Below are positions 1-64,000 of a DNA stretch of 64,000 bases, in pieces. The DNA is from an uncultured Lachnospiraceae bacterium (GTDB lineage Bacteria > Bacillota > Clostridia > Lachnospirales > Lachnospiraceae): contig CADBRV010000050.1 of assembly GCA_902797185.1 (NCBI GenBank), positions 1-64,000 of the forward strand. The letters are read 5' to 3'. Under the pieces are notes generated by a model that was given only the letters and a program-made list of their open reading frames with translations, was not told the origin of the DNA and did not search any database. The stretch's first letter is position 1, and each line of letters starts with the position of its first letter. A program made the position numbers and the translations under genes.

Positions 1-164
1 CCAGGTAAACTGCATATTTCATAGCAAAGTATACCATAAAAATATATCTGAAACTACCGCCAATTTCGTTACTTGGCCCTGTATGAACCCCACAGTGCCT
101 GAAAAACAGGAGGCAGCCCTCGGTACAAGAAGCTGTTTCATGAAAGGAAAAGACAGAAAATGAC

Positions 165-197
165 ATAAAAAAACAGGCGGGATAAGATCCCGCCTGC
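165..197 (-). terminator. Terminator of ilvNC
   Basis: A perfect 10-bp stem (174-183 with 187-196) with a 3-nt loop is followed on the minus strand by seven T residues. It sits 17 nt past the ilvC stop codon. The remaining bases to the left edge (1-164) show no gene. Confidence 0.93.
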
Positions 198-213
198 CTT
201 GGATATTCTGGAA

Positions 214-1251
<1,038 letters not shown>

Positions 1252-1752
1252 TTAATCTTCTATTCCTGCATCACCTGCGCCGCGGGAAAGGGCGGTAGCG
1301 CCGGTACGTGCCAGCTCGACAATGTCGTGCTCGCGCATCAGCTCTAAAAAAGCTTCCAGCTTGTTTCGGCTCCCTGTCAATTCAATGATCATAGAATCTA
1401 AGGAAACATCGATGACCTTGGCACGGAAAATATCAACGACAGACATAATGGCCTGCCTGTCTTGTGGTGATGCCTTCACCTTCACCATGATGAGCTCCCT
1501 TGTGACGGACTCGTCACGCTCCAGTTTCTTAACCGAAACGACATCTTCCAGCTTTGCCACCTGGTTTTGGATCTGCTGAAGGACCAAGCCGTCTCCGCTT
1601 GTCACGATTGTGATCCTGGTGTAACGTTCATCTGCCGTCACCCCAGCGGTAATGCTGTCGATGTTGAACCCACGCCGTGAAAACATGCCTGCCACGCGGC
1701 TGAGCACACCGGATGTATTATCTACAAGAAGAGATAAAACTTGAGTCTTCAT
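1252..1752 (-). CDS. ilvN: Acetolactate synthase small (regulatory) subunit
   Basis: Regulatory subunit of acetohydroxyacid synthase; it binds valine and controls the catalytic subunit, whose gene is not in this window. The N-terminal ACT domain (about 1-75) begins MKTQVLSLLVDNTSGVLSRV and contains FSRRGFNIDSI; the C-terminal ALS_ss_C domain follows. I chose the ATG at 1752 (166 residues) because GGAGAAAGA lies just before it and the family starts here; the frame stays open upstream to 1860, but that part is unlike the family and overlaps the promoter. Cotranscribed with ilvC. The C-terminal tail after LARTGATAL is short and Gly/Asp-rich. Confidence 0.93.
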   Translation of the reverse strand: MKTQVLSLLVDNTSGVLSRVAGMFSRRGFNIDSITAGVTADERYTRITIVTSGDGLVLQQIQNQVAKLEDVVSVKKLERDESVTRELIMVKVKASPQDRQAIMSVVDIFRAKVIDVSLDSMIIELTGSRNKLEAFLELMREHDIVELARTGATALSRGAGDAGIED

Positions 1753-1825
1753 TCTTTCTCCTTCCCTTGCGGTTGCTATAACTATACTACGATTTATTGT
1801 GGCGTACAATATTAAAACCGCTCCT

Positions 1826-1854
1826 ATCTTATACATTATTCTTATAGTTGTCAA
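1826..1854 (-). promoter_or_regulatory. Promoter of ilvN-ilvC
   Basis: TTGACA (1849-1854) and TAAGAT (1826-1831) are separated by 17 nt on the minus strand, about 70 nt before the ilvN start. No T-box or other leader structure is visible in the short leader. Confidence 0.7.
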
Positions 1855-1945
1855 AACCACAGGTTATGACTTTTATATTTTCTATCATCTTTAGTTATAT
1901 TATTATCGGATTTACACATGAATTGGTGGAAAGTTTTCTAAATTA

Positions 1946-2668
1946 TCAGATTGGATGGTCTTTATTTGCCTCGTTTCTAAGAATTTTGAAAACGATCAGG
2001 TAAACAACGATGATAACGATGGCAAAAACAGCCATGGAAAGCCCTGTGCCGATCATGCTGGTGGCATCATAGATCCCATGCAGGAGCATGGAGCACACGA
2101 TGGCCATAAAGATATTGGCCCGTTTGCCTAATATATTTCCCCGGTGTGCCTGTTCCTTTGCTTTTCCATAAAAAATGCCCATTAACACGCCGAAAGCAAT
2201 ATGGCCTGGGATGGAAAGGAATGCCCGGAAAATGCCGGTCGTAATACCATAGCCAAAAACATAAAGGACATTTTCCAATGCCGCAAAACCGCCGGATACC
2301 GACACCGCATACACGATCCCGTCAAATTTGAAATCAAAATTCGGGTCCGCCCAGGAGCCCTGGTACAGCATGACGAACTTCATGCCCTCTTCCACCAGGC
2401 CTACTACAAAGAATGCATAAACAATGGTATAAAGCGGGGTTCCGGACTGCAGCGGCGTGTGGTTAATGATAAACGTGCCGATTTTTTCCAGGATGATGGC
2501 AATGAAAGCTGCTGCACAGCCATATCCCACCAATTTCCAGATCAAAGCCGGAGGCTCCGGTTCTACCCGGTCCATTTTATAAACATAATACATCAGCAGG
2601 ATGGCCGGGACCAAAGCGACAAATAAATAGATCCAAAAAACAGTCATTACCGGAAGAATAAAAAACAT
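1946..2668 (-). CDS. PrsW-family intramembrane protease
   Basis: Polytopic membrane protein of the PrsW family (CAAX-protease/APH-1-related superfamily of glutamate-type intramembrane proteases). In Bacillus PrsW cleaves an anti-sigma factor; the substrate here is unknown and no anti-sigma gene is adjacent. The family motifs are all visible: EEGMK in a membrane helix (paired glutamates), FAALENVLY, RAFLSIPGH, and a late LLHGIYD. About seven hydrophobic segments occur. I start at the ATG at 2668 (240 residues), which follows AAAGGAGGG closely; a TTG at 2695 in frame would place the ribosome site inside the gene. Monocistronic; a repeat element lies immediately upstream. Confidence 0.85.
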   Translation of the reverse strand: MFFILPVMTVFWIYLFVALVPAILLMYYVYKMDRVEPEPPALIWKLVGYGCAAAFIAIILEKIGTFIINHTPLQSGTPLYTIVYAFFVVGLVEEGMKFVMLYQGSWADPNFDFKFDGIVYAVSVSGGFAALENVLYVFGYGITTGIFRAFLSIPGHIAFGVLMGIFYGKAKEQAHRGNILGKRANIFMAIVCSMLLHGIYDATSMIGTGLSMAVFAIVIIVVYLIVFKILRNEANKDHPI

Positions 2669-2703
2669 GCGCCCTCCTTTTTCTTTTGGAAGCAAAGCAC
2701 TCT

Positions 2704-2800
2704 GATATCGATCGCAAGAAGGAACCCGCCTCAGCGGAGGGATGCCTTGCTATGTGCCAGCCACATCGTCCGCCCTCTCGCCTGGACGATTATTCCAAGG
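2704..2800 (+). repeat. Dispersed intergenic repeat, copy A
   Basis: Member of the family best seen at 16374-16493. It has the ATATCG-type left end, the CCGC-loop-GCGG hairpin at about 2726-2738, the CACATCGTCCGCC block and a degenerate right end. The internal hairpin module is absent. Its right end abuts the stop codon of the gene at 2801. Confidence 0.75.
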
Positions 2801-3451
2801 TCAGACCGCGATGGTATTTCCTTCTTTCAACTGTCCTTCATGTGCCTCTTCTTTTTCCTGGAACAGGATCATGCCGCCTTTTTCCTGAAAGCCGGTATTC
2901 CAAAGATGTTCAAAATCCATCCAGTACCACTTGCCGAAGGATACTGCTTTTACCTGGAAAGAATCTTCCTTCTGTTCATAGCCGGTCAGGAGGAACCAGT
3001 GCCATTCAAAATCATCCAAGTCTTTTGCCTTGTGTCGGAGCAGGAGGTAAGGGATCGGATATCCCCCATCGATCTGCCTACGGACCGCTTTTTCTGCTTC
3101 ATCCAAAGTTTTTTCCCCGGGAAACGGGGTAAGCAGCATGGGGTTGCCGCCCCTTAAGCCCTCATACTTTTTAAAATCCCTGATATACATATCCAGCGTA
3201 TCTACGCCGCGAAGCCCCGGGCGGAAATACTGCCTCATCATTTTGCTGGAGTAACGCAGGTAATCACGTTCGCTCAGGCTGTTTTTATCAAACGGATAAA
3301 GGTTTGTCCCCCTGTAAAGGTCAAACCAGATACAGCTGTCACAGGCAGTTATAGCCGCGCATCCCGCGAACTGGACCATACGGTCAGGGATCGAGTTCTG
3401 GTCTCCGCCATATTTACCGCCAATTAAAAAATAACCAAGTTCTTTTTTCAT
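2801..3451 (-). CDS. Papain-like/C39-like hypothetical protein
   Basis: I do not recognise a named family. The 216-residue protein is soluble, with no signal peptide or membrane segment. The order of features suggests a papain-fold peptidase-like protein: DQNSIPD (Gln18), GCAAI with Cys31 at a helix start, and a later DFEWHWFLLTGYE segment with His, then hydrophobic beta strands and an aromatic-rich end. In C39-type and butirosin BtrH-like folds Gln, Cys and His are arranged like this, but homology is inferred only from the pattern. It has its own promoter (3494-3522). The last codons run into repeat copy A, so the C-terminus may have been altered by the repeat. Only a weak AGG ribosome site precedes the ATG. 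Confidence 0.6.
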   Translation of the reverse strand: MKKELGYFLIGGKYGGDQNSIPDRMVQFAGCAAITACDSCIWFDLYRGTNLYPFDKNSLSERDYLRYSSKMMRQYFRPGLRGVDTLDMYIRDFKKYEGLRGGNPMLLTPFPGEKTLDEAEKAVRRQIDGGYPIPYLLLRHKAKDLDDFEWHWFLLTGYEQKEDSFQVKAVSFGKWYWMDFEHLWNTGFQEKGGMILFQEKEEAHEGQLKEGNTIAV

Positions 3452-3493
3452 AACCTGTACCTGCCTTTTATGTATAGTTGCCTAATCTACCTT

Positions 3494-3522
3494 ATTTTAT
3501 TCTTTTGGGCTGATAAGGGCAA
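3494..3522 (-). promoter_or_regulatory. Promoter of the papain-like gene
   Basis: TTGCCC (3517-3522) and TAAAAT (3494-3499) are separated by 17 nt on the minus strand, about 43 nt before the start codon at 3451. Confidence 0.6.
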
Positions 3523-3734
3523 CACGAATTTTTAAAAATCACCTGTCCTGCCCGTGCTCTTCACGGCATCACGAAGCATGGATTCCCGTTAAACGTCCGC
3601 CACCGGATGGGGACATGCAAGTTTTTCCCAGGCCGATTTGTGTGATGTACAACGGCGCTAAACATCATTTTTTCACCGGCCATCATCCATCAAACGGATT
3701 CTCATTAGGGCATGGTATCCGCCCTTTTTCCAAT
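3523..3734. other. Intergenic stretch without recognised gene
   Basis: The gap 3452-3938 holds the promoter at 3494-3522 and the terminator at 3735-3770. In the rest I see no coding region. A stretch near 3640-3660 (GGCCGATTTG... ACGGCG) faintly resembles the right end of the dispersed repeat, and 3771-3870 contains short direct repeats such as ATGCAGCGC twice and ATTCATCGTT twice. A GCCGTGCC...GCATGCC hairpin fragment lies at about 3880-3905. Confidence 0.5.
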
Positions 3735-3770
3735 CAAAAAATCCCTCCCGGCATTACGAAACCGGGAGGG
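3735..3770 (-). terminator. Terminator downstream of metY
   Basis: Perfect 9-bp stem CCCTCCCGG/CCGGGAGGG (3743-3751, 3762-3770) followed on the minus strand by ATTTTTTG. It lies about 170 nt after the metY stop, with no gene between. Confidence 0.88.
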
Positions 3771-3938
3771 GAAATGCAGCGCATCTATGGCAAAGATGCA
3801 GCGCGTATGTGGGCAGATGCCACAAGGAGGTTTTTCATTCATTCATCGTTATTCATCGTTTATAAGGAGCAAAGAAGGCCGTGCCCGGATGCGGGCCGCA
3901 TGCCCTATCGCACTGGCCTCCTGCTTTTGTCCCTCTGA

Positions 3939-5261
3939 TTATTTATTGGCTTTCTTTTCAGCCAGTGCCTTGAATGCTTCATCCAGGTCTTCAATGATGT
4001 CATCGATATTCTCAGTACCGATGGAAAGGCGGATGGTGTTCGGACGGATGCCCTGGTCAAGCAGTTCTTTCTCATTGCACTCGCTGTGGGTGGTAGATGC
4101 CGGATGGATGACAAGGGACTTCACATCAGCTACGTTAGCAAGCAGGGAGAACAGTTCCAGCTCGTCAATCCAGTCTTTTGCGGTACGTGCATCCCCGTCA
4201 ATATCGAAGGTAAAGATACTGCCGCCGCCGTTCGGCAGGTATTTCTTGTACAGTGCCTGCTGCTGCGGGTCTTTGGAAACTGCCGGATGGCTGATAGAAA
4301 CCACTTCCGGACGGGTCTTTAGGTAATCGATAACCTTCAGGGTATTTTCGGTCTGGCGCTCTACACGCAGGGACAAGGTTTCAAGGCCCTGCAGGAAGAT
4401 CCATGCATGGATCGGGGAAAGGGTTGCGCCCTCATCCCTCAGGATAATGGCACGGATATAAGTTGCGATGACTGCCGGCGCGGTATCTTTTGCGAATACA
4501 AGGCCGTGGTAAGACGGGTTCGGGGTGCTCAACCATGCCCATTTGCCGCTGGTATAGTCAAAGTTTCCTGCGTCTACGATAACGCCGCCGATGGTAGTGC
4601 CATGACCGCCAATGAATTTGGTTGCGGAATGTACCACGATGTCAGCGCCATATTCAATCGGGCGGATCAGGTACGGGGTAGCAAAGGTATTATCAATGAT
4701 CAGCGGAAGGCCATGCTTATGTGCCAGGTTTGCCCATGCTTCGATGTCAACTACTTCGCCGTTGGGGTTGCCCAGGGTTTCGATGTAAAGTGCCTTGGTG
4801 TTATCCTTAATGGCATCTTCTGCTTCCTTAAGGTCGAAAGCATCTACGAAAGTGGTCTCTACGCCATAATCAACCATGGTATGTGCCAGCAGGTTGTAGG
4901 TGCCGCCGTAAATATTCTTTGCGGAAACGATGTGGTCTCCTGCTTTCGCTACTGCCTGGAATGCATAAGTTACGGCAGCTGCGCCGGAACCAACAGCTAC
5001 AGCGGCAACGCCGCCTTCCAGAGCTGCGATCCTCTTTTCAAAGATATCTACAGTCGGGTTGGTAAGGCGGCCGTAAATATTGCCTGCATCCTTCAGCGCA
5101 AACCTTGCTTCTGCGTGGTCACTGTTGCGGAATACGAAGGAAGAAGTCTGGTAAATCGGTACTGCACGTGAGTCTGTAACCGGGTCTGCCTTTTCCTGTC
5201 CTACATGGAGCGCGAGGGTTTCAAATTTCAGGTTTCTTTCTGCATAAGGTTTTTTTGCCAT
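3939..5261 (-). CDS. metY: O-acetylhomoserine aminocarboxypropyltransferase (sulfhydrylase)
   Basis: PLP enzyme of the Cys/Met metabolism family that makes homocysteine (or methionine) from O-acetylhomoserine and sulfide or methanethiol. At 440 residues it has the length of MetY rather than the shorter MetB/MetC. It begins with KFETLALHVGQ; it has YGRLTNPT, the PLP-site HSATKFIGGHG with the Schiff-base lysine, the typical MetY insertion around the FVFRNSDHAEARFAL region, and the C-terminal IHPASTTHSE and RLSIGTENIDDIIEDL. The ATG follows AAGGAGAAACAGACT. Neighbouring metA (acetyl-type) supplies its substrate. The 230-nt leader contains a short palindrome (5356-5365) but no SAM riboswitch that I can recognise. 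Confidence 0.95.
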   Translation of the reverse strand: MAKKPYAERNLKFETLALHVGQEKADPVTDSRAVPIYQTSSFVFRNSDHAEARFALKDAGNIYGRLTNPTVDIFEKRIAALEGGVAAVAVGSGAAAVTYAFQAVAKAGDHIVSAKNIYGGTYNLLAHTMVDYGVETTFVDAFDLKEAEDAIKDNTKALYIETLGNPNGEVVDIEAWANLAHKHGLPLIIDNTFATPYLIRPIEYGADIVVHSATKFIGGHGTTIGGVIVDAGNFDYTSGKWAWLSTPNPSYHGLVFAKDTAPAVIATYIRAIILRDEGATLSPIHAWIFLQGLETLSLRVERQTENTLKVIDYLKTRPEVVSISHPAVSKDPQQQALYKKYLPNGGGSIFTFDIDGDARTAKDWIDELELFSLLANVADVKSLVIHPASTTHSECNEKELLDQGIRPNTIRLSIGTENIDDIIEDLDEAFKALAEKKANK

Positions 5262-5355
5262 AGTCTGTTTCTCCTTCTGATGATTCTTCCGGCCAAGGGC
5301 TCCATGAATGACGACGTCCTTTTCTTCCGGGTGCTATATTGAGGTTTATTCTTAT

Positions 5356-5365
5356 TAACTAGTTA
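5356..5365. promoter_or_regulatory. Short palindrome in metY leader
   Basis: TAACTAGTTA is a perfect 10-bp palindrome about 95 nt upstream of the metY start. It may be an operator half-pair for a regulator, but nothing more supports this. Confidence 0.25.
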
Positions 5366-5493
5366 TCCTACTTGCATAGTATGATTTGCTGTTGAAAGTA
5401 TAGTAGCACATCAATAAAAAGAATACAACCCCTTTTTCTAATTTTTTCTATATGAATATAGGGATTAGACCATGTAACATAAAACGGGCTTCT

Positions 5494-6447
5494 TTATTTG
5501 TTCCCCTCTTTTGCCTTGTTGACATCCGGGATCTTGCGGATATCGTAAGGCGTAGTCTGGTAAACGTAATAGTTGAGCCAGTTGGAATACAAAAGCCCGG
5601 AATTGGCCCTCCAGGTCAGAAGCGGCCGTTTCGTGGGATCGTCATTTTCATAGTAATGTTTCGGGATATCCGGGTTTTTCCCTTTCTCTATGTCACGATG
5701 ATATTCGCCATCCAATGTCATCCTGTCATATTCCGGATGGCCCAGTACAAAGACCTGGCTCCCGTCCTTTTTCATTACAAGGTACAGGCCGGCTTCCTCC
5801 GATTCTGCCATAATCTTGAGCTCCGGATGCTTTAAGACGTCTTCCTTACGGACTCCGGAAAAGCGGGAATGAGGCGCGCAGAAAACATCGTCAAAACAGC
5901 GTACCAGGGGTTCCTTGCGGTTCAGCACCCTGTGGCTGAAAACGCCGGACAGTTTCTTTTCATAGGAAAATTTCGAGATACCATAATAATAGTACAGCCC
6001 GGCGAGAGCCCCCCAGCATACGAACATGGTACTGGTAACATTTTCCTGGGCCCAGGCGAAAATTTCCTCGATCTCGTCCCAAAAGTCCACCTGGTCATAA
6101 TCCATCCGCTCCAAGGGCGCACCGGTAATGATAAGCCCATCCAAAGCGACTCCGGACTGGATCAGTTCCGGCACCGTCATATAGAATTTATTCAGATGGG
6201 ACAGGCTGGTATTTTTCGATACATGGGTCTCCAAAGTCAGAAGGGTCACGTCCACTTGCAGCAGGCAGTTGCCCAGAAGCCTTAAGATCTGGAGCTCCGT
6301 ATCCTCTTTCACGGGCATCAAATTCAAAATCCCGATCTGCAGCGGACGGATGTCCTGATGGAGGGCCCGGTATTCGTCCATGACGAAAATATTCTCATGT
6401 TCCAGGATTTCTTTTGCTGGAAGGTCGCTTTGTACTTTAATTGGCAT
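5494..6447 (-). CDS. metA: Homoserine O-acetyltransferase, MetA family
   Basis: Acylates homoserine, the first dedicated step of methionine synthesis. The 317-residue protein matches the MetA (glutamine-amidotransferase-like fold) family: nucleophile Cys144 in FVCWGAL, the catalytic His/Glu pair in LGHPEYDR, and conserved RANSGLLYSNWLNYYVYQ at the end. At the acyl-specificity position after TGAPL it has Glu113, where the succinyl-CoA-using E. coli enzyme has Gly; Glu is linked to acetyl-CoA use. This fits the presence of metY rather than metB. The start codon lies 11 nt inside the end of ligA, so translation is probably coupled to ligA. Confidence 0.94.
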   Translation of the reverse strand: MPIKVQSDLPAKEILEHENIFVMDEYRALHQDIRPLQIGILNLMPVKEDTELQILRLLGNCLLQVDVTLLTLETHVSKNTSLSHLNKFYMTVPELIQSGVALDGLIITGAPLERMDYDQVDFWDEIEEIFAWAQENVTSTMFVCWGALAGLYYYYGISKFSYEKKLSGVFSHRVLNRKEPLVRCFDDVFCAPHSRFSGVRKEDVLKHPELKIMAESEEAGLYLVMKKDGSQVFVLGHPEYDRMTLDGEYHRDIEKGKNPDIPKHYYENDDPTKRPLLTWRANSGLLYSNWLNYYVYQTTPYDIRKIPDVNKAKEGNK

Positions 6448-8470
6448 GCTGTTCCTCCTTCCGGACCATCTGCAGCAGCTGCTCCTCAGAGAGTACAGGG
6501 ATGTCCAGCTGCCTTGCCTTGTCCATTTTGCTTCCGGGGTTTTCCCCCGCCAAGAGGTAATCCGTCTTTCCGGATACGCTCCCTGTTACTTTGCCCCCAT
6601 TCTTTTCGATCAGGGACTTCGCCTCGCTCCTGCTCATGCCGGGCAGGGTGCCTGTCATGACAAATGTCTTTCCTTCAAAAATAGAAGAAGATGCTTCCTG
6701 CTGCCCCATCTCCATGTTGACGCCGGCATCTGAGAGTTCTTTGAGGATCTCCTGGTTCTCCTCCTGGGAAAAGAAAGAAACAAGCATGTCCGCCGTAGTT
6801 TCCCCTACGTCCGGGATATTGGTAAGCTCTTCCCTGCCTGCCTTTGCTAAAGAGGCAATATCCGGGTAATGCTGCATGATCCCCTTAGCGGTAGCAGTCC
6901 CGACATTGCGGATCCCCAATCCTGCCAGGAGGCGGTCCGGGGAATTGCTTTTCGAAGCCTCAATGGCGGCAAGCACTTTGTCTGTATTTTTCTCACGTCC
7001 AAGGATCCCCTTTTCGACCAGTTCTTCCCGGTGGTCTTTCAAATGGTAAATATCCGCGCAGTTATGAAGGTATCCTTCTTTTACCAGGGCATCTACCAGG
7101 GTGCTGCCCAGTCCCGCGATATCCATGCAGGGACGGGACGCAAAATAGGAAATGGTCCTGGAAAGCTGTGCCGGGCAGGAAGGGTTGACGCAGCGGATAT
7201 CCGCCGTATCCTCTTCCCGCACCAGTTTCTGGTGGCAGACCGGGCACCTGTCCGGGGCCTGGAAAACCTCTTCCGGCTCTTTTACGCAGCCGTTTAACTT
7301 CGGGATGATTTCCCCGGATTTATAAAGCTTGTAAACACCTCCGATGCCGATCCTCATGGAACGGATGTAATCCTGGTTATGGAGGGTGGCACGGGATACG
7401 CTGGTACCGCAGAGCCGGGCTGCCTTGCCGGTCTCTTCGTCGTGGAAAATGCCGGTGAAGGTCAGCTTGCCGGTCCTGCCCACGGCCACCTCGATATCAT
7501 CCATGACCACATTGCGCTCTTCCGGCGGGTACTTATAGGCAATATGCCCGTCGGAATATTTGCTTCCGGCAGGAAAATCCTTGCGGTATGAAATCTGGTC
7601 GATCTTTACTACCGCCCCGTCAATATCATAAGAAAGGCCGCCGCGCCGCTCCCCGATCCGGTCGATTTCAGCAAGGACTTCTTCCTTCGTGGTGCACCTT
7701 TTATGGCTGGTAACCGGAATCCCTAAGGAATGCAGGAAATCCAGTGATTTTACCTGCCCTTCCATTAATTCCGCAGGGCCGTCCTGCACGTTAAATACAA
7801 AATAATGCAGCCCCCTTTCCTTGATGAGGCCCGGGTTCAGCAGCCGCAAAGTCCCTGCCGCCAGGTTCCGCGGGTTGGCCGCCAGAGGTTTTCCTTCCTC
7901 TTCCTGCTTTTTGTTATATGCCTCAAAATCCTGGTGTGACATATATACCTCTCCCCTAAGTTCCAGATACTGGTACGGGAGGGGCAGGGATGCTTTTACG
8001 TCCGGGATAGCCAGGGCATTCTCAGTAATAACGTCCCCTTCAAAGCCGGTCCCCCTGGTTTCCGCCAGAGAAAGCTCCATTTCCCCGGTTTCCGCCCCGG
8101 AAGGGTGGTAACGCAGCGCCATGCTCAGTCCGTCGATCTTCTCTTCTACGGAAAAAGCCGCATCGGGATGGGTTGCTTTTACTTTGTCAATCCAGGAACA
8201 GACCTCTTCTTTGGTAAAGACATCTTCAATGGAAAGCATGGGCACATGGTGGGTGACTTTCCCGCCATCTTGGGAGAGTGCCCTGCCTCCCACCCGCTGG
8301 GTTGGGGAATCCGGCGTCACCCACTCCGGATGCTCTTTTTCCGCTTCTTTGAGCTGGAGCATCAGCTGGTCATATTCATAATCACTGATCTCCGGGGCAT
8401 CCTGGTTGTAATAAAGCTCCATATGGCGGGTGATGGTTTTCTTCAGTTTATCATATCCTGCTTTTTCCAT
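6437..8470 (-). CDS. ligA: NAD+-dependent DNA ligase
   Basis: Seals nicks in replication and repair with NAD+. Full length (677 residues). Domains in order: Ia (DAPEISDYEYDQLM), adenylation domain with the AMP-accepting lysine in EEKIDGLSMAL (KIDG rather than the commoner KLDG), ELRGEVYM, OB fold, four-cysteine zinc finger (CPVCHQKL... CVNPSCPAQ), helix-hairpin-helix region (LAGLGIRNVGTATA... IPDVGETTA), and a C-terminal BRCT domain (FEGKTFVMTGTLPGMSRSEA to the end). It lies 9 nt after the rluF-like gene and overlaps metA. The ribosome site is weak (GGGGATTG), suggesting coupling to the gene before it. Confidence 0.97.
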   Translation of the reverse strand: MEKAGYDKLKKTITRHMELYYNQDAPEISDYEYDQLMLQLKEAEKEHPEWVTPDSPTQRVGGRALSQDGGKVTHHVPMLSIEDVFTKEEVCSWIDKVKATHPDAAFSVEEKIDGLSMALRYHPSGAETGEMELSLAETRGTGFEGDVITENALAIPDVKASLPLPYQYLELRGEVYMSHQDFEAYNKKQEEEGKPLAANPRNLAAGTLRLLNPGLIKERGLHYFVFNVQDGPAELMEGQVKSLDFLHSLGIPVTSHKRCTTKEEVLAEIDRIGERRGGLSYDIDGAVVKIDQISYRKDFPAGSKYSDGHIAYKYPPEERNVVMDDIEVAVGRTGKLTFTGIFHDEETGKAARLCGTSVSRATLHNQDYIRSMRIGIGGVYKLYKSGEIIPKLNGCVKEPEEVFQAPDRCPVCHQKLVREEDTADIRCVNPSCPAQLSRTISYFASRPCMDIAGLGSTLVDALVKEGYLHNCADIYHLKDHREELVEKGILGREKNTDKVLAAIEASKSNSPDRLLAGLGIRNVGTATAKGIMQHYPDIASLAKAGREELTNIPDVGETTADMLVSFFSQEENQEILKELSDAGVNMEMGQQEASSSIFEGKTFVMTGTLPGMSRSEAKSLIEKNGGKVTGSVSGKTDYLLAGENPGSKMDKARQLDIPVLSEEQLLQMVRKEEQHAN

Positions 8471-8479
8471 ACTGTTACA

Positions 8480-9193
8480 TCAATCCCCATTCTGTCTCAA
8501 AAGTTTTTCAAGCCCTTCCCATTCTGCCGGAGTCGCATCCCGGTATTTTCCTGTTTCCAGACCGTCCAGTGTGATATTCATGACGCGGATCCTCTCCAGT
8601 TCCCTGACCCGGTAGCCCAGCGCCTCACACATACGCCGTATCTGCCGGTTGAGGCCCTGGGTCAGGATAATACGGAAGGTCCTGCGGCCGGTAGCCCAAA
8701 CCCGGCATTTCCGGGTGACCGTATCCAGGATGGGCACCCCCTCCCTCATATGGTCGAGAAAATCCCTTGTCAGGTCTTTGTCTACCGTAACCACGTATTC
8801 CTTCTCATGATAATTGGAAGCTTTCAGGATCGCGTTTACCAAATCCCCCTGGTTCGTTAAAAGCAAAAGCCCGGTGGAATCTTTGTCCAGCCTGCCAATC
8901 GGATAAATGCGCACAGGATAATTTATATAATCGATGACGTTTCCTTCATAATGCCCGGTGGTACAGACAATGCCCTTCGGCTTATTAAATACGAGCAGGA
9001 CTTTCTCTTCCACAGGCGTTACAGGAATGCCATCCACACAGACGGCCTGGCCGGTGGAAACCTTTTCGCCCATCTGGGCTTTATGCCCGTCCACCGTGAC
9101 ACGCCCCTCCTCCAAAAGCGCGTCTGCCTGCCTGCGGGAGCAGTATCCTGCCCGGCTCAGGTATTTATTGATCCTTTCCTTTTTCTCTTCCAA
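8480..9193 (-). CDS. rluF: RluF/RsuA-family rRNA pseudouridine synthase
   Basis: Isomerises a uridine in rRNA to pseudouridine. An S4 RNA-binding domain is at 1-60 (RINKYLSRAGYCSRRQADALLEEG) and the catalytic domain holds the aspartate in YPIGRLDKDSTGLLLLTN, with LTQGLNRQIRRMCEALGY further on. The sequence is closest in pattern to the RluF (23S) group, though RsuA/RluE/RluB are alternatives. The start is a TTG at 9193: the S4 domain begins at once and there is no better ATG. First gene of the rluF-ligA-metA run. Confidence 0.88.
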   Translation of the reverse strand: MEEKKERINKYLSRAGYCSRRQADALLEEGRVTVDGHKAQMGEKVSTGQAVCVDGIPVTPVEEKVLLVFNKPKGIVCTTGHYEGNVIDYINYPVRIYPIGRLDKDSTGLLLLTNQGDLVNAILKASNYHEKEYVVTVDKDLTRDFLDHMREGVPILDTVTRKCRVWATGRRTFRIILTQGLNRQIRRMCEALGYRVRELERIRVMNITLDGLETGKYRDATPAEWEGLEKLLRQNGD

Positions 9194-9297
9194 ATTCCCC
9201 CAGCCTTTCCTATTTACAGGCCAGAAAGCATTGATGCCAAATGTACGCTGTATGCATAAGCATGGCCCGCTTACTGCCCTTTGGTGAAATATTAAGT

Positions 9298-9500
9298 GGA
9301 CAGCCGCCGCATTGCAAATCGTCCTATATCACCGCCCTGCCTGGCGATGATATAGAAAAAAGACGAGCCTCGCCATTATAATCCGCACTTCGTGCGGTGG
9401 CGTGGCCTGCATCATCGCCTTACAGGCGAAACGGCTGACGATGCGGCTGGTGCATCGTAAGGGATCCTCCCGCTGAAGCGGGCCTCTCCGAACGATATAA
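9298..9500 (-). repeat. Dispersed intergenic repeat, copy B (with hairpin module)
   Basis: Near-complete copy on the minus strand, about 200 bp. Left end TATATCGTTCGG, CCCGC-TTCA-GCGGG hairpin, TTACGATGCACCAGCCGCATCGTC, then an inserted palindromic module (9367-9406, arms GCCTCGCC and GGCGTGGC with an inner CCGCAC/GTGCGG stem), and the right end GGACGATTTGCAATGCGGCGGCTGTCC. It fills most of the gap 9194-9548. Confidence 0.88.
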
Positions 9501-9504
9501 AAGG

Positions 9505-9545
9505 ATAAACAAGCGGCCATGCCGAAGCATGGCCTTTTGCTTGTC
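9505..9545 (-). terminator. Terminator of the SH3 lipoprotein gene
   Basis: Minus-strand stem GGCCATGC-TTCG-GCATGGCC (tetraloop), extended by CAAGC/GCTTG, followed by TTTATCCTTTT. It begins within a few bases of the stop codon at 9549. Confidence 0.8.
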
Positions 9546-9548
9546 TCA

Positions 9549-10646
9549 TTATTTTAACAGGTCTGTCTTAATATAACCGCTTCCGCCGTCCCATGTAACC
9601 TTGGTCCAGCCCTCCTGGTAGCTTTGTACTACTGTTACGGTCGTGCCTGGATAAAGCAGGGTGGCATTTGCCGTATCACTCATGGAAGCACGGGCGTTGA
9701 TCGCGCTCTCCAGATACACCTGCGTCCCTTCCGGCACATAATCTGTCGTATAGGTGCTTTCAGAAGAGCTGTCCGTGGAGGAATCCGTAGAGGATATATC
9801 CGTAGAAGATGCGTCTGTGGAAGTATCCTGGGAAGAGGTATCCGTCTGCGCACCCTGGTCCGTAGAAGATTCGTCAGTAGAAGCATCCGTACTGCTTGAG
9901 GATGTATCAGAGGAAAGGTCTGGTACCTGCCCGGACTGGCTCCAGTTGTTCACCGCGTCAGGCAGGGTGGATGTCATCATGGTGTTCAGCGCGGAATCCG
10001 AATTCAAAGCCTCATTGTAGCTGGTCTGTACTTCCGCAAATACCGCCTGCATGTCTGCGGAATTTTCATAATCCTGCAGGAATGCCAGGACGGAAGAATC
10101 TGTCGGGTTCTCCTGGCTGGAAAGGTTAAACCAGCTGTACAGGTTGTCGATGTAATAGTTCCCATCGTCACTGGTGCGCACGTAGAAAGTCTCAATTCCA
10201 GGAGCCGGGGTGGAAATCCCGGTAAAATACATGTCCATGGAAACGGAAATAATATAAGAACCGCTTTCCATTCCCGGTTTGGAATAAACCGTAATATTGT
10301 CATAATGGTCCACCAGCTGGCTGACCAGGCTGATGTACTGCTGCTCCTTCTGGGAAATCGGCGTAGCAAGGGAAGCCAGCGTGGAAATGTCTCCATTGGC
10401 ATATGCGTTATAGTAGTTCGTCATCAGCGTATTAATGCCTTCCACGGCATTTACCTGGTAAGCGACGGACGAATCCGCAGAAGCATCCGAGGAAACCACT
10501 GCCTGCTGGTCTCCGGAAGCGGACCCGGAAGCATCGGAAGAACTTTGTGATTTTCCGGGAAAACCGCTGCATGCAGCAAGCCCGCCTACCAGGCACAAGC
10601 TTAAGAATACAGCTGCCGCCTTCTGCAGCTTCTTTTTTTGCATCAT
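9549..10646 (-). CDS. Lipoprotein with C-terminal bacterial SH3 domain
   Basis: Predicted surface lipoprotein of 365 residues. A signal peptide ends in the lipobox VGGLAACSG (lipid-modified Cys26). The middle (about 60-230) is a globular domain of unknown family carrying NTLMTNYYNAYANGD, which resembles NTF2-like folds. A Ser/Thr/Asp-rich linker (about 255-305) follows, then an SH3b domain (about 311-365: INARASMSDTANATLLYPGTTVTVV... GYIKTDLL) that in this family binds cell-wall peptides. I place the start at the second ATG (10646): it lies 7 nt after TAGGAGG. A longer reading frame upstream would overlap tRNA-Arg and is rejected. Confidence 0.85.
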   Translation of the reverse strand: MMQKKKLQKAAAVFLSLCLVGGLAACSGFPGKSQSSSDASGSASGDQQAVVSSDASADSSVAYQVNAVEGINTLMTNYYNAYANGDISTLASLATPISQKEQQYISLVSQLVDHYDNITVYSKPGMESGSYIISVSMDMYFTGISTPAPGIETFYVRTSDDGNYYIDNLYSWFNLSSQENPTDSSVLAFLQDYENSADMQAVFAEVQTSYNEALNSDSALNTMMTSTLPDAVNNWSQSGQVPDLSSDTSSSSTDASTDESSTDQGAQTDTSSQDTSTDASSTDISSTDSSTDSSSESTYTTDYVPEGTQVYLESAINARASMSDTANATLLYPGTTVTVVQSYQEGWTKVTWDGGSGYIKTDLLK

Positions 10647-10692
10647 GATCATACCTCCTATACATTTCATCACCAAACAGGTGGTGAAGATG

Positions 10693-10732
10693 GCCGTGCC
10701 CACGCATACAGCGTATATTTTGATGGCACGGC
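10693..10732. repeat. Hairpin module (GCCGTGCC...GGCACGGC)
   Basis: Stand-alone copy of the palindromic module found inside repeats B, F and H: arms GCCGTGCC and GGCACGGC with an inner CACGC/GCGTA-like pairing. It sits just upstream of the SH3 lipoprotein gene. Confidence 0.65.
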
Positions 10733-10796
10733 TTTCCAGCCTCCCTGCAATGCGGGTGCTTTTTCCTCTCTGGACCCGCTTCAATATAAAAACAGG

Positions 10797-10834
10797 GAAA
10801 ACGAAAGGGGCTGGCATAATAATATGCAGCCCCC
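10797..10834 (-). terminator. Terminator after tRNA-Arg
   Basis: GGGGCTG (10807-10813) pairs with CAGCCCC (10827-10833); on the minus strand TTTCGTTTTCC follows. It is 25 nt past the tRNA 3' end. Confidence 0.8.
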
Positions 10835-10858
10835 GCTCATCCATTTCTTTGGATAAAG

Positions 10859-10930
10859 TGCATCCGACAGGAATCGAACCCGCAGCACCGGAACCGGAAT
10901 CCGGCGTTTTATCCATTAAACTACGGATGC
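10859..10930 (-). tRNA. tRNA-Arg (anticodon CCG)
   Basis: Cloverleaf on the minus strand: acceptor GCATCCG/CGGATGC, D stem GTTT/AAAC, anticodon stem CCGGA/TCCGG with loop TTCCGGT (anticodon CCG), and T loop TTCGATT. A is the discriminator base; CCA is not encoded. It reads the codon CGG. It has its own promoter and terminator. Confidence 0.96.
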
Positions 10931-10940
10931 ATGCTTAGCT

Positions 10941-10969
10941 ATAATAACATAAGGCCATTCAAAATGCAA
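10941..10969 (-). promoter_or_regulatory. Promoter of tRNA-Arg
   Basis: TTGCAT (10964-10969), 17-nt spacer, TATTAT (10941-10946) on the minus strand, ending 10 nt before the tRNA 5' end. Confidence 0.75.
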
Positions 10970-11000
10970 ATTTTGGTTTCTGCCAGGTGCCCCTTCACCC

Positions 11001-12290
11001 TTAAATTTCCAGCCGCATGCGGATTTCCTGCACGATCTGCCCCACCGTCTTATGGTCGGTCCGGATATCCAGAGTCTTTGCCTCATCGTAGAATGGCTTC
11101 CTGTTTTTCATCATGCCGGAAATATATTTGACATTCATATGCCCATTTAAAAGGGGCCTGTTCTTGGAATGGCGCACATGGCGGTAAATGGTTTCCGCTT
11201 TTGCATTTAAGAAAACCACTTCCCCGCTTTTTTTCATAATTTCGATATTTTCCAGTTTGAGGATGATGCCGCCGCCGCAGGAGACAATAACAGGCTGCGG
11301 GTCTTCCGCAATCCCCCTTAGGCACTCCGTTTCCATCTGCCGGAAAGCATCCTCGCCCTCTTCTTCAAATATATCGGCGATTGTCTTGCCCTGCTGCCGC
11401 TGGATCTCTTCGTCCGTATCAATCCAGCTGATGCCGGTCTTTTTGGAAAGCTGCTTTGAAACCGTAGACTTGCCGCTCCCCATAAATCCGATAAAGTAAA
11501 CCTTCCTGTTTTCTCCGCCCGCTTCACCGGCTTTCGATTCTTCCAGGCATTCATGCAAAGCTTCCTGCGCCCTGGCTACTGTTTCCAAAGAGATTTGTCC
11601 CGGCGCGGAAGGCGGCCCGGCCGTCACAAAGGTAAGGGCGGAGCCGGAAAGCTCCCCCACGAGGCGGGATGCAAGCCCTTTCTTGCCCATAGCGATGGCG
11701 ATAAGGGGCTTGTCCGGATATTTCTTTTTCACAGCGGCGGATGCCTGGAGCAGGCAGAAGGTATCTTCTTCGCTGGAAGGCATAACAGCGATCTTTGCGC
11801 AGTCTGCCCCTTTTTCGAACTGGGAGGAAAGGATTTTTTCCATTTCTGATACAGAAGGCGTCTTCTGGAAATTATGGAAAGAACAGAGCACATAGCAGCC
11901 CTTCTCCTGGAGCTTGTGTACAAAAGCTGCCGATTTTTTCGTCCTGCGGGTCTCAAAATCGATAAAATCCGGTACCCCGGTGCCGGCAGCTTCCAGAAGC
12001 AGGGGCAGATAAGTCTCGGGATCCGTATCCCCACGCCCTCCTTCTGCCTTAGTGCGATAGGTAAATAGGAAAATCGTGTCTGACAGGATATCCTGCAGTT
12101 CCCGGAGGACCTCTACTACCTCCCCCGGATGGCCGCTGTCTTCAAAAAAGTCAGCCCTCCATTCCACTGCCTGGACTTTTCCTCCCACCAGGTCCTTTAT
12201 TTTTCCTACGATGGAACCACGGTCCCGTTCTGTAACCGATACGCAGAGCACCGGCATGCCGCTCCCAAAAGACTTTCCTTTGATTTCCAT
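11001..12290 (-). CDS. aroD-aroK: Fused type I 3-dehydroquinate dehydratase / shikimate kinase
   Basis: One 429-residue protein carries two steps of the shikimate pathway. Residues 1-242 are a type I dehydroquinase: EWRADFFE (43-50), His139 in CSFHNF and the Schiff-base Lys166 in AKIAVMP. A linker rich in Glu, Ala and Gly (about 243-262) leads to shikimate kinase: P-loop GFMGSGKST (268-276), IDTDEEIQ, CGGGI and the lid arginines in SKNRPLL. Both catalytic sets look intact. The start at 12290 follows AAAGGAGGCTTCAT; the frame is open upstream but unlike the family. The step between these two, AroE, is encoded divergently at 12796, so three consecutive reactions are encoded side by side. AroD-AroK fusion skips the intermediate AroE step, which is uncommon as far as I know. 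Confidence 0.94.
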   Translation of the reverse strand: MEIKGKSFGSGMPVLCVSVTERDRGSIVGKIKDLVGGKVQAVEWRADFFEDSGHPGEVVEVLRELQDILSDTIFLFTYRTKAEGGRGDTDPETYLPLLLEAAGTGVPDFIDFETRRTKKSAAFVHKLQEKGCYVLCSFHNFQKTPSVSEMEKILSSQFEKGADCAKIAVMPSSEEDTFCLLQASAAVKKKYPDKPLIAIAMGKKGLASRLVGELSGSALTFVTAGPPSAPGQISLETVARAQEALHECLEESKAGEAGGENRKVYFIGFMGSGKSTVSKQLSKKTGISWIDTDEEIQRQQGKTIADIFEEEGEDAFRQMETECLRGIAEDPQPVIVSCGGGIILKLENIEIMKKSGEVVFLNAKAETIYRHVRHSKNRPLLNGHMNVKYISGMMKNRKPFYDEAKTLDIRTDHKTVGQIVQEIRMRLEI

Positions 12291-12795
12291 ATGAAGCCTC
12301 CTTTGGTTCCAAGTATAACAACCGCCGATGGCCCCTGCAAGGATGGACACCACACCTGTTTGATATTCCATCCTGCGGCCTAGGCATTTTACATCCAGCC
12401 TGATGAAAAAAGCCTTTCTCCCACAAATCGTCCTCTGCATCCAAAGGCCGGCTGTCCGCCTGCCCCTCCCCAAAGGCAGGATCGGGTGATGGACCGGTTC
12501 AAGTACGCCAGGTGTACGCGCCTCCCTCCCCAAAGGGCAGGAGCTGTTATTTGACATTCCAGTCCACGGGCAATAAGATGGTTTTAATCTGTCATCTCCC
12601 GCAGGATAATGACGCAGGCCATGCCCACGCTGCAGGAGTATTTTAAAGGGCACGGCTTTCCATTTCATTGACTTTTCATTATTTGGAGGATGAGGAAGCA
12701 GGCCACGCATAAAATCGCTTCATTCATCTGCGCCTCTTCCGAATCTGTTTCTTTTCATGAATCAGCATCAGCATAATAAAAAGGAGGATCCTTAT
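12291..12795. other. Divergent intergenic region aroDK/aroE
   Basis: About 500 bp without a convincing gene. It holds two near-identical copies of CCTCCCCAAAGGCAGGA (about 12465-12481) and CCTCCCCAAAGGGCAGGA (about 12525-12542), and a hairpin module at 12618-12657. I see no promoter strong enough to annotate for either gene. Confidence 0.5.
12618..12657. repeat. Hairpin module (GGCCATGCCC...GGGCACGGC)
   Basis: Same palindromic module as at 10693-10732, with arms GCCATGCCC and GGGCACGGC. The inner stem is degenerate. Confidence 0.5.
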
Positions 12796-13665
12796 ATGCC
12801 ATCTATCTCAGGACACACAAAATTAGCAGCCCTCTTAGGAGACCCTGTACATCACAGCCTCTCCCCGGCCATGCACAACGAAGCCTTCCGGCTGCTGGAT
12901 CTGGATTATGTATATCTGGCATTCCGGGCGCCCAAAGAGTCCTTTGAAAAATCCCTTATGGCTTTAAAAGAACTGGGATGCGTGGGATGCAACATCACCA
13001 TGCCGGGGAAGGAAATGACAGCTTCCCTCTGCACCCGCCTTTCCAAGGAAGCCGCCCTCTCCCATTCCGTCAACACTGTCATTTTCCGGGATGGTGAACT
13101 AGATGGTTATTCCACTGACGGATATGGCTTTATGAAAACCCTGGAAAACCATGGCATTAACCTGGCAGGAGAAAAACTCACTGTTTTAGGATCCGGCGGC
13201 GCTTCCACTTCCATCTGCGTCCAGTCTGCAGTGGAAGGGGCCAAGGAAATCGCCATCTTCCGGAGGAAAGGGTCGAAATTTGAAAAGGCTGCCTCCTTTG
13301 CTTCCATGCTGGAAAAGGAAACCGGCTGCAAAGTCCATGTAGAAGACATCCAGGACTATGCCCTGTTAAAAGAAACATTATCACAGAGCGCCGTTTTAGC
13401 GAATGCTACTAATGTGGGCATGGGACCGCTGGCAGGACAGTCCCTTGTCCCGGACGCCGGCTTCTTCCATCCCGGCCTTTTCGTATTTGACGCCATCTAT
13501 GAACCCCGCCAGACAAAGCTGCTGCAGATGGCTAAGGACAGCGGCCTTGCTTGTTCCAACGGCCTTTCCATGCTGCTTTACCAAGGCGCAAAAGCCTTCT
13601 CCCTTTTTACCGGGGAAGAGATGCCGGTAGAAGAAATCCGTAAAAAGATTTTCCCGGATGCATAA
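12796..13665 (+). CDS. aroE: Shikimate dehydrogenase
   Basis: Reduces 3-dehydroshikimate to shikimate with NAD(P)H. The 289-residue protein has the substrate-domain motif HSLSPAMHNEAF, the catalytic Lys in NITMPGKE and the catalytic Asp in GYSTDGYGF, then a Rossmann domain with GSGGAST and the closing SNGLSMLLYQGAKAF. Two positions differ from the usual AroE consensus (N-V-T-x-P-H/Y-K and N-T-D): Gly stands before the lysine and Ser replaces Asn. It may therefore belong to the YdiB/quinate-shikimate dehydrogenase side of the family. The ATG at 12796 lies 8 nt after AAGGAGG; an in-frame ATG 39 nt upstream has no ribosome site. Confidence 0.9.
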   Translation: MPSISGHTKLAALLGDPVHHSLSPAMHNEAFRLLDLDYVYLAFRAPKESFEKSLMALKELGCVGCNITMPGKEMTASLCTRLSKEAALSHSVNTVIFRDGELDGYSTDGYGFMKTLENHGINLAGEKLTVLGSGGASTSICVQSAVEGAKEIAIFRRKGSKFEKAASFASMLEKETGCKVHVEDIQDYALLKETLSQSAVLANATNVGMGPLAGQSLVPDAGFFHPGLFVFDAIYEPRQTKLLQMAKDSGLACSNGLSMLLYQGAKAFSLFTGEEMPVEEIRKKIFPDA

Positions 13666-13794
13666 GCAGAAAATCCAAAAGCATGTTTTCCTGATGCATC
13701 AGAAAAAATCCCGAAAAAGTTACGCCGGAAGTATGCAGAAAGCGGAAATAAATATACTGAAACAAAATGCCATCTGCTGGATCATGCTGCATAA

Positions 13795-13847
13795 AGAAAG
13801 CCCTCAAACAGGTATCGCTTAAAATGTCCTGCTTGGGGGCTTTCTTC
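13795..13847. terminator. Bidirectional terminator-like hairpin between aroE and iorB
   Basis: GAAAGCCCTCAAACAGG pairs, with one or two mismatches, with CCTGCTTGGGGGCTTTC. It lies between the convergent genes aroE and iorB. T-rich bases are short on both sides (TTCATA plus, TTTATG minus). Confidence 0.6.
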
Positions 13848-13880
13848 ATACCGGAACGGATATGGCGGCATAGCTTTCCA

Positions 13881-13940
13881 TTACCTTACGATGTACCAGC
13901 CGCATTGTCCGAAGGACAATTTGCAATGCGTCGTCTGTCT
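13881..13940 (+). repeat. Dispersed intergenic repeat, copy G (short form)
   Basis: Short form with TTACGATGTACCAGCCGCAT, then the hairpin TTGTCC-GAA-GGACAA and the right end GCAATGCGTCGTCTGTC. Compared with copy E the stem carries C-to-T on the left and G-to-A on the right, which keeps the pairing. Confidence 0.78.
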
Positions 13941-14016
13941 TTTATAACCGGGCTGTCAAAGCGGCACCACCTGCATGTGATGCCTGCTTCTTCTCCCGGG
14001 TAATGATACGTTTTCT

Positions 14017-14592
14017 TTATTTTCCGGATTCGTATCCTACCAGGAATGCTTTCTTATTCAGGTCCGCAAGCTTGGCAGGTACCTTCTTTTCGATCACTTC
14101 CAGCCATTTTTCCTTCGGGAAGTCCATATGCTGTGCGGCAAGGCCCAGCACGATGACGTTAAATACTTTGGAATTTCCCAGCTTTAACGCTTCTTCCTGC
14201 GCTTTGATCTGAAAGACACGGTAATCCTTTTCCAAATCTTCCATAATGTGTTCCGGATACTGCCTCTGCCCGGTTACAACAGAAATCGGGTTGATCCGCT
14301 GGTCGTTCACGACCAGGGCGCCTCCCTCTTTCAGGAAATGGCAGTAACGCAGGGCTTCCAGGCGTTCAAAGGCAATCAGGATGTCTGCCTGTCCTTCTTC
14401 CACGATCGGCTCTGCCACATTGTCACCATAGCGGACAAACGTGACGACGGAGCCGCCCCTTTGTGCCATGCCATGGACTTCTGAAAGTTTTACCATATAG
14501 CCGGCATCGGTGATAATGCCTCCAAGGATCCGGCTGGTTAAAAGCGTACCTTGTCCGCCAACACCGACGATCATAATATTTTTCGTAACCAT
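14017..14592 (-). CDS. iorB: Indolepyruvate:ferredoxin oxidoreductase, beta subunit
   Basis: Small subunit of the enzyme that oxidatively decarboxylates aryl 2-oxo acids from Trp, Phe and Tyr to aryl-acetyl-CoA, reducing ferredoxin. The 191-residue protein is a 2-oxoacid:acceptor oxidoreductase gamma-type domain, beginning NIMIVGVGGQGTLLTSRILG and containing SEVHGMAQRGGSV, both diagnostic. The ATG lies 8 nt after AAGGAGG. It follows iorA by 13 nt in one operon. Confidence 0.96.
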   Translation of the reverse strand: MVTKNIMIVGVGGQGTLLTSRILGGIITDAGYMVKLSEVHGMAQRGGSVVTFVRYGDNVAEPIVEEGQADILIAFERLEALRYCHFLKEGGALVVNDQRINPISVVTGQRQYPEHIMEDLEKDYRVFQIKAQEEALKLGNSKVFNVIVLGLAAQHMDFPKEKWLEVIEKKVPAKLADLNKKAFLVGYESGK

Positions 14593-14605
14593 CTGCCCTT
14601 CCTCC

Positions 14606-16345
14606 TTAGCGTTCTTTCTTCAAAATCGCATCAAAATGACACAGTTCCATGCAAAGGCCGCAGCCGTTGCACATGGTCGGGTCGATGGAAATCGTCTTGT
14701 CTTCGTTCTGTGCCATAGCCGGGCAGCCCGGTTTCAGGCAGGCGCCGCACTTCTTGCACTTTTCCCTGTCCTCTACACAGACATAGGGGAACTTCACGGT
14801 TTTCAGCAGCGCGCAGGGAGCCTGGGTGATAATGACGCTGAGTTCTTCCTTCTGGGTCTCCTGGCGCAGGAGCTTGACCAGCCCTTCCTGGTCGAAGGCG
14901 TCAATCTTTGTCACATTTTTGATACCCATGGAACGGCAGAGCTTTTCCATATCGATCATAGGCACTGTCTCCCCCATCAGGGTCTTGCCGGTAGCGGGGT
15001 TGTCTTGGTGGCCGGTCATGGCAGTAGTGGAGTTGTCCATGATAATGACAGTGCCGGTAGCCTGGTTGTATGCCATGTTCATCAGGGAATTGACCCCGGT
15101 ATGCATGAAGGTGGAATCACCAATGACGGCAACCCAGTTCTTCACGTAATCTTTTCCCTTGGCTTTTTCAATGCCATGCAGGGAAGAAATGCTGGATCCC
15201 ATGCAGACCGTGGTATCCATGGCATCCAGTGGGGAAAGGGCGCCTAAGGTATAACATCCGATATCCCCGGTTACATGGAGCTTCAGCCTGTGGATGGCAT
15301 AGAAAACACTCCTGTGGGGACAGCCCGGACACAGGATCGGCGGGCGCGGCGGGATATCTTCTGCCGGGTGCACGTCAATTTTCTCCCCTAAAAGCTTCTC
15401 CCTGAGCATGTTGGCGGAATATTCGCCCTGGCGGGTGAAGAGGTCCTTGCCGATGCAGGAGATGCCCCAGGATTTTACCTGCTCTTCAATCACCGGTTCC
15501 AGTTCCTCGAAGATATAAAGCTTGTCTACCTTTGAGGCAAACTCTTCGATCAGTTTCCTGGGGAGCGGGTTTACAAGGCCAAGCTTCAATACAGAAGCAT
15601 GGGGACAGGCTTCTTTTACATACTGGTATGCGATGCCATTGGTAATAAAGCCGATGGAAGTATCATCATAGGTGGCCTTATTGATCGGGAAAGTGCAGGA
15701 ATCCTCGCTTAAACGGTTCATCCGCTCTTCCACGGCCACATGGCGCTTCTTGGCCATAGCAGGCATCATGACATTTTTCTGGATATTCTTTTCATAAGGA
15801 CGGTCTTCCGGCACCGCCCTGTCCTCCAATACGACAGGTCCCTGGGAATGAGAAAGCCTGGTGGTGGAACGGATGATCACCGGCGTATCATAATCTTCGC
15901 TCATCTGGAATGCGAATTTGATAAAATCCTTTGCTTCCTGGCTGTCGGAAGGCTCAATGACCGGGATCTGGGCAGCCCGGCCGATCATGCGGGTATCCTG
16001 CTCGTTCTGGGAGCTGTAAATGCCCGGGTCATCCGCAACAACAGCGACCAGCCCGCCATTTGCCCCGATATAGCTGAATGAATAAAGAGGGTCCGCTGCA
16101 ACGTTCAGCCCCACCATCTTCATGGCGCACATGGAACGGGCGCCAACGATAGAAGCACCAATGGCTACTTCCGCCGCCACTTTCTCATTGGGTGCCCATT
16201 CGCAGTAGACATCTCCGTATTTTGCAAGATTTTCACTGATCTCGGTACTGGGCGTCCCCGGATAAGCAGAGGAAACCTTGACCCCGGCCTCCCAAGCGCC
16301 CCTGGCAAATGCCTCGTTTCCGAGCATGATTTTTGTTTCTGCCAT
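14606..16345 (-). CDS. iorA: Indolepyruvate:ferredoxin oxidoreductase, alpha subunit
   Basis: Large subunit (579 residues). Order: N-terminal pyruvate-ferredoxin-type pyrimidine domain (GNEAFARGAWEAGVKVSSAYPGTPSTEI), middle domain, TPP-binding domain with CPGCPHR, GDIGCYTLGA and the Mg/TPP motif GDSTFMHTGVNSLMNMAYNQ, and a C-terminal pair of [4Fe-4S] motifs (CKKCGACLKPGCP and CNGCGLCMELCHFDA). The iron-sulfur tail shows that electrons go to ferredoxin. A GCGAGG ribosome site precedes the ATG. Repeat copy C lies just upstream. Confidence 0.97.
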   Translation of the reverse strand: MAETKIMLGNEAFARGAWEAGVKVSSAYPGTPSTEISENLAKYGDVYCEWAPNEKVAAEVAIGASIVGARSMCAMKMVGLNVAADPLYSFSYIGANGGLVAVVADDPGIYSSQNEQDTRMIGRAAQIPVIEPSDSQEAKDFIKFAFQMSEDYDTPVIIRSTTRLSHSQGPVVLEDRAVPEDRPYEKNIQKNVMMPAMAKKRHVAVEERMNRLSEDSCTFPINKATYDDTSIGFITNGIAYQYVKEACPHASVLKLGLVNPLPRKLIEEFASKVDKLYIFEELEPVIEEQVKSWGISCIGKDLFTRQGEYSANMLREKLLGEKIDVHPAEDIPPRPPILCPGCPHRSVFYAIHRLKLHVTGDIGCYTLGALSPLDAMDTTVCMGSSISSLHGIEKAKGKDYVKNWVAVIGDSTFMHTGVNSLMNMAYNQATGTVIIMDNSTTAMTGHQDNPATGKTLMGETVPMIDMEKLCRSMGIKNVTKIDAFDQEGLVKLLRQETQKEELSVIITQAPCALLKTVKFPYVCVEDREKCKKCGACLKPGCPAMAQNEDKTISIDPTMCNGCGLCMELCHFDAILKKER

Positions 16346-16373
16346 ACTCTAACCTCGCTTTACATGATTCATT

Positions 16374-16493
16374 TATATCGCAAGGAGGAACCCGCTTCAG
16401 CGGGAGGATTCCTTACGATGCACTAGCCGCATCGTCCGCCGTCCCGCCTGGTAAGGCGGTGACATAGGACGATTTGGAATGCGGCGTCTGTCC
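16374..16493 (+). repeat. Dispersed intergenic repeat, copy C (reference copy)
   Basis: The cleanest copy, 120 bp. Left end TATATCGCAAGGAGGAACCC, hairpin CCCGC-TTCA-GCGGG, TTACGATGCACTAGCCGCAT, CGTCCGCCGTCCCGCCTGG, TAAGGCGGTGACATAGGACG and right end ATTTGGAATGCGGCGTCTGT. The outer GCCGCATCGTCC can pair with GGACGATTTGGAATGCGGC (mismatches in the middle), enclosing an inner CGCC/GGCG stem. No open reading frame and no transposase. Confidence 0.9.
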
Positions 16494-16511
16494 ATTCCAA
16501 TCTTTTCCATT

Positions 16512-18293
16512 TTAAAATAAAAATCCCGAGATGACAACCTGGAGGGACCGGATCCCGCGATATTCATTCACCTGTGGGTAATAACAAAACGAAAGGCATC
16601 TGCTGCCGCGTCCTTCCAATAAGGCTTCTTCTTCCCCTATCCCGTATTTTTCACGGAACTGTGCAAAAAAGCGGTCCGCGTCACCGAAATAAACCCCGTT
16701 CATCCTTCCTCCTGTTTCGGTAAGGAGGGAAAAGCGGGCCATGTTTTTTTCTTTCCCGATACGGGCGGCAGATAAAAAGACTGCCTTGTTTTCGGCAAAA
16801 AGCGGTTTTTCGTTGTCTGTGCCAAATGGCTCCAGCAGTTCCAGCTGCCCCACCAGCCCTTCCGTGATATAGGAAAGCGGCATCCTCATGTCCATATATT
16901 TTTTTACCGCTAAATCGTCCTCTGTCAGGCTGGCATGTTTGTTCAGCGCCTCCCGCAGGGCTGGGATTTTTTCCACTTCCACCGTAAATCCGGCTGCCAT
17001 AGGATGCCCGCCGAACTGTACGAAATATTCCCCGCAGGCAGTCATTTCATCATACATGGAATACGCTTCGATGGATCGGGCAGAACCTTTTACCTTCTCC
17101 CCTGTCCCTGCCGCTACAAAAGTGGGACGGTTATATTTTTCTTTGATCCTTCCTGCCACAATCCCGGCAATGCTGTCCAGGCAGTCCGGAAGGTATAAAA
17201 AGTAGACACTGTCATCCTTATGGCCGGAAGTTTCCACCTGCTCGACGGCCTGTTCCACCCCTTTCCGGGTCAGTTCCTTCCGTTCGGCATTAAGCTCCAC
17301 AAGCTTTTCGGCCCGCCGGGCTGCTTTCACTGGGTCTTTTTCCAAAAGCAGGGACATGGACTCCATGGCGGTCTCCAGCCTGCCGGAAGCGTTGATGCAG
17401 GGACCCAGTACAAACCCTAAATGGAACGCTTTTACATCGCCAATTTGATTGGCCCGGATCAGGGCTTTAAGCCCGATGTTTTTTGTCTGGTTCATCTGCC
17501 GAAGGCCGTAAGTCACGATGACCCGGTTTTCCTTCTTCAAAGGCATCACGTCGCCTACCGTGGCAAACGCGGCATTTTCCATAAAGCAGTAAGGCTCATC
17601 CTTGTCCCTTCCCGCTTTTTCATAAAGGACCTGCAGGAATTTCATAGCGACTACGGCGCCGCAGATATCCGGGAAAGGATAGCGGCTCCCCTGACGTTTC
17701 GGGTCCACCACATAATCTGCCTGGGGGAGGATCTCTTCTTTCTCCCCGCCTTCTTCCTTGTAAGGCACGTTATGGTGGTCTGTGACAATGACAGACATGC
17801 CCTTTTCCTTCGCGTAAGCGATTTCCTCCGCCGCCGCGATGCCATTATCACAGGTTAAAAGCACCTTTTTTCCGTCTTCCAGGGCAAGATCCACCAGATG
17901 GCGGTTTAAACCATATCCGTCCGTCATCCTGTTGGGGATCGCCGTATCTGCCTCAATTCCAAGTTTTCTAAGGCCTTCCTGGAGGATGTAAGACGCGTTG
18001 ACCCCATCAATATCATAATCCCCGATAATCCGGATGGCCTGCCCTTCCCGGGCCAGCTGCAGCAGCAGCCCCGCCGCTTCATCCACATCCGGCAGAAGGT
18101 GCGGGTCCTCCATTCCGGAAAGGGAAGGATGGAGGTACCCGTCCATGTCCTCCGGTTCCACATCCCTGTTGCACATAAGGCGTACCACCACCGGGTCTAC
18201 TCCCAGCTTATGGGAAAGCCCGTTAAAATCCGTTTTTTTCATCCGCAGGAACCATTTTTCCACCGGTCCCTCCGGCATTTTCCGGTTTGACAT
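16512..18293 (-). CDS. recJ: Single-stranded-DNA-specific exonuclease RecJ
   Basis: 5'-to-3' single-strand exonuclease in recombination and mismatch repair. The DHH-phosphoesterase motifs are present: IGDYDIDGVN, CDNGIAA, VTDHHNVP and GDVMPLK, followed by the DHHA1 motifs INASGRLETA, VKGSARS and FGGHPMAAGF, then an OB-fold C-terminus. At 593 residues it is the compact RecJ form. ATAGGAGG precedes the ATG with a short 3-nt gap; an internal ATG five codons later is possible. No terminator intervenes before the repeat at its 3' side. Confidence 0.94.
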   Translation of the reverse strand: MSNRKMPEGPVEKWFLRMKKTDFNGLSHKLGVDPVVVRLMCNRDVEPEDMDGYLHPSLSGMEDPHLLPDVDEAAGLLLQLAREGQAIRIIGDYDIDGVNASYILQEGLRKLGIEADTAIPNRMTDGYGLNRHLVDLALEDGKKVLLTCDNGIAAAEEIAYAKEKGMSVIVTDHHNVPYKEEGGEKEEILPQADYVVDPKRQGSRYPFPDICGAVVAMKFLQVLYEKAGRDKDEPYCFMENAAFATVGDVMPLKKENRVIVTYGLRQMNQTKNIGLKALIRANQIGDVKAFHLGFVLGPCINASGRLETAMESMSLLLEKDPVKAARRAEKLVELNAERKELTRKGVEQAVEQVETSGHKDDSVYFLYLPDCLDSIAGIVAGRIKEKYNRPTFVAAGTGEKVKGSARSIEAYSMYDEMTACGEYFVQFGGHPMAAGFTVEVEKIPALREALNKHASLTEDDLAVKKYMDMRMPLSYITEGLVGQLELLEPFGTDNEKPLFAENKAVFLSAARIGKEKNMARFSLLTETGGRMNGVYFGDADRFFAQFREKYGIGEEEALLEGRGSRCLSFCYYPQVNEYRGIRSLQVVISGFLF

Positions 18294-18380
18294 ATGCCTC
18301 CTATTCTTTTTTCAGCATAAATGGCGCGGCCAGCCATGGCCTGTCCCGCCACCCTCTTTATAGCGGAAGGCGGAAGGTTT

Positions 18381-18409
18381 GAAAAAGCGGCACTTTTCGC
18401 AGTGCCGCT
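18381..18409 (-). terminator. Terminator of the foldase lipoprotein gene
   Basis: Perfect 8-bp stem GCGGCACT/AGTGCCGC (18387-18394, 18401-18408), six-base loop, followed on the minus strand by TTTTTC. Confidence 0.9.
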
Positions 18410-18482
18410 CTCTTGTCCCATATTCATTTTGCGAAATCCCCTGCCGTATTTTTTCGGGAATTTCGGAAAGCCTGGCAGCGTA

Positions 18483-19712
18483 TCAGCTGGACGCGGAACC
18501 GGACTCGGTAGCGTTGCCGCTTTCATCTACATAAGCAATGTTTGCCGCGTCACGGAGCGTCTGCCACATCTTATACTGCTTTACAGCCTGTTCGAAGGAA
18601 TCCTTGCCCACTGCCTGCTCAAAAGCATCTACACTAGAGAAGCCATTCTGCTCCAGCATCGTGTCTACATCGTCGTATCCATAGTAAGAAGCATATTCCT
18701 TCAGGAAGGCATTGATGCTGTCGTCATCTGCCTGAATTTTTTCCTTTTCAATGATCGCTTCTATGATCAGGGAGTGCGGGATGACATTGTCCTCCAGCTG
18801 CTTGTTCAAAGCCTCCATATAAGCATCTTCACTGCGGAAACCATAGACCTGTGAAATATAGTCATCAAAGGAAATGCCTTGCTGCTTTGCGGCATTTTCA
18901 TCCTGGCTCCTGTAATATACCTGGTAATAAGCCAAAAGCCCCTTCGGCGTCTTCTTTACCTTGCAGACATTATAGACAGCTTCCTGCAGCTTGGAGCTTA
19001 AGTCCTGCTCGGTCTGGCTCGCCGCCTGCTGCTGGAGCACTTTCCAGATATAGGCAGTGAATTCATCCGTAGTCGTATACTGGCCGTTGGTATATTCATT
19101 TACAAAATCGTCCGTATAATCCGGCACTACTTTCTGGTCAGACTTAATGCTGTTGATGGTTACTTCGAACTGGGCATCCTTGCCTGCCAATTCCGTGTTG
19201 GAATAATCATCCGGGAAGGTGACATTGACCGTCACGGTATCGCCTACATTTGCGCCCACCAGCTGGTCTTCAAAACCCTCGATATAGGTACCGGAACCAA
19301 TCGTCAGGTCCTGGTCTGTCGCGGAGCCTCCGGAGAATTCCTCCCCGTCAACCGTGCCGGTGTAGTCAATATTGACCATGTCGCCGCTTTCCACCTGGGT
19401 CTTGTCGCTGTCCGCATATTCTGCTTTGCTTTGCAGGATATTATTAATGTAGGAATCCACATCATCCTTGGTGGCTTCATATTTGGTGGCGGTGACATTT
19501 ACCCCCATATATTTGCCCAATTTCACACATTTAAGGGCGTCATATTTCGGTTTGACCGGGTTTCCGGAAGCATCCCTCTGTACGTCCGCGCTCTCATAAA
19601 CAGCTGATGCGCTTTCATCTCCAGACGATGTCCCGCCAGTGGGAGCGCTGCAGGCTGCCAGCGTAAACACCGTGGTGAAAGCTAATACGAGTGCCAAAAG
19701 TTTCTTTTTCAT
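18483..19712 (-). CDS. Trigger-factor-like peptidyl-prolyl isomerase lipoprotein
   Basis: A 409-residue exported foldase. The signal peptide ends with TLAACS (lipid-anchored Cys21). There is no ribosome-binding domain. An FKBP domain (about 108-190: GDMVNIDYTGTVDGEEFSGG, GSGTYIEGFEDQLVGANVGD, FPDDYSNTELAGKDAQFEV) is followed by an all-helical region matching the trigger-factor C-terminal chaperone domain. This combination is that of trigger factor with its N-domain replaced by a lipoprotein signal, so it probably folds secreted proteins on the outer face of the membrane, a role similar to PrsA. The C-terminus is Ser/Gly-rich. Monocistronic with a strong terminator. Confidence 0.88.
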   Translation of the reverse strand: MKKKLLALVLAFTTVFTLAACSAPTGGTSSGDESASAVYESADVQRDASGNPVKPKYDALKCVKLGKYMGVNVTATKYEATKDDVDSYINNILQSKAEYADSDKTQVESGDMVNIDYTGTVDGEEFSGGSATDQDLTIGSGTYIEGFEDQLVGANVGDTVTVNVTFPDDYSNTELAGKDAQFEVTINSIKSDQKVVPDYTDDFVNEYTNGQYTTTDEFTAYIWKVLQQQAASQTEQDLSSKLQEAVYNVCKVKKTPKGLLAYYQVYYRSQDENAAKQQGISFDDYISQVYGFRSEDAYMEALNKQLEDNVIPHSLIIEAIIEKEKIQADDDSINAFLKEYASYYGYDDVDTMLEQNGFSSVDAFEQAVGKDSFEQAVKQYKMWQTLRDAANIAYVDESGNATESGSASS

Positions 19713-19908
19713 TTTCTTACCAAGTACGGTCCTGCCTTATGGTTCGCAAGGCGTGCCATAAACATAGATTACGGCTACGGCACAGGCTGCCCCTTGGGGG
19801 ATGCTCCATTAAAGCAAGGCGTTTTTCAAGTACCTTCTTCCTTTCCGCATAAAATGCTTTTCATCCATAATATTTAGAATACCACAGTCATGCATAAAAG
19901 GAAAGAAA

Positions 19909-19938
19909 TTGATTTTTACCTATAATATATGTTAAAAT
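19909..19938 (+). promoter_or_regulatory. Promoter of the gene at 19986
   Basis: TTGATT (19909-19914), 18-nt spacer, TAAAAT (19933-19938), about 50 nt before the GTG start. Confidence 0.5.
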
Positions 19939-19985
19939 ATTTTCCGCATTACTGCATAAATAGTTGGATATCGGAGGGATAAAAC

Positions 19986-20456
19986 GTGTCATTATTTTGG
20001 AAAATTTTATTGATTATCGTGATCGCCCTGGCTGTACTCCTGATCGTCTTTTATTTCCTTGGAAAAAAAGCCCAGAAGAAGCAGGATGAACAGCAGGCCG
20101 TCATTGACCAGACAAAACAGCAGGTTTCGATGCTGATCCTGGATAAACAGAAGCTCAAGCCAAAGAATGCCGGACTTCCCGCCATTATGACTGACCAGAT
20201 CCCGTGGTACTTGAAAAATTCCAAGCTTACCATCGTAAAGGCAAAGGTCGGGCCGAAGATCATGAATTTCATCGCCGACCCGAAGATCTTTGACGACATC
20301 CCGGTAAGGAAAGAAGTAAAAGCCACCATCAGCGGCTTATACATCACCGCCGTCCGGGGCATCCGCAAAGACAAAACGCAGGAAGAAGCTAAGAAAGGCT
20401 TTTTCGCCAGATTCTCCAGCAGGAATCAAAACGGGGCAAAGAAGAAAGCCAAATAA
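19986..20456 (+). CDS. Small membrane-anchored protein of unknown function
   Basis: Not recognised. The 156-residue protein has one N-terminal membrane helix (about 5-26: WKILLIIVIALAVLLIVFYFLG), then a basic, partly coiled segment (KKAQKKQDEQQAVIDQTKQQ) and a compact conserved-looking domain (about 60-125, MTDQIPWYLKNSKLTIVKAKVG... VRKEVKATISGLYITAVRGI), ending in a Lys-rich tail. Positive residues after the helix put the bulk in the cytoplasm. It starts with GTG, 8 nt after GGAGG. A terminator follows directly. Confidence 0.75.
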   Translation: MSLFWKILLIIVIALAVLLIVFYFLGKKAQKKQDEQQAVIDQTKQQVSMLILDKQKLKPKNAGLPAIMTDQIPWYLKNSKLTIVKAKVGPKIMNFIADPKIFDDIPVRKEVKATISGLYITAVRGIRKDKTQEEAKKGFFARFSSRNQNGAKKKAK

Positions 20457-20474
20457 CAAGTACATATCAGAAAT

Positions 20475-20514
20475 AATGCATCCGGCACGGTAAAAGGCTG
20501 GATGCATTTTTTAT
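20475..20514 (+). terminator. Terminator of the gene at 19986
   Basis: AATGCATCCGGC pairs with GCTGGATGCATT, followed by TTTTTATT on the plus strand. Confidence 0.88.
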
Positions 20515-20582
20515 TCCACTTTCTGCATGAATTGCCGATTCGAATTACCATGTTTCGCCCGGGCAACGAAATAGCCCTGGCT

Positions 20583-21014
20583 TTACTCCCTGATCCGGAT
20601 TTCAATCTCCAGGGTGCATTCCGCTACAAAATTTTCTCCCTGCTCCAGGCGGTAGGAAGCCTTTGCCAGGACCTTTTCCTTAGATTCCATTACGGATACT
20701 TCCCTGCCATAAGCGGAAAAGGACAGGCTGCCATAGGGCGTTATATAAAGGAAAGGTTTCGTTTCCTGCTGGCAGATCTGGACCATCGAGCTGGTTTTTC
20801 CTTTTTTTCTCATTTTGATGCCCCGCTCTGAAACCTGCAGGAAGCTTTTTGCCATTTCCCTGGTATCTCCCTGGGGCTCCTGGTAAAGGACATAGTGGGA
20901 GCCGTCTTTTAAATAGTAGGAACCTTCCGTTTCCAAAAGGACGGGGTCGCTGAAAGCCTTTCCCTGGCCGTCCCTCTGGATCCCCTTGATCCTGACCCAT
21001 GCTTTCTTTTCCAT
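20583..21014 (-). CDS. DUF1934 (YwiB-like) beta-barrel protein
   Basis: The 143-residue protein matches the YwiB/DUF1934 family of calycin-like small beta barrels, function unknown. Typical elements are VRIKGIQRDGQG, LETEGSYYLKDGSHYVLYQE and the alternating hydrophobic strands ending FVAECTLEIEIRI. Soluble, no signal. It abuts the carD-like gene directly (start immediately after that stop), so the two are cotranscribed. Confidence 0.8.
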   Translation of the reverse strand: MEKKAWVRIKGIQRDGQGKAFSDPVLLETEGSYYLKDGSHYVLYQEPQGDTREMAKSFLQVSERGIKMRKKGKTSSMVQICQQETKPFLYITPYGSLSFSAYGREVSVMESKEKVLAKASYRLEQGENFVAECTLEIEIRIRE

Positions 21015-21509
21015 TTACTGGGCAATCACTCCTTGGACTCTTTCTTCTGCTTTTTCCACAGGGATCTGGTAAACAACAGAAATTTCAGTCGTAAGGAGCT
21101 GCTCCACCTTCTGCATGTTCCGGTCATCGCTCATGTTCAGGCGTTTGCCTCTCTTCTCCCTGCGGTCCTTCTCCATCAGGATCCCTTTGAGCATGGCAAT
21201 CCACTGGCCAATCTCGCAGGATCGCAGCGCTTCCTTAAACTCTACCCCTCTCTGCTTCTCACTGGAATTATACATCGGGGCAATGTCCTTCGCCCCGCCT
21301 AAGATTTCGTCCACTTCCTGGGGCTGCGGCAAGGGCTTTAAAATATGGGTATCATTTTCTACTTTCAGATAAATCATCCCGCTGTTGTCAAAAAGCGGCT
21401 GCAGGAAATAAAACTGTGTATCACCTTTCATAAAATCCGGCGTGCCGATCTTGACGACTTTGCAGACTCCTCCGTTTTCATAAACTACGATATCTCCGAT
21501 TTGAAACAT
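21015..21509 (-). CDS. CarD-family transcriptional regulator
   Basis: RNA-polymerase-binding protein of the CarD/CdnL/TRCF-RID family. The N-terminal Tudor-like RID (FQIGDIVVYENGGVCKVVKIG, about 1-60) contacts the polymerase beta subunit; the rest (about 75-164) is helical with a basic patch (MEKDRREKRGKRLNMSDD) suited to DNA upstream of the -10 element. 164 residues is normal. In known members it stabilises or destabilises open complexes at rRNA and stress promoters. First gene of a two-gene unit with the DUF1934 protein. Confidence 0.88.
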   Translation of the reverse strand: MFQIGDIVVYENGGVCKVVKIGTPDFMKGDTQFYFLQPLFDNSGMIYLKVENDTHILKPLPQPQEVDEILGGAKDIAPMYNSSEKQRGVEFKEALRSCEIGQWIAMLKGILMEKDRREKRGKRLNMSDDRNMQKVEQLLTTEISVVYQIPVEKAEERVQGVIAQ

Positions 21510-21740
21510 ATTTCACCGTTCCTGTCCTGCGTATATAAACAATTGATTAATTTTATGTATATTAGTTCTACATTATTATATCATAAAAGAAACTTTTTAT
21601 CCATTTTCACATTTTTCTTCCAAACTGTTCACAACCATGTCACAATGATAATAGAAAATATGCATATACTTGCATAGATTGTGCGTGAAGGAGAACACGC
21701 GCGGCAGAGGATAAGGAACACCAGTGAAAGGACAAGGGCA

Positions 21741-22466
21741 ATGGACAATGTACGGACTACTTTCGAACGCCATGAAAAAAAATTTCTATTAGACGAAAGG
21801 CAGTTTCATGGGTTCCTGGAAAAGGCGGGGCCGTTTCTGACAGAGAATGAATTCCCCACAAGCCGGATCCACAACATTTATTTTGACACGCCGGATTATG
21901 AATTCATGCGCCGGTCAATGGAGAAACCGGTTTACAAAGAGAAAATGCGGGTACGCAGCTATATGCCGCCGGATGAAGACACGCCTGTCTTTGTAGAACG
22001 AAAAAAGAAATACAAGGGGATCGTATATAAAAGGAGGGTTTCCCTCCCCCTGAAGGATGCCAGGCCCTGGCTTCTGGAGAAAGCCCCCTGCCCGCTTGAT
22101 ACCCAGACCGGGAGGGAAATTGACGCTTTCCTGGCACGTTCGCCCAGGCTTCGGCCCGTACTTTTCCTTTATTATGACAGGCAGTCCTATGAGCTGGCAG
22201 GCAGCGGCCTTATCCGCGTCACTTTTGATACAAACCTGCGTTACCGGACAAACTGCCTGTCACTTACCGGAGGGCAGGACGGGACCCCCCTGCTGCCAGA
22301 GAATCATTACCTGATGGAATTAAAAATACCGGGCGCGCTCCCGCTTCCTTTATGCCGCCTGCTGGATGAATTAAAAATTTACCCGGTTTCTTTTTCAAAA
22401 GCGGGCCTTGCATGCCAGTTGGAAATGGAAAAAGAAAGGAGGCTGCATGATGGAACTGCTATTTGA
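21741..22466 (+). CDS. VTC-domain polyphosphate polymerase
   Basis: The 241-residue protein is a VTC domain (triphosphate-tunnel fold) that makes polyphosphate from ATP. Typical features: FERHEKKFLL at the start, HNIYFDTPDYEF, KMRVRSY, VFVERKKKYKG, YKRRVSL, the late YLMELKIPGALP and SKAGLACQLE with the tunnel's basic and acidic residues. The ATG at 21741 follows AAAGGACAAGGGCA; the frame is open back to a GTG at 21681. Its end overlaps the next gene by 17 nt. The VTC + DUF4956 pair recurs in many Firmicutes. Confidence 0.9.
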   Translation: MDNVRTTFERHEKKFLLDERQFHGFLEKAGPFLTENEFPTSRIHNIYFDTPDYEFMRRSMEKPVYKEKMRVRSYMPPDEDTPVFVERKKKYKGIVYKRRVSLPLKDARPWLLEKAPCPLDTQTGREIDAFLARSPRLRPVLFLYYDRQSYELAGSGLIRVTFDTNLRYRTNCLSLTGGQDGTPLLPENHYLMELKIPGALPLPLCRLLDELKIYPVSFSKAGLACQLEMEKERRLHDGTAI

Positions 22467-23148
22467 TTCCGTGCTTTTCGATCCGGCCACTAATTCCATA
22501 TCCATGACGGCGGCCGGCTTTCTAACCTGCACTGCCGCATCGATCGGGCTGGGGCTTTCGATCGCCATTGTGTATATGGCATCCAACAAAAACTACAGGA
22601 AAGGGTTTTTGATCACAGTAGCCCTGATGCCCTGCATCGTCCAGACGGTCATCATGATCGTAAACGGGAACCTTGGCACCGGCATCGCGGTAATGGGTGC
22701 CTTTTCCCTGGTACGCTTCCGTTCCATCCCGGGCAAGGCGCAGGAAATCCTGACGATTTTCCTGGCCATGGCGGTGGGCCTTGCGACCGGCATGGGATAC
22801 CTGGGCATCGCCCTGCTCTTTGTCGTGATTACCTGTGGGGTAAACCTGGTTCTTTCCTTCAGCCCCTTTGGAGGCAGGGACGAAAAGAACAACCGGATGC
22901 TGAAAATCACCGTCCCGGAAGACTTAAATTATACTGACGCTTTCGATGACATCTGGAAAGAATATACGACGAAAGCCAGCCTCTCTTCCGTCCGTACTTC
23001 CCATATGGGCAGCCTGTACAAGCTGGAATACCTGGTCACCCTGAAAGACATAGCGAAGGAGAAGGACATGATCGATGCCTTAAGGACCAGGAACGGCAAC
23101 CTGGAAATCGTCTGCGGCCATTCCAAGACAGACTCGGAGCTGTTATAA
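22450..23148 (+). CDS. DUF4956 membrane protein
   Basis: A 232-residue membrane protein of the DUF4956 family. About four hydrophobic helices (17-135) include ASIGLGLSIAIVYMASNKNYRKG and the conserved NGNLGTGIAVMGAFSLVRFRS, with GKAQEILTIF; the C-terminal 90 residues form a soluble domain. It is nearly always next to a VTC polymerase, and is inferred to be its membrane partner; the function is untested as far as I know. Of two adjacent ATGs I prefer 22450, 7 nt after AAAGGAGG. Overlaps the VTC gene, so translation is coupled. Confidence 0.88.
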   Translation: MELLFDSVLFDPATNSISMTAAGFLTCTAASIGLGLSIAIVYMASNKNYRKGFLITVALMPCIVQTVIMIVNGNLGTGIAVMGAFSLVRFRSIPGKAQEILTIFLAMAVGLATGMGYLGIALLFVVITCGVNLVLSFSPFGGRDEKNNRMLKITVPEDLNYTDAFDDIWKEYTTKASLSSVRTSHMGSLYKLEYLVTLKDIAKEKDMIDALRTRNGNLEIVCGHSKTDSELL

Positions 23149-23292
23149 AGGCTGCTGCCTTAAACAATTGAATACCGGCGGGAAAAAAATTTTCGGAGTG
23201 CAACTCCCCTGCTATAAAGACTGCCGTCTTGAACCATTGAATACAGGGTATTTAAAAAACTGCCGTCCTGCCCAAGTAAATACAGGATTTTT
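23147..23292 (+). repeat. Three tandem degenerate ~40-bp units
   Basis: Three units starting at about 23144, 23213 and 23256 share ATAAAGGCTGCTGCCTT / ATAAAGACTGCCGTCTT / AAAAAACTGCCGTCCTG and end in AATACCGG, AATACAGG, AATACAGG. The spacing is about 69 and 43 nt. They lead straight into the terminator, whose stem (GCTGCCGCC) looks like a fourth unit. Confidence 0.65.
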
Positions 23293-23333
23293 AAAAAGCT
23301 GCCGCCTGCTTCATGCAGGGCGGCAGCTTTTTA
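23293..23333. terminator. Bidirectional terminator
   Basis: AAAAAGCTGCCGCC pairs with GGCGGCAGCTTTTT. A and T runs on both flanks let it serve the VTC/DUF4956 operon (plus) and the beta-helix lipoprotein gene (minus). Confidence 0.9.
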
Positions 23334-23385
23334 CTGGTTCTTTCCTTCAGCTGGCTGATATTCAGTTGCTGCTGCAGATATACCG

Positions 23386-25821
23386 CTACTTCTGGTTGAT
23401 ATGCAGCACGCCGTAGCTATCATCCAGTATGACGTTGATATTGGAATCATCCAATTCCCCATCTACTTCTGATGCATAAAGGGTAATCTGTTCATCCCCA
23501 TCCGCACTGTCTACAGAGAAGGTAGCTTTCTCCGGAACGTTGATGGTGACATCGCCATAAATCCGGATGGCTGCCTCGCCCGCAAACATGTCATGGAATG
23601 TAGAATCATCCATGGAGACCGGTTCCCCGGATTTGTCATTGATGGAAAGGATTGTGCCGGTATTTAAGTTCAGCGTGGAATCCACCAGGGTAATGACTGC
23701 CTTTTCGGACCTGGTCACGGTACCGATGGTATCGCCGTTTAATACAGAATTGACCAAGGTCAGGGACCCGGTATCCGTAATCAGGGATGTATTATTTTCA
23801 AAGGTATAATCCACCCCGTCAATATAGCTGTTCTCATAATACATGGAAGCATAACCATTAATCTGGCCGCCGTTTGGATAGGCCAGCATGGAATTCTTAT
23901 TGATGACGGTAGTGGGCTCATCGGACACAAATCCGCCATCTGCCACCGCGTCTTCAAATACCACGTAGCCGCCCCAGAAATCAGAGGAGAACTGGCGGCC
24001 ATTGGGATTTAATACCGCTGTGCCAGTGTAATGGATCGTGCCGTTATAAACCGTATTGGACATATGCTGCCCTTGTGAGAAGACAACGCCTCCATCCACA
24101 TGGATTGCCGCGCCAAAACCGTTATAAAGCCCGCCGGCCATGGAACCGCTGCCGTCTGCCGCATCCACCATCAGCTCGCCATCTGTGGTAGAAAGGAGCA
24201 CCAGGGTATCATGCCCCCATGCAGGCATTACCGCGCCGATGCCGTCCCGGTAAAAGGCATTTGCCAATGTCATGTTATAGCCCAAGGAAGAGGTTGCCGG
24301 CATGCCGGAAGCGATGCCCAGTTCTTTCTTGGCATCCGTGTTGTCTCCGGTGGAAGACAGCAGGGAATTTTTAAGCTTTACGATGCCTGATGTGGCATAC
24401 AGGGAAGTAGGCTTGTCGGTCTTTAAAGAAGTGTCCGTAATATCGGCATCTCCGCTGGCTGTCTCTGCCGCTGTATCCTCAATGACTTGCCCGATATCGG
24501 AAGAAGGATCGGAATTGACGACTGCCTGGAAATCCGCATCCGGTGACTGTTTCTGTTCCACATAAGGCTCCACATCCCGGAGGACAGACAGCGCGTTTAA
24601 TTTGTCCGTCGAGTAGGTGCCGTAATCCGAAAGGTCGATGCAGCTCTTGAGCGCTTCTTCCTTCTCCTGGGCAGTCTCGGCACCAGAGGCTTTCAACTGC
24701 TGGGCAACTGCCACTCCATCCTCGTTTAAGGAAGCATACGGGGAAACAAGGGCATTATATACCATCACCATGATGGACTCTTCATCCACCGGGTCTGCTG
24801 CCCCGACTTCCGTAACTCCATCTATATTTTCCAGCTTCCCGTCATTGCCGGCCTGGGTATAGATCCCGTCCAGCACGCCGGCATAGATGTCAGCTGATAC
24901 GGCATCGGAGTACTGGTCGTTACGGAACATGATACCGCTGCAGTCAGTGGGGTCTGTAAACCCGTCCTCTGTCGTATTGATATCTACCACGATCTGGAAT
25001 TCACGGTACAAGGAGACATAAAGCTCGAAGCGGTAGAACGTATCCCCGAATTCATGCATCGTTGCGCCGCTGTTGGTAATGCCGGACTGCAGCCACCAGT
25101 TGGCCAGCCCCCTGTCCTCGTCTGTCAGGTCGTCTAAATCCTCAAAATCCCCGGCTTCAAAAAGTCCCTGGTTGCCGCCGATAAAGACCGCGCTGGTGCC
25201 GTTTTTCGGCGCGTACTCCGTAAGGCCCACAGACGTGCTGTCCCTCAGGGATTGGGTATCGCTGTCGACTGCCTGGTTTGCCACAATATAAACCGCAGTC
25301 GGATAAGAACCTTTCCCGGTCCCCAGGTAAAGCACGGTATTCTCCGTCCCGGAAAGGCCGGAGATTTCCAATTTGTCCCCGTCAATTTTGGCAGTTACCC
25401 CATCCATTTCCTTCGTCATGCCTTTGTCTTCATATACAGTGATGGTGTCCGGGTCCTTGTCCCCAAGGATGAACTCTGCCTTGCTGTCGCCGCTCGCATC
25501 CGGGTTCTTTTCAAACATGCCATAATAACCAAAAGACACATCCGTATCACTTGATTCTTCGGTATATTTCGCAAGGGAAAGCATGCCGCTTAAGTCCACT
25601 GGCTCTGCCGCCATGCCTCCTCTCCCTCCGCCAGGACCGCCGGCTCCTCCGCTCTCCGATGCCGCTCCGGAAGCGTCGGCTGAGGATGCCTCTCCGGAAG
25701 AGGCCCCGCCAGAAGCAGTCCCGCCGGAAGCAGTCCCCGAACTTCCGCCGGATGCACCGCAGGCAGACATGGACAAAACCATGGCTGCCGCCAGCACCAT
25801 AGCAAGAACTTTTCTTTTCAT
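23386..25821 (-). CDS. Large lipoprotein with predicted beta-helix region
   Basis: An 811-residue surface lipoprotein; family not securely recognised. The signal peptide ends LSMSACGAS (lipidated Cys21); a Gly/Ser/Ala linker follows (about 22-75). A central globular part (about 90-420) is acidic. The C-terminal third (about 520-800) is a run of short beta-strand repeats with Asn and Gly turns (SNTVYNGTIHYTGTAV, INKNSMLAYPNGGQINGYAS, LTLVNSVLNGDTIGTV, INVPEKATFSVDS), typical of a right-handed beta-helix. VTC/DUF4956 loci elsewhere often carry a beta-helix lipoprotein of the Cthe_2159 (carbohydrate-binding) type; this gene may be the equivalent, in convergent orientation. A GGGGGG ribosome site precedes the ATG. 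Confidence 0.8.
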   Translation of the reverse strand: MKRKVLAMVLAAAMVLSMSACGASGGSSGTASGGTASGGASSGEASSADASGAASESGGAGGPGGGRGGMAAEPVDLSGMLSLAKYTEESSDTDVSFGYYGMFEKNPDASGDSKAEFILGDKDPDTITVYEDKGMTKEMDGVTAKIDGDKLEISGLSGTENTVLYLGTGKGSYPTAVYIVANQAVDSDTQSLRDSTSVGLTEYAPKNGTSAVFIGGNQGLFEAGDFEDLDDLTDEDRGLANWWLQSGITNSGATMHEFGDTFYRFELYVSLYREFQIVVDINTTEDGFTDPTDCSGIMFRNDQYSDAVSADIYAGVLDGIYTQAGNDGKLENIDGVTEVGAADPVDEESIMVMVYNALVSPYASLNEDGVAVAQQLKASGAETAQEKEEALKSCIDLSDYGTYSTDKLNALSVLRDVEPYVEQKQSPDADFQAVVNSDPSSDIGQVIEDTAAETASGDADITDTSLKTDKPTSLYATSGIVKLKNSLLSSTGDNTDAKKELGIASGMPATSSLGYNMTLANAFYRDGIGAVMPAWGHDTLVLLSTTDGELMVDAADGSGSMAGGLYNGFGAAIHVDGGVVFSQGQHMSNTVYNGTIHYTGTAVLNPNGRQFSSDFWGGYVVFEDAVADGGFVSDEPTTVINKNSMLAYPNGGQINGYASMYYENSYIDGVDYTFENNTSLITDTGSLTLVNSVLNGDTIGTVTRSEKAVITLVDSTLNLNTGTILSINDKSGEPVSMDDSTFHDMFAGEAAIRIYGDVTINVPEKATFSVDSADGDEQITLYASEVDGELDDSNINVILDDSYGVLHINQK

Positions 25822-25884
25822 TTCTTTGCCCCCCTTTCTGCTTTCAATACTTCATTTTGCTGAAAATTAGAGATATGATATTAA

Positions 25885-25913
25885 ATATTATGCATATTAC
25901 ACATAAATGTCAA
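25885..25913 (-). promoter_or_regulatory. Promoter of the beta-helix lipoprotein gene
   Basis: TTGACA (25908-25913), 17-nt spacer, TAATAT (25885-25890) on the minus strand, 64 nt before the start codon. Confidence 0.8.
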
Positions 25914-26016
25914 TCATATTCGGTAGATATAGAAATCTTTTTATAGGAACAATGAAATGTCTAACAATATAGGCAGGCTATCTTAAATAAGGCTAACCTT
26001 CCCCTTATCCAAGAGA

Positions 26017-26099
26017 TGGCAGGCCGCGCCCTCACGCGAAGCGTGATCTTTCATGGCGCGGCTCTGCTTAAGTACGATTTGGTACGCGTCGCCTGTCCC
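26017..26099 (+). repeat. Dispersed intergenic repeat, copy H (hairpin module + right end)
   Basis: Contains the palindromic module with arms GCCGCGCC/GGCGCGGC (26023-26030, 26055-26062) and inner stem TCACGC-GAA-GCGTGA, then TACGATTTGGTACGCGTCGC and CTGTCC. The left half is missing. It ends one base before the sbcC stop codon. Confidence 0.78.
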
Positions 26100-26100
26100 T

Positions 26101-29019
26101 TTAAACGATGATTTTTGCGGTGCTCCCCTTTCCAGGGGCTTCGGTTACCACGATCTGGCGGTCTATTTTTTTCTTTAATTCTTCTACGTGGGAGATGATC
26201 CCCACCAGGCGGTCTCCCTTCGTCAGCATGGAAAGGGCTTCATATGCCGTTTCCAGTTTTTCCTGGTCCAGGGTGCCGAACCCTTCATCTACAAAGAGGG
26301 TGTCGATGACAATGCCTCCTGCCTCTGCCTGGATTTCATCGGAAAGGCCAAGGGCTAAAGACAGGGCTGCCAGGAAAGACTCCCCGCCGGAAAGGGAAGC
26401 GGCAGGCCGCTGGGTGCCGGAATAATGGTCCTGGATCAAAATGCCCAGGCCAGTCTGGCCCCTGGAGCTGTCTTTTGCTTTCTCCCTTTTCATCTCGTAG
26501 CGGTTGTCCGACATTTTCAAAAAGCGAAGGTTGGCGTATCGGAGTACCCGGTCAAAATAGTAGGTCTGGACATAAGTTTCCAGGGTCAGCTTTTCCCTGC
26601 CGCTGGCGGTGCCGCCCATAATGTCGGAAAGGCTGCTGATACCCGCGTATTTCTCTTCTACGCTTTTAAGCTTTGCCTGCTGCCTGCGGACCCCTTCCTG
26701 CATCTTCTGGTTGTTCTGCAGCCGGGCGGATACAGACTGGAGGCTGTCCGAAAGGCTCTTTGCCATCTGGTTCTCCTGCTGCCATCCTGCTTTCAAGCTT
26801 TCCAGGCTCTTTCCTTCAGATGCCGCGTGCACGCTTTTCTCCAAAGCCTGTACGGCGGATTTTGCCTTGGACAATTCCTGCAGGGCGGCCTGGAAGCCCT
26901 GTTCGATGTCCTGCCTGTTTTTCTGCAGGCGGGACATTTCCTGCCGCTCCTTCTGCAGGGCAGCCTTGGCTTCTTTTCCGGAGCCAAAGGGAAGCTGCGC
27001 CTGCAGGCTCCCGATCTGCTCCTCAAGGGCAGTTTCCTGTGCTTCCAGGGCAGATAAAGAAGAACCACATTTTCCTAACGCATCCTGCATCTTGGAAAGC
27101 TGCTCCCGTGCCAAAGGCAGACTCTTCCCAAGAGATTCCTTTTCTTTGCAGCGCGCCTTTTGAAGGGATATTTCTTTCTCGACCCGGGATAAAGCTTTCT
27201 TTAGGGATTCTTTGCGAAGGTCCAGCTCTTTGGATATGGTATCTTCATCCAGTGCTGTTCCAAACCCGTTTCCAGGAGTTTCCTCCGCCATATTTTCAAA
27301 ATTCTGCACAAGTCCATTCCCGTGATATTGTACAGTTCCGTTTTCAAGCTCTTTACCGGAGATTCTCCCGGATCCATCTTCCATATTTTCCCTGGACCGT
27401 TCCTCCAGCCCGATTTTACTGCTTCTTTCGGATACTTCCCGGGAAAGGTTCTCCCAATGCGCCTTTTTCCCGGCACAGGAACGGGATGCCTCTTCCCTTT
27501 CTTTATCCTTTTGTTCCAGGCTTCCTCTCAGCCTGCGGACTTCTCCCTCCTGCGGCACTTCTTCCTCCATCTGTGCCGGGGATGGATGGCTGGTGGAGCC
27601 GCATACCGGACAGGGCTCTCCTTCCACAAGGCCCTTTGCCAGGATGCCTGCCTGGCCTGCCAGAAATGCGTCCTGCTTTCTTTCATATTCTGTACGCAGG
27701 CTTTTGGCCGCCTGCTGCAGTTTTAAGAAAATCCTCTGGCTTTTTTCCAGGTCCTCCAGGGCTGCTTTTTCTTCTGCAAGTTTCCCTTTAAGCTGAAGCA
27801 CCTCGTCCATCTGGCTCTGGAGGGTTTCTTTTTCCTTTTCCGCCTGATTTTTTCTGCTTTCCGCATCTTCCAGGCTTAAAGCCTTCTTTTCTGCCTCTTC
27901 CAGATTGTCTTTTGCCTTTGAAAGATTTTCTTCCAATGAGTTTTTCCGTTTTCTTTCACCGGCTGCTTTTTGGCTTAATTCGGCTTTTTGAGCAACAAGC
28001 CCATCCAGCCGGGTATAAGAAGGCAGCTGTGCTTCCTCTGCCGCCACCTTTTCCTGCAGGGCCTTTTCCTGCTCCTGGAGCTTGGGGACTTTCTGGTTTT
28101 CCTTTTCTTTTTCCTGAAAGCTTGCCTTGGCATTTTCCAAGGAATTTCTGGCTTCTTCCAGGCTGCGGACGTTCTTTAACCTTTCCTGCTCTTTCCCGAT
28201 CTCCTTGCTTAACCCGTCTGCTTTTTCCCGGGTCGTATCGATGCGGCCGCTTAACTGGCTGACAGCGTTTTCATCCTCCGTAATAAGCTGGCCGACCAGC
28301 TCCAGTGCTTCCAAAGCCGGAAGGCCTCCTTCCCTGGCTTTCTGCACTTCTTCTTCCTTAGGGTGGCCCTTGGGGCATGCAATGCCCCCAAGATAGACGC
28401 CGAGGGATGCTTCTACCCTGTCCCTTTCGGAAAGCATCCTGCTTTTTTCTTTTTTCAGGGACTCCTGCAGCTTCTGGTAGGGCTGGGTATGGAATAATTC
28501 CCGGAAAATACTGCTTCTCTCTTTCGTATCTGCGCGCAGCAGCTTCTGGAATTCTCCCTGGGCCAGCATGACGATGCCGGAAAACTGGTCTTTGGAAAGG
28601 CCCAGCAGCCCCTTTACTTCCTTATCTACATCGGATGCCTTGGTAAGAACCGTCCCGTCGGGCAGAATCATCTGCACCTGGGCTGCCTGTTTCGTCATCC
28701 CTCCTCCACGCTTGGAAGGGCGCAGGTATTCCGGGCTGCGGGAAACAGCATACTCCTTCCCCCTGTGGGAAAATACCAGCTCCACCATGGTGGGCGTGCC
28801 AGGGTCCGCATATTTACACCGGAACATGCTGCTGTCCCTCCCGCTGCCGCTGGCCGCACCATAAAGGGCGAAGGAAATGGCATCAAAGATCGTGGTCTTG
28901 CCGGCACCCGTATCGCCAGTGACCAGGTATAGGCCGCAGCGGCCTAATTTTTCCATCGGAAGCTCCACCCTGCCCGCGTAAGGGCCGAAGGCGGAAAGCG
29001 TAAGTTTCAGCGGCCTCAT
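26101..29019 (-). CDS. sbcC: Exonuclease SbcC (Rad50-like ATPase)
   Basis: SMC-like ATPase subunit of the SbcCD nuclease, which cleaves DNA hairpins and processes blocked ends. The 972 residues run: N-terminal ATPase half with Walker A GDTGAGKTTIFDA (about 35-47), Q-loop region (LAQGEFQKLLRA), long coiled coil, zinc hook CPVC (in EGEPCPVCGSTSHPSP), second coiled coil, ABC signature SLSGGESFLAALSLALGLSD, and Walker B DTLFVDEGFGTLD with the H-loop ISHVEEL. The ATG overlaps the sbcD stop by 4 nt (ATGA), so translation is coupled. The coiled coil holds a Gly/Asn-rich irregular insert around RISGKELENGTVQYHGNGLVQ. Confidence 0.96.
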   Translation of the reverse strand: MRPLKLTLSAFGPYAGRVELPMEKLGRCGLYLVTGDTGAGKTTIFDAISFALYGAASGSGRDSSMFRCKYADPGTPTMVELVFSHRGKEYAVSRSPEYLRPSKRGGGMTKQAAQVQMILPDGTVLTKASDVDKEVKGLLGLSKDQFSGIVMLAQGEFQKLLRADTKERSSIFRELFHTQPYQKLQESLKKEKSRMLSERDRVEASLGVYLGGIACPKGHPKEEEVQKAREGGLPALEALELVGQLITEDENAVSQLSGRIDTTREKADGLSKEIGKEQERLKNVRSLEEARNSLENAKASFQEKEKENQKVPKLQEQEKALQEKVAAEEAQLPSYTRLDGLVAQKAELSQKAAGERKRKNSLEENLSKAKDNLEEAEKKALSLEDAESRKNQAEKEKETLQSQMDEVLQLKGKLAEEKAALEDLEKSQRIFLKLQQAAKSLRTEYERKQDAFLAGQAGILAKGLVEGEPCPVCGSTSHPSPAQMEEEVPQEGEVRRLRGSLEQKDKEREEASRSCAGKKAHWENLSREVSERSSKIGLEERSRENMEDGSGRISGKELENGTVQYHGNGLVQNFENMAEETPGNGFGTALDEDTISKELDLRKESLKKALSRVEKEISLQKARCKEKESLGKSLPLAREQLSKMQDALGKCGSSLSALEAQETALEEQIGSLQAQLPFGSGKEAKAALQKERQEMSRLQKNRQDIEQGFQAALQELSKAKSAVQALEKSVHAASEGKSLESLKAGWQQENQMAKSLSDSLQSVSARLQNNQKMQEGVRRQQAKLKSVEEKYAGISSLSDIMGGTASGREKLTLETYVQTYYFDRVLRYANLRFLKMSDNRYEMKREKAKDSSRGQTGLGILIQDHYSGTQRPAASLSGGESFLAALSLALGLSDEIQAEAGGIVIDTLFVDEGFGTLDQEKLETAYEALSMLTKGDRLVGIISHVEELKKKIDRQIVVTEAPGKGSTAKIIV

Positions 29020-30149
29020 GTCTCCTCCTCCCAGATCTTCCCGACCAGTCCCGAAAGCAGTGCTTCCTGGGCCTTTGATAATTCCTTCCCGCTCTGCTTT
29101 TTATAAAAGGAAGAGGCCAGCTCCAGCGGGGATTCCCGCTTATCCAGTCCTTCCTCTTCTTCCATCGGCATCTCGTTTTCCCTGCCTCCGTACTGGAGAT
29201 GGAGCAGGTTCGGATAAATCAGCCGCATCTTCTGCATCGCCCCGGGCACGTCTTCCTCATCCATCAGCACTGCCTGCAGGTAGTCATCTGTCCTGGTGCC
29301 TTTGTAATAGTCCCGGGCTGTAAGTTCTTCATAGGTCCCCTTCATGGTCCGCACTTCATGCAGCGGGCGGAGCGGGATTGTTTTCACCGAAAGGCTTCCC
29401 TTTTCCTTCATCTCCACAACGGTAAGGGACTTTTCCTGGTTTTCCTCGGAAAAAGAATATTTAAGAGGCGTGCCGCAGTAGCGCAGCTTTTCCGAACCCA
29501 CATCCTGGGGACGGTGCAGATGCCCCAAAGCGACATAATCAAAGGAAGAAAACACGCCCCCATCCACGTTGTCCAGGCCGCCCACATTGACTTCTTCCGA
29601 ATCGCCCAGCTGGGCGCCGGTAACAAATTGATGTGCTAAAAGCACGTTCCTTCCCTGTGGGAGAAGCTCCATCCTGCTGATGGCAGAGCGTACCGCGTCC
29701 GTATAAGAATGGATTTCTTCTTCTGGAAAAACCACCCGGACATGGACCGGCTTAATAAATGGCAGCAGATGGAACCGGACAGGGCCGTATTGATCCTCCA
29801 GGTCCACTTTCTGGGGCTGCGGGCCAAACTCCCCGGCAATATAAACCCCGCTGTTTTTCAAAAGCCCTGCCGCATAGGAAAGGCGCCTGGCACTGTCATG
29901 GTTGCCGCTGATCACCAGGACGTTTATCCCTCTTTGCGACAAGCTTTCGAGGAAAGAGCCGAAAAGCGACTCTGCTTCCGCGGAAGGCACCGAACGGTCA
30001 TATACGTCCCCCGCGATCAGCACCGCATCCGGTTTTTCCCGGTCTGCCAGGTCCAGGACCTGTTCCAATATATACTGCTGGTCTTCCAAAAGGGAGGCCG
30101 CAAAAAAGAGCCTCCCCAAATGTAAATCTGCCAGATGGAAAAATTTCAT
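29016..30149 (-). CDS. sbcD: Exonuclease SbcD (Mre11-like nuclease)
   Basis: Metallophosphoesterase subunit of SbcCD. All five motifs are present in order: DLHLGRL, IAGDVYDRSVPS, VISGNHDS, LAHQFVTG and ALGHLHRPQ. Full length at 377 residues; the C-terminal part is the capping and SbcC-binding region. GGAGAAGAGTAA precedes the ATG. It directly follows the flavoprotein gene and overlaps sbcC. Confidence 0.96.
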   Translation of the reverse strand: MKFFHLADLHLGRLFFAASLLEDQQYILEQVLDLADREKPDAVLIAGDVYDRSVPSAEAESLFGSFLESLSQRGINVLVISGNHDSARRLSYAAGLLKNSGVYIAGEFGPQPQKVDLEDQYGPVRFHLLPFIKPVHVRVVFPEEEIHSYTDAVRSAISRMELLPQGRNVLLAHQFVTGAQLGDSEEVNVGGLDNVDGGVFSSFDYVALGHLHRPQDVGSEKLRYCGTPLKYSFSEENQEKSLTVVEMKEKGSLSVKTIPLRPLHEVRTMKGTYEELTARDYYKGTRTDDYLQAVLMDEEDVPGAMQKMRLIYPNLLHLQYGGRENEMPMEEEEGLDKRESPLELASSFYKKQSGKELSKAQEALLSGLVGKIWEEET

Positions 30150-31535
30150 TTACTCTTCTCCCAGGATCCTGCGTGCCACATAGACGCCGCTGGCGGAAGC
30201 ATGGGACAGGGAATGGGTCACGCCGCTGCCGTCGCCGATGACATAAAGCCCCGGGTACTCTGTCTCCAGATGGTCATCCAGACCCACTTCCATATTATAG
30301 AATTTTACTTCCACGCCGTAGAGCAGGGTATCCTCGTTAGCCGTGCCGGGCGCGATCTTGTCCAGGGCATAGATCATTTCGATGATGCCGTCCAGGATCC
30401 TCTTGGGCAGCACCAGGCTCAGGTCGCCCGGAGTGGCATTCAAAGTCGGCCTTACCATGCCTTCCCGGATCCTCTTTTCATTGCTCCTCCTGCCACGCTC
30501 CAGGTCCCCGAAACGCTGGACGATGACGCCGCCTCCCAGCATGTTGGAAAGCCTTGCGATGTTTTCGCCATACCCGTTGCTGTCCTTGAAGGGCTCCGTA
30601 AAGTGCTTGGATACTAAAAGGGCAAAGTTGGTATTTTCTGTCTTTTTATCCGCCTCTTCAAAGCTGTGGCCGTTTACCGTGACGATCCCGTTGGTATTTT
30701 CGGTCACGACGATGCCATTGGGATTCATGCAGAAGGTCCGCACCTGGTCTTCAAATTTTTCCGTACGGTAGACGATCTTGCTTTCATAAAGCTGGTCGGT
30801 AAGGTCGGAGAAAATGGCTGCCGGAAGCTCCACCCTGACACCGATATCCACCCGGTTGGAAAGGGTCTTGATGGAAAGGTCCCTGCAGACCTGCTCCATC
30901 CATTTGCTGCCGCTCCTGCCAACCGATACGATGCAGCCCGCGCCCACGACGCTGCCGCCATCATAGAAAGCCTCATAGCCGTCGTCATTCTTCAGGATCT
31001 TCGTGACTTTCGTATGGAAGAAGAACTGTACCTTTCCCTCCAGTTCTTTATAAAGGTTGGAAAGGACGATATAGTTAATATCTGTGCCCAGGTGGCGGAC
31101 GGAAGCGTCCAGCAGGTTCAGCTTGTTCTGCATGCAGATCTTCTTGAAGCGGCTCCCGGCCGTGGAGTACAGCTTTGTCTCAGTACCGGCATGGGCTACG
31201 TTGATATCATCTACATATCGCATCAGCTCCAAAGCTTTTTTCCTGCCGATATGCTCATAAAGGGTGCCGCCAAAGGCATTCGTAATATTGTACTTCCCAT
31301 CGGAAAAAGCACCCGCACCTCCAAAGCCGCTCATGATAGAGCAGGTCTTGCAGTTCTGGCAGGTTTTGATTTTGACCCCGTCAATAGGACACTTACGCTG
31401 TTCGAGCCTTCCGCCCTCTTCCAGCACCGCGATCTTCCTGCCCGGATCCTTTTTGACCAGTTCATAAGCAGAATAAATGCCTCCCGGTCCTGCCCCGATA
31501 ATAATGGTATCGAAATAATTTGTCTTATTTTCCAT
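30150..31535 (-). CDS. FAD-dependent oxidoreductase, COG2509 type
   Basis: A 461-residue flavoprotein of the uncharacterised COG2509 dehydrogenase group. It starts with the dinucleotide motif IIIGAGPGGIYSAYEL and AVLEEGGRLEQRKCP, then a cysteine cluster CQNCKTCSIMSGFGGAGAFSDGK (30-90 region) that may bind a metal or be redox-active, a GRSG segment, and the closing GLYVIGDGSGVTHSLSHASASG that contacts FAD. The substrate is unknown. It abuts sbcD with no gap, so it is the first gene of a three-gene unit with sbcDC; whether this means a DNA-repair link is not known. Confidence 0.85.
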   Translation of the reverse strand: MENKTNYFDTIIIGAGPGGIYSAYELVKKDPGRKIAVLEEGGRLEQRKCPIDGVKIKTCQNCKTCSIMSGFGGAGAFSDGKYNITNAFGGTLYEHIGRKKALELMRYVDDINVAHAGTETKLYSTAGSRFKKICMQNKLNLLDASVRHLGTDINYIVLSNLYKELEGKVQFFFHTKVTKILKNDDGYEAFYDGGSVVGAGCIVSVGRSGSKWMEQVCRDLSIKTLSNRVDIGVRVELPAAIFSDLTDQLYESKIVYRTEKFEDQVRTFCMNPNGIVVTENTNGIVTVNGHSFEEADKKTENTNFALLVSKHFTEPFKDSNGYGENIARLSNMLGGGVIVQRFGDLERGRRSNEKRIREGMVRPTLNATPGDLSLVLPKRILDGIIEMIYALDKIAPGTANEDTLLYGVEVKFYNMEVGLDDHLETEYPGLYVIGDGSGVTHSLSHASASGVYVARRILGEE

Positions 31536-31658
31536 ATGTACTCCGTTTCAATTATGAATATTTAACAGCAACCCGCCAAAGGGATGCCTTGCATGTGGTC
31601 CATGCATCTCATCCTATCTCGAATATTATTATTGCCATTCTGTTCTATTTCTCTATAT

Positions 31659-31752
31659 GTTGTAAGGAGGGAACCGCTTTATCAGGAGGTTCCCTTGCAA
31701 TGTGCCATCCGCATCATCTGCACTACGATTTGAAATGCGGTGTCTGCCCTGG
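31659..31752 (+). repeat. Dispersed intergenic repeat, copy D
   Basis: Degenerate copy without the internal module: TGTAAGGAGGGAACCGC, GGAGGTTCCCTTGCAATGTG, CATCCGCATCATCTGC and right end TACGATTTGAAATGCGGTGT, CTGCCC. The first hairpin is rebuilt as GGGAACC/GGTTCCC. Confidence 0.7.
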
Positions 31753-31925
31753 TTTGTTTCTCCATTCCTTTTCCCAGGCTGGAATTCCGGTATGAATGCC
31801 AGGACCATCACCCCTTTGGTTATAAAATGTGGAAAGGGCCTTTCCTTTGGTATTTCTCCAATACCCACGGTTTCCAGTATAAAGCATATGTGGGATCTTT
31901 GCACCTTCCTCTCGATTGAGAGCGG

Positions 31926-31970
31926 GCAAAAAAAATCCCCGGAAGCATTTAAGATGCTTTCAGGGATTTC
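31926..31970 (-). terminator. Terminator after tRNA-Leu
   Basis: Minus-strand ATCCCTGAAAGCAT pairs with ATGCTTCCGGGGAT (one or two mismatches), followed by TTTTTTTT. It starts 5 nt after the tRNA. Confidence 0.88.
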
Positions 31971-31974
31971 CTAC

Positions 31975-32058
31975 TGCCGGCAGTGGGACTTGAACCCACA
32001 CATCCTTGCGGATAACAGATTTTGAGTCTGTCTCGTCTGCCAATTCCGACATGCCGGC
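31975..32058 (-). tRNA. tRNA-Leu (anticodon CAA)
   Basis: Class II tRNA of 84 nt on the minus strand. Acceptor GCCGGCA/TGCCGGC, anticodon stem ACAGA/TCTGT with loop CTCAAAA (anticodon CAA), long variable arm ATCC-GCAA-GGAT, T loop TTCAAGT. Discriminator A as expected for leucine; CCA is not encoded. Confidence 0.96.
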
Positions 32059-32078
32059 TGGCTGTTCAGACAACGATT

Positions 32079-32107
32079 ATCATATCATAAATTACGGGGT
32101 CCGTCAA
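32079..32107 (-). promoter_or_regulatory. Promoter of tRNA-Leu
   Basis: TTGACG (32102-32107), 17-nt spacer, TATGAT (32079-32084) on the minus strand, 20 nt before the tRNA. Confidence 0.85.
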
Positions 32108-32140
32108 ACAATATCTCCCGGCAGCCTGCATTATACTGCA

Positions 32141-32194
32141 TTATATAAAAAGGTGTGCCAGCCTGGCCTTTTAACAACCTTGCCGGCACACCTT
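32141..32194 (-). terminator. Terminator of the V/A-ATPase operon
   Basis: AAGGTGTGCC (32150-32159) pairs with GGCACACCTT (32185-32194) with further partial pairing inside; TTTATAT follows on the minus strand. It lies about 85 nt after the ntpK stop. Confidence 0.85.
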
Positions 32195-32279
32195 CCATCA
32201 TCTGCCCTTTCGCTTGGCCACAATGAAGCCTTTCCATCTGAGCGGGACACACTGCTTGCCAGGACAAACCATATACTGC

Positions 32280-32732
32280 TTATGCGATAGCCGCCGTATT
32301 AAGAAGCAGCAGGCAGAATACCAAGGTAAACAGTGCAACTGTCTCCGTGATACCAATGACGATAAAGTAGTTCGCGGTACCTTTTCCAGTAGCTCCAAGG
32401 GCATCGGATGCTCCGGCAGCACATTTGCCCTGGAAAAGGGCTGACATTCCGATTGCAAGACCTCCGAAGAGCCCGATGCCAAGGGAAAGCCCTGCATCGA
32501 TTGTCCCATTATTCCATGCGTTTGCGATGAAGTTCATAAGCAGGAAACCATAGATCGTCTGTGTCAGAGGAGCTCCGGCAAATGCGATCATAATAAATGG
32601 TGCCTGTTTTCCTGCTGCATAGCATTTTTTCCATGCTCCAATTGCAGACTGCCCTGCAAATCCAGTACCAAAAGCAGATCCTGCTGCAGACAGGCCAAGT
32701 GCTGCTGCCATACCTACAAATGCGATATTCAT
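32280..32732 (-). CDS. ntpK: V/A-type ATP synthase subunit K (c-ring proteolipid)
   Basis: Rotor-ring subunit with two fused hairpins: four membrane helices in 150 residues. Helix 2 carries PLTQTIYGF (Thr57, Gln58), helix 3 ends ALFQGKCAAG (Gln101), and helix 4 has the ion-carrying Glu130 in GITETVALF. Thr, Gln, Gln and Glu correspond to the Na+ ligands Thr64, Gln65, Gln110 and Glu139 of Enterococcus hirae NtpK, so Na+ is the likely coupling ion. Last gene of the operon, 78 nt after ntpI, with its own strong AAAAGGAGAAAGATT ribosome site, as expected for a subunit needed in many copies. Confidence 0.95.
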   Translation of the reverse strand: MNIAFVGMAAALGLSAAGSAFGTGFAGQSAIGAWKKCYAAGKQAPFIMIAFAGAPLTQTIYGFLLMNFIANAWNNGTIDAGLSLGIGLFGGLAIGMSALFQGKCAAGASDALGATGKGTANYFIVIGITETVALFTLVFCLLLLNTAAIA

Positions 32733-32810
32733 AATCTTTCTCCTTTTTTAACCTTATTAAGGCTGCCCCTGCCGTTGGCGGGACGGGCGTCTCATCCTAA
32801 CACGAGACAA

Positions 32811-34652
32811 TTACTGTTTTATTTTCTTTTCCTTCTTAAAAGGTTCATATGCAATTCCGGTCCATTCAATTCCTGCCTGCCCGGAGAACTCCAATACATT
32901 AAGCCGTACGCCATGTACAACGACGGAAAGGAATCCCATGATGATATTGAGGCCATGTCCCAAAAGGACGATCAGGATCGCCAGGATGAAGAGAGGCCCA
33001 TGTGCCAGCCCTGCCGCAATGTTGTTAAAGCTCTGCGCAATTGCAAGTGTCGCCATTCCGACAGCAAAAAGCCTGATGTAACTCATGACATTGCCAAAGC
33101 AGCTGATCGTATTTAAAAAGGTTGTAAAAGCACCGGCCAGGCCGGTTTTTAATCCCTGGCCAAAGGTCTTGCCCGGAGCCATCCCTCCGAACACAACGAC
33201 CAGGACAAACCCTGCAAGGATTGCGATGAATACAGGTTTTACGTCAATTGCCTCTCCTATTACCAGATACAAGGACAGGAGATACATGGCAACTATGGAT
33301 ACCATCCATCCTGCATCCGCCAGCCAGCTCAGGTCCTTCTCGCCAATCTTCTTTTTGATGGAAAGCAGCGCCCCGAGTTCCATCTGGATCGCCCCAATCG
33401 TGAACGAGAATTTCATAATATTGTTCTGCTGTGCCGTGCTCGTCACATTGAAGAACTGGGGATAGTTCGCAAATCCCGGAATCACCATGGCTTTGAGGAA
33501 TGGTACGTTCATTGCGGTTTCCATGCCGAACCAGGTGCCTGTCAGTGCGCCCCATACAACAGTAGAAATGGAAAGGACGAGCATCAGGTAGATGGGCGTA
33601 TCGAATTTCTTTCTTTTTACGCCCAGTGCAATCGTTGCCGCCAGGATGAGGAAGCCATATCCGGCATCCCCGATAATCATTCCGAAGAAAAGGATAAAGA
33701 ACAGGAGGAACCAGAGCGTAATATCCTGCTCCCTGTATCCCGGAAGGATTCCAAGGATCCCATAGAGCGGCTCCAGAAGCTTTGTTACCTTGTTATACCT
33801 TAGCTTGGTCGGGATGTTCTCATCATCAGCAGCAACATCTTCCACCATCCAGGCCCAGTTGTTTTTCCTGGCCGCCTCTTTGAACTGGTCCATGTCTGCT
33901 GCCGGGATATAGCCGGATAACCAGACGAACTGTTCATCATTTTCTGTAGTCTCGCTGGCAGAGGAATAATTTTCCTCATTCTGTGCCTTAAGCATCTGCG
34001 CCTGGAAGCTGTTTTGGTAGGCGGAAGCTTTTCTAAGGACCTCGTTGCATTCCTCCTGCTTTTTGCGGCATTCTTCTATTTCCTGCCTCAGCTCGCTGAC
34101 TCCTTTTTCGGGAAGGCCAAATTCATTGGCCGCAATTTCAGGCGGGAGCTTTCCCAGCACTGCGACCGTATCCATCTTTTCCACGGACGCGAGTTTTACA
34201 GCCTTGATCGTTTCGTCCTGGAAAATCTGCCGGCACTCGTTTTTGCCTATCCTGTAAAAATGAAGGTCGTAGCCCAGGTCTTTAAGGGCTTTCACATTCT
34301 CTGGTGAAAAATCCCCCCATGGCTCAATCCTCTCTATTTCACTGGCATCAAAGCTGATAAGCTGGCTTAATTTTTCCTTTTCTTCCAGCGCCTCCAGGAC
34401 CCCGCCATACATCTTTTCAAATTCTTCATTCGAAAGGATGGACGGATCTTCTTTTTTTGCTTTTGTATCCGGCTCATATTCAAGAAGCTTCGATGCGGTT
34501 TGGGAAAGAGTCGTAAATCTCTCAATCGCCGCATGCGTTGCGCTCTTTTTCTCCGCCAGATGGAGAAGCCCCAGGTCCCGAAGGCCCTCCAGCATTTCAT
34601 CTTTGTGGGAAACAGTCGAAACGACATGAACCATTTTCATTTTTTCAATCAT
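32811..34652 (-). CDS. ntpI: V/A-type ATP synthase subunit I (a subunit)
   Basis: Stator subunit that carries the ion half-channels. The 613 residues split into a cytoplasmic part with coiled coils (about 1-320) and a membrane part with about seven or eight helices. LFFILFFGMIIGDAGYGFLIL is the first conserved membrane stretch, and SYIRLFAVGMATLAIAQSFNN contains the essential arginine facing the c-ring glutamate; HGLNIIMGFLSVVVHGVRLNVLEF closes the domain. Its ATG overlaps the ntpD stop by 4 nt. Confidence 0.95.
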   Translation of the reverse strand: MIEKMKMVHVVSTVSHKDEMLEGLRDLGLLHLAEKKSATHAAIERFTTLSQTASKLLEYEPDTKAKKEDPSILSNEEFEKMYGGVLEALEEKEKLSQLISFDASEIERIEPWGDFSPENVKALKDLGYDLHFYRIGKNECRQIFQDETIKAVKLASVEKMDTVAVLGKLPPEIAANEFGLPEKGVSELRQEIEECRKKQEECNEVLRKASAYQNSFQAQMLKAQNEENYSSASETTENDEQFVWLSGYIPAADMDQFKEAARKNNWAWMVEDVAADDENIPTKLRYNKVTKLLEPLYGILGILPGYREQDITLWFLLFFILFFGMIIGDAGYGFLILAATIALGVKRKKFDTPIYLMLVLSISTVVWGALTGTWFGMETAMNVPFLKAMVIPGFANYPQFFNVTSTAQQNNIMKFSFTIGAIQMELGALLSIKKKIGEKDLSWLADAGWMVSIVAMYLLSLYLVIGEAIDVKPVFIAILAGFVLVVVFGGMAPGKTFGQGLKTGLAGAFTTFLNTISCFGNVMSYIRLFAVGMATLAIAQSFNNIAAGLAHGPLFILAILIVLLGHGLNIIMGFLSVVVHGVRLNVLEFSGQAGIEWTGIAYEPFKKEKKIKQ

Positions 34653-35263
34653 CGTCCTGCCTCCACTAATTTCTTCTTTGCTATCTTGCCCCGCACGACT
34701 GCGGATGTCTGCTGGTCTCCCAGGTAAACACCGATTACCCTGATGTTTTCCTTTGCCTCCGGTATCTTGACTTTTTCGAAAAGGTTCACCCTCTGGGAAG
34801 TGGAACGGAGTTCTTTCTCCAGAAGCTCTACTTCTTTTCTAAGCGTAGATACCAGGGCATCCAGACGCGCAATCTCACGAAGCTTTACCAGTGCAGTATC
34901 AACCCAAAGCGGATAGTCGTCAACGTTATAGGAAATATCCTTGAAAGTCAGTTCCTGGAAAGCAGGCACTTTGATTCCCGCGATATTTTCATTTGTAACG
35001 ATAACAGTGTCCGGCTGGACCAGGTTCTCGAGCTTCTTATCGTCGTCGAAAATGGTATTCTCTGCAAATACCGCGATCCAGTCATCCAGGTCTCCTATCA
35101 TGTTTTCACGTTCGACTTCCTTCTGCGCCAGTTCATTCCTCACTCCCACAATCACTGACTGAAGCTGCTGCTTTTTCAGCTGCAGGGTAGGAAGGTAACG
35201 CTGGTACTGTTTCAGGTGATCCTTCTGCACTTTTTGTTCATTTTTAGTGAGCTTGATCGCCAT
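34649..35263 (-). CDS. ntpD: V/A-type ATP synthase subunit D (central stalk)
   Basis: Central-stalk subunit that turns inside the A3B3 head. The 204 residues form two long helices, N-terminal (KLTKNEQKVQKDHLKQYQRYLPTLQLKKQQL) and C-terminal (about 140-204), as in other D subunits; AIKLTKNE is the usual start. A GAGGGGGACTTTCT ribosome site precedes the ATG. No subunit F gene is present in this operon. Confidence 0.92.
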   Translation of the reverse strand: MAIKLTKNEQKVQKDHLKQYQRYLPTLQLKKQQLQSVIVGVRNELAQKEVERENMIGDLDDWIAVFAENTIFDDDKKLENLVQPDTVIVTNENIAGIKVPAFQELTFKDISYNVDDYPLWVDTALVKLREIARLDALVSTLRKEVELLEKELRSTSQRVNLFEKVKIPEAKENIRVIGVYLGDQQTSAVVRGKIAKKKLVEAGR

Positions 35264-35277
35264 AGAAAGTCCCCCTC

Positions 35278-36579
35278 TTATAAGTCGGCAACAGCGTCCT
35301 TATCCGGCCATCTTTCCTTTAAAAGGCTGGTCTTAAGGCCGGTCTCGTTTGGCTTAAAGCACTCAGCCAGGATCTTCCAGCCCAGATCCAGTGCTTCTTC
35401 CAGAGGGATATTCACACTCAGGTCCATCATCTTCGACTCGAAGAGTTCGCCGTACTTGAGGAGTTTTTCATCCCAGTCGCTCATGCTGAAGCCCATGGAT
35501 TTCTTCTCAAGGCTGTCTTTATAGGAAGAGTACAGCTTGATCATGCCATCCATCAGGGCCCGGTGGTCATCACGGGTATCCCCATTTACATTCTGTTTCA
35601 GACGGGACAAGGAGCCGAAGGGCTCTATATGCCCGTTCCTTAAATAGAACTGGCCCTCTGTGATATAGCCTGTATTGTCCGGTACCGGATGGGTCACATC
35701 ATCACCGGGCATCGTGGTAACGCCAAGGATCGTGATCGATCCGGCCCCATCAATATCAACCGCTTTTTCATAACGGGAGGCAAGCATGGAATACAGGTCC
35801 CCGGGATAACCACGGTTAGAAGGCACCTGTTCCATCGTGATTGCCAGCTCCTTTTCCGCATCACAGAAGTTGGTCATATCGGTCAGAAGGACCAGTACCT
35901 TTTTCCCTTCCAATGCGAACTGCTCTGCTACCGCAAGGGAAAGGTCCGGGACCAGCGTACTCTCAACCGTAGGATCTGCCGCGGTATGGATAAACATTAC
36001 CGTATGGCTCATAGCGCCGCCCTTTTCAAGGGTGTCACGGAACTGGAGGTAATCATCATACTTAAGCCCCATCCCGCCAAGGACGATGACATCAACCTCG
36101 GCCTGCAGGGCGATACGTGCCAGCAGCTGGTTATAAGGCTCTCCAGAAACGGAAAAGATAGGGAGCTTCTGGCTTTCGACCAGCGTATTAAAGACATCGA
36201 TCATCGGGATCCCGGTACGGATCATATGCTTCGGGGTAATACGTTTCGCCGGATTAAACGAAGGTCCTCCGATGTCGATCATATTTTCGGTAAGGGCAGG
36301 CCCGTTATCCCTCGGGACCCCGGCACCATCAAAGATCCGGCCCAGAAGATGCTCGGAAAAAGAAACCTGCATGGGCCTTCCGAGAAACCTTACCGGGTCG
36401 TTGGTGCCAACGCCCTGGGCCCCTGCAAATACCTGGAGGGAGACCTTGTCATGGTCCAGCTTGATGACATTGGCATAGCTGTCACCCACCAGGGCCAGGT
36501 CCCCGTTTCGTACCCCCTCTGCCCTGACTGTAACAACGTTGCCTACAATGGATTCAATTTTTGTATATACTTTCTGCAT
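35278..36579 (-). CDS. ntpB: V/A-type ATP synthase subunit B
   Basis: Non-catalytic nucleotide-binding subunit of the head (433 residues). Recognised by [15 protein letters not shown], the region [26 protein letters not shown] that replaces a P-loop, [53 protein letters not shown] and the C-terminal [14 protein letters not shown] lies 4 nt before the ATG; 8 nt after ntpA. Confidence 0.96.
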
Positions 36580-36587
36580 AAGACCTC

Positions 36588-38318
36588 CTAATGAACAGCC
36601 TTGGCCATATAAAGGTCTGTTATCTTCTTTTTCTGGGCTTCAAATTCAGGTGTCCCGAACACAGTGCCATGCCAGTCAAGGAACTCCTGCCGGAATTCAT
36701 TGAAGAATGACCTGACCTCAGCATTCTCCTTAAGGTCAAATTTCTGCATCAATGCATCATAGAGGACATCGAATTCCACCTTCTGCCTCTCAGGAGGATC
36801 GGCTGCGTCAATTTCATCAAATGAGTTCTGCTGCAGGTAAACTGCATCCAACACTTCGCCTTTTTCATAAGTGATATAGTCATCGAGAGACGTCCCCTCC
36901 TCACCAACGACCTTCATCATCTGGTTGATTTCGGTGCTCCTTCTCAGGACCGCCCTGGCCTTCTCCACACGGTCCATATCAATGATCCCGGTGTATTTGG
37001 ACCAGGATTCCATCGGGTCTATGGCCGGATATTTACGGGCATCAGAACGCTCCCTGGAAAGCCCATGGAAGGCACCTACTACTTTCAGGGTAGCCTGGGT
37101 AACCGGTTCCTCAAAGTTGCCGCCTGCAGGTGATACGGTCCCGCCGATCGTTACCGAGCCAATCCTGCCATCCTTCAGCTCTACCTTGCCTGCCCTCTCA
37201 TAAAAGGCTGCAATTGTCGACTCAAGGTATGCCGGGAACGCTTCTTCGCCCGGGATTTCCTCAAGACGCCCACTCATCTCACGCATCGCCTGTGCCCACC
37301 TGGAGGTGGAATCTGCAAGAAGAAGGACATTCAACCCCATCTGCCTGTAATACTCTGCAATCGTAACTGCGGTATAACAGGAAGCTTCCCTTGCCGCAAC
37401 CGGCATGGAAGATGTGTTGCATATGATGATGGTCCTCTCCATCAGGGATCGTCCAGTCCTGGGGTCTTCCAGTTCCGGGAACTCTTTCAGGATCTCGACT
37501 ACCTCGCCGGCACGTTCCCCGCATGCCGCGATGATCACGATATCTGCCTCGCCGTTCTTTGCCTCCATATGCTGGAGGACCGTCTTTCCTGCCCCAAACG
37601 GTCCTGGTACGCAGAAGGTACCGCCCTTTGCTACAGGGAGGAACGTATCGATCGCCCGCAGCTGCATAACCAATGGTTCATCTGGGCGGAGCCTTTCCTT
37701 GTAGCACTTGATCGGCTGCTTGATTGGCTGGGTGATGACCATGGAAAGGTCTTTTTCTTCGCCTGTGCTGTTTTCGATCACGCAGATCGTGGACCTTACA
37801 GGGTAAGAACCCTTTTCCTTGATGGATTTTACTTTCCAGTCACTGCCTTTCAACGTGAATGGAGCCATGATCTGGTGGGTAAAAAGGCCTTCCGGCACTG
37901 TCCCGACCGTATCCCCTGCTGCTACGCTGTCTCCAACTTTTACTACTGGTGTAAATTCCCACTCACGATCCGGTATGGGGTCAAGATAGACGCCCCTCTC
38001 CAGGAAAAAGCCGCATTTTTCCGCAAGCTCCGGAAGAGGGTTCTGAAGCCCGTCGTAAATCTGGGTCAGAAGCCCCGGGCCAAGGTCAACGCTCATAAGC
38101 TCCCCGGTAAAGTCAACCGGGTCGCCTACCTTGATCCCATTGGACATCTCGTAAATCTGCATGCTGGCTGTCCCGTCTGTCACACGGATGACCTCGCCTT
38201 TCAGGCGTTTGTCGTCGACATGGATATAGCCAACTTCATTTTTACGAACAGGGCCTTCGAAACTGACATTTGCCAGGTTCCCGTTAACACCAGTCACATG
38301 TCCTGTCACTGTTTCCAT
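36588..38318 (-). CDS. ntpA: V/A-type ATP synthase subunit A
   Basis: Catalytic subunit (576 residues). N-terminal barrel ([20 protein letters not shown]), the A-specific non-homologous region, Walker [10 protein letters not shown] followed by [23 protein letters not shown] with the catalytic Glu, [31 protein letters not shown] (Walker B region), and the C-terminal helical domain. Ala instead of Ser in GPFGAGKTV and the trailing LQ are the form I associate with the spirochaete/Chlamydia group. AGGAGATTTTT precedes the ATG. Confidence 0.96.
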
Positions 38319-38376
38319 AAAAATCTCCTAATTTTGCTTTCTTTTCGCTGTAACCTTTCGCTTTCCAAAAGACGGG

Positions 38377-38898
38377 TCACAGGTCGTATACCCGCTGCTG
38401 GACAATCCCAAGAAGACGCCTGAATTCCTTCTCTCCCTTTTCATGGACGAAGCAGTTCTGGCGTTCCAGCAGCTTCAGTTTAATTGCATATCCGAACAAC
38501 ACATAATCGTCAAACATATGCTGGCCTACCAGTGAATCAAGCTGCTGGAATTCATAGTCCAGCATGATCTTTTCCGCTTCCAGAGGATTCGCCGCCGCCA
38601 TAGCCGCACTGGCGATCTGGGCTGTCATGGAATCCTTGTCATAGGATGCACTGTAGGGTTTTCCCAGATTTGCGCTTCTCTGGGAATTGAGCTCCTTCGT
38701 CATTGACCCGTAGAAGGAAGACCATTCCTTTACAACAGGCCCTTCTGTCGAATCCAGTGTGAGATTTTTCAGAATTTCATATTTGGATTCGCTTACATTG
38801 GATTCGCACATATCCAGAAATTCCTGGTAGCTCATGGGCATTTCCCCATCGCTCTTCAGATCCGGCAGGCTGGCTATCAGATAATAATATGAAGCCAA
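38377..38898 (-). CDS. DUF2764 ATPase-operon protein (subunit C-like position)
   Basis: A 173-residue soluble protein of the DUF2764 family, which occurs between atpE and atpA in V/A-ATPase operons of spirochaetes, Chlamydiae and some Bacteroidetes. It opens MASYYYLIASLPDL, the family's hallmark. It takes the place where other operons have subunit C, and is inferred to be the stalk-to-rotor adaptor; direct evidence is lacking to my knowledge. The start is TTG at 38898, 6 nt after AAGGAGG, the only well-placed start. Confidence 0.85.
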   Translation of the reverse strand: MASYYYLIASLPDLKSDGEMPMSYQEFLDMCESNVSESKYEILKNLTLDSTEGPVVKEWSSFYGSMTKELNSQRSANLGKPYSASYDKDSMTAQIASAAMAAANPLEAEKIMLDYEFQQLDSLVGQHMFDDYVLFGYAIKLKLLERQNCFVHEKGEKEFRRLLGIVQQRVYDL

Positions 38899-38936
38899 AT
38901 TCTACCTCCTTGTCCCTATCGTATCCGGCAAACTCC

Positions 38937-39497
38937 TCATATCTCCAGCTCTCTGAAATATGGCATCATCATTTCGGCTATTTCATCATCTGTGCAGTCG
39001 AAATATCCCGTCCCATCCTTGGCTGCCAGGCGGAATCCCGCTTTTATACCCTTGGAAGGCCTGATCTCAAGCCCGTCCCGGATCTCCTGGGCCAGCTGGT
39101 ACTTCAGCTCATCCGTCACCTGGGCAACTTCAGCCGTATATTTGGAGATGTCTTCATCCGTTAAGACAGCTTTTATCAGCTTTCCCAATGCATCTGGTGA
39201 AAGTTCCTTTTTGATGTCGCTTTTCAGAAGCTTTTCGAATTCTTCCTGGACCTCGGCCTTAAAGGCAAGCATGGCATCACGTTTAGCCTGCTCTGCACTG
39301 ACAGACGCGCTTTCCTTCAAGATGTCGATTTCCTTTTTCGCTGCCTGTTTCGTACTTTCAGCCTGGTTATTCGCATCGGCTATGATCGCCTGCGCCTTTT
39401 TCTTTGCTTCCGCAATAATTGAATCTGCTTCGGCATTTGCTGCATCGACCCCTTCTTTACGGATCGATGAAACCAGGTCCTGAATCTGCAGTTCCAT
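38937..39497 (-). CDS. ntpE: V/A-type ATP synthase subunit E (peripheral stalk)
   Basis: Peripheral-stalk subunit (186 residues). The N-terminal 90 residues are a long Ala/Lys/Glu-rich helix (ADSIIAEAKKKAQAIIADANNQAESTKQAAKKEI), then a globular C-terminal domain that binds the head. First gene of the operon E-DUF2764-A-B-D-I-K. AAGGAGGGAGCCT precedes the ATG. Confidence 0.9.
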   Translation of the reverse strand: MELQIQDLVSSIRKEGVDAANAEADSIIAEAKKKAQAIIADANNQAESTKQAAKKEIDILKESASVSAEQAKRDAMLAFKAEVQEEFEKLLKSDIKKELSPDALGKLIKAVLTDEDISKYTAEVAQVTDELKYQLAQEIRDGLEIRPSKGIKAGFRLAAKDGTGYFDCTDDEIAEMMMPYFRELEI

Positions 39498-39584
39498 AGG
39501 CTCCCTCCTTACTTTTTGCTAATGTTTTTAATGTCCTTATTGCCTTATAACTAATAATATGGCATTTTTATATTTTATATTATT

Positions 39585-39614
39585 ATACGGGACATATTTT
39601 TTGAAGTAAACAGA
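39585..39614 (-). promoter_or_regulatory. ATPase operon promoter, proximal copy
   Basis: On the minus strand TTTACT, 17 nt, TATAAT (the TATAAT lies at about 39583-39588), roughly 90 nt before ntpE. The surrounding 60 bp are duplicated at 39974-40031. Confidence 0.6.
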
Positions 39615-39650
39615 ATTGCAACAAAATTACTGTATTGTTTTATCATCACC
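39585..39650 (+). repeat. Duplicated segment, left copy
   Basis: ATTATACGGGACATATTTTT and the following GAAGTAAACAGAATTGC resemble ATTATACAAGACATATTTCT and GATGTAGACAAAATTGC at 39973-40012; both copies continue to a TTTTATC. The two copies flank dispersed repeat E. Confidence 0.65.
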
Positions 39651-39776
39651 TAGATAGATAATATCTATAAGCTTCTGCGAATTCATTTTATGCCATCGGC
39701 AATTTTTATCCTCCATTTCTGCTTGTCCTTCTGCCCGCCACCGTAGTTCAACCCCGTCCTCCGCCCTTGATATCCT

Positions 39777-39871
39777 ATATATCGTTAGGCGGGACCGGCT
39801 TCAGCAGGCGGGACCCTTACGATGGGCGAAACGCATCGTCCGAAGGACGATTTGTAACACGGCGGCTGTCC
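39777..39871 (+). repeat. Dispersed intergenic repeat, copy E (short form)
   Basis: Short form lacking the inner stem and internal module: TATATATCGTTAGGCGGGAC, CTTACGATGGGCGAAACG, then hairpin CATCGTCC-GAA-GGACGATTTG and right end CGGCGGCTGTCC. It lies antisense to the predicted ATPase-operon transcript from the distal promoter. Confidence 0.85.
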
Positions 39872-39972
39872 TTATTCTGGATATTTCGAATGGTTCCCTC
39901 CCCGCTTTATACTTATGCTTTCCATAAATATTTATTACCCTATTATTAATAATAGGGCGCATTGCTATTTTC

Positions 39973-40031
39973 ATTATACAAGACATATTTCTTTGATGTA
40001 GACAAAATTGCCGCATTATTTTATCGTAAAT
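39973..40031 (+). repeat. Duplicated segment, right copy
   Basis: Second copy of the segment at 39585-39650. On the minus strand it also carries TATAAT (about 39974-39979) with TCTACA 18 nt upstream, so a distal promoter may be duplicated with it. The whole gap 39498-40237 has no gene. Confidence 0.6.
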
Positions 40032-40155
40032 TGCAATAACAAGCTTGACACCTTCCAATTGGCAGCAGCCCGGTGGATGCCTTATCTCAGGTAACGCGTC
40101 CGTGGATGTGTAGTCTTGGTAGAATGGTTGCAATCCATGGCAACCGTCTTCCTTG

Positions 40156-40200
40156 AAGAAAAAGTAAAGCCGTAATCCCAGATAGCATTGGGATTACGGC
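40156..40200 (-). terminator. Terminator of lysA
   Basis: Perfect 12-bp stem GCCGTAATCCCA/TGGGATTACGGC (40169-40180, 40189-40200), followed on the minus strand by TTTACTTTTTC. It lies 37 nt after the lysA stop. Confidence 0.92.
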
Positions 40201-40237
40201 CTCTTCTCATCGTTTTGCTGTTCAAAACGAGTCCTTA

Positions 40238-41527
40238 TTATAAATTTTCCAGTTCGTCAAACGGGATCTTCTGATAGATCGGGAAGCAGTCAAAAGTGGC
40301 AAAATAGTCCCTCAGGGTTTCCGCGCGGCGAATCAGCTGGGCGCTTCCATCCTCTTTTAACAGGATCTCGCTGGACCAGAGCCTGCCGTTGTAATTGTAG
40401 CCCATGGAAAAGCCATGCGCCCCGGCATCATGGATGAACAGAAGGTCTCCCATGTCGATCTTCGGAAGCATGCGGTCTACGGCAAATTTATCGTTATTTT
40501 CGCACAACGCGCCCGTCACATCGTATTTGTGGTCGCAGGGTTCGTTTTCCTTGCCCATGACCGTGATATGGTGGTAAGCGCCATAAATAGCCGGGCGCAT
40601 CAGGTTGGACGCACAGGCGTCAACACCGATGTATTCCTTATAAATATGTTTTTCATGGATTGCCCTGGTAATCAAGGCTCCATACGGCCCTAACATGAAG
40701 CGTCCCATTTCGGTATAGATTGCCACGTCGTCCATGCCGTTTTTGCCTAAGATTTCGTCATAAACCTTATGTACGCCCGCACCGATCTTGCGGATGTCAT
40801 TGGGCTCCTTGTCTGGGGTATAGGGGATGCCTACACCGCCGGAAAGGTTGATAAAGGTAATCTTGCAGCCGGTTTTCTCTTTGACTTCCACCAGGAGTTC
40901 AAACAGGATCCTGGCCAGTTCCGGATAGTAGTCGTTGGATACCGTATTGCTGGCAAGGAAAGCATGGATGCCGAATTCCTTGGCGCCCTTGGCCTTGAGG
41001 ATCTTGAAGCCTTCCATCAGCTGGTCCTTGGTAAAACCATATTTGGCATCCTGGGGGTTGTCCATGATGTCATTGCCCATCTTGAAGACCCCGCCCGGGT
41101 TATAACGGCAGCTGATGCGTTCCGGGATATGCCCGATGGCATCTTCCAAAAAGGAAATATGGGTAAAGTCATCCAGGTTGATGACAGCCCCGATGCGGTC
41201 CGCATAGACAAATTCTTCCCTGGGCGTGTCATTGGAGGAAAACATGATATGGTCGCCCGGAAAACCGCAGGCCTTGGACAATGCCAGTTCTGCTAAAGAA
41301 GAGCAGTCCGTCCCGAAATCATATTCCTTCATGATGTCCAAAATGAACGGGTTGGGGGTGGCTTTGACCGCGAAGTACTCCCGAAACCCTTTATTCCAGG
41401 AAAAGGCCTCTTTTACTGCTTTTGCGGTATCCCGGATGCCTTTCTCATCATAAAGATAAAAAGGCGTAGGGTACTTTGCAGCAATCTCTTCCAGCTTTTC
41501 CTTTGTCACAAACGGCTTCTTAATCAT
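40238..41527 (-). CDS. lysA: Diaminopimelate decarboxylase
   Basis: PLP enzyme that makes L-lysine from meso-diaminopimelate, the last step of lysine synthesis. The 429 residues match the alanine-racemase-fold decarboxylases: Schiff-base Lys55 in YFAVKATPNP, HAFLASNTVSND, the glycine loop INLSGGVGIPY, EMGRFMLGPYG, ACASNLMRPAIYGAYH and the active-site GALCENNDKFA with Cys and Glu. The glycine loop has Ser where GGG is usual, and HAFLAS replaces the common HCHIGS, which marks a divergent branch; carboxynorspermidine decarboxylase is a less likely reading. GGAGG-like bases precede the ATG. Downstream of the SEC-C gene by 10 nt. Confidence 0.9.
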   Translation of the reverse strand: MIKKPFVTKEKLEEIAAKYPTPFYLYDEKGIRDTAKAVKEAFSWNKGFREYFAVKATPNPFILDIMKEYDFGTDCSSLAELALSKACGFPGDHIMFSSNDTPREEFVYADRIGAVINLDDFTHISFLEDAIGHIPERISCRYNPGGVFKMGNDIMDNPQDAKYGFTKDQLMEGFKILKAKGAKEFGIHAFLASNTVSNDYYPELARILFELLVEVKEKTGCKITFINLSGGVGIPYTPDKEPNDIRKIGAGVHKVYDEILGKNGMDDVAIYTEMGRFMLGPYGALITRAIHEKHIYKEYIGVDACASNLMRPAIYGAYHHITVMGKENEPCDHKYDVTGALCENNDKFAVDRMLPKIDMGDLLFIHDAGAHGFSMGYNYNGRLWSSEILLKEDGSAQLIRRAETLRDYFATFDCFPIYQKIPFDELENL

Positions 41528-41537
41528 GTTTCCTCCT

Positions 41538-42044
41538 TTATTTCTTCCGACCGCAGCAGTATTTGTATTTCTTGCCGCTGCCGCAGGGACACGGGTCGTT
41601 CGGATAAACTTTCTTTCCTTTTACTACGGTCTTGGAACGCTTCTGCTCCTTATAGAGCTCTTCCTGCTTTTCCTTGGAAAAGATGCCGTCCCACTGAGGA
41701 AGGTGGTAAAGCCAGTCTGCCTTTGCCTCCACCATGTTTTTATACAAGGATTCCTTGTCAAACTTCAGGGATACTTCGGTATCCTCATCCATGGTATCAA
41801 TGGGGTTCGTGGTAACAAGGCTGTCATTAATGCCATCCAGGAAACCTACCATATCCATCAAGTCAATATCATATTTTGCGGCAAGCTCTTTGACTGTGCC
41901 CTTCACTTCTGTATCAGGGTCTGCCAGGAGTTTTTCGTAAATGCCTTTTTCCTTGGCAAAATAACGCTCCCAAAAGGCTTCCAGCTGTTTCGGGTCGGCC
42001 TGTGCATTGTAAGCCACCGACCTCCAATTTTCCAATAAAGTCAT
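41538..42044 (-). CDS. SEC-C motif protein
   Basis: A 168-residue soluble protein ending in a SEC-C zinc-binding motif [18 protein letters not shown] (C-x-C-...-CC), as at the SecA C-terminus. The N-terminal 140 residues are helical, acidic and not assigned to a family, with aromatic pairs ([28 protein letters not shown]). The start at 42044 is 7 nt after ACGAGG; the frame extends upstream without a ribosome site. Role unknown; it shares an operon with lysA. Confidence 0.85.
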
Positions 42045-42139
42045 GTCTTTACCTCGTATTCCATTTGTGACGGCCTTAAAAGCCCTCTGCAAATTATTTC
42101 TTTATTTCGTCATCCTAACTTGTTTATCCTATCTTATTT

Positions 42140-42655
42140 TCAGCCATCCTGCAAGGTTTCCGGCGGGATTTTAAAGGACAAGGCATGGTTGGTATAAGAC
42201 GGGTCCTCTGTCACATCCCGCAGGATCTGGATATAAGGAGGGATTGGATAGGTGACGCTTTCATCTTTTACCTCCACCTCCAGAAAAGCCTGGGACTTCC
42301 AAAACGGGAAAAGGTCGATCTCATAACAGAACCCGTTTTCAAAAATCCGGTAACGGGTTTTATTTATCGTAATCGTAGAAGGGTCCTTCTGGGCAAGGTA
42401 TGCCTCATACTCTGCTTTCGTAATCTCTTTTTCCGACTCGATCCTCCGCTCCAGCGTGACAGGGACTTTTTCATTATACTGGTAAATTATTTTCCCATTC
42501 ATAACGCTTTTACGCACCCGGCGGCTTTCCCCCTCAGGGCCTTGTTCCAGGTAACTCTGGGAAATCCCTACTTTTTCAAAATACGGCTGTTTCTCCAGCA
42601 CCGCGACATCCGGATAGCGGATCAAATATTTCCGTTCGATTTCATAATGGGACAT
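42140..42655 (-). CDS. CYTH-domain protein
   Basis: A 171-residue CYTH (triphosphate-tunnel) protein. It begins with the signature EIERKYLI and has alternating Glu/Lys/Arg strand motifs (SRRVRKS, IIYQYNEKV, RRIESEKEI, NKTRYRI, CYEIDLFPF, FLEVEVKD) that line the tunnel. Bacterial members hydrolyse tripolyphosphate or nucleoside triphosphates, or make cAMP (class IV); which applies here is unknown. AAGGAGCGCTTT precedes the ATG. Confidence 0.88.
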   Translation of the reverse strand: MSHYEIERKYLIRYPDVAVLEKQPYFEKVGISQSYLEQGPEGESRRVRKSVMNGKIIYQYNEKVPVTLERRIESEKEITKAEYEAYLAQKDPSTITINKTRYRIFENGFCYEIDLFPFWKSQAFLEVEVKDESVTYPIPPYIQILRDVTEDPSYTNHALSFKIPPETLQDG

Positions 42656-43019
42656 AAAGCGCTCCTTAATTCATTTCAAAACTGCACCGTTTGTTACAAA
42701 GCCTTCCGTTCAAATTAATTTTTATTTTTTTATCATAACCCTCTATCGTTTATCCGGTTTATTATGGCTCTATCATATCCCTTTTTTAAAGATTTCGGAA
42801 CATCCCGTAACCCTCGGGATAGGAACTGATCAAATCGATGGCTGCAGAAACATCCTGCTGCACCAGTAATATCCAAAGATAAAATGCCTTATACCCAATG
42901 CCAGGCCAGGTCCCCGGAGGATCCCGTCCCTGCACCTGGCTTAAACCCCATAAAACGAGCCTGCACCATTGTTAAGCCGGGTTCCCGGAGGATCCAGCCC
43001 CTATACCTGGCTTCGGGCA
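42656..43019. repeat. Intergenic region with two hairpin direct repeats
   Basis: In 42903-42950 and 42974-43022 two units share CCCGGAGGATCC, CCTGGCTT and a trailing CATAAAA. In each the ends pair: GCCAGGT/ACCTGGC in the first and AGCCGGGT/ACCTGGCT in the second. They lie just beyond the SDR gene's terminator. The rest of 42656-42900 shows no gene. Confidence 0.65.
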
Positions 43020-43050
43020 TAAAAAATCCTGCCAGGTAACCCTGGCAGGA
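43020..43050 (-). terminator. Terminator of the CoA/ETF cluster's last gene
   Basis: Perfect 9-bp stem CCTGCCAGG/CCTGGCAGG (43028-43036, 43041-43049), followed on the minus strand by ATTTTTTATG. Confidence 0.92.
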
Positions 43051-43132
43051 CCAAAGACTTATATCACTGTTTACAATATAAAAATGGACAAATTATTTTG
43101 TATCAAATATATAAGTACATTTTGAAAAGCCA

Positions 43133-43894
43133 TTAATACATCGTGGTACCATGGTCTACATACAGGATCTGGCCCGTAACTGCCTTGGACTCGTCAGATG
43201 CGAAATACAGGCAGGCATATGCCTGGTCATCTACAGATGCTTCCGGCAGGGAAATGTCGATATGCTTTCCGCAGAGGGCTGCAAATTCCTGGTTGAAGGT
43301 AGCAGCTGCTTCCGGCGCATTCAGCGGGGTCGGGGTCGGTCCCGGTGCTACCGCATTGCAGCGGATCTCTGTTGCAGAGTAATAAATGGCGATATTTTTT
43401 GTCATGGAATTAACAGCTGCTTTGGCTGCAGAGTAGGAAATACCTGCTACGCCCTGGCTGCCGATGGAAGAAATATTGACAATAGAGCCTTTCTTCTGCT
43501 TCTCCATGAAAACAAGCGCATACTTGCTCATGTAGTATACGGAATACTGGTCTTCTTTTACGACATGGTCATACCAGTCTTCTGTGCATTCATTGATTGG
43601 GCGGTGCTTATCAGCGATGCCTGCGTTATTGACAAGGACATCGATCCTGCCATATTTGTCAACCGTATAGTCTACTACCTTGTGGCAGTCTTCCGGGATC
43701 GTGACATCTGCGTCAACTGAACTGATTTCTCCCCCTAATGCAGAGATTTCCTCCACCGTTTTCTCGTTTTCCTCATGACGCCTTGCGGCAATGACGACCT
43801 TTGCGCCTTCTTTGCAGAAGAGCTTTGCAACTGCTTTGCCAATGCCAGAATTGCCACCGGTGACAATGGCAATCTTTCCATCTAATCTACCCAT
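43133..43894 (-). CDS. SDR-family dehydrogenase (first)
   Basis: NAD(P)-dependent short-chain dehydrogenase/reductase of 253 residues. TGGNSGIGKA (12-21) binds the cofactor, NNAG at about 89-92, and the catalytic Ser, Tyr and Lys are in SSIGSQGVAGISYSAAKAA. AARRHEEN after strand 2 suggests NADP preference. The substrate is unknown; a hydroxyacyl or hydroxy-acid substrate is inferred from the cluster. AGGAGGTATTTAGA precedes the ATG. A terminator-like hairpin separates it from the gene upstream, so it may be partly independent. Confidence 0.88.
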   Translation of the reverse strand: MGRLDGKIAIVTGGNSGIGKAVAKLFCKEGAKVVIAARRHEENEKTVEEISALGGEISSVDADVTIPEDCHKVVDYTVDKYGRIDVLVNNAGIADKHRPINECTEDWYDHVVKEDQYSVYYMSKYALVFMEKQKKGSIVNISSIGSQGVAGISYSAAKAAVNSMTKNIAIYYSATEIRCNAVAPGPTPTPLNAPEAAATFNQEFAALCGKHIDISLPEASVDDQAYACLYFASDESKAVTGQILYVDHGTTMY

Positions 43895-43992
43895 TCTAAA
43901 TACCTCCTGTCTTTTGCCCCCTCTTCCGCCTGATTGGCAGCATCCCAGCCAAGGGGGCTTTTCTAATCTGCCGCCCTACCCAAGCGGCATAA

Positions 43993-44029
43993 CAAAACAA
44001 AAAGGGCAGCGCCCGAAAGGCACTGCCCC
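43993..44029 (-). terminator. Intercistronic terminator
   Basis: GGGCAGCGCC pairs with GGCACTGCCC (44004-44013, 44019-44028), with CGAAA loop; TTTTTGTTTTG follows on the minus strand. It lies between the hydroxyacyl-CoA dehydrogenase-like gene and the last SDR. Confidence 0.85.
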
Positions 44030-44037
44030 GAACCGGT

Positions 44038-44055
44038 CTGTTATAATTATAACAG
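44038..44055. promoter_or_regulatory. 18-bp perfect palindrome, Rex-like
   Basis: CTGTTATAATTATAACAG is a perfect palindrome. It contains TGTTA-N6-TAACA, the core of the NADH-sensing repressor Rex operator as generally described. It could regulate the SDR gene (43894), but the terminator at 43993-44029 lies between. Confidence 0.45.
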
Positions 44056-44182
44056 GCTGCATAGGAATTAAAATATAACGCCTATAAATTGTGATGCAAT
44101 TCATGTAACCATTTTATTGTTTTCACAACAACATGCCATTGTGGAAACTGCCAATAAAATATCTGAAAATGGCATCCCAATA

Positions 44183-45136
44183 TTAGAATTTGTGATGCAG
44201 TTTCAGGATCTGGATCAGCATCTTATCCCTGTAATGGGAAATCTCTTCATTGGTATGGCCGACTTCATCCGGAAGGTTCTTCATGATTTCATCCATTTCC
44301 TTCTGTGCCTTAGCGCCATAATCATCCGGGATGTGGTCCCAGGATGCGATATCAGCGCAGAGGTTGTAGCCGCCAGCCAGCATGTCCATCATGCCTTTAA
44401 GGCCGTTTTTGTTGGCCAGCTGCATGATCATGTTGTGGCCGAAGATAGCCCAACGGATGCCAGGACCATAAGTCAGGGCACGGTCCGCTTCTTCTACGGT
44501 GCAGACGCCTCTCTCAACCAGGTCCACCATCTCACGGAATACAGCAAGCTGCAGCCTGTTGCAGATGTAGCCCGGGCAGTCCTTCTTGAGGACGATCGGC
44601 TCTTTGCCAAGGGAAGTATAGAATTCTTTTGCTTCCTCAACCTTTGCCGGATCCGTCTTTTCCGTCTTGGTAATTTCTACCAGCGGGATAAGGTGTGGCG
44701 GGTTGTACGGATGTCCGCCGACGCAGCGTTCCGGATGAACTGCCTTTGCAGTAGTATCAGCCAGAGGAAGCCCTGAAGAAGAAGTAGCGATGATGGCGTC
44801 TACCGGAGCGTACTGCTCAATTTCAGCCAGCATGCTCTGTTTGATCGGGAGCCTTTCCGGACCGGATTCCTGTACGAACTGGGCGTCCTTTACAGCTTCT
44901 TCCATGCTGGTAGTGAATTGAATCCTGGCCTTGATCGCATCCATATCATCAATAACGCCATTGTCTTTCAGGAACTGAAGGTTGCCATCGATGGTCTTTT
45001 CATCGTTAGCCAGGCATTCGTCATTGATATCATACAGTTTTACGTTTTTGCCTTTGGTAGCAAACAGGACGGCCCAGCTTCCGCCGATAACGCCGCCGCC
45101 GATACCGGCAACATTTTTAATATCTTCTGCTTTCAT
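44183..45136 (-). CDS. 3-hydroxyacyl-CoA / L-carnitine dehydrogenase-like protein
   Basis: A 317-residue NAD-dependent dehydrogenase of the 3-hydroxyacyl-CoA dehydrogenase superfamily. Dinucleotide motif AGIGGGVIGGSWA (10-22), then GLPLADTTAKAVHPERCVGGHPYNPPHLIPLVEI and PGYICNRLQLAVFREMVDLVERG, with catalytic His and Asn in these segments. The HPYNPPHLIPLVEI segment is the form found in L-carnitine dehydrogenase, L-gulonate dehydrogenase and lambda-crystallin, not the HFFNPxxxMxLVE form of butyrate-pathway Hbd. It therefore probably acts on a hydroxy acid or an unusual hydroxyacyl-CoA; the substrate is unknown. Confidence 0.82.
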   Translation of the reverse strand: MKAEDIKNVAGIGGGVIGGSWAVLFATKGKNVKLYDINDECLANDEKTIDGNLQFLKDNGVIDDMDAIKARIQFTTSMEEAVKDAQFVQESGPERLPIKQSMLAEIEQYAPVDAIIATSSSGLPLADTTAKAVHPERCVGGHPYNPPHLIPLVEITKTEKTDPAKVEEAKEFYTSLGKEPIVLKKDCPGYICNRLQLAVFREMVDLVERGVCTVEEADRALTYGPGIRWAIFGHNMIMQLANKNGLKGMMDMLAGGYNLCADIASWDHIPDDYGAKAQKEMDEIMKNLPDEVGHTNEEISHYRDKMLIQILKLHHKF

Positions 45137-45195
45137 TTCGTCCTCCTCTCAAAAAAGCGAAATATAGACAAAGCAAAATAAAAAAACATTAGCCA

Positions 45196-45234
45196 AAAAC
45201 AATGAGAAACACGCAAGGTGCTCCTCATTGTTCC
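45196..45234 (-). other. Intercistronic hairpin
   Basis: AACAATGAG pairs with CTCATTGTT (45198-45206, 45224-45232), followed on the minus strand by TTTGG. It lies just past the thiolase stop and may be a weak terminator or RNA stabiliser. Confidence 0.55.
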
Positions 45235-45248
45235 TGGTAATCATTCAA

Positions 45249-46421
45249 TTAGTTCAAACGCTCGAAGACACCGGCTGCGCCCATTCCGCCGCCGATACAC
45301 ATGGTTACAAGGCCATACTTCTTGTCGTTGTCACGCAGGTAATCCAGCATCTTGCAGGTAAGGAAGATACCGGTTGCGCCCATCGGATGTCCAAGTGCCA
45401 TAGCGCCGCCGTACGGGTTCGTGATGTCCATGTTCAGGTGCAGGTCACGGATGCAGGCGATCGCCTGGGAAGCGAATGCTTCATTCAGCTCGATTTCATC
45501 CATCTGGTCGATTGTCAGGCCGGCCCTCTTCATAGCCTTCGGAACTGCGTAGATAGGTCCAAGACCCATATAACGTCCGTCAAGGCCTGCGGTAGCGAAG
45601 CCAAGCATCTTTGCCAGCGGCTTGATGCCAAGTTCGTTCGCCTTGTCCATGGTCATGATGACTGCGAATGCAGCTGCATCAGAAGTCTGGGAGGAAAGTG
45701 CTGCGGTGATCTTGCCGCCTTCTTCTTCCGGAACGAAGCAGGTCTTCATCTTAGCCATTTTTTCCATGGAAGTATTCAGGATACCTCCGTCGGTATCAAC
45801 GACTACTTCTTCGCCCTGCGGGTTGATCACCTTTACCGGGATAATGGACGGTGCAAGTTTGCCCTCGTCACGGGCCTTTGCAGCCAGCTGGTGGGAGCGA
45901 AGAGCCAGCTCTTCCATCTCTACACGGGAGATGTTGTATTTCTTTGCAACGTTCTCTGCCGTGATACCCATCGGCATATAACCACCGATTTCATCATCGC
46001 GCTCTGCAAGCCAGTCATCCTGGAATTCACGCGGATACGGGCCATAGCAAAGGGACATGGACTCAACACCACCAGCAATGTAAACATCACCCTGGCCAGC
46101 CTGGATAGCATTCATGCAGGTAGCCATAGCCTGGAGTCCTGAAGAGCAGAAACGGTTGATGGTCTGGCCGCAAACCGTGTTCGGAAGCTCTGCACGCTGT
46201 ACAACCAGCCTTGCCATGTTCTGGGAGCACTGGTTAACGTGGGAAGCACAACCCAATACAAGGTCTTCGATATCGTTCGGGTCAAGCTGCGGTACCTTTG
46301 CAAGCACGCCTCTCAAAACCTGGTTGCAAATCTCGATCGGGTGGGTAGTAGCGAAAGCCTGCTTTTTGGATCTCTGTACAGCAGATCTTCCGATTGCTAC
46401 GATTACTGGAGTTCTGTCCAT
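45249..46421 (-). CDS. Thiolase (acetyl-CoA C-acyltransferase family)
   Basis: A 390-residue thiolase. The acyl-accepting Cys92 is in NRFCSSGLQAM; ELNEAFASQA, the catalytic His in GGAMALGHPMGATG, and the second Cys in TMCIGGGMGAAGVFE are all present. It may cleave a 3-oxoacyl-CoA or condense acetyl-CoA. The NPYGGAMALGHPMGATG segment differs from the usual NVNGGAIALGHPLGASG, so substrate range may differ from acetoacetyl-CoA thiolase. Confidence 0.92.
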   Translation of the reverse strand: MDRTPVIVAIGRSAVQRSKKQAFATTHPIEICNQVLRGVLAKVPQLDPNDIEDLVLGCASHVNQCSQNMARLVVQRAELPNTVCGQTINRFCSSGLQAMATCMNAIQAGQGDVYIAGGVESMSLCYGPYPREFQDDWLAERDDEIGGYMPMGITAENVAKKYNISRVEMEELALRSHQLAAKARDEGKLAPSIIPVKVINPQGEEVVVDTDGGILNTSMEKMAKMKTCFVPEEEGGKITAALSSQTSDAAAFAVIMTMDKANELGIKPLAKMLGFATAGLDGRYMGLGPIYAVPKAMKRAGLTIDQMDEIELNEAFASQAIACIRDLHLNMDITNPYGGAMALGHPMGATGIFLTCKMLDYLRDNDKKYGLVTMCIGGGMGAAGVFERLN

Positions 46422-46505
46422 TTTTATATCCTTCTTTCTTGAAATTGTGTATGTTAAACGACGCTATGCCGTTTAAACCTGGATCAAAGGACGGTAGAAC
46501 GGCTA

Positions 46506-47282
46506 TTAAGCCATCATGCCGCCATCGACGGGGATTACGACCCCGGTCAGATAGCTGGAAGCTTCCGTGGTCAGGAACAGGATGACGTTTGCAACATCCC
46601 TGGTCTCTGCGTAACGGCGCATAGGGATAGATTTCATAACAACGGTGTTGTTCTTTTCATTGGCTACCATCTTGTCGATCATATGGGTCTTCACATAGCC
46701 CGGAGCAACTGCGTTGACACGGATGCCCCATCTTGCCCATTCTTTTGCCATGATGCCGGTCAGATGACGGACGCCTGCCTTTGCGGCACCGTATACGGAA
46801 ACATATTTCGGGGTCATGATGCCTGCTGCAGAAGACAGGTTGACGATGACGCCGTTACCCTGGGACTTCATCTGCAATGCTACCTGCTGGGTCAGGAAAT
46901 AAAGCCCTTTGAGGTCAACACTATGTACAAAATCCCATTCTTTCTCGGTAACGTCCAAGATCGGTTTTTCATCAGATGTTACGCCTGCGTTATTAACAAG
47001 CACATCAATTTTACCAAATTTCTCTACCGTCTTCAACACCATGTTCTTAGCGCTGTCAATGGAAGAAACATCCGTAGCGACGCCCAGAGCCTCGATCCCT
47101 TCTGCTTCCAGTTTTTTAACTGCTTCATCGCAGGCTTCCTGCTTGAGGTCAGCGATTACGACCTTGCCGCCTGCTGCACCCAGCATGCCGGCAACTTCGA
47201 AGCCGATACCCTGTGCGGAACCGGTAACGATGACTACCTTACCCGTCAAATCATATTTTGGCAAATCTTCCTTAAAAGCCAT
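46506..47282 (-). CDS. SDR-family dehydrogenase (second)
   Basis: A 258-residue short-chain dehydrogenase. TGSAQGIGFEVA binds the cofactor, an acidic ADLKQE after strand 2 suggests NAD preference (opposite to the first SDR), and NNAG, SSAAG and the catalytic YGAAKAG follow. The C-terminal SSYLTGVVIPVDGGMMA is standard. The extra N-terminal FKEDLPKYDL segment resembles gluconate 5-dehydrogenase-type SDRs. Substrate unknown. Confidence 0.88.
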   Translation of the reverse strand: MAFKEDLPKYDLTGKVVIVTGSAQGIGFEVAGMLGAAGGKVVIADLKQEACDEAVKKLEAEGIEALGVATDVSSIDSAKNMVLKTVEKFGKIDVLVNNAGVTSDEKPILDVTEKEWDFVHSVDLKGLYFLTQQVALQMKSQGNGVIVNLSSAAGIMTPKYVSVYGAAKAGVRHLTGIMAKEWARWGIRVNAVAPGYVKTHMIDKMVANEKNNTVVMKSIPMRRYAETRDVANVILFLTTEASSYLTGVVIPVDGGMMA

Positions 47283-47373
47283 TGTTCTACCCCTCTTTCT
47301 GATTTTTTATAACTACTGCCGTTTTACACGGCCCGACTCTTTTGGCAGAGGCGGATTTATACCCTCCAAAGCA

Positions 47374-48636
47374 TTAAGCCTTGGACTGGATTTTCTTATA
47401 AGTTCCTTTCAGGACAACTGCAAGGGCTGCAGCTACCAGGGAAAGGATGGCGCCGGCGATATATGCCTTGGAATAGCTGGTTACACCGCCAATTTTGGTA
47501 ACCATGCTGGTGGCAAGACGCGGCCCGATCAGGGCTGCTACTGCAAATGCGATATACATGAACCCGAAGTTTACGGTCAGGTTCTTATACCCGAAGAAGT
47601 CAGCAGTCATCGGTGTAAGCAGGGTGGCGAAACCACCGAAGCAGGATGCTGTCAGTGCAAGGAAAATGACTACGCCGATACCGGACGGCAGAAATGCAAG
47701 CACGCCCATGCAGACAGCGCCAATGATGCACAGGATGATATTGACATTATAAATGCCTGTCTTCGTAGATACCGTGCCCCAGAACAAACGTCCCAAAGTA
47801 TTGAAAAGCGTAATGATGGATACAGCCAGTGCTGCATGTGCTGCGATCGCGCCGCCTGCGGTATCTGCTACAATGCCTTTAGCCTGGGAAATTGCCAGCA
47901 TGCCGCTGGTAAGTGCCAGTGAAAAGCAGATCAGCATGATCCAGCAGGTAGCGGTCTTGACCATTTCACCCCTGGTCTTGTCCGGAGCGGTCTTCTTAGC
48001 CGGTGCAGAGGATTTTTTCTCATCCTTGCTGGAAAGAGATTCTACATACCCTTCCGGAATATCGCTCAGGAACAGGGACATGCACACAATCACGATCAGG
48101 AAGACCAGGCCCAGTACCAGGAAAGTATGCGGCAGGCCGCTTCCATCATTTCCAATCATGCCCTGTGCAACAGGTGCCCAGATGACGGCACCGGAACCGT
48201 AAGCTGCAGCCATAAGGCCGGAAGCCAGGGAGCCTTTATCCGCAAGGACTTTTACAGAGTAAGACATCATCTGCGGATAAATAAATGCGACGCCCGCACC
48301 GGCAAATCCGCCGTAAAACAGGTACAGCATCGGCAGGGAGCTGCCGAAGAAGAAGCATCCGATGAGGCCTACGCCATAAAGGATTCCGCCTACCATGATA
48401 TTCTGTTTTACGTTCAGCCTGGTGATAATCGGGCTAAGCGGGATCGGCCCCAGGCAGGAAATGGATACCTGGAGCGTATATGTGATTGCGATTGCAGACG
48501 CGGTCCAGTCCGGATGGGTCGTCATCAAAGCGGACTGGATAATGCTCCAGGAATATCCGAAGCCTGCGCAGAAAGTGGCAATCAAAGCTGCTACAAAAAT
48601 CAGCGTCCTTTTCGATTTAAATTTTTCAATTGTCAT
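47374..48636 (-). CDS. MFS transporter, OFA (oxalate/formate antiporter) type
   Basis: A 420-residue membrane protein with 12 predicted helices and a central charged loop (SSKDEKKSSAPAKKTAPDKTRGEM, about 205-230). The start (TLIFVAALIATFCAGFGYSWSIIQSAL) and the repeated PLSPIITRLNVK and FWGTVSTKTG loops match the OFA branch of the major facilitator family, whose known members exchange carboxylates. It is the likely importer of the substrate of this cluster. Confidence 0.87.
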   Translation of the reverse strand: MTIEKFKSKRTLIFVAALIATFCAGFGYSWSIIQSALMTTHPDWTASAIAITYTLQVSISCLGPIPLSPIITRLNVKQNIMVGGILYGVGLIGCFFFGSSLPMLYLFYGGFAGAGVAFIYPQMMSYSVKVLADKGSLASGLMAAAYGSGAVIWAPVAQGMIGNDGSGLPHTFLVLGLVFLIVIVCMSLFLSDIPEGYVESLSSKDEKKSSAPAKKTAPDKTRGEMVKTATCWIMLICFSLALTSGMLAISQAKGIVADTAGGAIAAHAALAVSIITLFNTLGRLFWGTVSTKTGIYNVNIILCIIGAVCMGVLAFLPSGIGVVIFLALTASCFGGFATLLTPMTADFFGYKNLTVNFGFMYIAFAVAALIGPRLATSMVTKIGGVTSYSKAYIAGAILSLVAAALAVVLKGTYKKIQSKA

Positions 48637-48783
48637 TCTACAAACCTCAACATTAAAACCCTTTTTAACAATTTTTCAGCGGAGAAGCCCCTTAGAAACC
48701 CCTCCGCCGAAAAGAATATACCCATTGGTATAAAGCAGCTGCCCTTCTCGAAGCAGCCGCATGGCATTTTATGCCGTTATGAT

Positions 48784-49878
48784 TTAAGCTTCTGCCTTAT
48801 ATTCTTTGAAAGCTTCGATCAGCATCGGGACGATCTTGTAAAGGTCGCCGACAATCCCATAATCTGCTACTTCGAAGATCGGGGCAATGGAGCTCTTATT
48901 GATCGCTACGATAATGTCAGAATCCTGCATGCCTGCCAGGTGCTGGATAGCGCCGGAAATACCGCATGCGAAATAGATTTTCGGTTTAACGGTGGTACCG
49001 GTCTGTCCAACCTGGTGGGAGTGGTCGATCCAGCCTGCATCAACAGCTGCACGGCTTGCACCAACGACACCGCCAACGGTATCAGCGAATTCCTGCATCA
49101 GCTTGAAGCCGTCTGCACTGCCAAGTCCTGCGCCGCCGGAAACAACGATTTCTGCGTCGGTCAGGTTTACTTTCTTCTCGGTAGACTTCACGATCTCAAG
49201 GATCTTGGTATGGATATCATCTGCGGTAAGCTTGTAATCCAGCTTGATGATCTCGCCGGTCCTGGATTCGTCTTTTACAGCTTTGTCCATAACGCCCGGG
49301 CGGACAGTTGCCATCTGCGGGCGGGTAGCCGGGCAGATGATGGTAGCCATCAGGTTGCCGCCGAATGCCGGACGGGTCATCTTCAGGTTTTCCTTGTTTG
49401 CATCGATACGGTCCTGGGAAACCGTAGCGCTTGTAATGCCGTGAAGGAATTCCATGTATTTGTTTGTATCATAATCCAGATGCGTGCAGTCTGCAGTCAG
49501 TCCGGTAGTGGTCCTCTTTGCGATACGCGGGCCAAGGTCACGTCCAATATGGGTTGCACCCAGAAGGACAATTTCCGGCTGGTATTTACGGATTGCCTGG
49601 TCGATGACTTCCGTATATGCGTCTGTCGTATAATCTTTCAGAAGCGCGTCATCTGCTACATAAACCTTGTCAGCACCGTAAGCGATCAGCTCTTTTGCAA
49701 GGTCGCCTACATTCTCGCCAAGAAGGATAGCGGAAAGGTCTGTCCCGATATCATTTGCCAGTTTCTTGCCTTCGCCTAAAAGCTCAATGGCAACGCTGTT
49801 CAGCTCGCCCTGCCTCTGTTCTGCAAAGACCCATACGCCTTTCCAGGCACCTCTGTCTTCCACTGCTACTCTAGCCAT
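48784..49878 (-). CDS. etfA: Electron transfer flavoprotein, alpha subunit
   Basis: FAD-binding subunit of ETF (364 residues). The C-terminal FAD signature is clear: [70 protein letters not shown], then [25 protein letters not shown]. It accepts electrons from the acyl-CoA dehydrogenase or drives it in reverse; no extra ferredoxin domain is fused. 25 nt after etfB. Confidence 0.95.
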
Positions 49879-49903
49879 TTTAAACCTCCGTAAGTTCTTG
49901 CTA

Positions 49904-50698
49904 TTAGATGTAATGTTTTTCTTTCAGGCTTGCCATCAGCTGGTCAACCATTTCCTGGTCAGTGCCTTCAAGCATGACGCCAGCACCCTTTGGAGCCGGT
50001 GCGAAAGAAGTAAATACGTTGGTCGGGGAAGCCTTAAGGCCGGTCTCTTCCTGTTTGATATCTACATCGTCAAAGGACCATGTAGTAATCCTCTCCGGAT
50101 GGTCATAAGCTTCGATGATGCCGCCTACGTTCATATAACGCGGGGTGTTCAGCTCTGCAACGCAGGTGATAAAGCAAGGCATCTGTACTTCGATGATTTC
50201 ATAGCCGTCTTCCAGCTGTCTCTTTACGGTAACAGTCTTGCCGTCGATCTTGATATCCTCAGCATAAGTAACCTGCGGGATTCCAAGCTTTTCAGCAATC
50301 TGCGGTCCAACCTGTGCGGTATCGCCATCGATAGCCTGGCGGCCGCCAAGGATCAGGTCATAATCTCCAACCTTTGCCATGCCTGCTGCGATCGCATTGG
50401 AAGTAGCCCAGGTATCGGATCCACCGAAACGACGGTCGGAAAGGAGGATTGCGTCATCAGCGCCCATAGCAAGGCATTCGTTCAGCATTTCCTTAGCCTG
50501 GTCCGGTCCCATAGAAATAACGGTTACATGTACGTTCTCAGGATCTTTGTCTTTGATCTCAAGAGCAGCTTCCAAAGCGTTTGCGTCATCCGGGTTCAGG
50601 ATGGATTCAACGCCTTCTCGGTTGATTCTACCGGTAACAGGGTCAGTCGTAACATTTTTGGTGTTCGGGACCTGTTTTGCACAAACTAAAATCTTCAT
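49904..50698 (-). CDS. etfB: Electron transfer flavoprotein, beta subunit
   Basis: 264-residue ETF beta subunit: [12 protein letters not shown] start, [36 protein letters not shown] (nucleotide-binding segment) and the C-terminal arm. Lies 14 nt after the acyl-CoA dehydrogenase gene. Whether this pair bifurcates electrons to ferredoxin cannot be decided by eye. Confidence 0.95.
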
Positions 50699-50712
50699 GA
50701 TATCCTCCTCTA

Positions 50713-51849
50713 TTATTTGTCGGCCAATACACTACGAGAAATGACTAATTTCTGGATCTCGGAAGTACCTTCATAGATCGGAAGGATACGTGCATCCCTG
50801 TAGATTCTTTCGATTGCGTAGTCTTTCATGTATCCGTAACCGCCGTGAATCTGTACAGACTTGTAAGCAACTTCGTTTGCGATTTCAGATGCAAAGTATT
50901 TTGCCATAGCAGCTTCAGTGGTTACTTTCTGGCCATGGTCCAGTTTATCAGCAGCGCTGTAAACCAGCTGGCGGGCAGCTTCTACCTTGGTAGCCATGTC
51001 TGCAAGGGTGAACTGGGTGTTCTGGAATTTGGAAATCGGACGGCCGAACTGTACCCTTTCCTTAGAGTATTTCACAGCCTCGTCCAAAGCGCCCTTTGCA
51101 GCACCCAGGGACTGGGAAGCTACGGTAACACGGCCTGCATCCAGGATGCTCATGGCGATGTTGAAGCCCCTGCCGACTTTGCCCAGGATATTGGACTTCG
51201 GTACGCGGACATTCTCGAGGATGATATCAGAAGTCTGGGATCCGTGGATACCCATCTTTTCTTCCGGCTTTCCGGTGGAGAAGCCTTCCCAATTGCTCTC
51301 TACGATGAAAGCAGTGATGCCATGGGTTCCGGAATGAAGGTCCGTCTTTGCGAAAATCGTTACATAATCGCAGAACGGAGCCATGGTGATGAAGGTCTTA
51401 CGTCCATTCAGGATGTAATAGTCGCCATCTTCTACTGCAGTCGTGGAAACAGAACCTGCGTCGCACCCTGCGCCCGGCTCAGTCAAACCGAAAGAAGCAA
51501 TCTTCTCGCCCTTTGCAAGCGGTACAAGGTATTTCTGCTTCTGCTCTTCGGTACCGAACATCTGGAACGGTTCACCGGAAAGAGAGTTGCCCATGATCAG
51601 GGAAGATGCGGATACATCTTTTGCACAGAACTCTTCGCATACGATGGAGAGTGCTTTGAAGTCGCCGCCCATTCCGCCATATTCCTTCGGAATGGTAATG
51701 CCGGTAAAGCCATACCTTGCTACCTTGTCCCAGACATCCTGCGGATAAACGCCGGTTTTGTCAACGTCATTTGCGATCGGCTCAAGCTCGTTCTCAGCGA
51801 ATTCTCTGGCAAGCTTTCGGATCATCTCATGTTTTGCGTCAAAAATCAT
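50713..51849 (-). CDS. Acyl-CoA dehydrogenase
   Basis: A 378-residue FAD enzyme of the short/medium-chain acyl-CoA dehydrogenase family. FGLTEPGAGCDAG and YILNGRKTFIT contact FAD and substrate, GRGFNIAMSILDAGRVTVASQSLG and RVQFGRPISKFQ follow, and the catalytic base Glu is in LPIYEGTSEIQKLVISRS. Full length and complete. Substrate unknown; butyryl-CoA dehydrogenase activity is possible. Confidence 0.94.
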   Translation of the reverse strand: MIFDAKHEMIRKLAREFAENELEPIANDVDKTGVYPQDVWDKVARYGFTGITIPKEYGGMGGDFKALSIVCEEFCAKDVSASSLIMGNSLSGEPFQMFGTEEQKQKYLVPLAKGEKIASFGLTEPGAGCDAGSVSTTAVEDGDYYILNGRKTFITMAPFCDYVTIFAKTDLHSGTHGITAFIVESNWEGFSTGKPEEKMGIHGSQTSDIILENVRVPKSNILGKVGRGFNIAMSILDAGRVTVASQSLGAAKGALDEAVKYSKERVQFGRPISKFQNTQFTLADMATKVEAARQLVYSAADKLDHGQKVTTEAAMAKYFASEIANEVAYKSVQIHGGYGYMKDYAIERIYRDARILPIYEGTSEIQKLVISRSVLADK

Positions 51850-51876
51850 TTCCTTTCCTCCTGGTTCGTGATTTTC

Positions 51877-52206
51877 TTAATCTTTATGAGTAAATAGGTT
51901 CTTCGCCTGCTCCCATACACCGGGGTCAATTGAATCATCTATTTCCACATGCCTGATCTCTCTGATGTAATGCCGGATCTGCGGAACGACAATCTGTTCC
52001 AGGTCGTCATCCACTTTCATGCAGCCGCTGCATTCTCCACGGAAACGTACGGTAGCGGTCCTTTCCTCAGGAAAAACGTCAACCAGCTCGATCCACCCCT
52101 TATGTTCCAAAAGCTGCGGATTGATATATTTATCAATGACCTCTTCCACCCTTTTGGACAGATCGTCAGCACCGGCAACATCCGTTTTCTTTTCGTTTTC
52201 GCTCAT
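51877..52206 (-). CDS. NifU C-terminal-domain-like protein
   Basis: A 109-residue soluble protein resembling the NifU C-terminal (Nfu) domain: EEVIDKYINPQLLEHKGWIELVDV, then a CxxC pair in RGECSGCMKVDDDLEQIVVPQIRHYI. Nfu proteins carry or bind iron-sulfur clusters. Here, between the CoA-transferase and acyl-CoA dehydrogenase genes, its role is unclear. The start at 52206 is preceded by GGTGG; the frame runs upstream to 52269 without a ribosome site. Confidence 0.75.
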   Translation of the reverse strand: MSENEKKTDVAGADDLSKRVEEVIDKYINPQLLEHKGWIELVDVFPEERTATVRFRGECSGCMKVDDDLEQIVVPQIRHYIREIRHVEIDDSIDPGVWEQAKNLFTHKD

Positions 52207-52290
52207 AACATCCACCAGAATCCAAAAAATGAGCAAGAAGACCTCTTGCGGAGGCCTCCTTGCATCCATCTCTTGCTAAAACAAATTTAA

Positions 52291-52986
52291 TTAATATACA
52301 ACATCCGTCTTCAGATCGTCGGCAACGATGAAGTCTGCCTCGGTATTGTTCTTGATGTTGTCAAGATCGTAGCCTTCACGGATTTCCTTCAGGTACATCT
52401 TGTTGTCATGGAATTCAAATACGGCACGTTCGGTAACTACATGGGTCAGAAGGCCCTTGCAGGTCAGCGGCAGGGTGCACTTATGGATCAGCTTCGGCTC
52501 ACCCTTCTTTGTGCAGTGTGTCGTCTGTACGATTACGTTCTTAGCCTGGCAGAGGTCCATGGCACCGCCCATGCCTGCAAAGTTGCCCGGCAGGAACCAG
52601 TTGGCAAGGTCGCCATTTTCCGAAACTTCAAATGCGCCAAGGACGGTAGCAGTCAGATGGCCGCCACGGATAATAGCATAGGATGTAGCATGGCTGAATA
52701 CCATTGCTCCCGGGATCGGAAGGAACGGGATACCGCCTGCGTTCGTAAAGGATTCCAGGGAAGTCCTCTCCGGGATGTTCGGATCGGTCCTGGAAAGCTG
52801 CTCGCCTACGCCTACGCAGCCATTCTCCGTATGTACCAGTACGCCGTCCGCTACATGGTTTGCAACCAGAAGCGGTGCGCCGATACCAAGGTTGATGATA
52901 TCGCCGGGTTTAAAGAACCTGGCAATCCTTCTTGCCATTGCCTCTTTATCATTCAGGGTTTTCCCTGATCCATGGGACATTTCCAT
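52291..52986 (-). CDS. CoA transferase, beta subunit
   Basis: A 231-residue family I CoA-transferase subunit. The glutamate that forms the glutamyl-CoA intermediate is Glu54 in HTENGCVGVG; NLGIGAPLLVANHV and MGGAMDLCQAKNVIVQTTHCTKKGEPKLIHKCTLPLT are typical of the AtoA/ScoB type. Likely moves CoA from acetyl-CoA or acetoacetyl-CoA to the substrate acid. AGGAGGTACATTTAATT precedes the ATG, within the end of the alpha gene. Confidence 0.92.
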   Translation of the reverse strand: MEMSHGSGKTLNDKEAMARRIARFFKPGDIINLGIGAPLLVANHVADGVLVHTENGCVGVGEQLSRTDPNIPERTSLESFTNAGGIPFLPIPGAMVFSHATSYAIIRGGHLTATVLGAFEVSENGDLANWFLPGNFAGMGGAMDLCQAKNVIVQTTHCTKKGEPKLIHKCTLPLTCKGLLTHVVTERAVFEFHDNKMYLKEIREGYDLDNIKNNTEADFIVADDLKTDVVY

Positions 52987-52988
52987 AA

Positions 52989-53672
52989 TTAAATGTACCT
53001 CCTCTGCTCATCTAAAATCATGTCTACGAAGACGCCCGGTGTGCGGACAGTATCCATCTGGATCTCTTCGATATCACAGATCTGGTCAGCCTGGACGATG
53101 GTGCAGTCTGCAGCCATTGCCATGGTGGAGTTGTAGTTCTCCATGGTGCCCCTGTATGTCAGGTTGCCGAACAGGTCGGCACGCCTTGCACGAACCAAAG
53201 CCACGTCAGCGTGAAGCGGGGTCTCAATGAACCAGTCTTTGCCGTCTACATTTACGACCTGCCTCTCCTTTGTAAAGTCGCATCCGGTACCCATGCCGGC
53301 ACGAAGGAGGATTCCGCCTGCGCCTACGCCGCCGCAGCGGATCTTCTCAACCAAGGTGCCCTGCGGGGTGATATGGAGTTTGAACTTGCCTTCTTTTGCC
53401 AGCTCGCCGAACTCTTTGTTCAGTCCGACATGGGAATGCCAGCATTCGGCAACGATCCCTTCATGATAGAAGCGTCCCTGGGCCACATTCGGGTCCCCGG
53501 CATCGTTCGAAATCAATTTGATGTCTTTTACTCCACTTTCAATAACGAGCTCGATCAGTTCACGGGGAACGCCGGCACAAGCGAAGCCGCCTACCATCAG
53601 GGTCATGCCATCAAAAAACTTGGACATGATTTCCTCTTTGGAGGCCAATTTGTTTTTCATCATGGCTTTCAT
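52989..53672 (-). CDS. CoA transferase, alpha subunit
   Basis: A 227-residue AtoD/ScoA-type subunit: MVGGFACAGVPRELIELV (glycine loop), LISNDAGDPNVAQG, KFKLHITPQGTLVEKIRCGGVGAGG and ADVALVRARRADLFGNLTYRGTMENYN. With the beta subunit it makes the active heterodimer. First gene of the CoA/ETF cluster; a strong promoter lies about 180 nt upstream with a hairpin between. AAGGA stands only 3 nt from the ATG, so the later ATGATG (codons 4-5) is an alternative start. Confidence 0.92.
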   Translation of the reverse strand: MKAMMKNKLASKEEIMSKFFDGMTLMVGGFACAGVPRELIELVIESGVKDIKLISNDAGDPNVAQGRFYHEGIVAECWHSHVGLNKEFGELAKEGKFKLHITPQGTLVEKIRCGGVGAGGILLRAGMGTGCDFTKERQVVNVDGKDWFIETPLHADVALVRARRADLFGNLTYRGTMENYNSTMAMAADCTIVQADQICDIEEIQMDTVRTPGVFVDMILDEQRRYI

Positions 53673-53717
53673 TCATCCTTTCTTGATTCATGATAATGTT
53701 TATTGAAAACCCCAATA

Positions 53718-53775
53718 CACAAAAAAACTGCTGCAGAAAAAGAGTATATCCAAATCCGCAACAGTTTTTGTTTTT
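53718..53775 (-). terminator. Leader terminator/attenuator hairpin
   Basis: On the minus strand AAAAACTGTTGC pairs with GCAGCAGTTTTT (one mismatch) and TTTGTG follows. It lies between the promoter (53852-53881) and the first gene (53672), where a terminator would cut transcription short. Confidence 0.65.
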
Positions 53776-53851
53776 AGAGATATTCAAACCATAATAAAAG
53801 TTCCTTAAATCTGACTAAAATCGAAAATTATTCTTTTTTCCGAACACATTA

Positions 53852-53881
53852 ATGATACGAAAAAAATCCACCTGTTGTCAA
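53852..53881 (-). promoter_or_regulatory. Promoter of the CoA/ETF cluster
   Basis: TTGACA (53876-53881), 18-nt spacer, TATCAT (53852-53857) on the minus strand. The predicted leader is about 170 nt. No other feature is seen in 53673-53989 beyond this, the leader hairpin and a small GGACAAATCC/GGATTGTCC inverted repeat at 53943-53965. Confidence 0.75.
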
Positions 53882-53989
53882 GTACTTTAGCCTGCTAACA
53901 TAATAGGAAATACCGCTGTTTTACTATGTTTTCTCCAGAAACGGACAAATCCTCCGGATTGTCCTGCCAGCGCCATTTCTGCGGGCTGC

Positions 53990-54610
53990 TTATCGGGCAT
54001 AACCGGCATACTCCCGGATCATCTTTACGCAATTCTCAATGCCGATCCGGCTGCTGTCCAGGCACAGGTTGTAATGCTCTGCCATCCCCCATTTCTGTTC
54101 GGTGTAATAGGAGTAATAGCTTGCCCTGTTTTTATCGACTTTGCGGACCATGTCCTCCAGTTTTACCTTGGGGTCCTTTGGAAAATCGTCATACTGGCGC
54201 ACCCTTTCCAGGCGGAAATCCATGTCTGCCATAATAAATATATTGATGACGTCATCCCGTTCCCTGAGGGCATAATCGCTGCATCTTCCGATAAAGACCG
54301 CCCCGTTTTCACATTCCTCGGCTAATTTCTGGATTGTCCTGAACTGGGCAAGATAAGCCTGCATGCTGATGGGCATGGCCGGGTTGCCGATGCTGCCGCC
54401 TGTCCCCATAACCATGGAATAAAGCAGGCTCCTGGAAGGCTGTTCATCAAAATTCTTCAAGATTTTCTCGGAATAAGAAGAATCCTTTGCCGCTTCCGCC
54501 AGAAGCTCCCTGTCATAGAACGGAATTCCCAGTTCCTGGGAAAGCCTCTTTCCAATTTCCCTGCCGCCGCTGCCATACTGCCTGCCGATAGTAAAGATGG
54601 TTTTTTTCAT
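53990..54610 (-). CDS. Cytidylate kinase-like protein
   Basis: A 206-residue P-loop protein of the cytidylate-kinase-like (Cytidylate_kin2) family. It opens with KKTIFTIGRQYGSGGREIGKRLSQELGIPFYDRELL; the P-loop GRQYGSGG departs from a strict GxxxxGK[ST]. Arg-rich lid segments follow (IGRCSDYALRERDDVINIFI... RLERVRQYDDF). The nucleotide substrate is not established for this family. The ATG at 54610 lies 9 nt after GGAGG. Confidence 0.82.
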   Translation of the reverse strand: MKKTIFTIGRQYGSGGREIGKRLSQELGIPFYDRELLAEAAKDSSYSEKILKNFDEQPSRSLLYSMVMGTGGSIGNPAMPISMQAYLAQFRTIQKLAEECENGAVFIGRCSDYALRERDDVINIFIMADMDFRLERVRQYDDFPKDPKVKLEDMVRKVDKNRASYYSYYTEQKWGMAEHYNLCLDSSRIGIENCVKMIREYAGYAR

Positions 54611-54806
54611 ACGCCTGTTCCTCCTCTCGTTCATCCACCCGCCTCCCGGAGTGCCGGAACGGCACGCCGGAAGGAAAAAACGGATGCTAAGGCACAGTGC
54701 CTTTTCCTCCTCTTTTTTTCATCACCCATGGGCAATGAAACAGGCCATGCCTGGATGTGAAGCGCATGCCTGGGGCACGGTTTCCCTTATCTGTATTTTA
54801 TCTGTT
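54611..54806. other. Gap with hairpin-module remnant
   Basis: Contains GGCCATGCCTGG...GCATGCCTGGGGCACGG (about 54741-54782), a degenerate copy of the hairpin module seen in the dispersed repeats. A short AAGGCAC/GTGCCTT palindrome lies at about 54689-54704. No gene. Confidence 0.45.
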
Positions 54807-56501
54807 TTATTTCTTTTTATCCAGCTTAAAGGAGCTCTTCAAGGAAACAATCCGGTTAAAGACGGGCTCCCCTTCCTTCGAATCCTTGGAATCCGCGCAG
54901 AAATACCCCTGGCGTACAAACTGGAAGGAATCTCCCGGCTTTGCCTCTGAGAGCTTCGGCTCCACGACGCAGTCCTCCAGAACCTCGATGGAATTGGGGT
55001 TCAAATTCAAAGACCCGTCTTCGTTATATACGCCCTTTTCCTCATCCACGATATTTTCGTAGAGACGCACCGTAACCTTTTTGCCATATTCGGCAGATAC
55101 CCACTGGATGGTGCCTTTTACCTTCCTTCCGTCCGGGCTGTTGCCGCCCTTGGAAGACGGGTCGTAAGTGCAGTGTACGGCGGTGACATTCCCGTCGCCG
55201 TCTTTATCGACTCCGACACATGTCACAAAGTAAGCGTTCATAAGCCTCACTTCGTTGCCGGGGTACATCCTGAAATATTTCCTCGGAGGCACTTCCATAA
55301 AGTCGTCCCTGTCGATGTAAAGCTCTTTTGTAAAGGGCACTTCCCTGGTCCCCAGGGCTTCATTTTCCACGTTGTTGGAAACCGGGAGCATCTCGCACTG
55401 CCCTTCCGGATAATTGTCAATAATGACCTTCAGTGGATGGAGGATGGCCATCATCCTGGGCCTACTCGGTTTTAAGTCTTCCCGGATACAGTATTCCAGC
55501 ATCGCATAGTCCGCGGAGCTGTTGGCCTTGGAGATGCCGGCCAGTTCCACGAAACGGCGGATGGACTCCGGCGTAAAGCCCCTGCGCCGCAGTGCGGCAA
55601 TGGATACCAGCCTCGGGTCGTCCCAGCCGTCTACAATGCCCTGCTCCACCAGTTTTTTGATATAACGCTTGCCGGTTACCACATTGGTAAGGTACAGCTT
55701 GGCAAATTCGATCTGCTTTGGCACATCTTCCGGGCTCTTCTTATACCCGGTCTCGATGACGACCCAGTCGTAAAGAGGCCTGTGGTCTTCGAACTCCAGG
55801 GTGCAGATGGAATGGGTGACTCCTTCAATAGCATCTTCCAGAGGATGGGCAAAATCGTACATCGGATAGATGCACCATTTATCCCCTGTGTTCTGGTGGG
55901 ACATATGGGTCACGCGGTAAAGGATCGGGTCCCGCATGTTGATATTGGAGCTGGACATGTCAATCCTAGCGCGGAGCACTTTTTCCCCGTCCGCAAACTC
56001 TCCAGCCCTCATGCGTTCGAAAAGGTCCAGGTTTTCTTCAATGGACCGGTCGGAATAAGGGTCTTTTTTACCCGGTTCCGTCAATGTGCCCCGGTATTCC
56101 CTGATTTCATCGGCAGAAAGGTCGGAAACGTATGCCTTCCCTTTTTTAATAAGCCCGACTGCTGCTTCATACATCTTTTCAAAATAATTGGAAGCATAAT
56201 ATAGATGCTCTCCCCAGTCGGCGCCCAGCCATTTCACGTCTTCCTTGATGGAATTTACAAACTCGCTTTTCTCCTTTGTGGGGTTGGTATCGTCAAAGCG
56301 CAGGTGGAACTCACCGCCGTATTCCTTTGCCAGCCCGTAATTTAAAAGAATGGATTTTGCGTGCCCGATATGCAGGTACCCATTGGGCTCCGGCGGGAAA
56401 CGGGTCACCACTTTCTTCACCCTGCCCTCTGCCAGGTCCTTTTCTATAATCTGTTCGATAAAATTCTTTGATTCGCCTTCTTTTGCGTTTGCTTCTCCCA
56501 T
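54807..56501 (-). CDS. glnS: Glutaminyl-tRNA synthetase
   Basis: Charges tRNA-Gln with glutamine. Full length (564 residues). Class I motifs: [16 protein letters not shown] with HIGH at 44-47, FDDTNP, and the KMSKS region, here [16 protein letters not shown], where many GlnRS have VMSKRK; the key lysine stays. [21 protein letters not shown] and the C-terminal anticodon-binding beta barrels ([19 protein letters not shown]) confirm GlnRS over GluRS. No T-box leader is visible; upstream is a long hairpin GCAGGAGG/CCTCCTGC near 56571-56605. Confidence 0.96.
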
Positions 56502-56685
56502 TGCTGCTGTTCCCCTGTCTCTAAATTTCTATTCTTTTTTATCTTTTTCACATCCACCGCATGCCCTGCGGAGCAGGAGGCATCCGCTATAAGGTAAAAG
56601 CCCTCCTGCTGCAGCTTCCCGCTGGTGATAAAAACATCCTAAAACATCCTTCCTGGGCAGAAGGATCTCTTCCCGATCAGCAAAG

Positions 56686-56755
56686 CATCCCGATAAAGGA
56701 TACCGCTGTTTATTGCAAGTATACCGATAAAAAATACCGGCTGTTTACTGCTTAA
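56686..56755 (+). repeat. Two tandem 35-bp units
   Basis: GCAAAGCATCCCGATAAAGG... and GCAAGTATACCGATAAAAAA... are adjacent 35-bp units, both ending in ACCG-(G)CTGTTTA(T/C)T. They lie at the very end of the rhomboid-like gene. Confidence 0.7.
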
Positions 56756-57630
56756 GTAATATGCTTATGGTTAAACAAATGGTCCTGGCAGTATTCATGG
56801 CTGCCCTTGCATTTCGAGCAGTAGCGGAATTCCAGGTCGTCGCCATCCAGCTCTGTCCTGCCGCAGACCGTGCACCTGTGCTTTGTCACGATGCCGTCTT
56901 TATTGACATAGCCGTCTTTGTTTCCCTGCTGGATCTTTTTATGGTATTCGCTCCTGCGCCTTGCAGCCCTGGCTGCGGAAAGGGGCGATGCGCTCTGCCC
57001 TTTGTCCTGCTTTAAAAGGGCAAGCATGATCAGAAGGTTGGCAAAGCAGGCTATGATCATGGCGATCATCGCCATGTCCCCGTCCCGGAAGGCGATGGCA
57101 CAGGAATAAACCATGTACAGCACGTCAATGAGCGCAGCCCACCTGAATTTGATGGGGATCAGGAAATAAAGCCTTACTTCCATGTCCGGATACATGGCCG
57201 CCACCGCCAGGATGATGCTGGTGGAGACATAATAGGTCGTGTAGGACATGTCAAAAACCTGCATCCCCATGGCACGGGTAATGCCATAGCCGATAAAGCC
57301 GCATGCCAGCGTCAGCAACATGCCGTTAAAAATATAAAAATTATACCGGAAATCCCCCCAGGTCCGTTCCAGGATCGTCCCGAACTGGTAAAAAATGAAA
57401 AGCATCAGGAAGATGACCAGGAGGTTGGAACGGGTAGGCGGTACCAGGATCCATGTAAAGAGCCTCCAGACCTGCCCTTTCAGTACCAGGGACGGTTCAA
57501 AAGCAAGAAATGCCAGGATACCGCGCCCCATATAAGACAAAACATAACCGGCCAGATAGACTGCAATCATGTACACTGTAAGGTTCGGGATCGCAAACCG
57601 GCCGAATTTCCTTTGTAAACGACTAAGCAT
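56752..57630 (-). CDS. Rhomboid-fold membrane protein with C-terminal zinc ribbon
   Basis: A 292-residue membrane protein. Six hydrophobic helices (about 18-220) follow the rhomboid plan: VWRLFTWILVPP corresponds to the WR motif of L1, but the active-site G-x-S-G is absent (the corresponding helix reads YYVSTSIILAVAAMY) and no C-terminal catalytic His is apparent. It is therefore probably a rhomboid pseudoprotease (like derlins). A Lys/Arg-rich linker leads to a Cys/His zinc ribbon (CTVCGRTELDGDDLEFRYCSKCKGSHEYC, then HLFNHKH). The start at 57630 is 7 nt after CGGAGAG. Function unknown. Confidence 0.82.
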   Translation of the reverse strand: MLSRLQRKFGRFAIPNLTVYMIAVYLAGYVLSYMGRGILAFLAFEPSLVLKGQVWRLFTWILVPPTRSNLLVIFLMLFIFYQFGTILERTWGDFRYNFYIFNGMLLTLACGFIGYGITRAMGMQVFDMSYTTYYVSTSIILAVAAMYPDMEVRLYFLIPIKFRWAALIDVLYMVYSCAIAFRDGDMAMIAMIIACFANLLIMLALLKQDKGQSASPLSAARAARRRSEYHKKIQQGNKDGYVNKDGIVTKHRCTVCGRTELDGDDLEFRYCSKCKGSHEYCQDHLFNHKHIT

Positions 57631-57654
57631 AAACACTCTCCGTTTTTTATTTTA

Positions 57655-57824
57655 AGACAAACGCCGCATTCCAAATTATCCAAAAGGGAAGCCGCACCAT
57701 GAAAGATCACGCTCCGCGTGGGGGCGCAGCCTGCGTCGGCACCTTGCCAGGCGTGACGGCGGACGATGCGGCTTGTGCATCGTAAAGGTTCCTCCCACTG
57801 AAGCAGGTTCCTTCGTACGATAAA
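57655..57824 (-). repeat. Dispersed intergenic repeat, copy F (with hairpin module)
   Basis: Near-complete minus-strand copy, 170 bp: left end TTATCGTACGAAGGAACCTG, hairpin CCTGC-TTCA-GTGGG, TTTACGATGCACAAGCCGCA, TCGTCCGCCGTCACGCCTGG, the hairpin module (57691-57730, arms GCCGCACC/GGGCGCAGC), and right end TTTGGAATGCGGCGTTTGTC. It lies inside the predicted 5' leader of the rhomboid-like gene. Confidence 0.88.
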
Positions 57825-57858
57825 TGACGGTTCGTTATACAGTCTACAATTAGGATTA

Positions 57859-57887
57859 ATTATAAAATCCACCCCCATGGTTGTCAA
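57859..57887 (-). promoter_or_regulatory. Consensus promoter of the rhomboid-like gene
   Basis: TTGACA (57882-57887), exactly 17 nt, TATAAT (57859-57864): a full match to the housekeeping consensus on the minus strand. Its transcript would carry a ~220-nt leader that includes repeat copy F. Confidence 0.85.
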
Positions 57888-57979
57888 CGGGCGCCGGAAT
57901 GGAAGGCTATGCAAGGCATCCTGGACGTTTCCGGCATATTTGACATACCTTTTGTCTGGAACACGTCCAAAAAAGGAAG

Positions 57980-58008
57980 TTGCATACAAATCTACTTATA
58001 TGTATAAT
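57980..58008 (+). promoter_or_regulatory. Activase promoter P1
   Basis: TTGCAT (57980-57985), 17-nt spacer, TATAAT (58003-58008). Confidence 0.82.
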
Positions 58009-58016
58009 GCCTTTCA

Positions 58017-58045
58017 TTGAATTTTGTCAGGCGCTGATTTATAAT
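58017..58045 (+). promoter_or_regulatory. Activase promoter P2
   Basis: TTGAAT (58017-58022), 17-nt spacer, TATAAT (58040-58045). It lies 37 bp downstream of P1 and about 100 nt before the start codon. Confidence 0.8.
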
Positions 58046-58145
58046 GCTATGAAACGCATTAGGGAGTATTAACTTTTTCTTCCTATATTATTGGAACATT
58101 TTGAAAACCAGTTTTTTAAAGATATTTTGTATTAGAGGTGTTTGA

Positions 58146-61100
58146 ATGGAACAGCAGTTTTACAAGCTCGGGATCGATATCGGGTCCACAACGGTAAAAA
58201 TTGCACTTCTCGACCAAAAGGACAATGTCATCTTTTCCGATTATGAAAGGCATTTTGCCAATATCCGGGAAACGCTGACCAGCCTCCTTCAAAAAACGAA
58301 AAGCCAGACCGGGCCTGTCAAGGTTGCACCGGTCATCACCGGGTCCGGCGGCCTTACTTTGGCAAAACATCTGGAAATCCCCTTTACCCAGGAGGTAATC
58401 GCGGTTTCCACTGCGCTTAGGGAAATTGCGCCGCAGACTGATGTTGCCATTGAGCTGGGCGGTGAAGACGCCAAGATCATTTATTTTGAGGGCGGGAACG
58501 TAGAACAGAGGATGAACGGCATCTGCGCCGGAGGGACAGGCTCCTTCATCGACCAGATGGCTTCACTCCTCCAGACCGATGCCACGGGCCTTAATGAATA
58601 TGCCAAAAATTACCAGGCAATCTACCCGATTGCGGCCCGCTGCGGCGTATTTGCCAAAACCGATATCCAGCCTTTGGTCAATGAAGGCGCCACGAAGGAA
58701 GATTTGGCCGCATCTATTTTCCAGGCCGTGGTAAACCAGACTATTTCCGGCCTTGCCTGCGGCAAGCCGATCCGCGGCCATGTAGCATTTTTAGGCGGTC
58801 CTCTGCATTTCCTTTCGGAACTTCGGGCAGCCTTTATCCGGACATTGAAGCTGGACGACGAACATATCATCGCCCCGGATAATTCCCACCTTTTTGCGGC
58901 TATGGGGTCTGCCATGAATTACCAGGAAAAGTCTGTCCGTGACCTGGATGCCATCCTGGATAAGCTGAAAGGCAATATCAAGATGGAAATGGAAGTTGCC
59001 AGGATGGACCCGCTTTTTGCGTCACAGGAAGAATACCAGGAATTCCGCAGGCGCCATGACCAGCACTCCGTGCGCAAGGGCAAGCTTTCGGATTATTCCG
59101 GCAACCTGTACCTCGGCATTGACGCCGGCTCCACCACTACAAAACTTGCACTGGTAGGGGAAAACGGCGACCTGCTTTATTCCTTCTACAGCAGCAATAA
59201 CGGTTCTCCATTAAAGACCACGATCCGTGCCATGAAAGAGATCCACCAGCTGATGCCCAAGGGGGCAAAGATCGTTTATTCCTGCTCCACCGGCTATGGC
59301 GAAGACCTGCTCAAGTCCGCCCTGCAGCTGGACGAAGGCGAAGTTGAAACCATCGCCCATTACTATGCCGCTGCCTTCTTCGAGCCGGATGTGGACTGCA
59401 TCCTGGATATCGGCGGGCAGGACATGAAATATATCAAGATCAAGGATGGCGCTGTAGAAGGCGTGCAGCTGAACGAGGCATGTTCCTCCGGCTGCGGCTC
59501 CTTTATCGAGACATTTGCAAAATCCCTGAATTATTCTGTACAGGATTTTGCCAAGGAAGCCTTGTTTGCGGAGCACCCCATTGACCTGGGCACCCGCTGC
59601 ACGGTCTTCATGAACTCCAAAGTAAAACAGGCCCAGAAGGAAGGGGCAAGCGTGGCAGATATTTCCGCCGGGCTTTCCTATTCTGTCATCAAGAATGCCT
59701 TGTTCAAGGTCATCAAGCTGACGGACGCTTCCCAGCTGGGAAAGAAGATCGTAGTACAGGGCGGCACCTTCTATAATGATGCCGTGCTGCGTGCATTCGA
59801 AAAAGTAGCAGGCGTCCAGGCCATCCGTCCGGATATCGCCGGCATCATGGGTGCTTTCGGGTCTGCTTTGATTGCCAGGGAACGTTACCATAAGGGCATG
59901 GAAACCTCCATGCTCCCCATTGAGGATATCCTGAACCTGCAGTTCCATACGGAACTTGCCCGCTGCGGACTTTGCACCAACAACTGCCTACTGACCATCA
60001 ACCATTTCTCCGGCGGCAGGAAGTTTATCACCGGAAACCGCTGTGAAAGAGGCGCCGGCAAGACAAAGAAACCGGAAGACGAAGTGCCGAACCTGTTCAA
60101 ATACAAATACAACAGGCTCTTCAGCTACAAGCCTTTAAAGAAAGAAGAAGCGGTCCGCGGCACGGTGGGCATCCCCAGAGTCCTGAACTTCTACGAGAAC
60201 TACCCGTTCTGGTATACGTTCTTTACGAACCTGAAATTCAGGGTGGTGCTCTCCCCCAGGTCCAGCAAGAAGATTTACAGCATGGGCATCGAGTCCATCC
60301 CCAGCGAGTCTGCCTGCTACCCCGCAAAGCTGACCCATGGGCATGTGGAATGGCTGATCCACCAGAACGTGGACTTCATCTGGTATCCCTGCGTGCCGTA
60401 TGAGCGGACAGAATTTAAGGATTCCGACAACCATTACAACTGTCCGATCGTGACCAGTTATTCGGAAAATATTAAAAACAACGTAGACGAGATCACCTCC
60501 GGCAAAGTCCGCTTCCTGAACCCGTTCATGGCATTTACATCAGAAAAAATCCTGACAGACCGGCTGGTAGATATTTTCAAGGAAGAATTTGACATCCCGG
60601 CATCCGAAGTAAGGGCGGCTGCCCACGCAGGATGGGAGGAACAGGCAAAGGAGAGGCAGGATATCCTGGACAAGGGCAAAGAGGTCCTGGATTATATGAA
60701 ACGTACCGGAAAACATGGCATCGTCCTGGCAGGGCGCCCGTACCACCTGGATCCGGAAATCAACCATGGCATCCCGGATTTGATCGCTTCCTATGGCATG
60801 CCGGTCCTGACCGAAGATTCGATTTCCAACTTAGGGGAAGTGGACCGGCCACTGATCGTCTTAGACCAGTGGATGTACCACAGCAGGCTTTATGCCGCCG
60901 CAAGCTATGTCAAGACAAGGGATGACCTGGACCTGATCCAGCTCAACTCCTTCGGCTGCGGCCTGGACGCGGTCACCACGGATGGCGTAAACGACATCCT
61001 CCGGAAAGCCGGCAAGATTTATACGCTGCTGAAGATCGATGAAGTAAATAACCTTGGTGCAGCCCGGATCAGGATCCGCTCCCTTCTGGCAGCCATCCGT

Positions 61101-62525
61101 TCCAGGGATGAGAACCATGTGACCCATAAAGATGTTTCCACCGCTTACGACAGGAAACTCTTTACGGAGCAGATGTATGATGACCATTACACGATCATCT
61201 GCCCGCAGATGACGCCGATCCATTTCGACCTGGTAGAGACCGCGTTCCGTAACAGCGGGTTCAACCTGGTCATGGCCAACGTGCCGGACCGCCAGGCTGT
61301 GGACGTAGGCCTTCGTTATGTCAATAATGACGCCTGCTATCCTTCCACGATCGTAGTTGGCCAGATCATGTCCGAGCTCATGTCCGGGAAATACAACCTG
61401 GACAAGACAGCCGTCATCATCTCCCAGACCGGCGGCGGCTGCAGGGCGTCCAACTATATCGGCTTTATCCGCAGGGCATTGGAAAAATCCGGCCATGGCA
61501 ACATCCCGGTTATCTCCTTCAACCTCTCCGGTCTTGAATCCAACCCCGGGTTCAAGATCCATATGCCGGTACTAAAGAGGGGGCTTTACGCGGTATTCTG
61601 GGGCGACATTTTCATGAAATGCCTCTACCGGATGCGCCCGTACGAAAAGGAAAAAGGTTCCGCCAACGCCTTATATGAGAAGCTCAGGCTTGAATGCAAG
61701 CAGCTCCTGTCCATGCCCAAGCCGCCTACCTTCCGGCAGTACAAGGCTATGAGCCGTAAGATCGTGGAAGAATTCGACAAACTGCCGATTACGGACGAAG
61801 TGAAACCAAGGGTAGGCATTGTAGGGGAAATCCTGGTGAAATTCTATCCGGGAGCCAATAACCATGTCGTAGACCTTCTGGAAAAAGAAGGTGCCGAAGC
61901 CGTGGTTCCAGACTTTTTGGACTTCTTCTCCTACAGCTTCTACAACGCCAACTTTAAGGCAGATTACCTGGGCATGAGCAAGAAGACCAAGTTCCTCTGC
62001 AACCTGGGAATCCATGCTTTGGAATGGATGAGGAAGCCGGCTTCCAAGGCGTATGAAAAGAGCAGGCACTTTACCCCGCCGGCCCATATCCAGACCCTGG
62101 CGGAATATGCTTCCCCTATCGTTTCCTTGGGCAACCAGACCGGTGAAGGATGGTTCCTGACCGGCGAGATGATGGAACTGATGAAGGGCGGGGTTACAAA
62201 TATCATCTGTACCCAGCCTTTCGGATGCCTGCCGAACCATGTAGTGGGCAAGGGCGTCATTAAGAAGGTCAGGAGCCTTTATCCGGACGCAAACATCGTG
62301 GCCATCGACTACGATCCGGGCGCTTCGGAAGTAAACCAGCTGAACAGGATCAAGCTGATGCTCTCTACCGCCAACCGGAAAATAAAAGAAAAACAGGCAC
62401 AGGAGAAAAAGGATGGACAGGCTCCTTCCGCAGCCGGAAATAGGCCAGCTGCAGAGGAACAGGGAAAAGTAGAATCCATCGACCTTGTAAAGAAGGATGC
62501 GGAATCCGAAGAAGATATCGCATAA
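58146..62525 (+). CDS. 2-hydroxyacyl-CoA dehydratase activase-type fusion protein
   Basis: A 1459-residue cytoplasmic protein. Two ASKHA activase (BcrAD/BadFG) domains come first, each with its own ATP and cluster motifs: LGIDIGSTTVKIALLD with CAGGTGSFIDQMA (about 5-265), and LGIDAGSTTTKLALVG with CSSGCGSFIETFA (about 322-590). A cysteine segment CGLCTNNCLLTINHF follows, then a DUF2229-type domain and a dehydratase-subunit-like region (HgdB/COG3580-3581 type, e.g. SQTGGGCRASNYIGFIRRAL). The charged tail (EKQAQEKKDGQAPSA...) is low-complexity. Activases inject an electron into 2-hydroxyacyl-CoA dehydratases using ATP. This long form is widespread in Clostridia and of unproven substrate; no dehydratase gene is adjacent. 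TTAGAGGTGTTTGA precedes the ATG. Confidence 0.92.
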   Translation: MEQQFYKLGIDIGSTTVKIALLDQKDNVIFSDYERHFANIRETLTSLLQKTKSQTGPVKVAPVITGSGGLTLAKHLEIPFTQEVIAVSTALREIAPQTDVAIELGGEDAKIIYFEGGNVEQRMNGICAGGTGSFIDQMASLLQTDATGLNEYAKNYQAIYPIAARCGVFAKTDIQPLVNEGATKEDLAASIFQAVVNQTISGLACGKPIRGHVAFLGGPLHFLSELRAAFIRTLKLDDEHIIAPDNSHLFAAMGSAMNYQEKSVRDLDAILDKLKGNIKMEMEVARMDPLFASQEEYQEFRRRHDQHSVRKGKLSDYSGNLYLGIDAGSTTTKLALVGENGDLLYSFYSSNNGSPLKTTIRAMKEIHQLMPKGAKIVYSCSTGYGEDLLKSALQLDEGEVETIAHYYAAAFFEPDVDCILDIGGQDMKYIKIKDGAVEGVQLNEACSSGCGSFIETFAKSLNYSVQDFAKEALFAEHPIDLGTRCTVFMNSKVKQAQKEGASVADISAGLSYSVIKNALFKVIKLTDASQLGKKIVVQGGTFYNDAVLRAFEKVAGVQAIRPDIAGIMGAFGSALIARERYHKGMETSMLPIEDILNLQFHTELARCGLCTNNCLLTINHFSGGRKFITGNRCERGAGKTKKPEDEVPNLFKYKYNRLFSYKPLKKEEAVRGTVGIPRVLNFYENYPFWYTFFTNLKFRVVLSPRSSKKIYSMGIESIPSESACYPAKLTHGHVEWLIHQNVDFIWYPCVPYERTEFKDSDNHYNCPIVTSYSENIKNNVDEITSGKVRFLNPFMAFTSEKILTDRLVDIFKEEFDIPASEVRAAAHAGWEEQAKERQDILDKGKEVLDYMKRTGKHGIVLAGRPYHLDPEINHGIPDLIASYGMPVLTEDSISNLGEVDRPLIVLDQWMYHSRLYAAASYVKTRDDLDLIQLNSFGCGLDAVTTDGVNDILRKAGKIYTLLKIDEVNNLGAARIRIRSLLAAIRSRDENHVTHKDVSTAYDRKLFTEQMYDDHYTIICPQMTPIHFDLVETAFRNSGFNLVMANVPDRQAVDVGLRYVNNDACYPSTIVVGQIMSELMSGKYNLDKTAVIISQTGGGCRASNYIGFIRRALEKSGHGNIPVISFNLSGLESNPGFKIHMPVLKRGLYAVFWGDIFMKCLYRMRPYEKEKGSANALYEKLRLECKQLLSMPKPPTFRQYKAMSRKIVEEFDKLPITDEVKPRVGIVGEILVKFYPGANNHVVDLLEKEGAEAVVPDFLDFFSYSFYNANFKADYLGMSKKTKFLCNLGIHALEWMRKPASKAYEKSRHFTPPAHIQTLAEYASPIVSLGNQTGEGWFLTGEMMELMKGGVTNIICTQPFGCLPNHVVGKGVIKKVRSLYPDANIVAIDYDPGASEVNQLNRIKLMLSTANRKIKEKQAQEKKDGQAPSAAGNRPAAEEQGKVESIDLVKKDAESEEDIA

Positions 62526-62545
62526 TAAAAAAAAACAATGATAAT

Positions 62546-62582
62546 AAGCCGGAGCAGGTGAAAACCTTGCTCCGGCTTTTTT
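62546..62582 (+). terminator. Terminator of the activase gene
   Basis: AAGCCGGAGCAGG pairs with CCTTGCTCCGGCTT and TTTTTT follows. A-rich bases on the other side may let it act for the ClC gene too. Confidence 0.93.
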
Positions 62583-62683
62583 GCAGATCTATTTTACAGA
62601 TTAGATTAGAATCGGGCTATTTCCGGGATTTTCCAATCTTTCCTACATGGCCTAATTTCCAGGACGCCAAAGACCCCCATCCA

Positions 62684-64000
62684 TCAGACGTTGTCATCGT
62701 AGAAGGGCTCTTTGGCCTCTTTCTTCCATTCGGAAGCTTCCCTGCCCCCTTCACCCCGGATGACACGGTGGATCGGGCGCTTGGAAAACAGGAACTGCTG
62801 GGTCGTATAGAGGCTGAAATAACCGGAAACCATGAAGCTTACCGCGCACCCCAGGGCGAAATAAAGGACTCCGGAAGTACCGAACAGTTCAATACTCATG
62901 ATTACGGAAGCCATGGGGCAGTTCACCACGCAGCAGAAGACGCAGATCATGCCGATGGCGGCACCAAAAGCCGGGTCCAGCCCAATATACCAGGATAAGG
63001 CATTTCCTAAAGTAGCCCCGATAAAGAAAGCCGGGACGATCTCGCCGCCTTTAAAGCCACAGCACATCGTAATAACCGTAAACAGGATCTTCACCAGGAA
63101 AACATAGATCGCGATGTGGTCTCCGTGAATGCTTGCCTCGATGGTATCCATGCCGGCGCCATTGTATATGGTAGTGCGGAAAAGCAGGGTCAGAAGGACG
63201 ACCGCGATACCGCCTGAGACAACCCTGATATACTGGTTGGGTATCTTTTCAGCCAGGATCTTGCTGGTGCGCTGCATGCCTTTTACAAAGATGACGCTGG
63301 CCAGGCAGCAGGCTAATGCCAGGACGATGATTTTCAAGGCAGGGGCTACAGCGATACCAGGTACGGAGGATAACACATATCCCATCGGTGTTATCCTAAA
63401 TGCGATGGAGATTTCGTAAGCAATCATGGACGCCGCTGCGCAAGGCAGGAAAGCCGCATATTCCATGACGCCTACCGTGATGACTTCCATGGAAAATACC
63501 GTGGCGGCCAGGGGCGTCCCGAACAAAGCGGTAAAAAGGGCGCTCATGCCGCACATGGTAATGATCTTTTTTTCATTCTCATCCAGCTGGAACAGCCTTC
63601 CAAGGGTATTGCCTACGCTGCCGCCGATCTGCAGGGCCGCTCCCTCCCGGCCTGTAGAACCGCCGCACAGATGGGTCAGCACTGTGCCGATGAAGATCAG
63701 GAATGTCATATTGGCCGGCAGGTCCCGGGATTCCCGGATCGCATAAATAACCAGGTTCGTCCCTTCATCCTTTTTCACGCCGCAGGCATGGTAGATCGCA
63801 ACAATAGCAATACCGGACAGGGGAAGGAATAAAATCAGCCAGGGATTGTTTGTCCGGGTCTGGGTTGCCCATCCGACACAGAAATGGAACAGCGACCCTA
63901 AAATACCACAGATACTCCCCGCGATAATGGAGATCACGCCCCATTTCGCAAACATTTTCAGGTAAATGCCGAAATTTCTCGTAGTTTCTTTGATGTCATC
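62684..64000 (-). CDS. ClC-family anion transporter (5' end outside the window)
   Basis: ClC membrane transporter, at least 438 residues. The frame stays open to the right edge (residues DDIKETTRNFGIYLK precede an internal Met at 63955), so the true start is probably outside. GGSTGREGAALQIGG carries the gating glutamate, and GFKGGEIVPAFFIGATLG is the second filter motif. The segment LTHLCGGSTGREGAALQ and the lack of a clear GSGIP (the place reads EGTNLVIYAI) resemble the fluoride-proton antiporter clade CLC-F rather than chloride transporters; this is a pattern judgement. The C-terminus is charged and soluble, with no CBS domains. Confidence 0.88.
   Translation of the reverse strand, partial: DDIKETTRNFGIYLKMFAKWGVISIIAGSICGILGSLFHFCVGWATQTRTNNPWLILFLPLSGIAIVAIYHACGVKKDEGTNLVIYAIRESRDLPANMTFLIFIGTVLTHLCGGSTGREGAALQIGGSVGNTLGRLFQLDENEKKIITMCGMSALFTALFGTPLAATVFSMEVITVGVMEYAAFLPCAAASMIAYEISIAFRITPMGYVLSSVPGIAVAPALKIIVLALACCLASVIFVKGMQRTSKILAEKIPNQYIRVVSGGIAVVLLTLLFRTTIYNGAGMDTIEASIHGDHIAIYVFLVKILFTVITMCCGFKGGEIVPAFFIGATLGNALSWYIGLDPAFGAAIGMICVFCCVVNCPMASVIMSIELFGTSGVLYFALGCAVSFMVSGYFSLYTTQQFLFSKRPIHRVIRGEGGREASEWKKEAKEPFYDDNV

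Follow-up and report, generated by a model that had tools for sequence, protein, structure and literature searches.

The sequence at positions 16374-16493 of the analysed DNA, a 64,000-nucleotide stretch from an uncultured Lachnospiraceae bacterium (the window), is one copy of a repeat family that is best explained, with a probability of roughly 70%, as a REP/MITE-like family of mobile DNA repeats that form hairpins, are non-autonomous and are moved in trans, probably by a non-Y1 enzyme. The general idea of a dispersed element of REP/BIME or MITE type had been put forward in an earlier note on this DNA, and it is supported by about 150 copies in the source genome against 0 in six congeners, by precise ends and by the presence of truncated and deleted derivatives. 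Together with the patchy recurrence of its core within Lachnospiraceae, this gives the family the look of a parasite-like repeat that is spreading.

The eight copies given in the earlier note are all present and all related, and they form a single family, the ends of which are fixed (GGACAG... and ...CGATA); the list is complete, a ninth copy having been searched for in the window and none found. The spacing of about one copy per 8 kb applies within the window, which is enriched, but genome-wide the figure is about one per 15 kb. Both orientations occur, as had been described, but the orientation relative to genes is not random. The sense of the element was defined as GGACAG to CGATATA, and the copy at 16374-16493 therefore lies on the minus strand. 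This reference copy, a member of the 120 nt class, runs from GGACAG at 16493 to CGATATA at 16374, with hairpin 1 at about 16425-16485 and hairpin 2 at about 16374-16419 (both minus strand); the hairpin-2 match spans 16374-16435 (minus strand). It is flanked by recJ (16512-18293, minus strand), the stop of which at 16512 is 18 nt from the copy, and by an iorA-like gene (14606-16345, minus strand) with matches to pyruvate/indolepyruvate-type oxidoreductase domains, the start codon of which at 16345 is 28 nt beyond the copy.

The remaining copies in the window differ in length and completeness. A diverged copy of ~100 nt lies at 2708-2807 (minus strand; covariance-model match with E = 8.3e-7, hairpin 2 at 2711-2769), and a 202 nt copy at 9298-9499 (plus strand; left end 9298-9324, hairpin 2 9438-9499) has an additional palindromic module within hairpin 1. 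The copy at 13882-13939 (minus strand) is a 58 nt deletion derivative in which the left end is fused to the hairpin 1/2 junction and hairpin 2 is truncated (match 13882-13907, minus strand). Hairpin 2 has been lost from the truncated copy at 26017-26098 (minus strand), which consists of the left end (26074-26098), beginning 2 nt from the stop codon of the gene at 26101-29019, and a GC-rich module. Two copies belong to the 94 nt class, at 31656-31749 (minus strand; hairpin 2 match 31657-31715) and 39778-39871 (minus strand; hairpin 2 match 39778-39839), and a copy of the 170 nt class with the GC-rich module is found at 57655-57824 (plus strand; hairpin 2 match 57763-57822).

The element consists of two dissimilar, imperfect hairpins of ~60 and ~45 nt with fixed ends; the consensus of the 120 nt class in the sense orientation is GGACAGACGCCGCATTCCAAATCGTCCTATGTCATCGCC..GGCGATGACATAGGACGATGCGGCTAGTGCATCGCAAGGAATCCTCCCGCTGAAGCGGGTCCCTCCTTACGATATA. 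In the predicted fold hairpin 1 contains an A/T-rich 7 nt bulge (TTCCAAA), and hairpin 2, the conserved heart of the element, has an invariant core with a conserved, non-canonical internal loop that is rich in pyrimidines. Size classes of ~59, 94, 120, 170 and 250 nt were distinguished, which differ in the palindromic modules that the hairpin 1 tip has gained or lost and in deletions by which hairpin 2 has become fused to the left end. Another module, which is GC-rich and composed of a GGAGAGCC-hairpin and then a TGTCATCGCC palindrome, is similar to the hairpin 1 that related elements have in other genera. GC-rich modules of the GGAGAGCC type were also observed beside or outside complete elements (L117, C68:2800-5400; L062, C123:4300-15600) and may constitute a separate repeat family. 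The consensus ends in CCTTACGATATA, and the T-run of an intrinsic terminator following a GC hairpin is absent on both strands. The 20 left-end-only sites that were inspected proved to be truncated or rearranged copies; no transposase was found within the limited flanks of these sites, and no autonomous long form or parent was found among the loci read, likewise with limited flanks.

A covariance model was built from 14 copies and used with a cut-off of E ≤ 0.01. The genome search, which had been proposed in the earlier note, returned 149 copies in 2.30 Mb (best E 4.6e-35) rather than none beyond those already listed, and the left-end pattern was found at 152 sites in the genome compared with 3 for a reversed-pattern control, so that the copy count is far beyond chance. 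With this first model 0 copies were found in six other species of the genus, and a hairpin-2 model run with more sensitive settings gave 147 copies in the source genome versus 0 in the same six congeners. Copies were also seen to sit at contig ends in the source genome (contigs C5, C23, C31 and C69); the draft assembly is therefore probably interrupted by the repeats, and the counts given may be too low.

Outside the genus, the first covariance model gave weak matches in other genera. These foreign matches have in common a strict hairpin-2 core, AAGGNATCYTCCC-loop-GGGNCCCTCCTT, around which the outer stem varies by lineage. A scan of ~85,000 species genomes for the core yielded at least 114 stretches; among the matches listed nearly all are from Lachnospiraceae (Pseudobutyrivibrio, Butyrivibrio, Roseburia hominis, Agathobacter and many MAGs), and several rumen Treponema records carry the core as well. 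The distribution is patchy: the hairpin-2 model matched 38 of 397 Lachnospiraceae genomes, and in a 398-genome sample of the phylum only three genomes, all Lachnospiraceae and none from another family. On rumen Treponema contigs (L165, L166, L192, L216 and L219) the core lies within long hairpins (~150 nt where the flanks allow measurement) that have a second conserved internal loop, GGGTCCCAG..GGAAAAAATC / GCTTTTTTCC..GTCCC, and palindromic, copy-specific outer arms. Hairpin 2 without hairpin 1 can build short tandem arrays (L156, L168, L170, L197, L203, L224 and G282:C16:1041-1306). No match was obtained in 2.9 million viral contigs or in phage and plasmid records, which counts against a mobile family. 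A literature search by sequence strings and terms, with most subscription journals outside its coverage, found no earlier description.

The structure of the core covaries strongly. In an alignment of 42 diverse hairpin-2 sequences pairing holds in 96% of cells, and in the outer stem 97 cells have changed on both sides compared with 27.8 in shuffles; sliding the pairing register destroyed this signal. At the internal loop C.T and T.C are exchanged (65 CT, 17 TC, 7 CC and 3 TT), with a Fisher p of 2e-10 from a statistic that ignores the relatedness of the sequences. Covariation within the source genome alone is weaker and limited to the hairpin-1 stem, and palindrome-correcting replication errors could also have produced it; this covariation alone is therefore no proof of selection. 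That the core is conserved between genera could alternatively be due to a cellular binding protein or a role as RNA.

Genes were called by ORF heuristics and the placement percentages are thus approximate: in 54 of 134 copies a Shine-Dalgarno site, start codon and ORF come no more than 45 nt after the right end (CGATA), and in 10 of 99 a Shine-Dalgarno site and start come after the left end when it is read outward (8% for random non-coding points). A purine tract 6-12 nt past the right end is retained in 49 copies that have no gene start nearby, and the left flank is A-rich. Insertion is directional: the ...CGATA end is turned toward an A/purine-rich tract, and in many cases a Shine-Dalgarno site follows closely. 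Of 123 core copies in other genera, 25 lie at most 300 nt from tRNA or tmRNA genes (2.5% expected from random positions in the same loci), and 13 of the 123 are 9-12 nt from a tRNA/tmRNA gene end, nine of them at the 3' end of an opposite-strand tRNA/tmRNA and four at the 5' end of a same-strand tRNA. Since these placements use either transcription strand, they argue for a DNA-level insertion preference and not for a shared RNA strand. In several genera the repeat adjoins the tmRNA gene at its 3' end, often in tandem (L185, L201, L214 and L221), through either repeated or ancestral insertion.

In the conserved F-ATPase operon the atpG-atpD gap is 147 nt long, of which 120 nt are the element, and it measures 53 nt in one congener and 15 nt in another, a comparison made at ~65-70% DNA identity, where the flanks have diverged too far for an empty site to be defined to the base. 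In the 76 copies with both ends, 15 flank matches of at least 4 nt were observed compared with 12.8 in shuffled sequences, i.e. no target duplication was detectable. Divergence from the consensus is spread continuously from 0 to 18% or more. Complementary substitutions occur in broadly similar numbers (A>G 213, T>C 160; G>A 199, C>T 184), and the two strands are equal in wobble pairs within the source genome (132 versus 139); this strand-symmetric decay fits a DNA element better than a regulatory RNA. The pattern is the expected residue of repeated insertion followed by neutral decay.

That the copies are cis-acting RNA elements (5' leaders, intercistronic stabilisers or translation controls) retained for regulating the downstream gene is considered unlikely. 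The element does resemble the structured cis-regulatory RNAs of Rfam in its covarying hairpins, its conserved internal loop and its frequent position in leaders; 40% of the copies end 9-44 nt ahead of a same-sense start codon, hairpin 2 contains CCUCCUU, which is complementary to Shine-Dalgarno sites, and wobble pairs in foreign copies lean modestly to the opposite strand (33 versus 18). It differs from such RNAs, however, in having no match to the curated Rfam covariance models, in the functional diversity of the neighbouring genes inspected and in its placement at DNA boundaries, with both transcription strands used at tRNA/tmRNA genes; moreover, wobble pairs and mutations are without strand asymmetry in the source genome, and the six congeners lack the element. 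Compared with the reverse complement, the element does not differ significantly in predicted Shine-Dalgarno accessibility (p = 0.09). Sequestration of the Shine-Dalgarno site by CCUCCUU was rejected, the predicted pairing being no stronger than for the shuffled element (20 versus 21 of 54 copies). Very improbable is a further reading, in which chromosomal protein-binding sites (gyrase/BIME-like or architectural) have been amplified by selection rather than by mobility: the sequence-conserved internal loop and extragenic placement recall BIME functions, but the absence in congeners is complete, the decay looks neutral and many copies are truncated.

No mobilising enzyme was found. Y1_Tnp (PF01797) is absent from the source genome (99% complete) and, among 21 carriers tested, from 12 others, several of which are reported to be 99-100% complete; Y1 genes are present in eight of the 21. 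Of 20 Y1 loci fetched and inspected, two contain a hairpin-2 match, both outside the conserved IS region, and none contains an IS200 with the ends of the element. RAYT-associated REPs are defined by the tetranucleotide GTAG or GTGG, located 0-2 nt from the hairpin on its 5' side (PMC6006769). In the source genome hairpin 2 is preceded by CTAGTG, and GTAG or GCAG occurs in a minority of foreign copies only. The copy number, extragenic position and hairpins are REP-like, and both the G(T/C)AG between the hairpins of some foreign copies and the Y1 genes of the eight carriers would suit an ordinary RAYT-REP system whose Y1 transposase was lost or has diverged past recognition; the lack of Y1_Tnp in the source genome and 12 other carriers, a tag that is not general and the rarity and position of the hairpin-2 matches at Y1 loci make this explanation unlikely. 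Recurrent neighbour genes were rejected as drivers, the neighbours, with families assigned by eye from sequence, belonging only to common families (SmpB beside tmRNA, ABC transporters and histidine kinases). It is possible that a RAYT or an IS has been lost. The earlier suggestion that the element is possibly mobilised in trans is supported as a general idea but not in its canonical forms, neither a RAYT with a consistent tag nor an IS with matching ends (none among the loci read in the source genome, with limited flanks) having been found.

The family shares features with several known systems. Like REP, REPIN and BIME sequences with a RAYT (TnpA-REP), it has more than 100 copies per genome and is extragenic, palindromic, non-coding and expanded in a lineage-specific manner; unlike them, it is built from two dissimilar hairpins, has no consistent GTAG/GTGG tag and lacks a Y1 gene in the source genome and in 12 other carriers. 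With MITEs such as ERIC, RUP, Correia/NEMIS and CIR (PMC2229807), from which it was set apart by their descriptions, it has in common small size, non-autonomy, structure, intergenic position, internal modules and truncated forms, but it has no terminal inverted repeats (the ends GGACAG... and ...CGATATA are not complementary), no target duplication and no parental IS among the loci read, and its insertion is directional at purine tracts. The palindromic elements derived from IS200/IS605 (PATEs) likewise have hairpin ends and no target duplication; the differences are the missing Y1 transposase in the source genome and the result for the 20 Y1 loci. As the family fails the tests of Y1 gene, GTAG/GTGG tag, terminal inverted repeats and target duplication, it is filed under dispersed palindromic repeats, as neither REP nor MITE.

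In the proposed mechanism a trans-acting enzyme would recognise the hairpins, most likely in the form of single-stranded DNA. It would copy or move the element into A/purine-rich tracts in a directional manner and leave the target unduplicated. Inserted copies would then decay neutrally, and the surviving insertions would be those at gene boundaries, i.e. in gaps between stop codons and Shine-Dalgarno sites and at tRNA/tmRNA edges. The copy number, ends, modules, patchy distribution, directional placement, lack of target duplication and lack of a Y1 transposase in many carriers are observations; mobility itself, the single-stranded substrate and the trans-acting enzyme are all three features that we infer from sequence. 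Only tentatively can the family be called a new mobile-repeat system of Lachnospiraceae and rumen Treponema, characterized by a hairpin core with a covarying non-canonical loop, a non-Y1 enzyme and directional insertion beside purine tracts and tRNA ends with no target duplication. Should the repeats move with neither a RAYT nor a parental IS, an unrecognised enzyme copies hairpins in a dominant gut family and probably in another phylum. This would provide a concrete target in the search for a new ssDNA-processing or retro-type activity, and it would account for many structured intergenic sequences of Lachnospiraceae that might otherwise be taken for regulatory RNAs.
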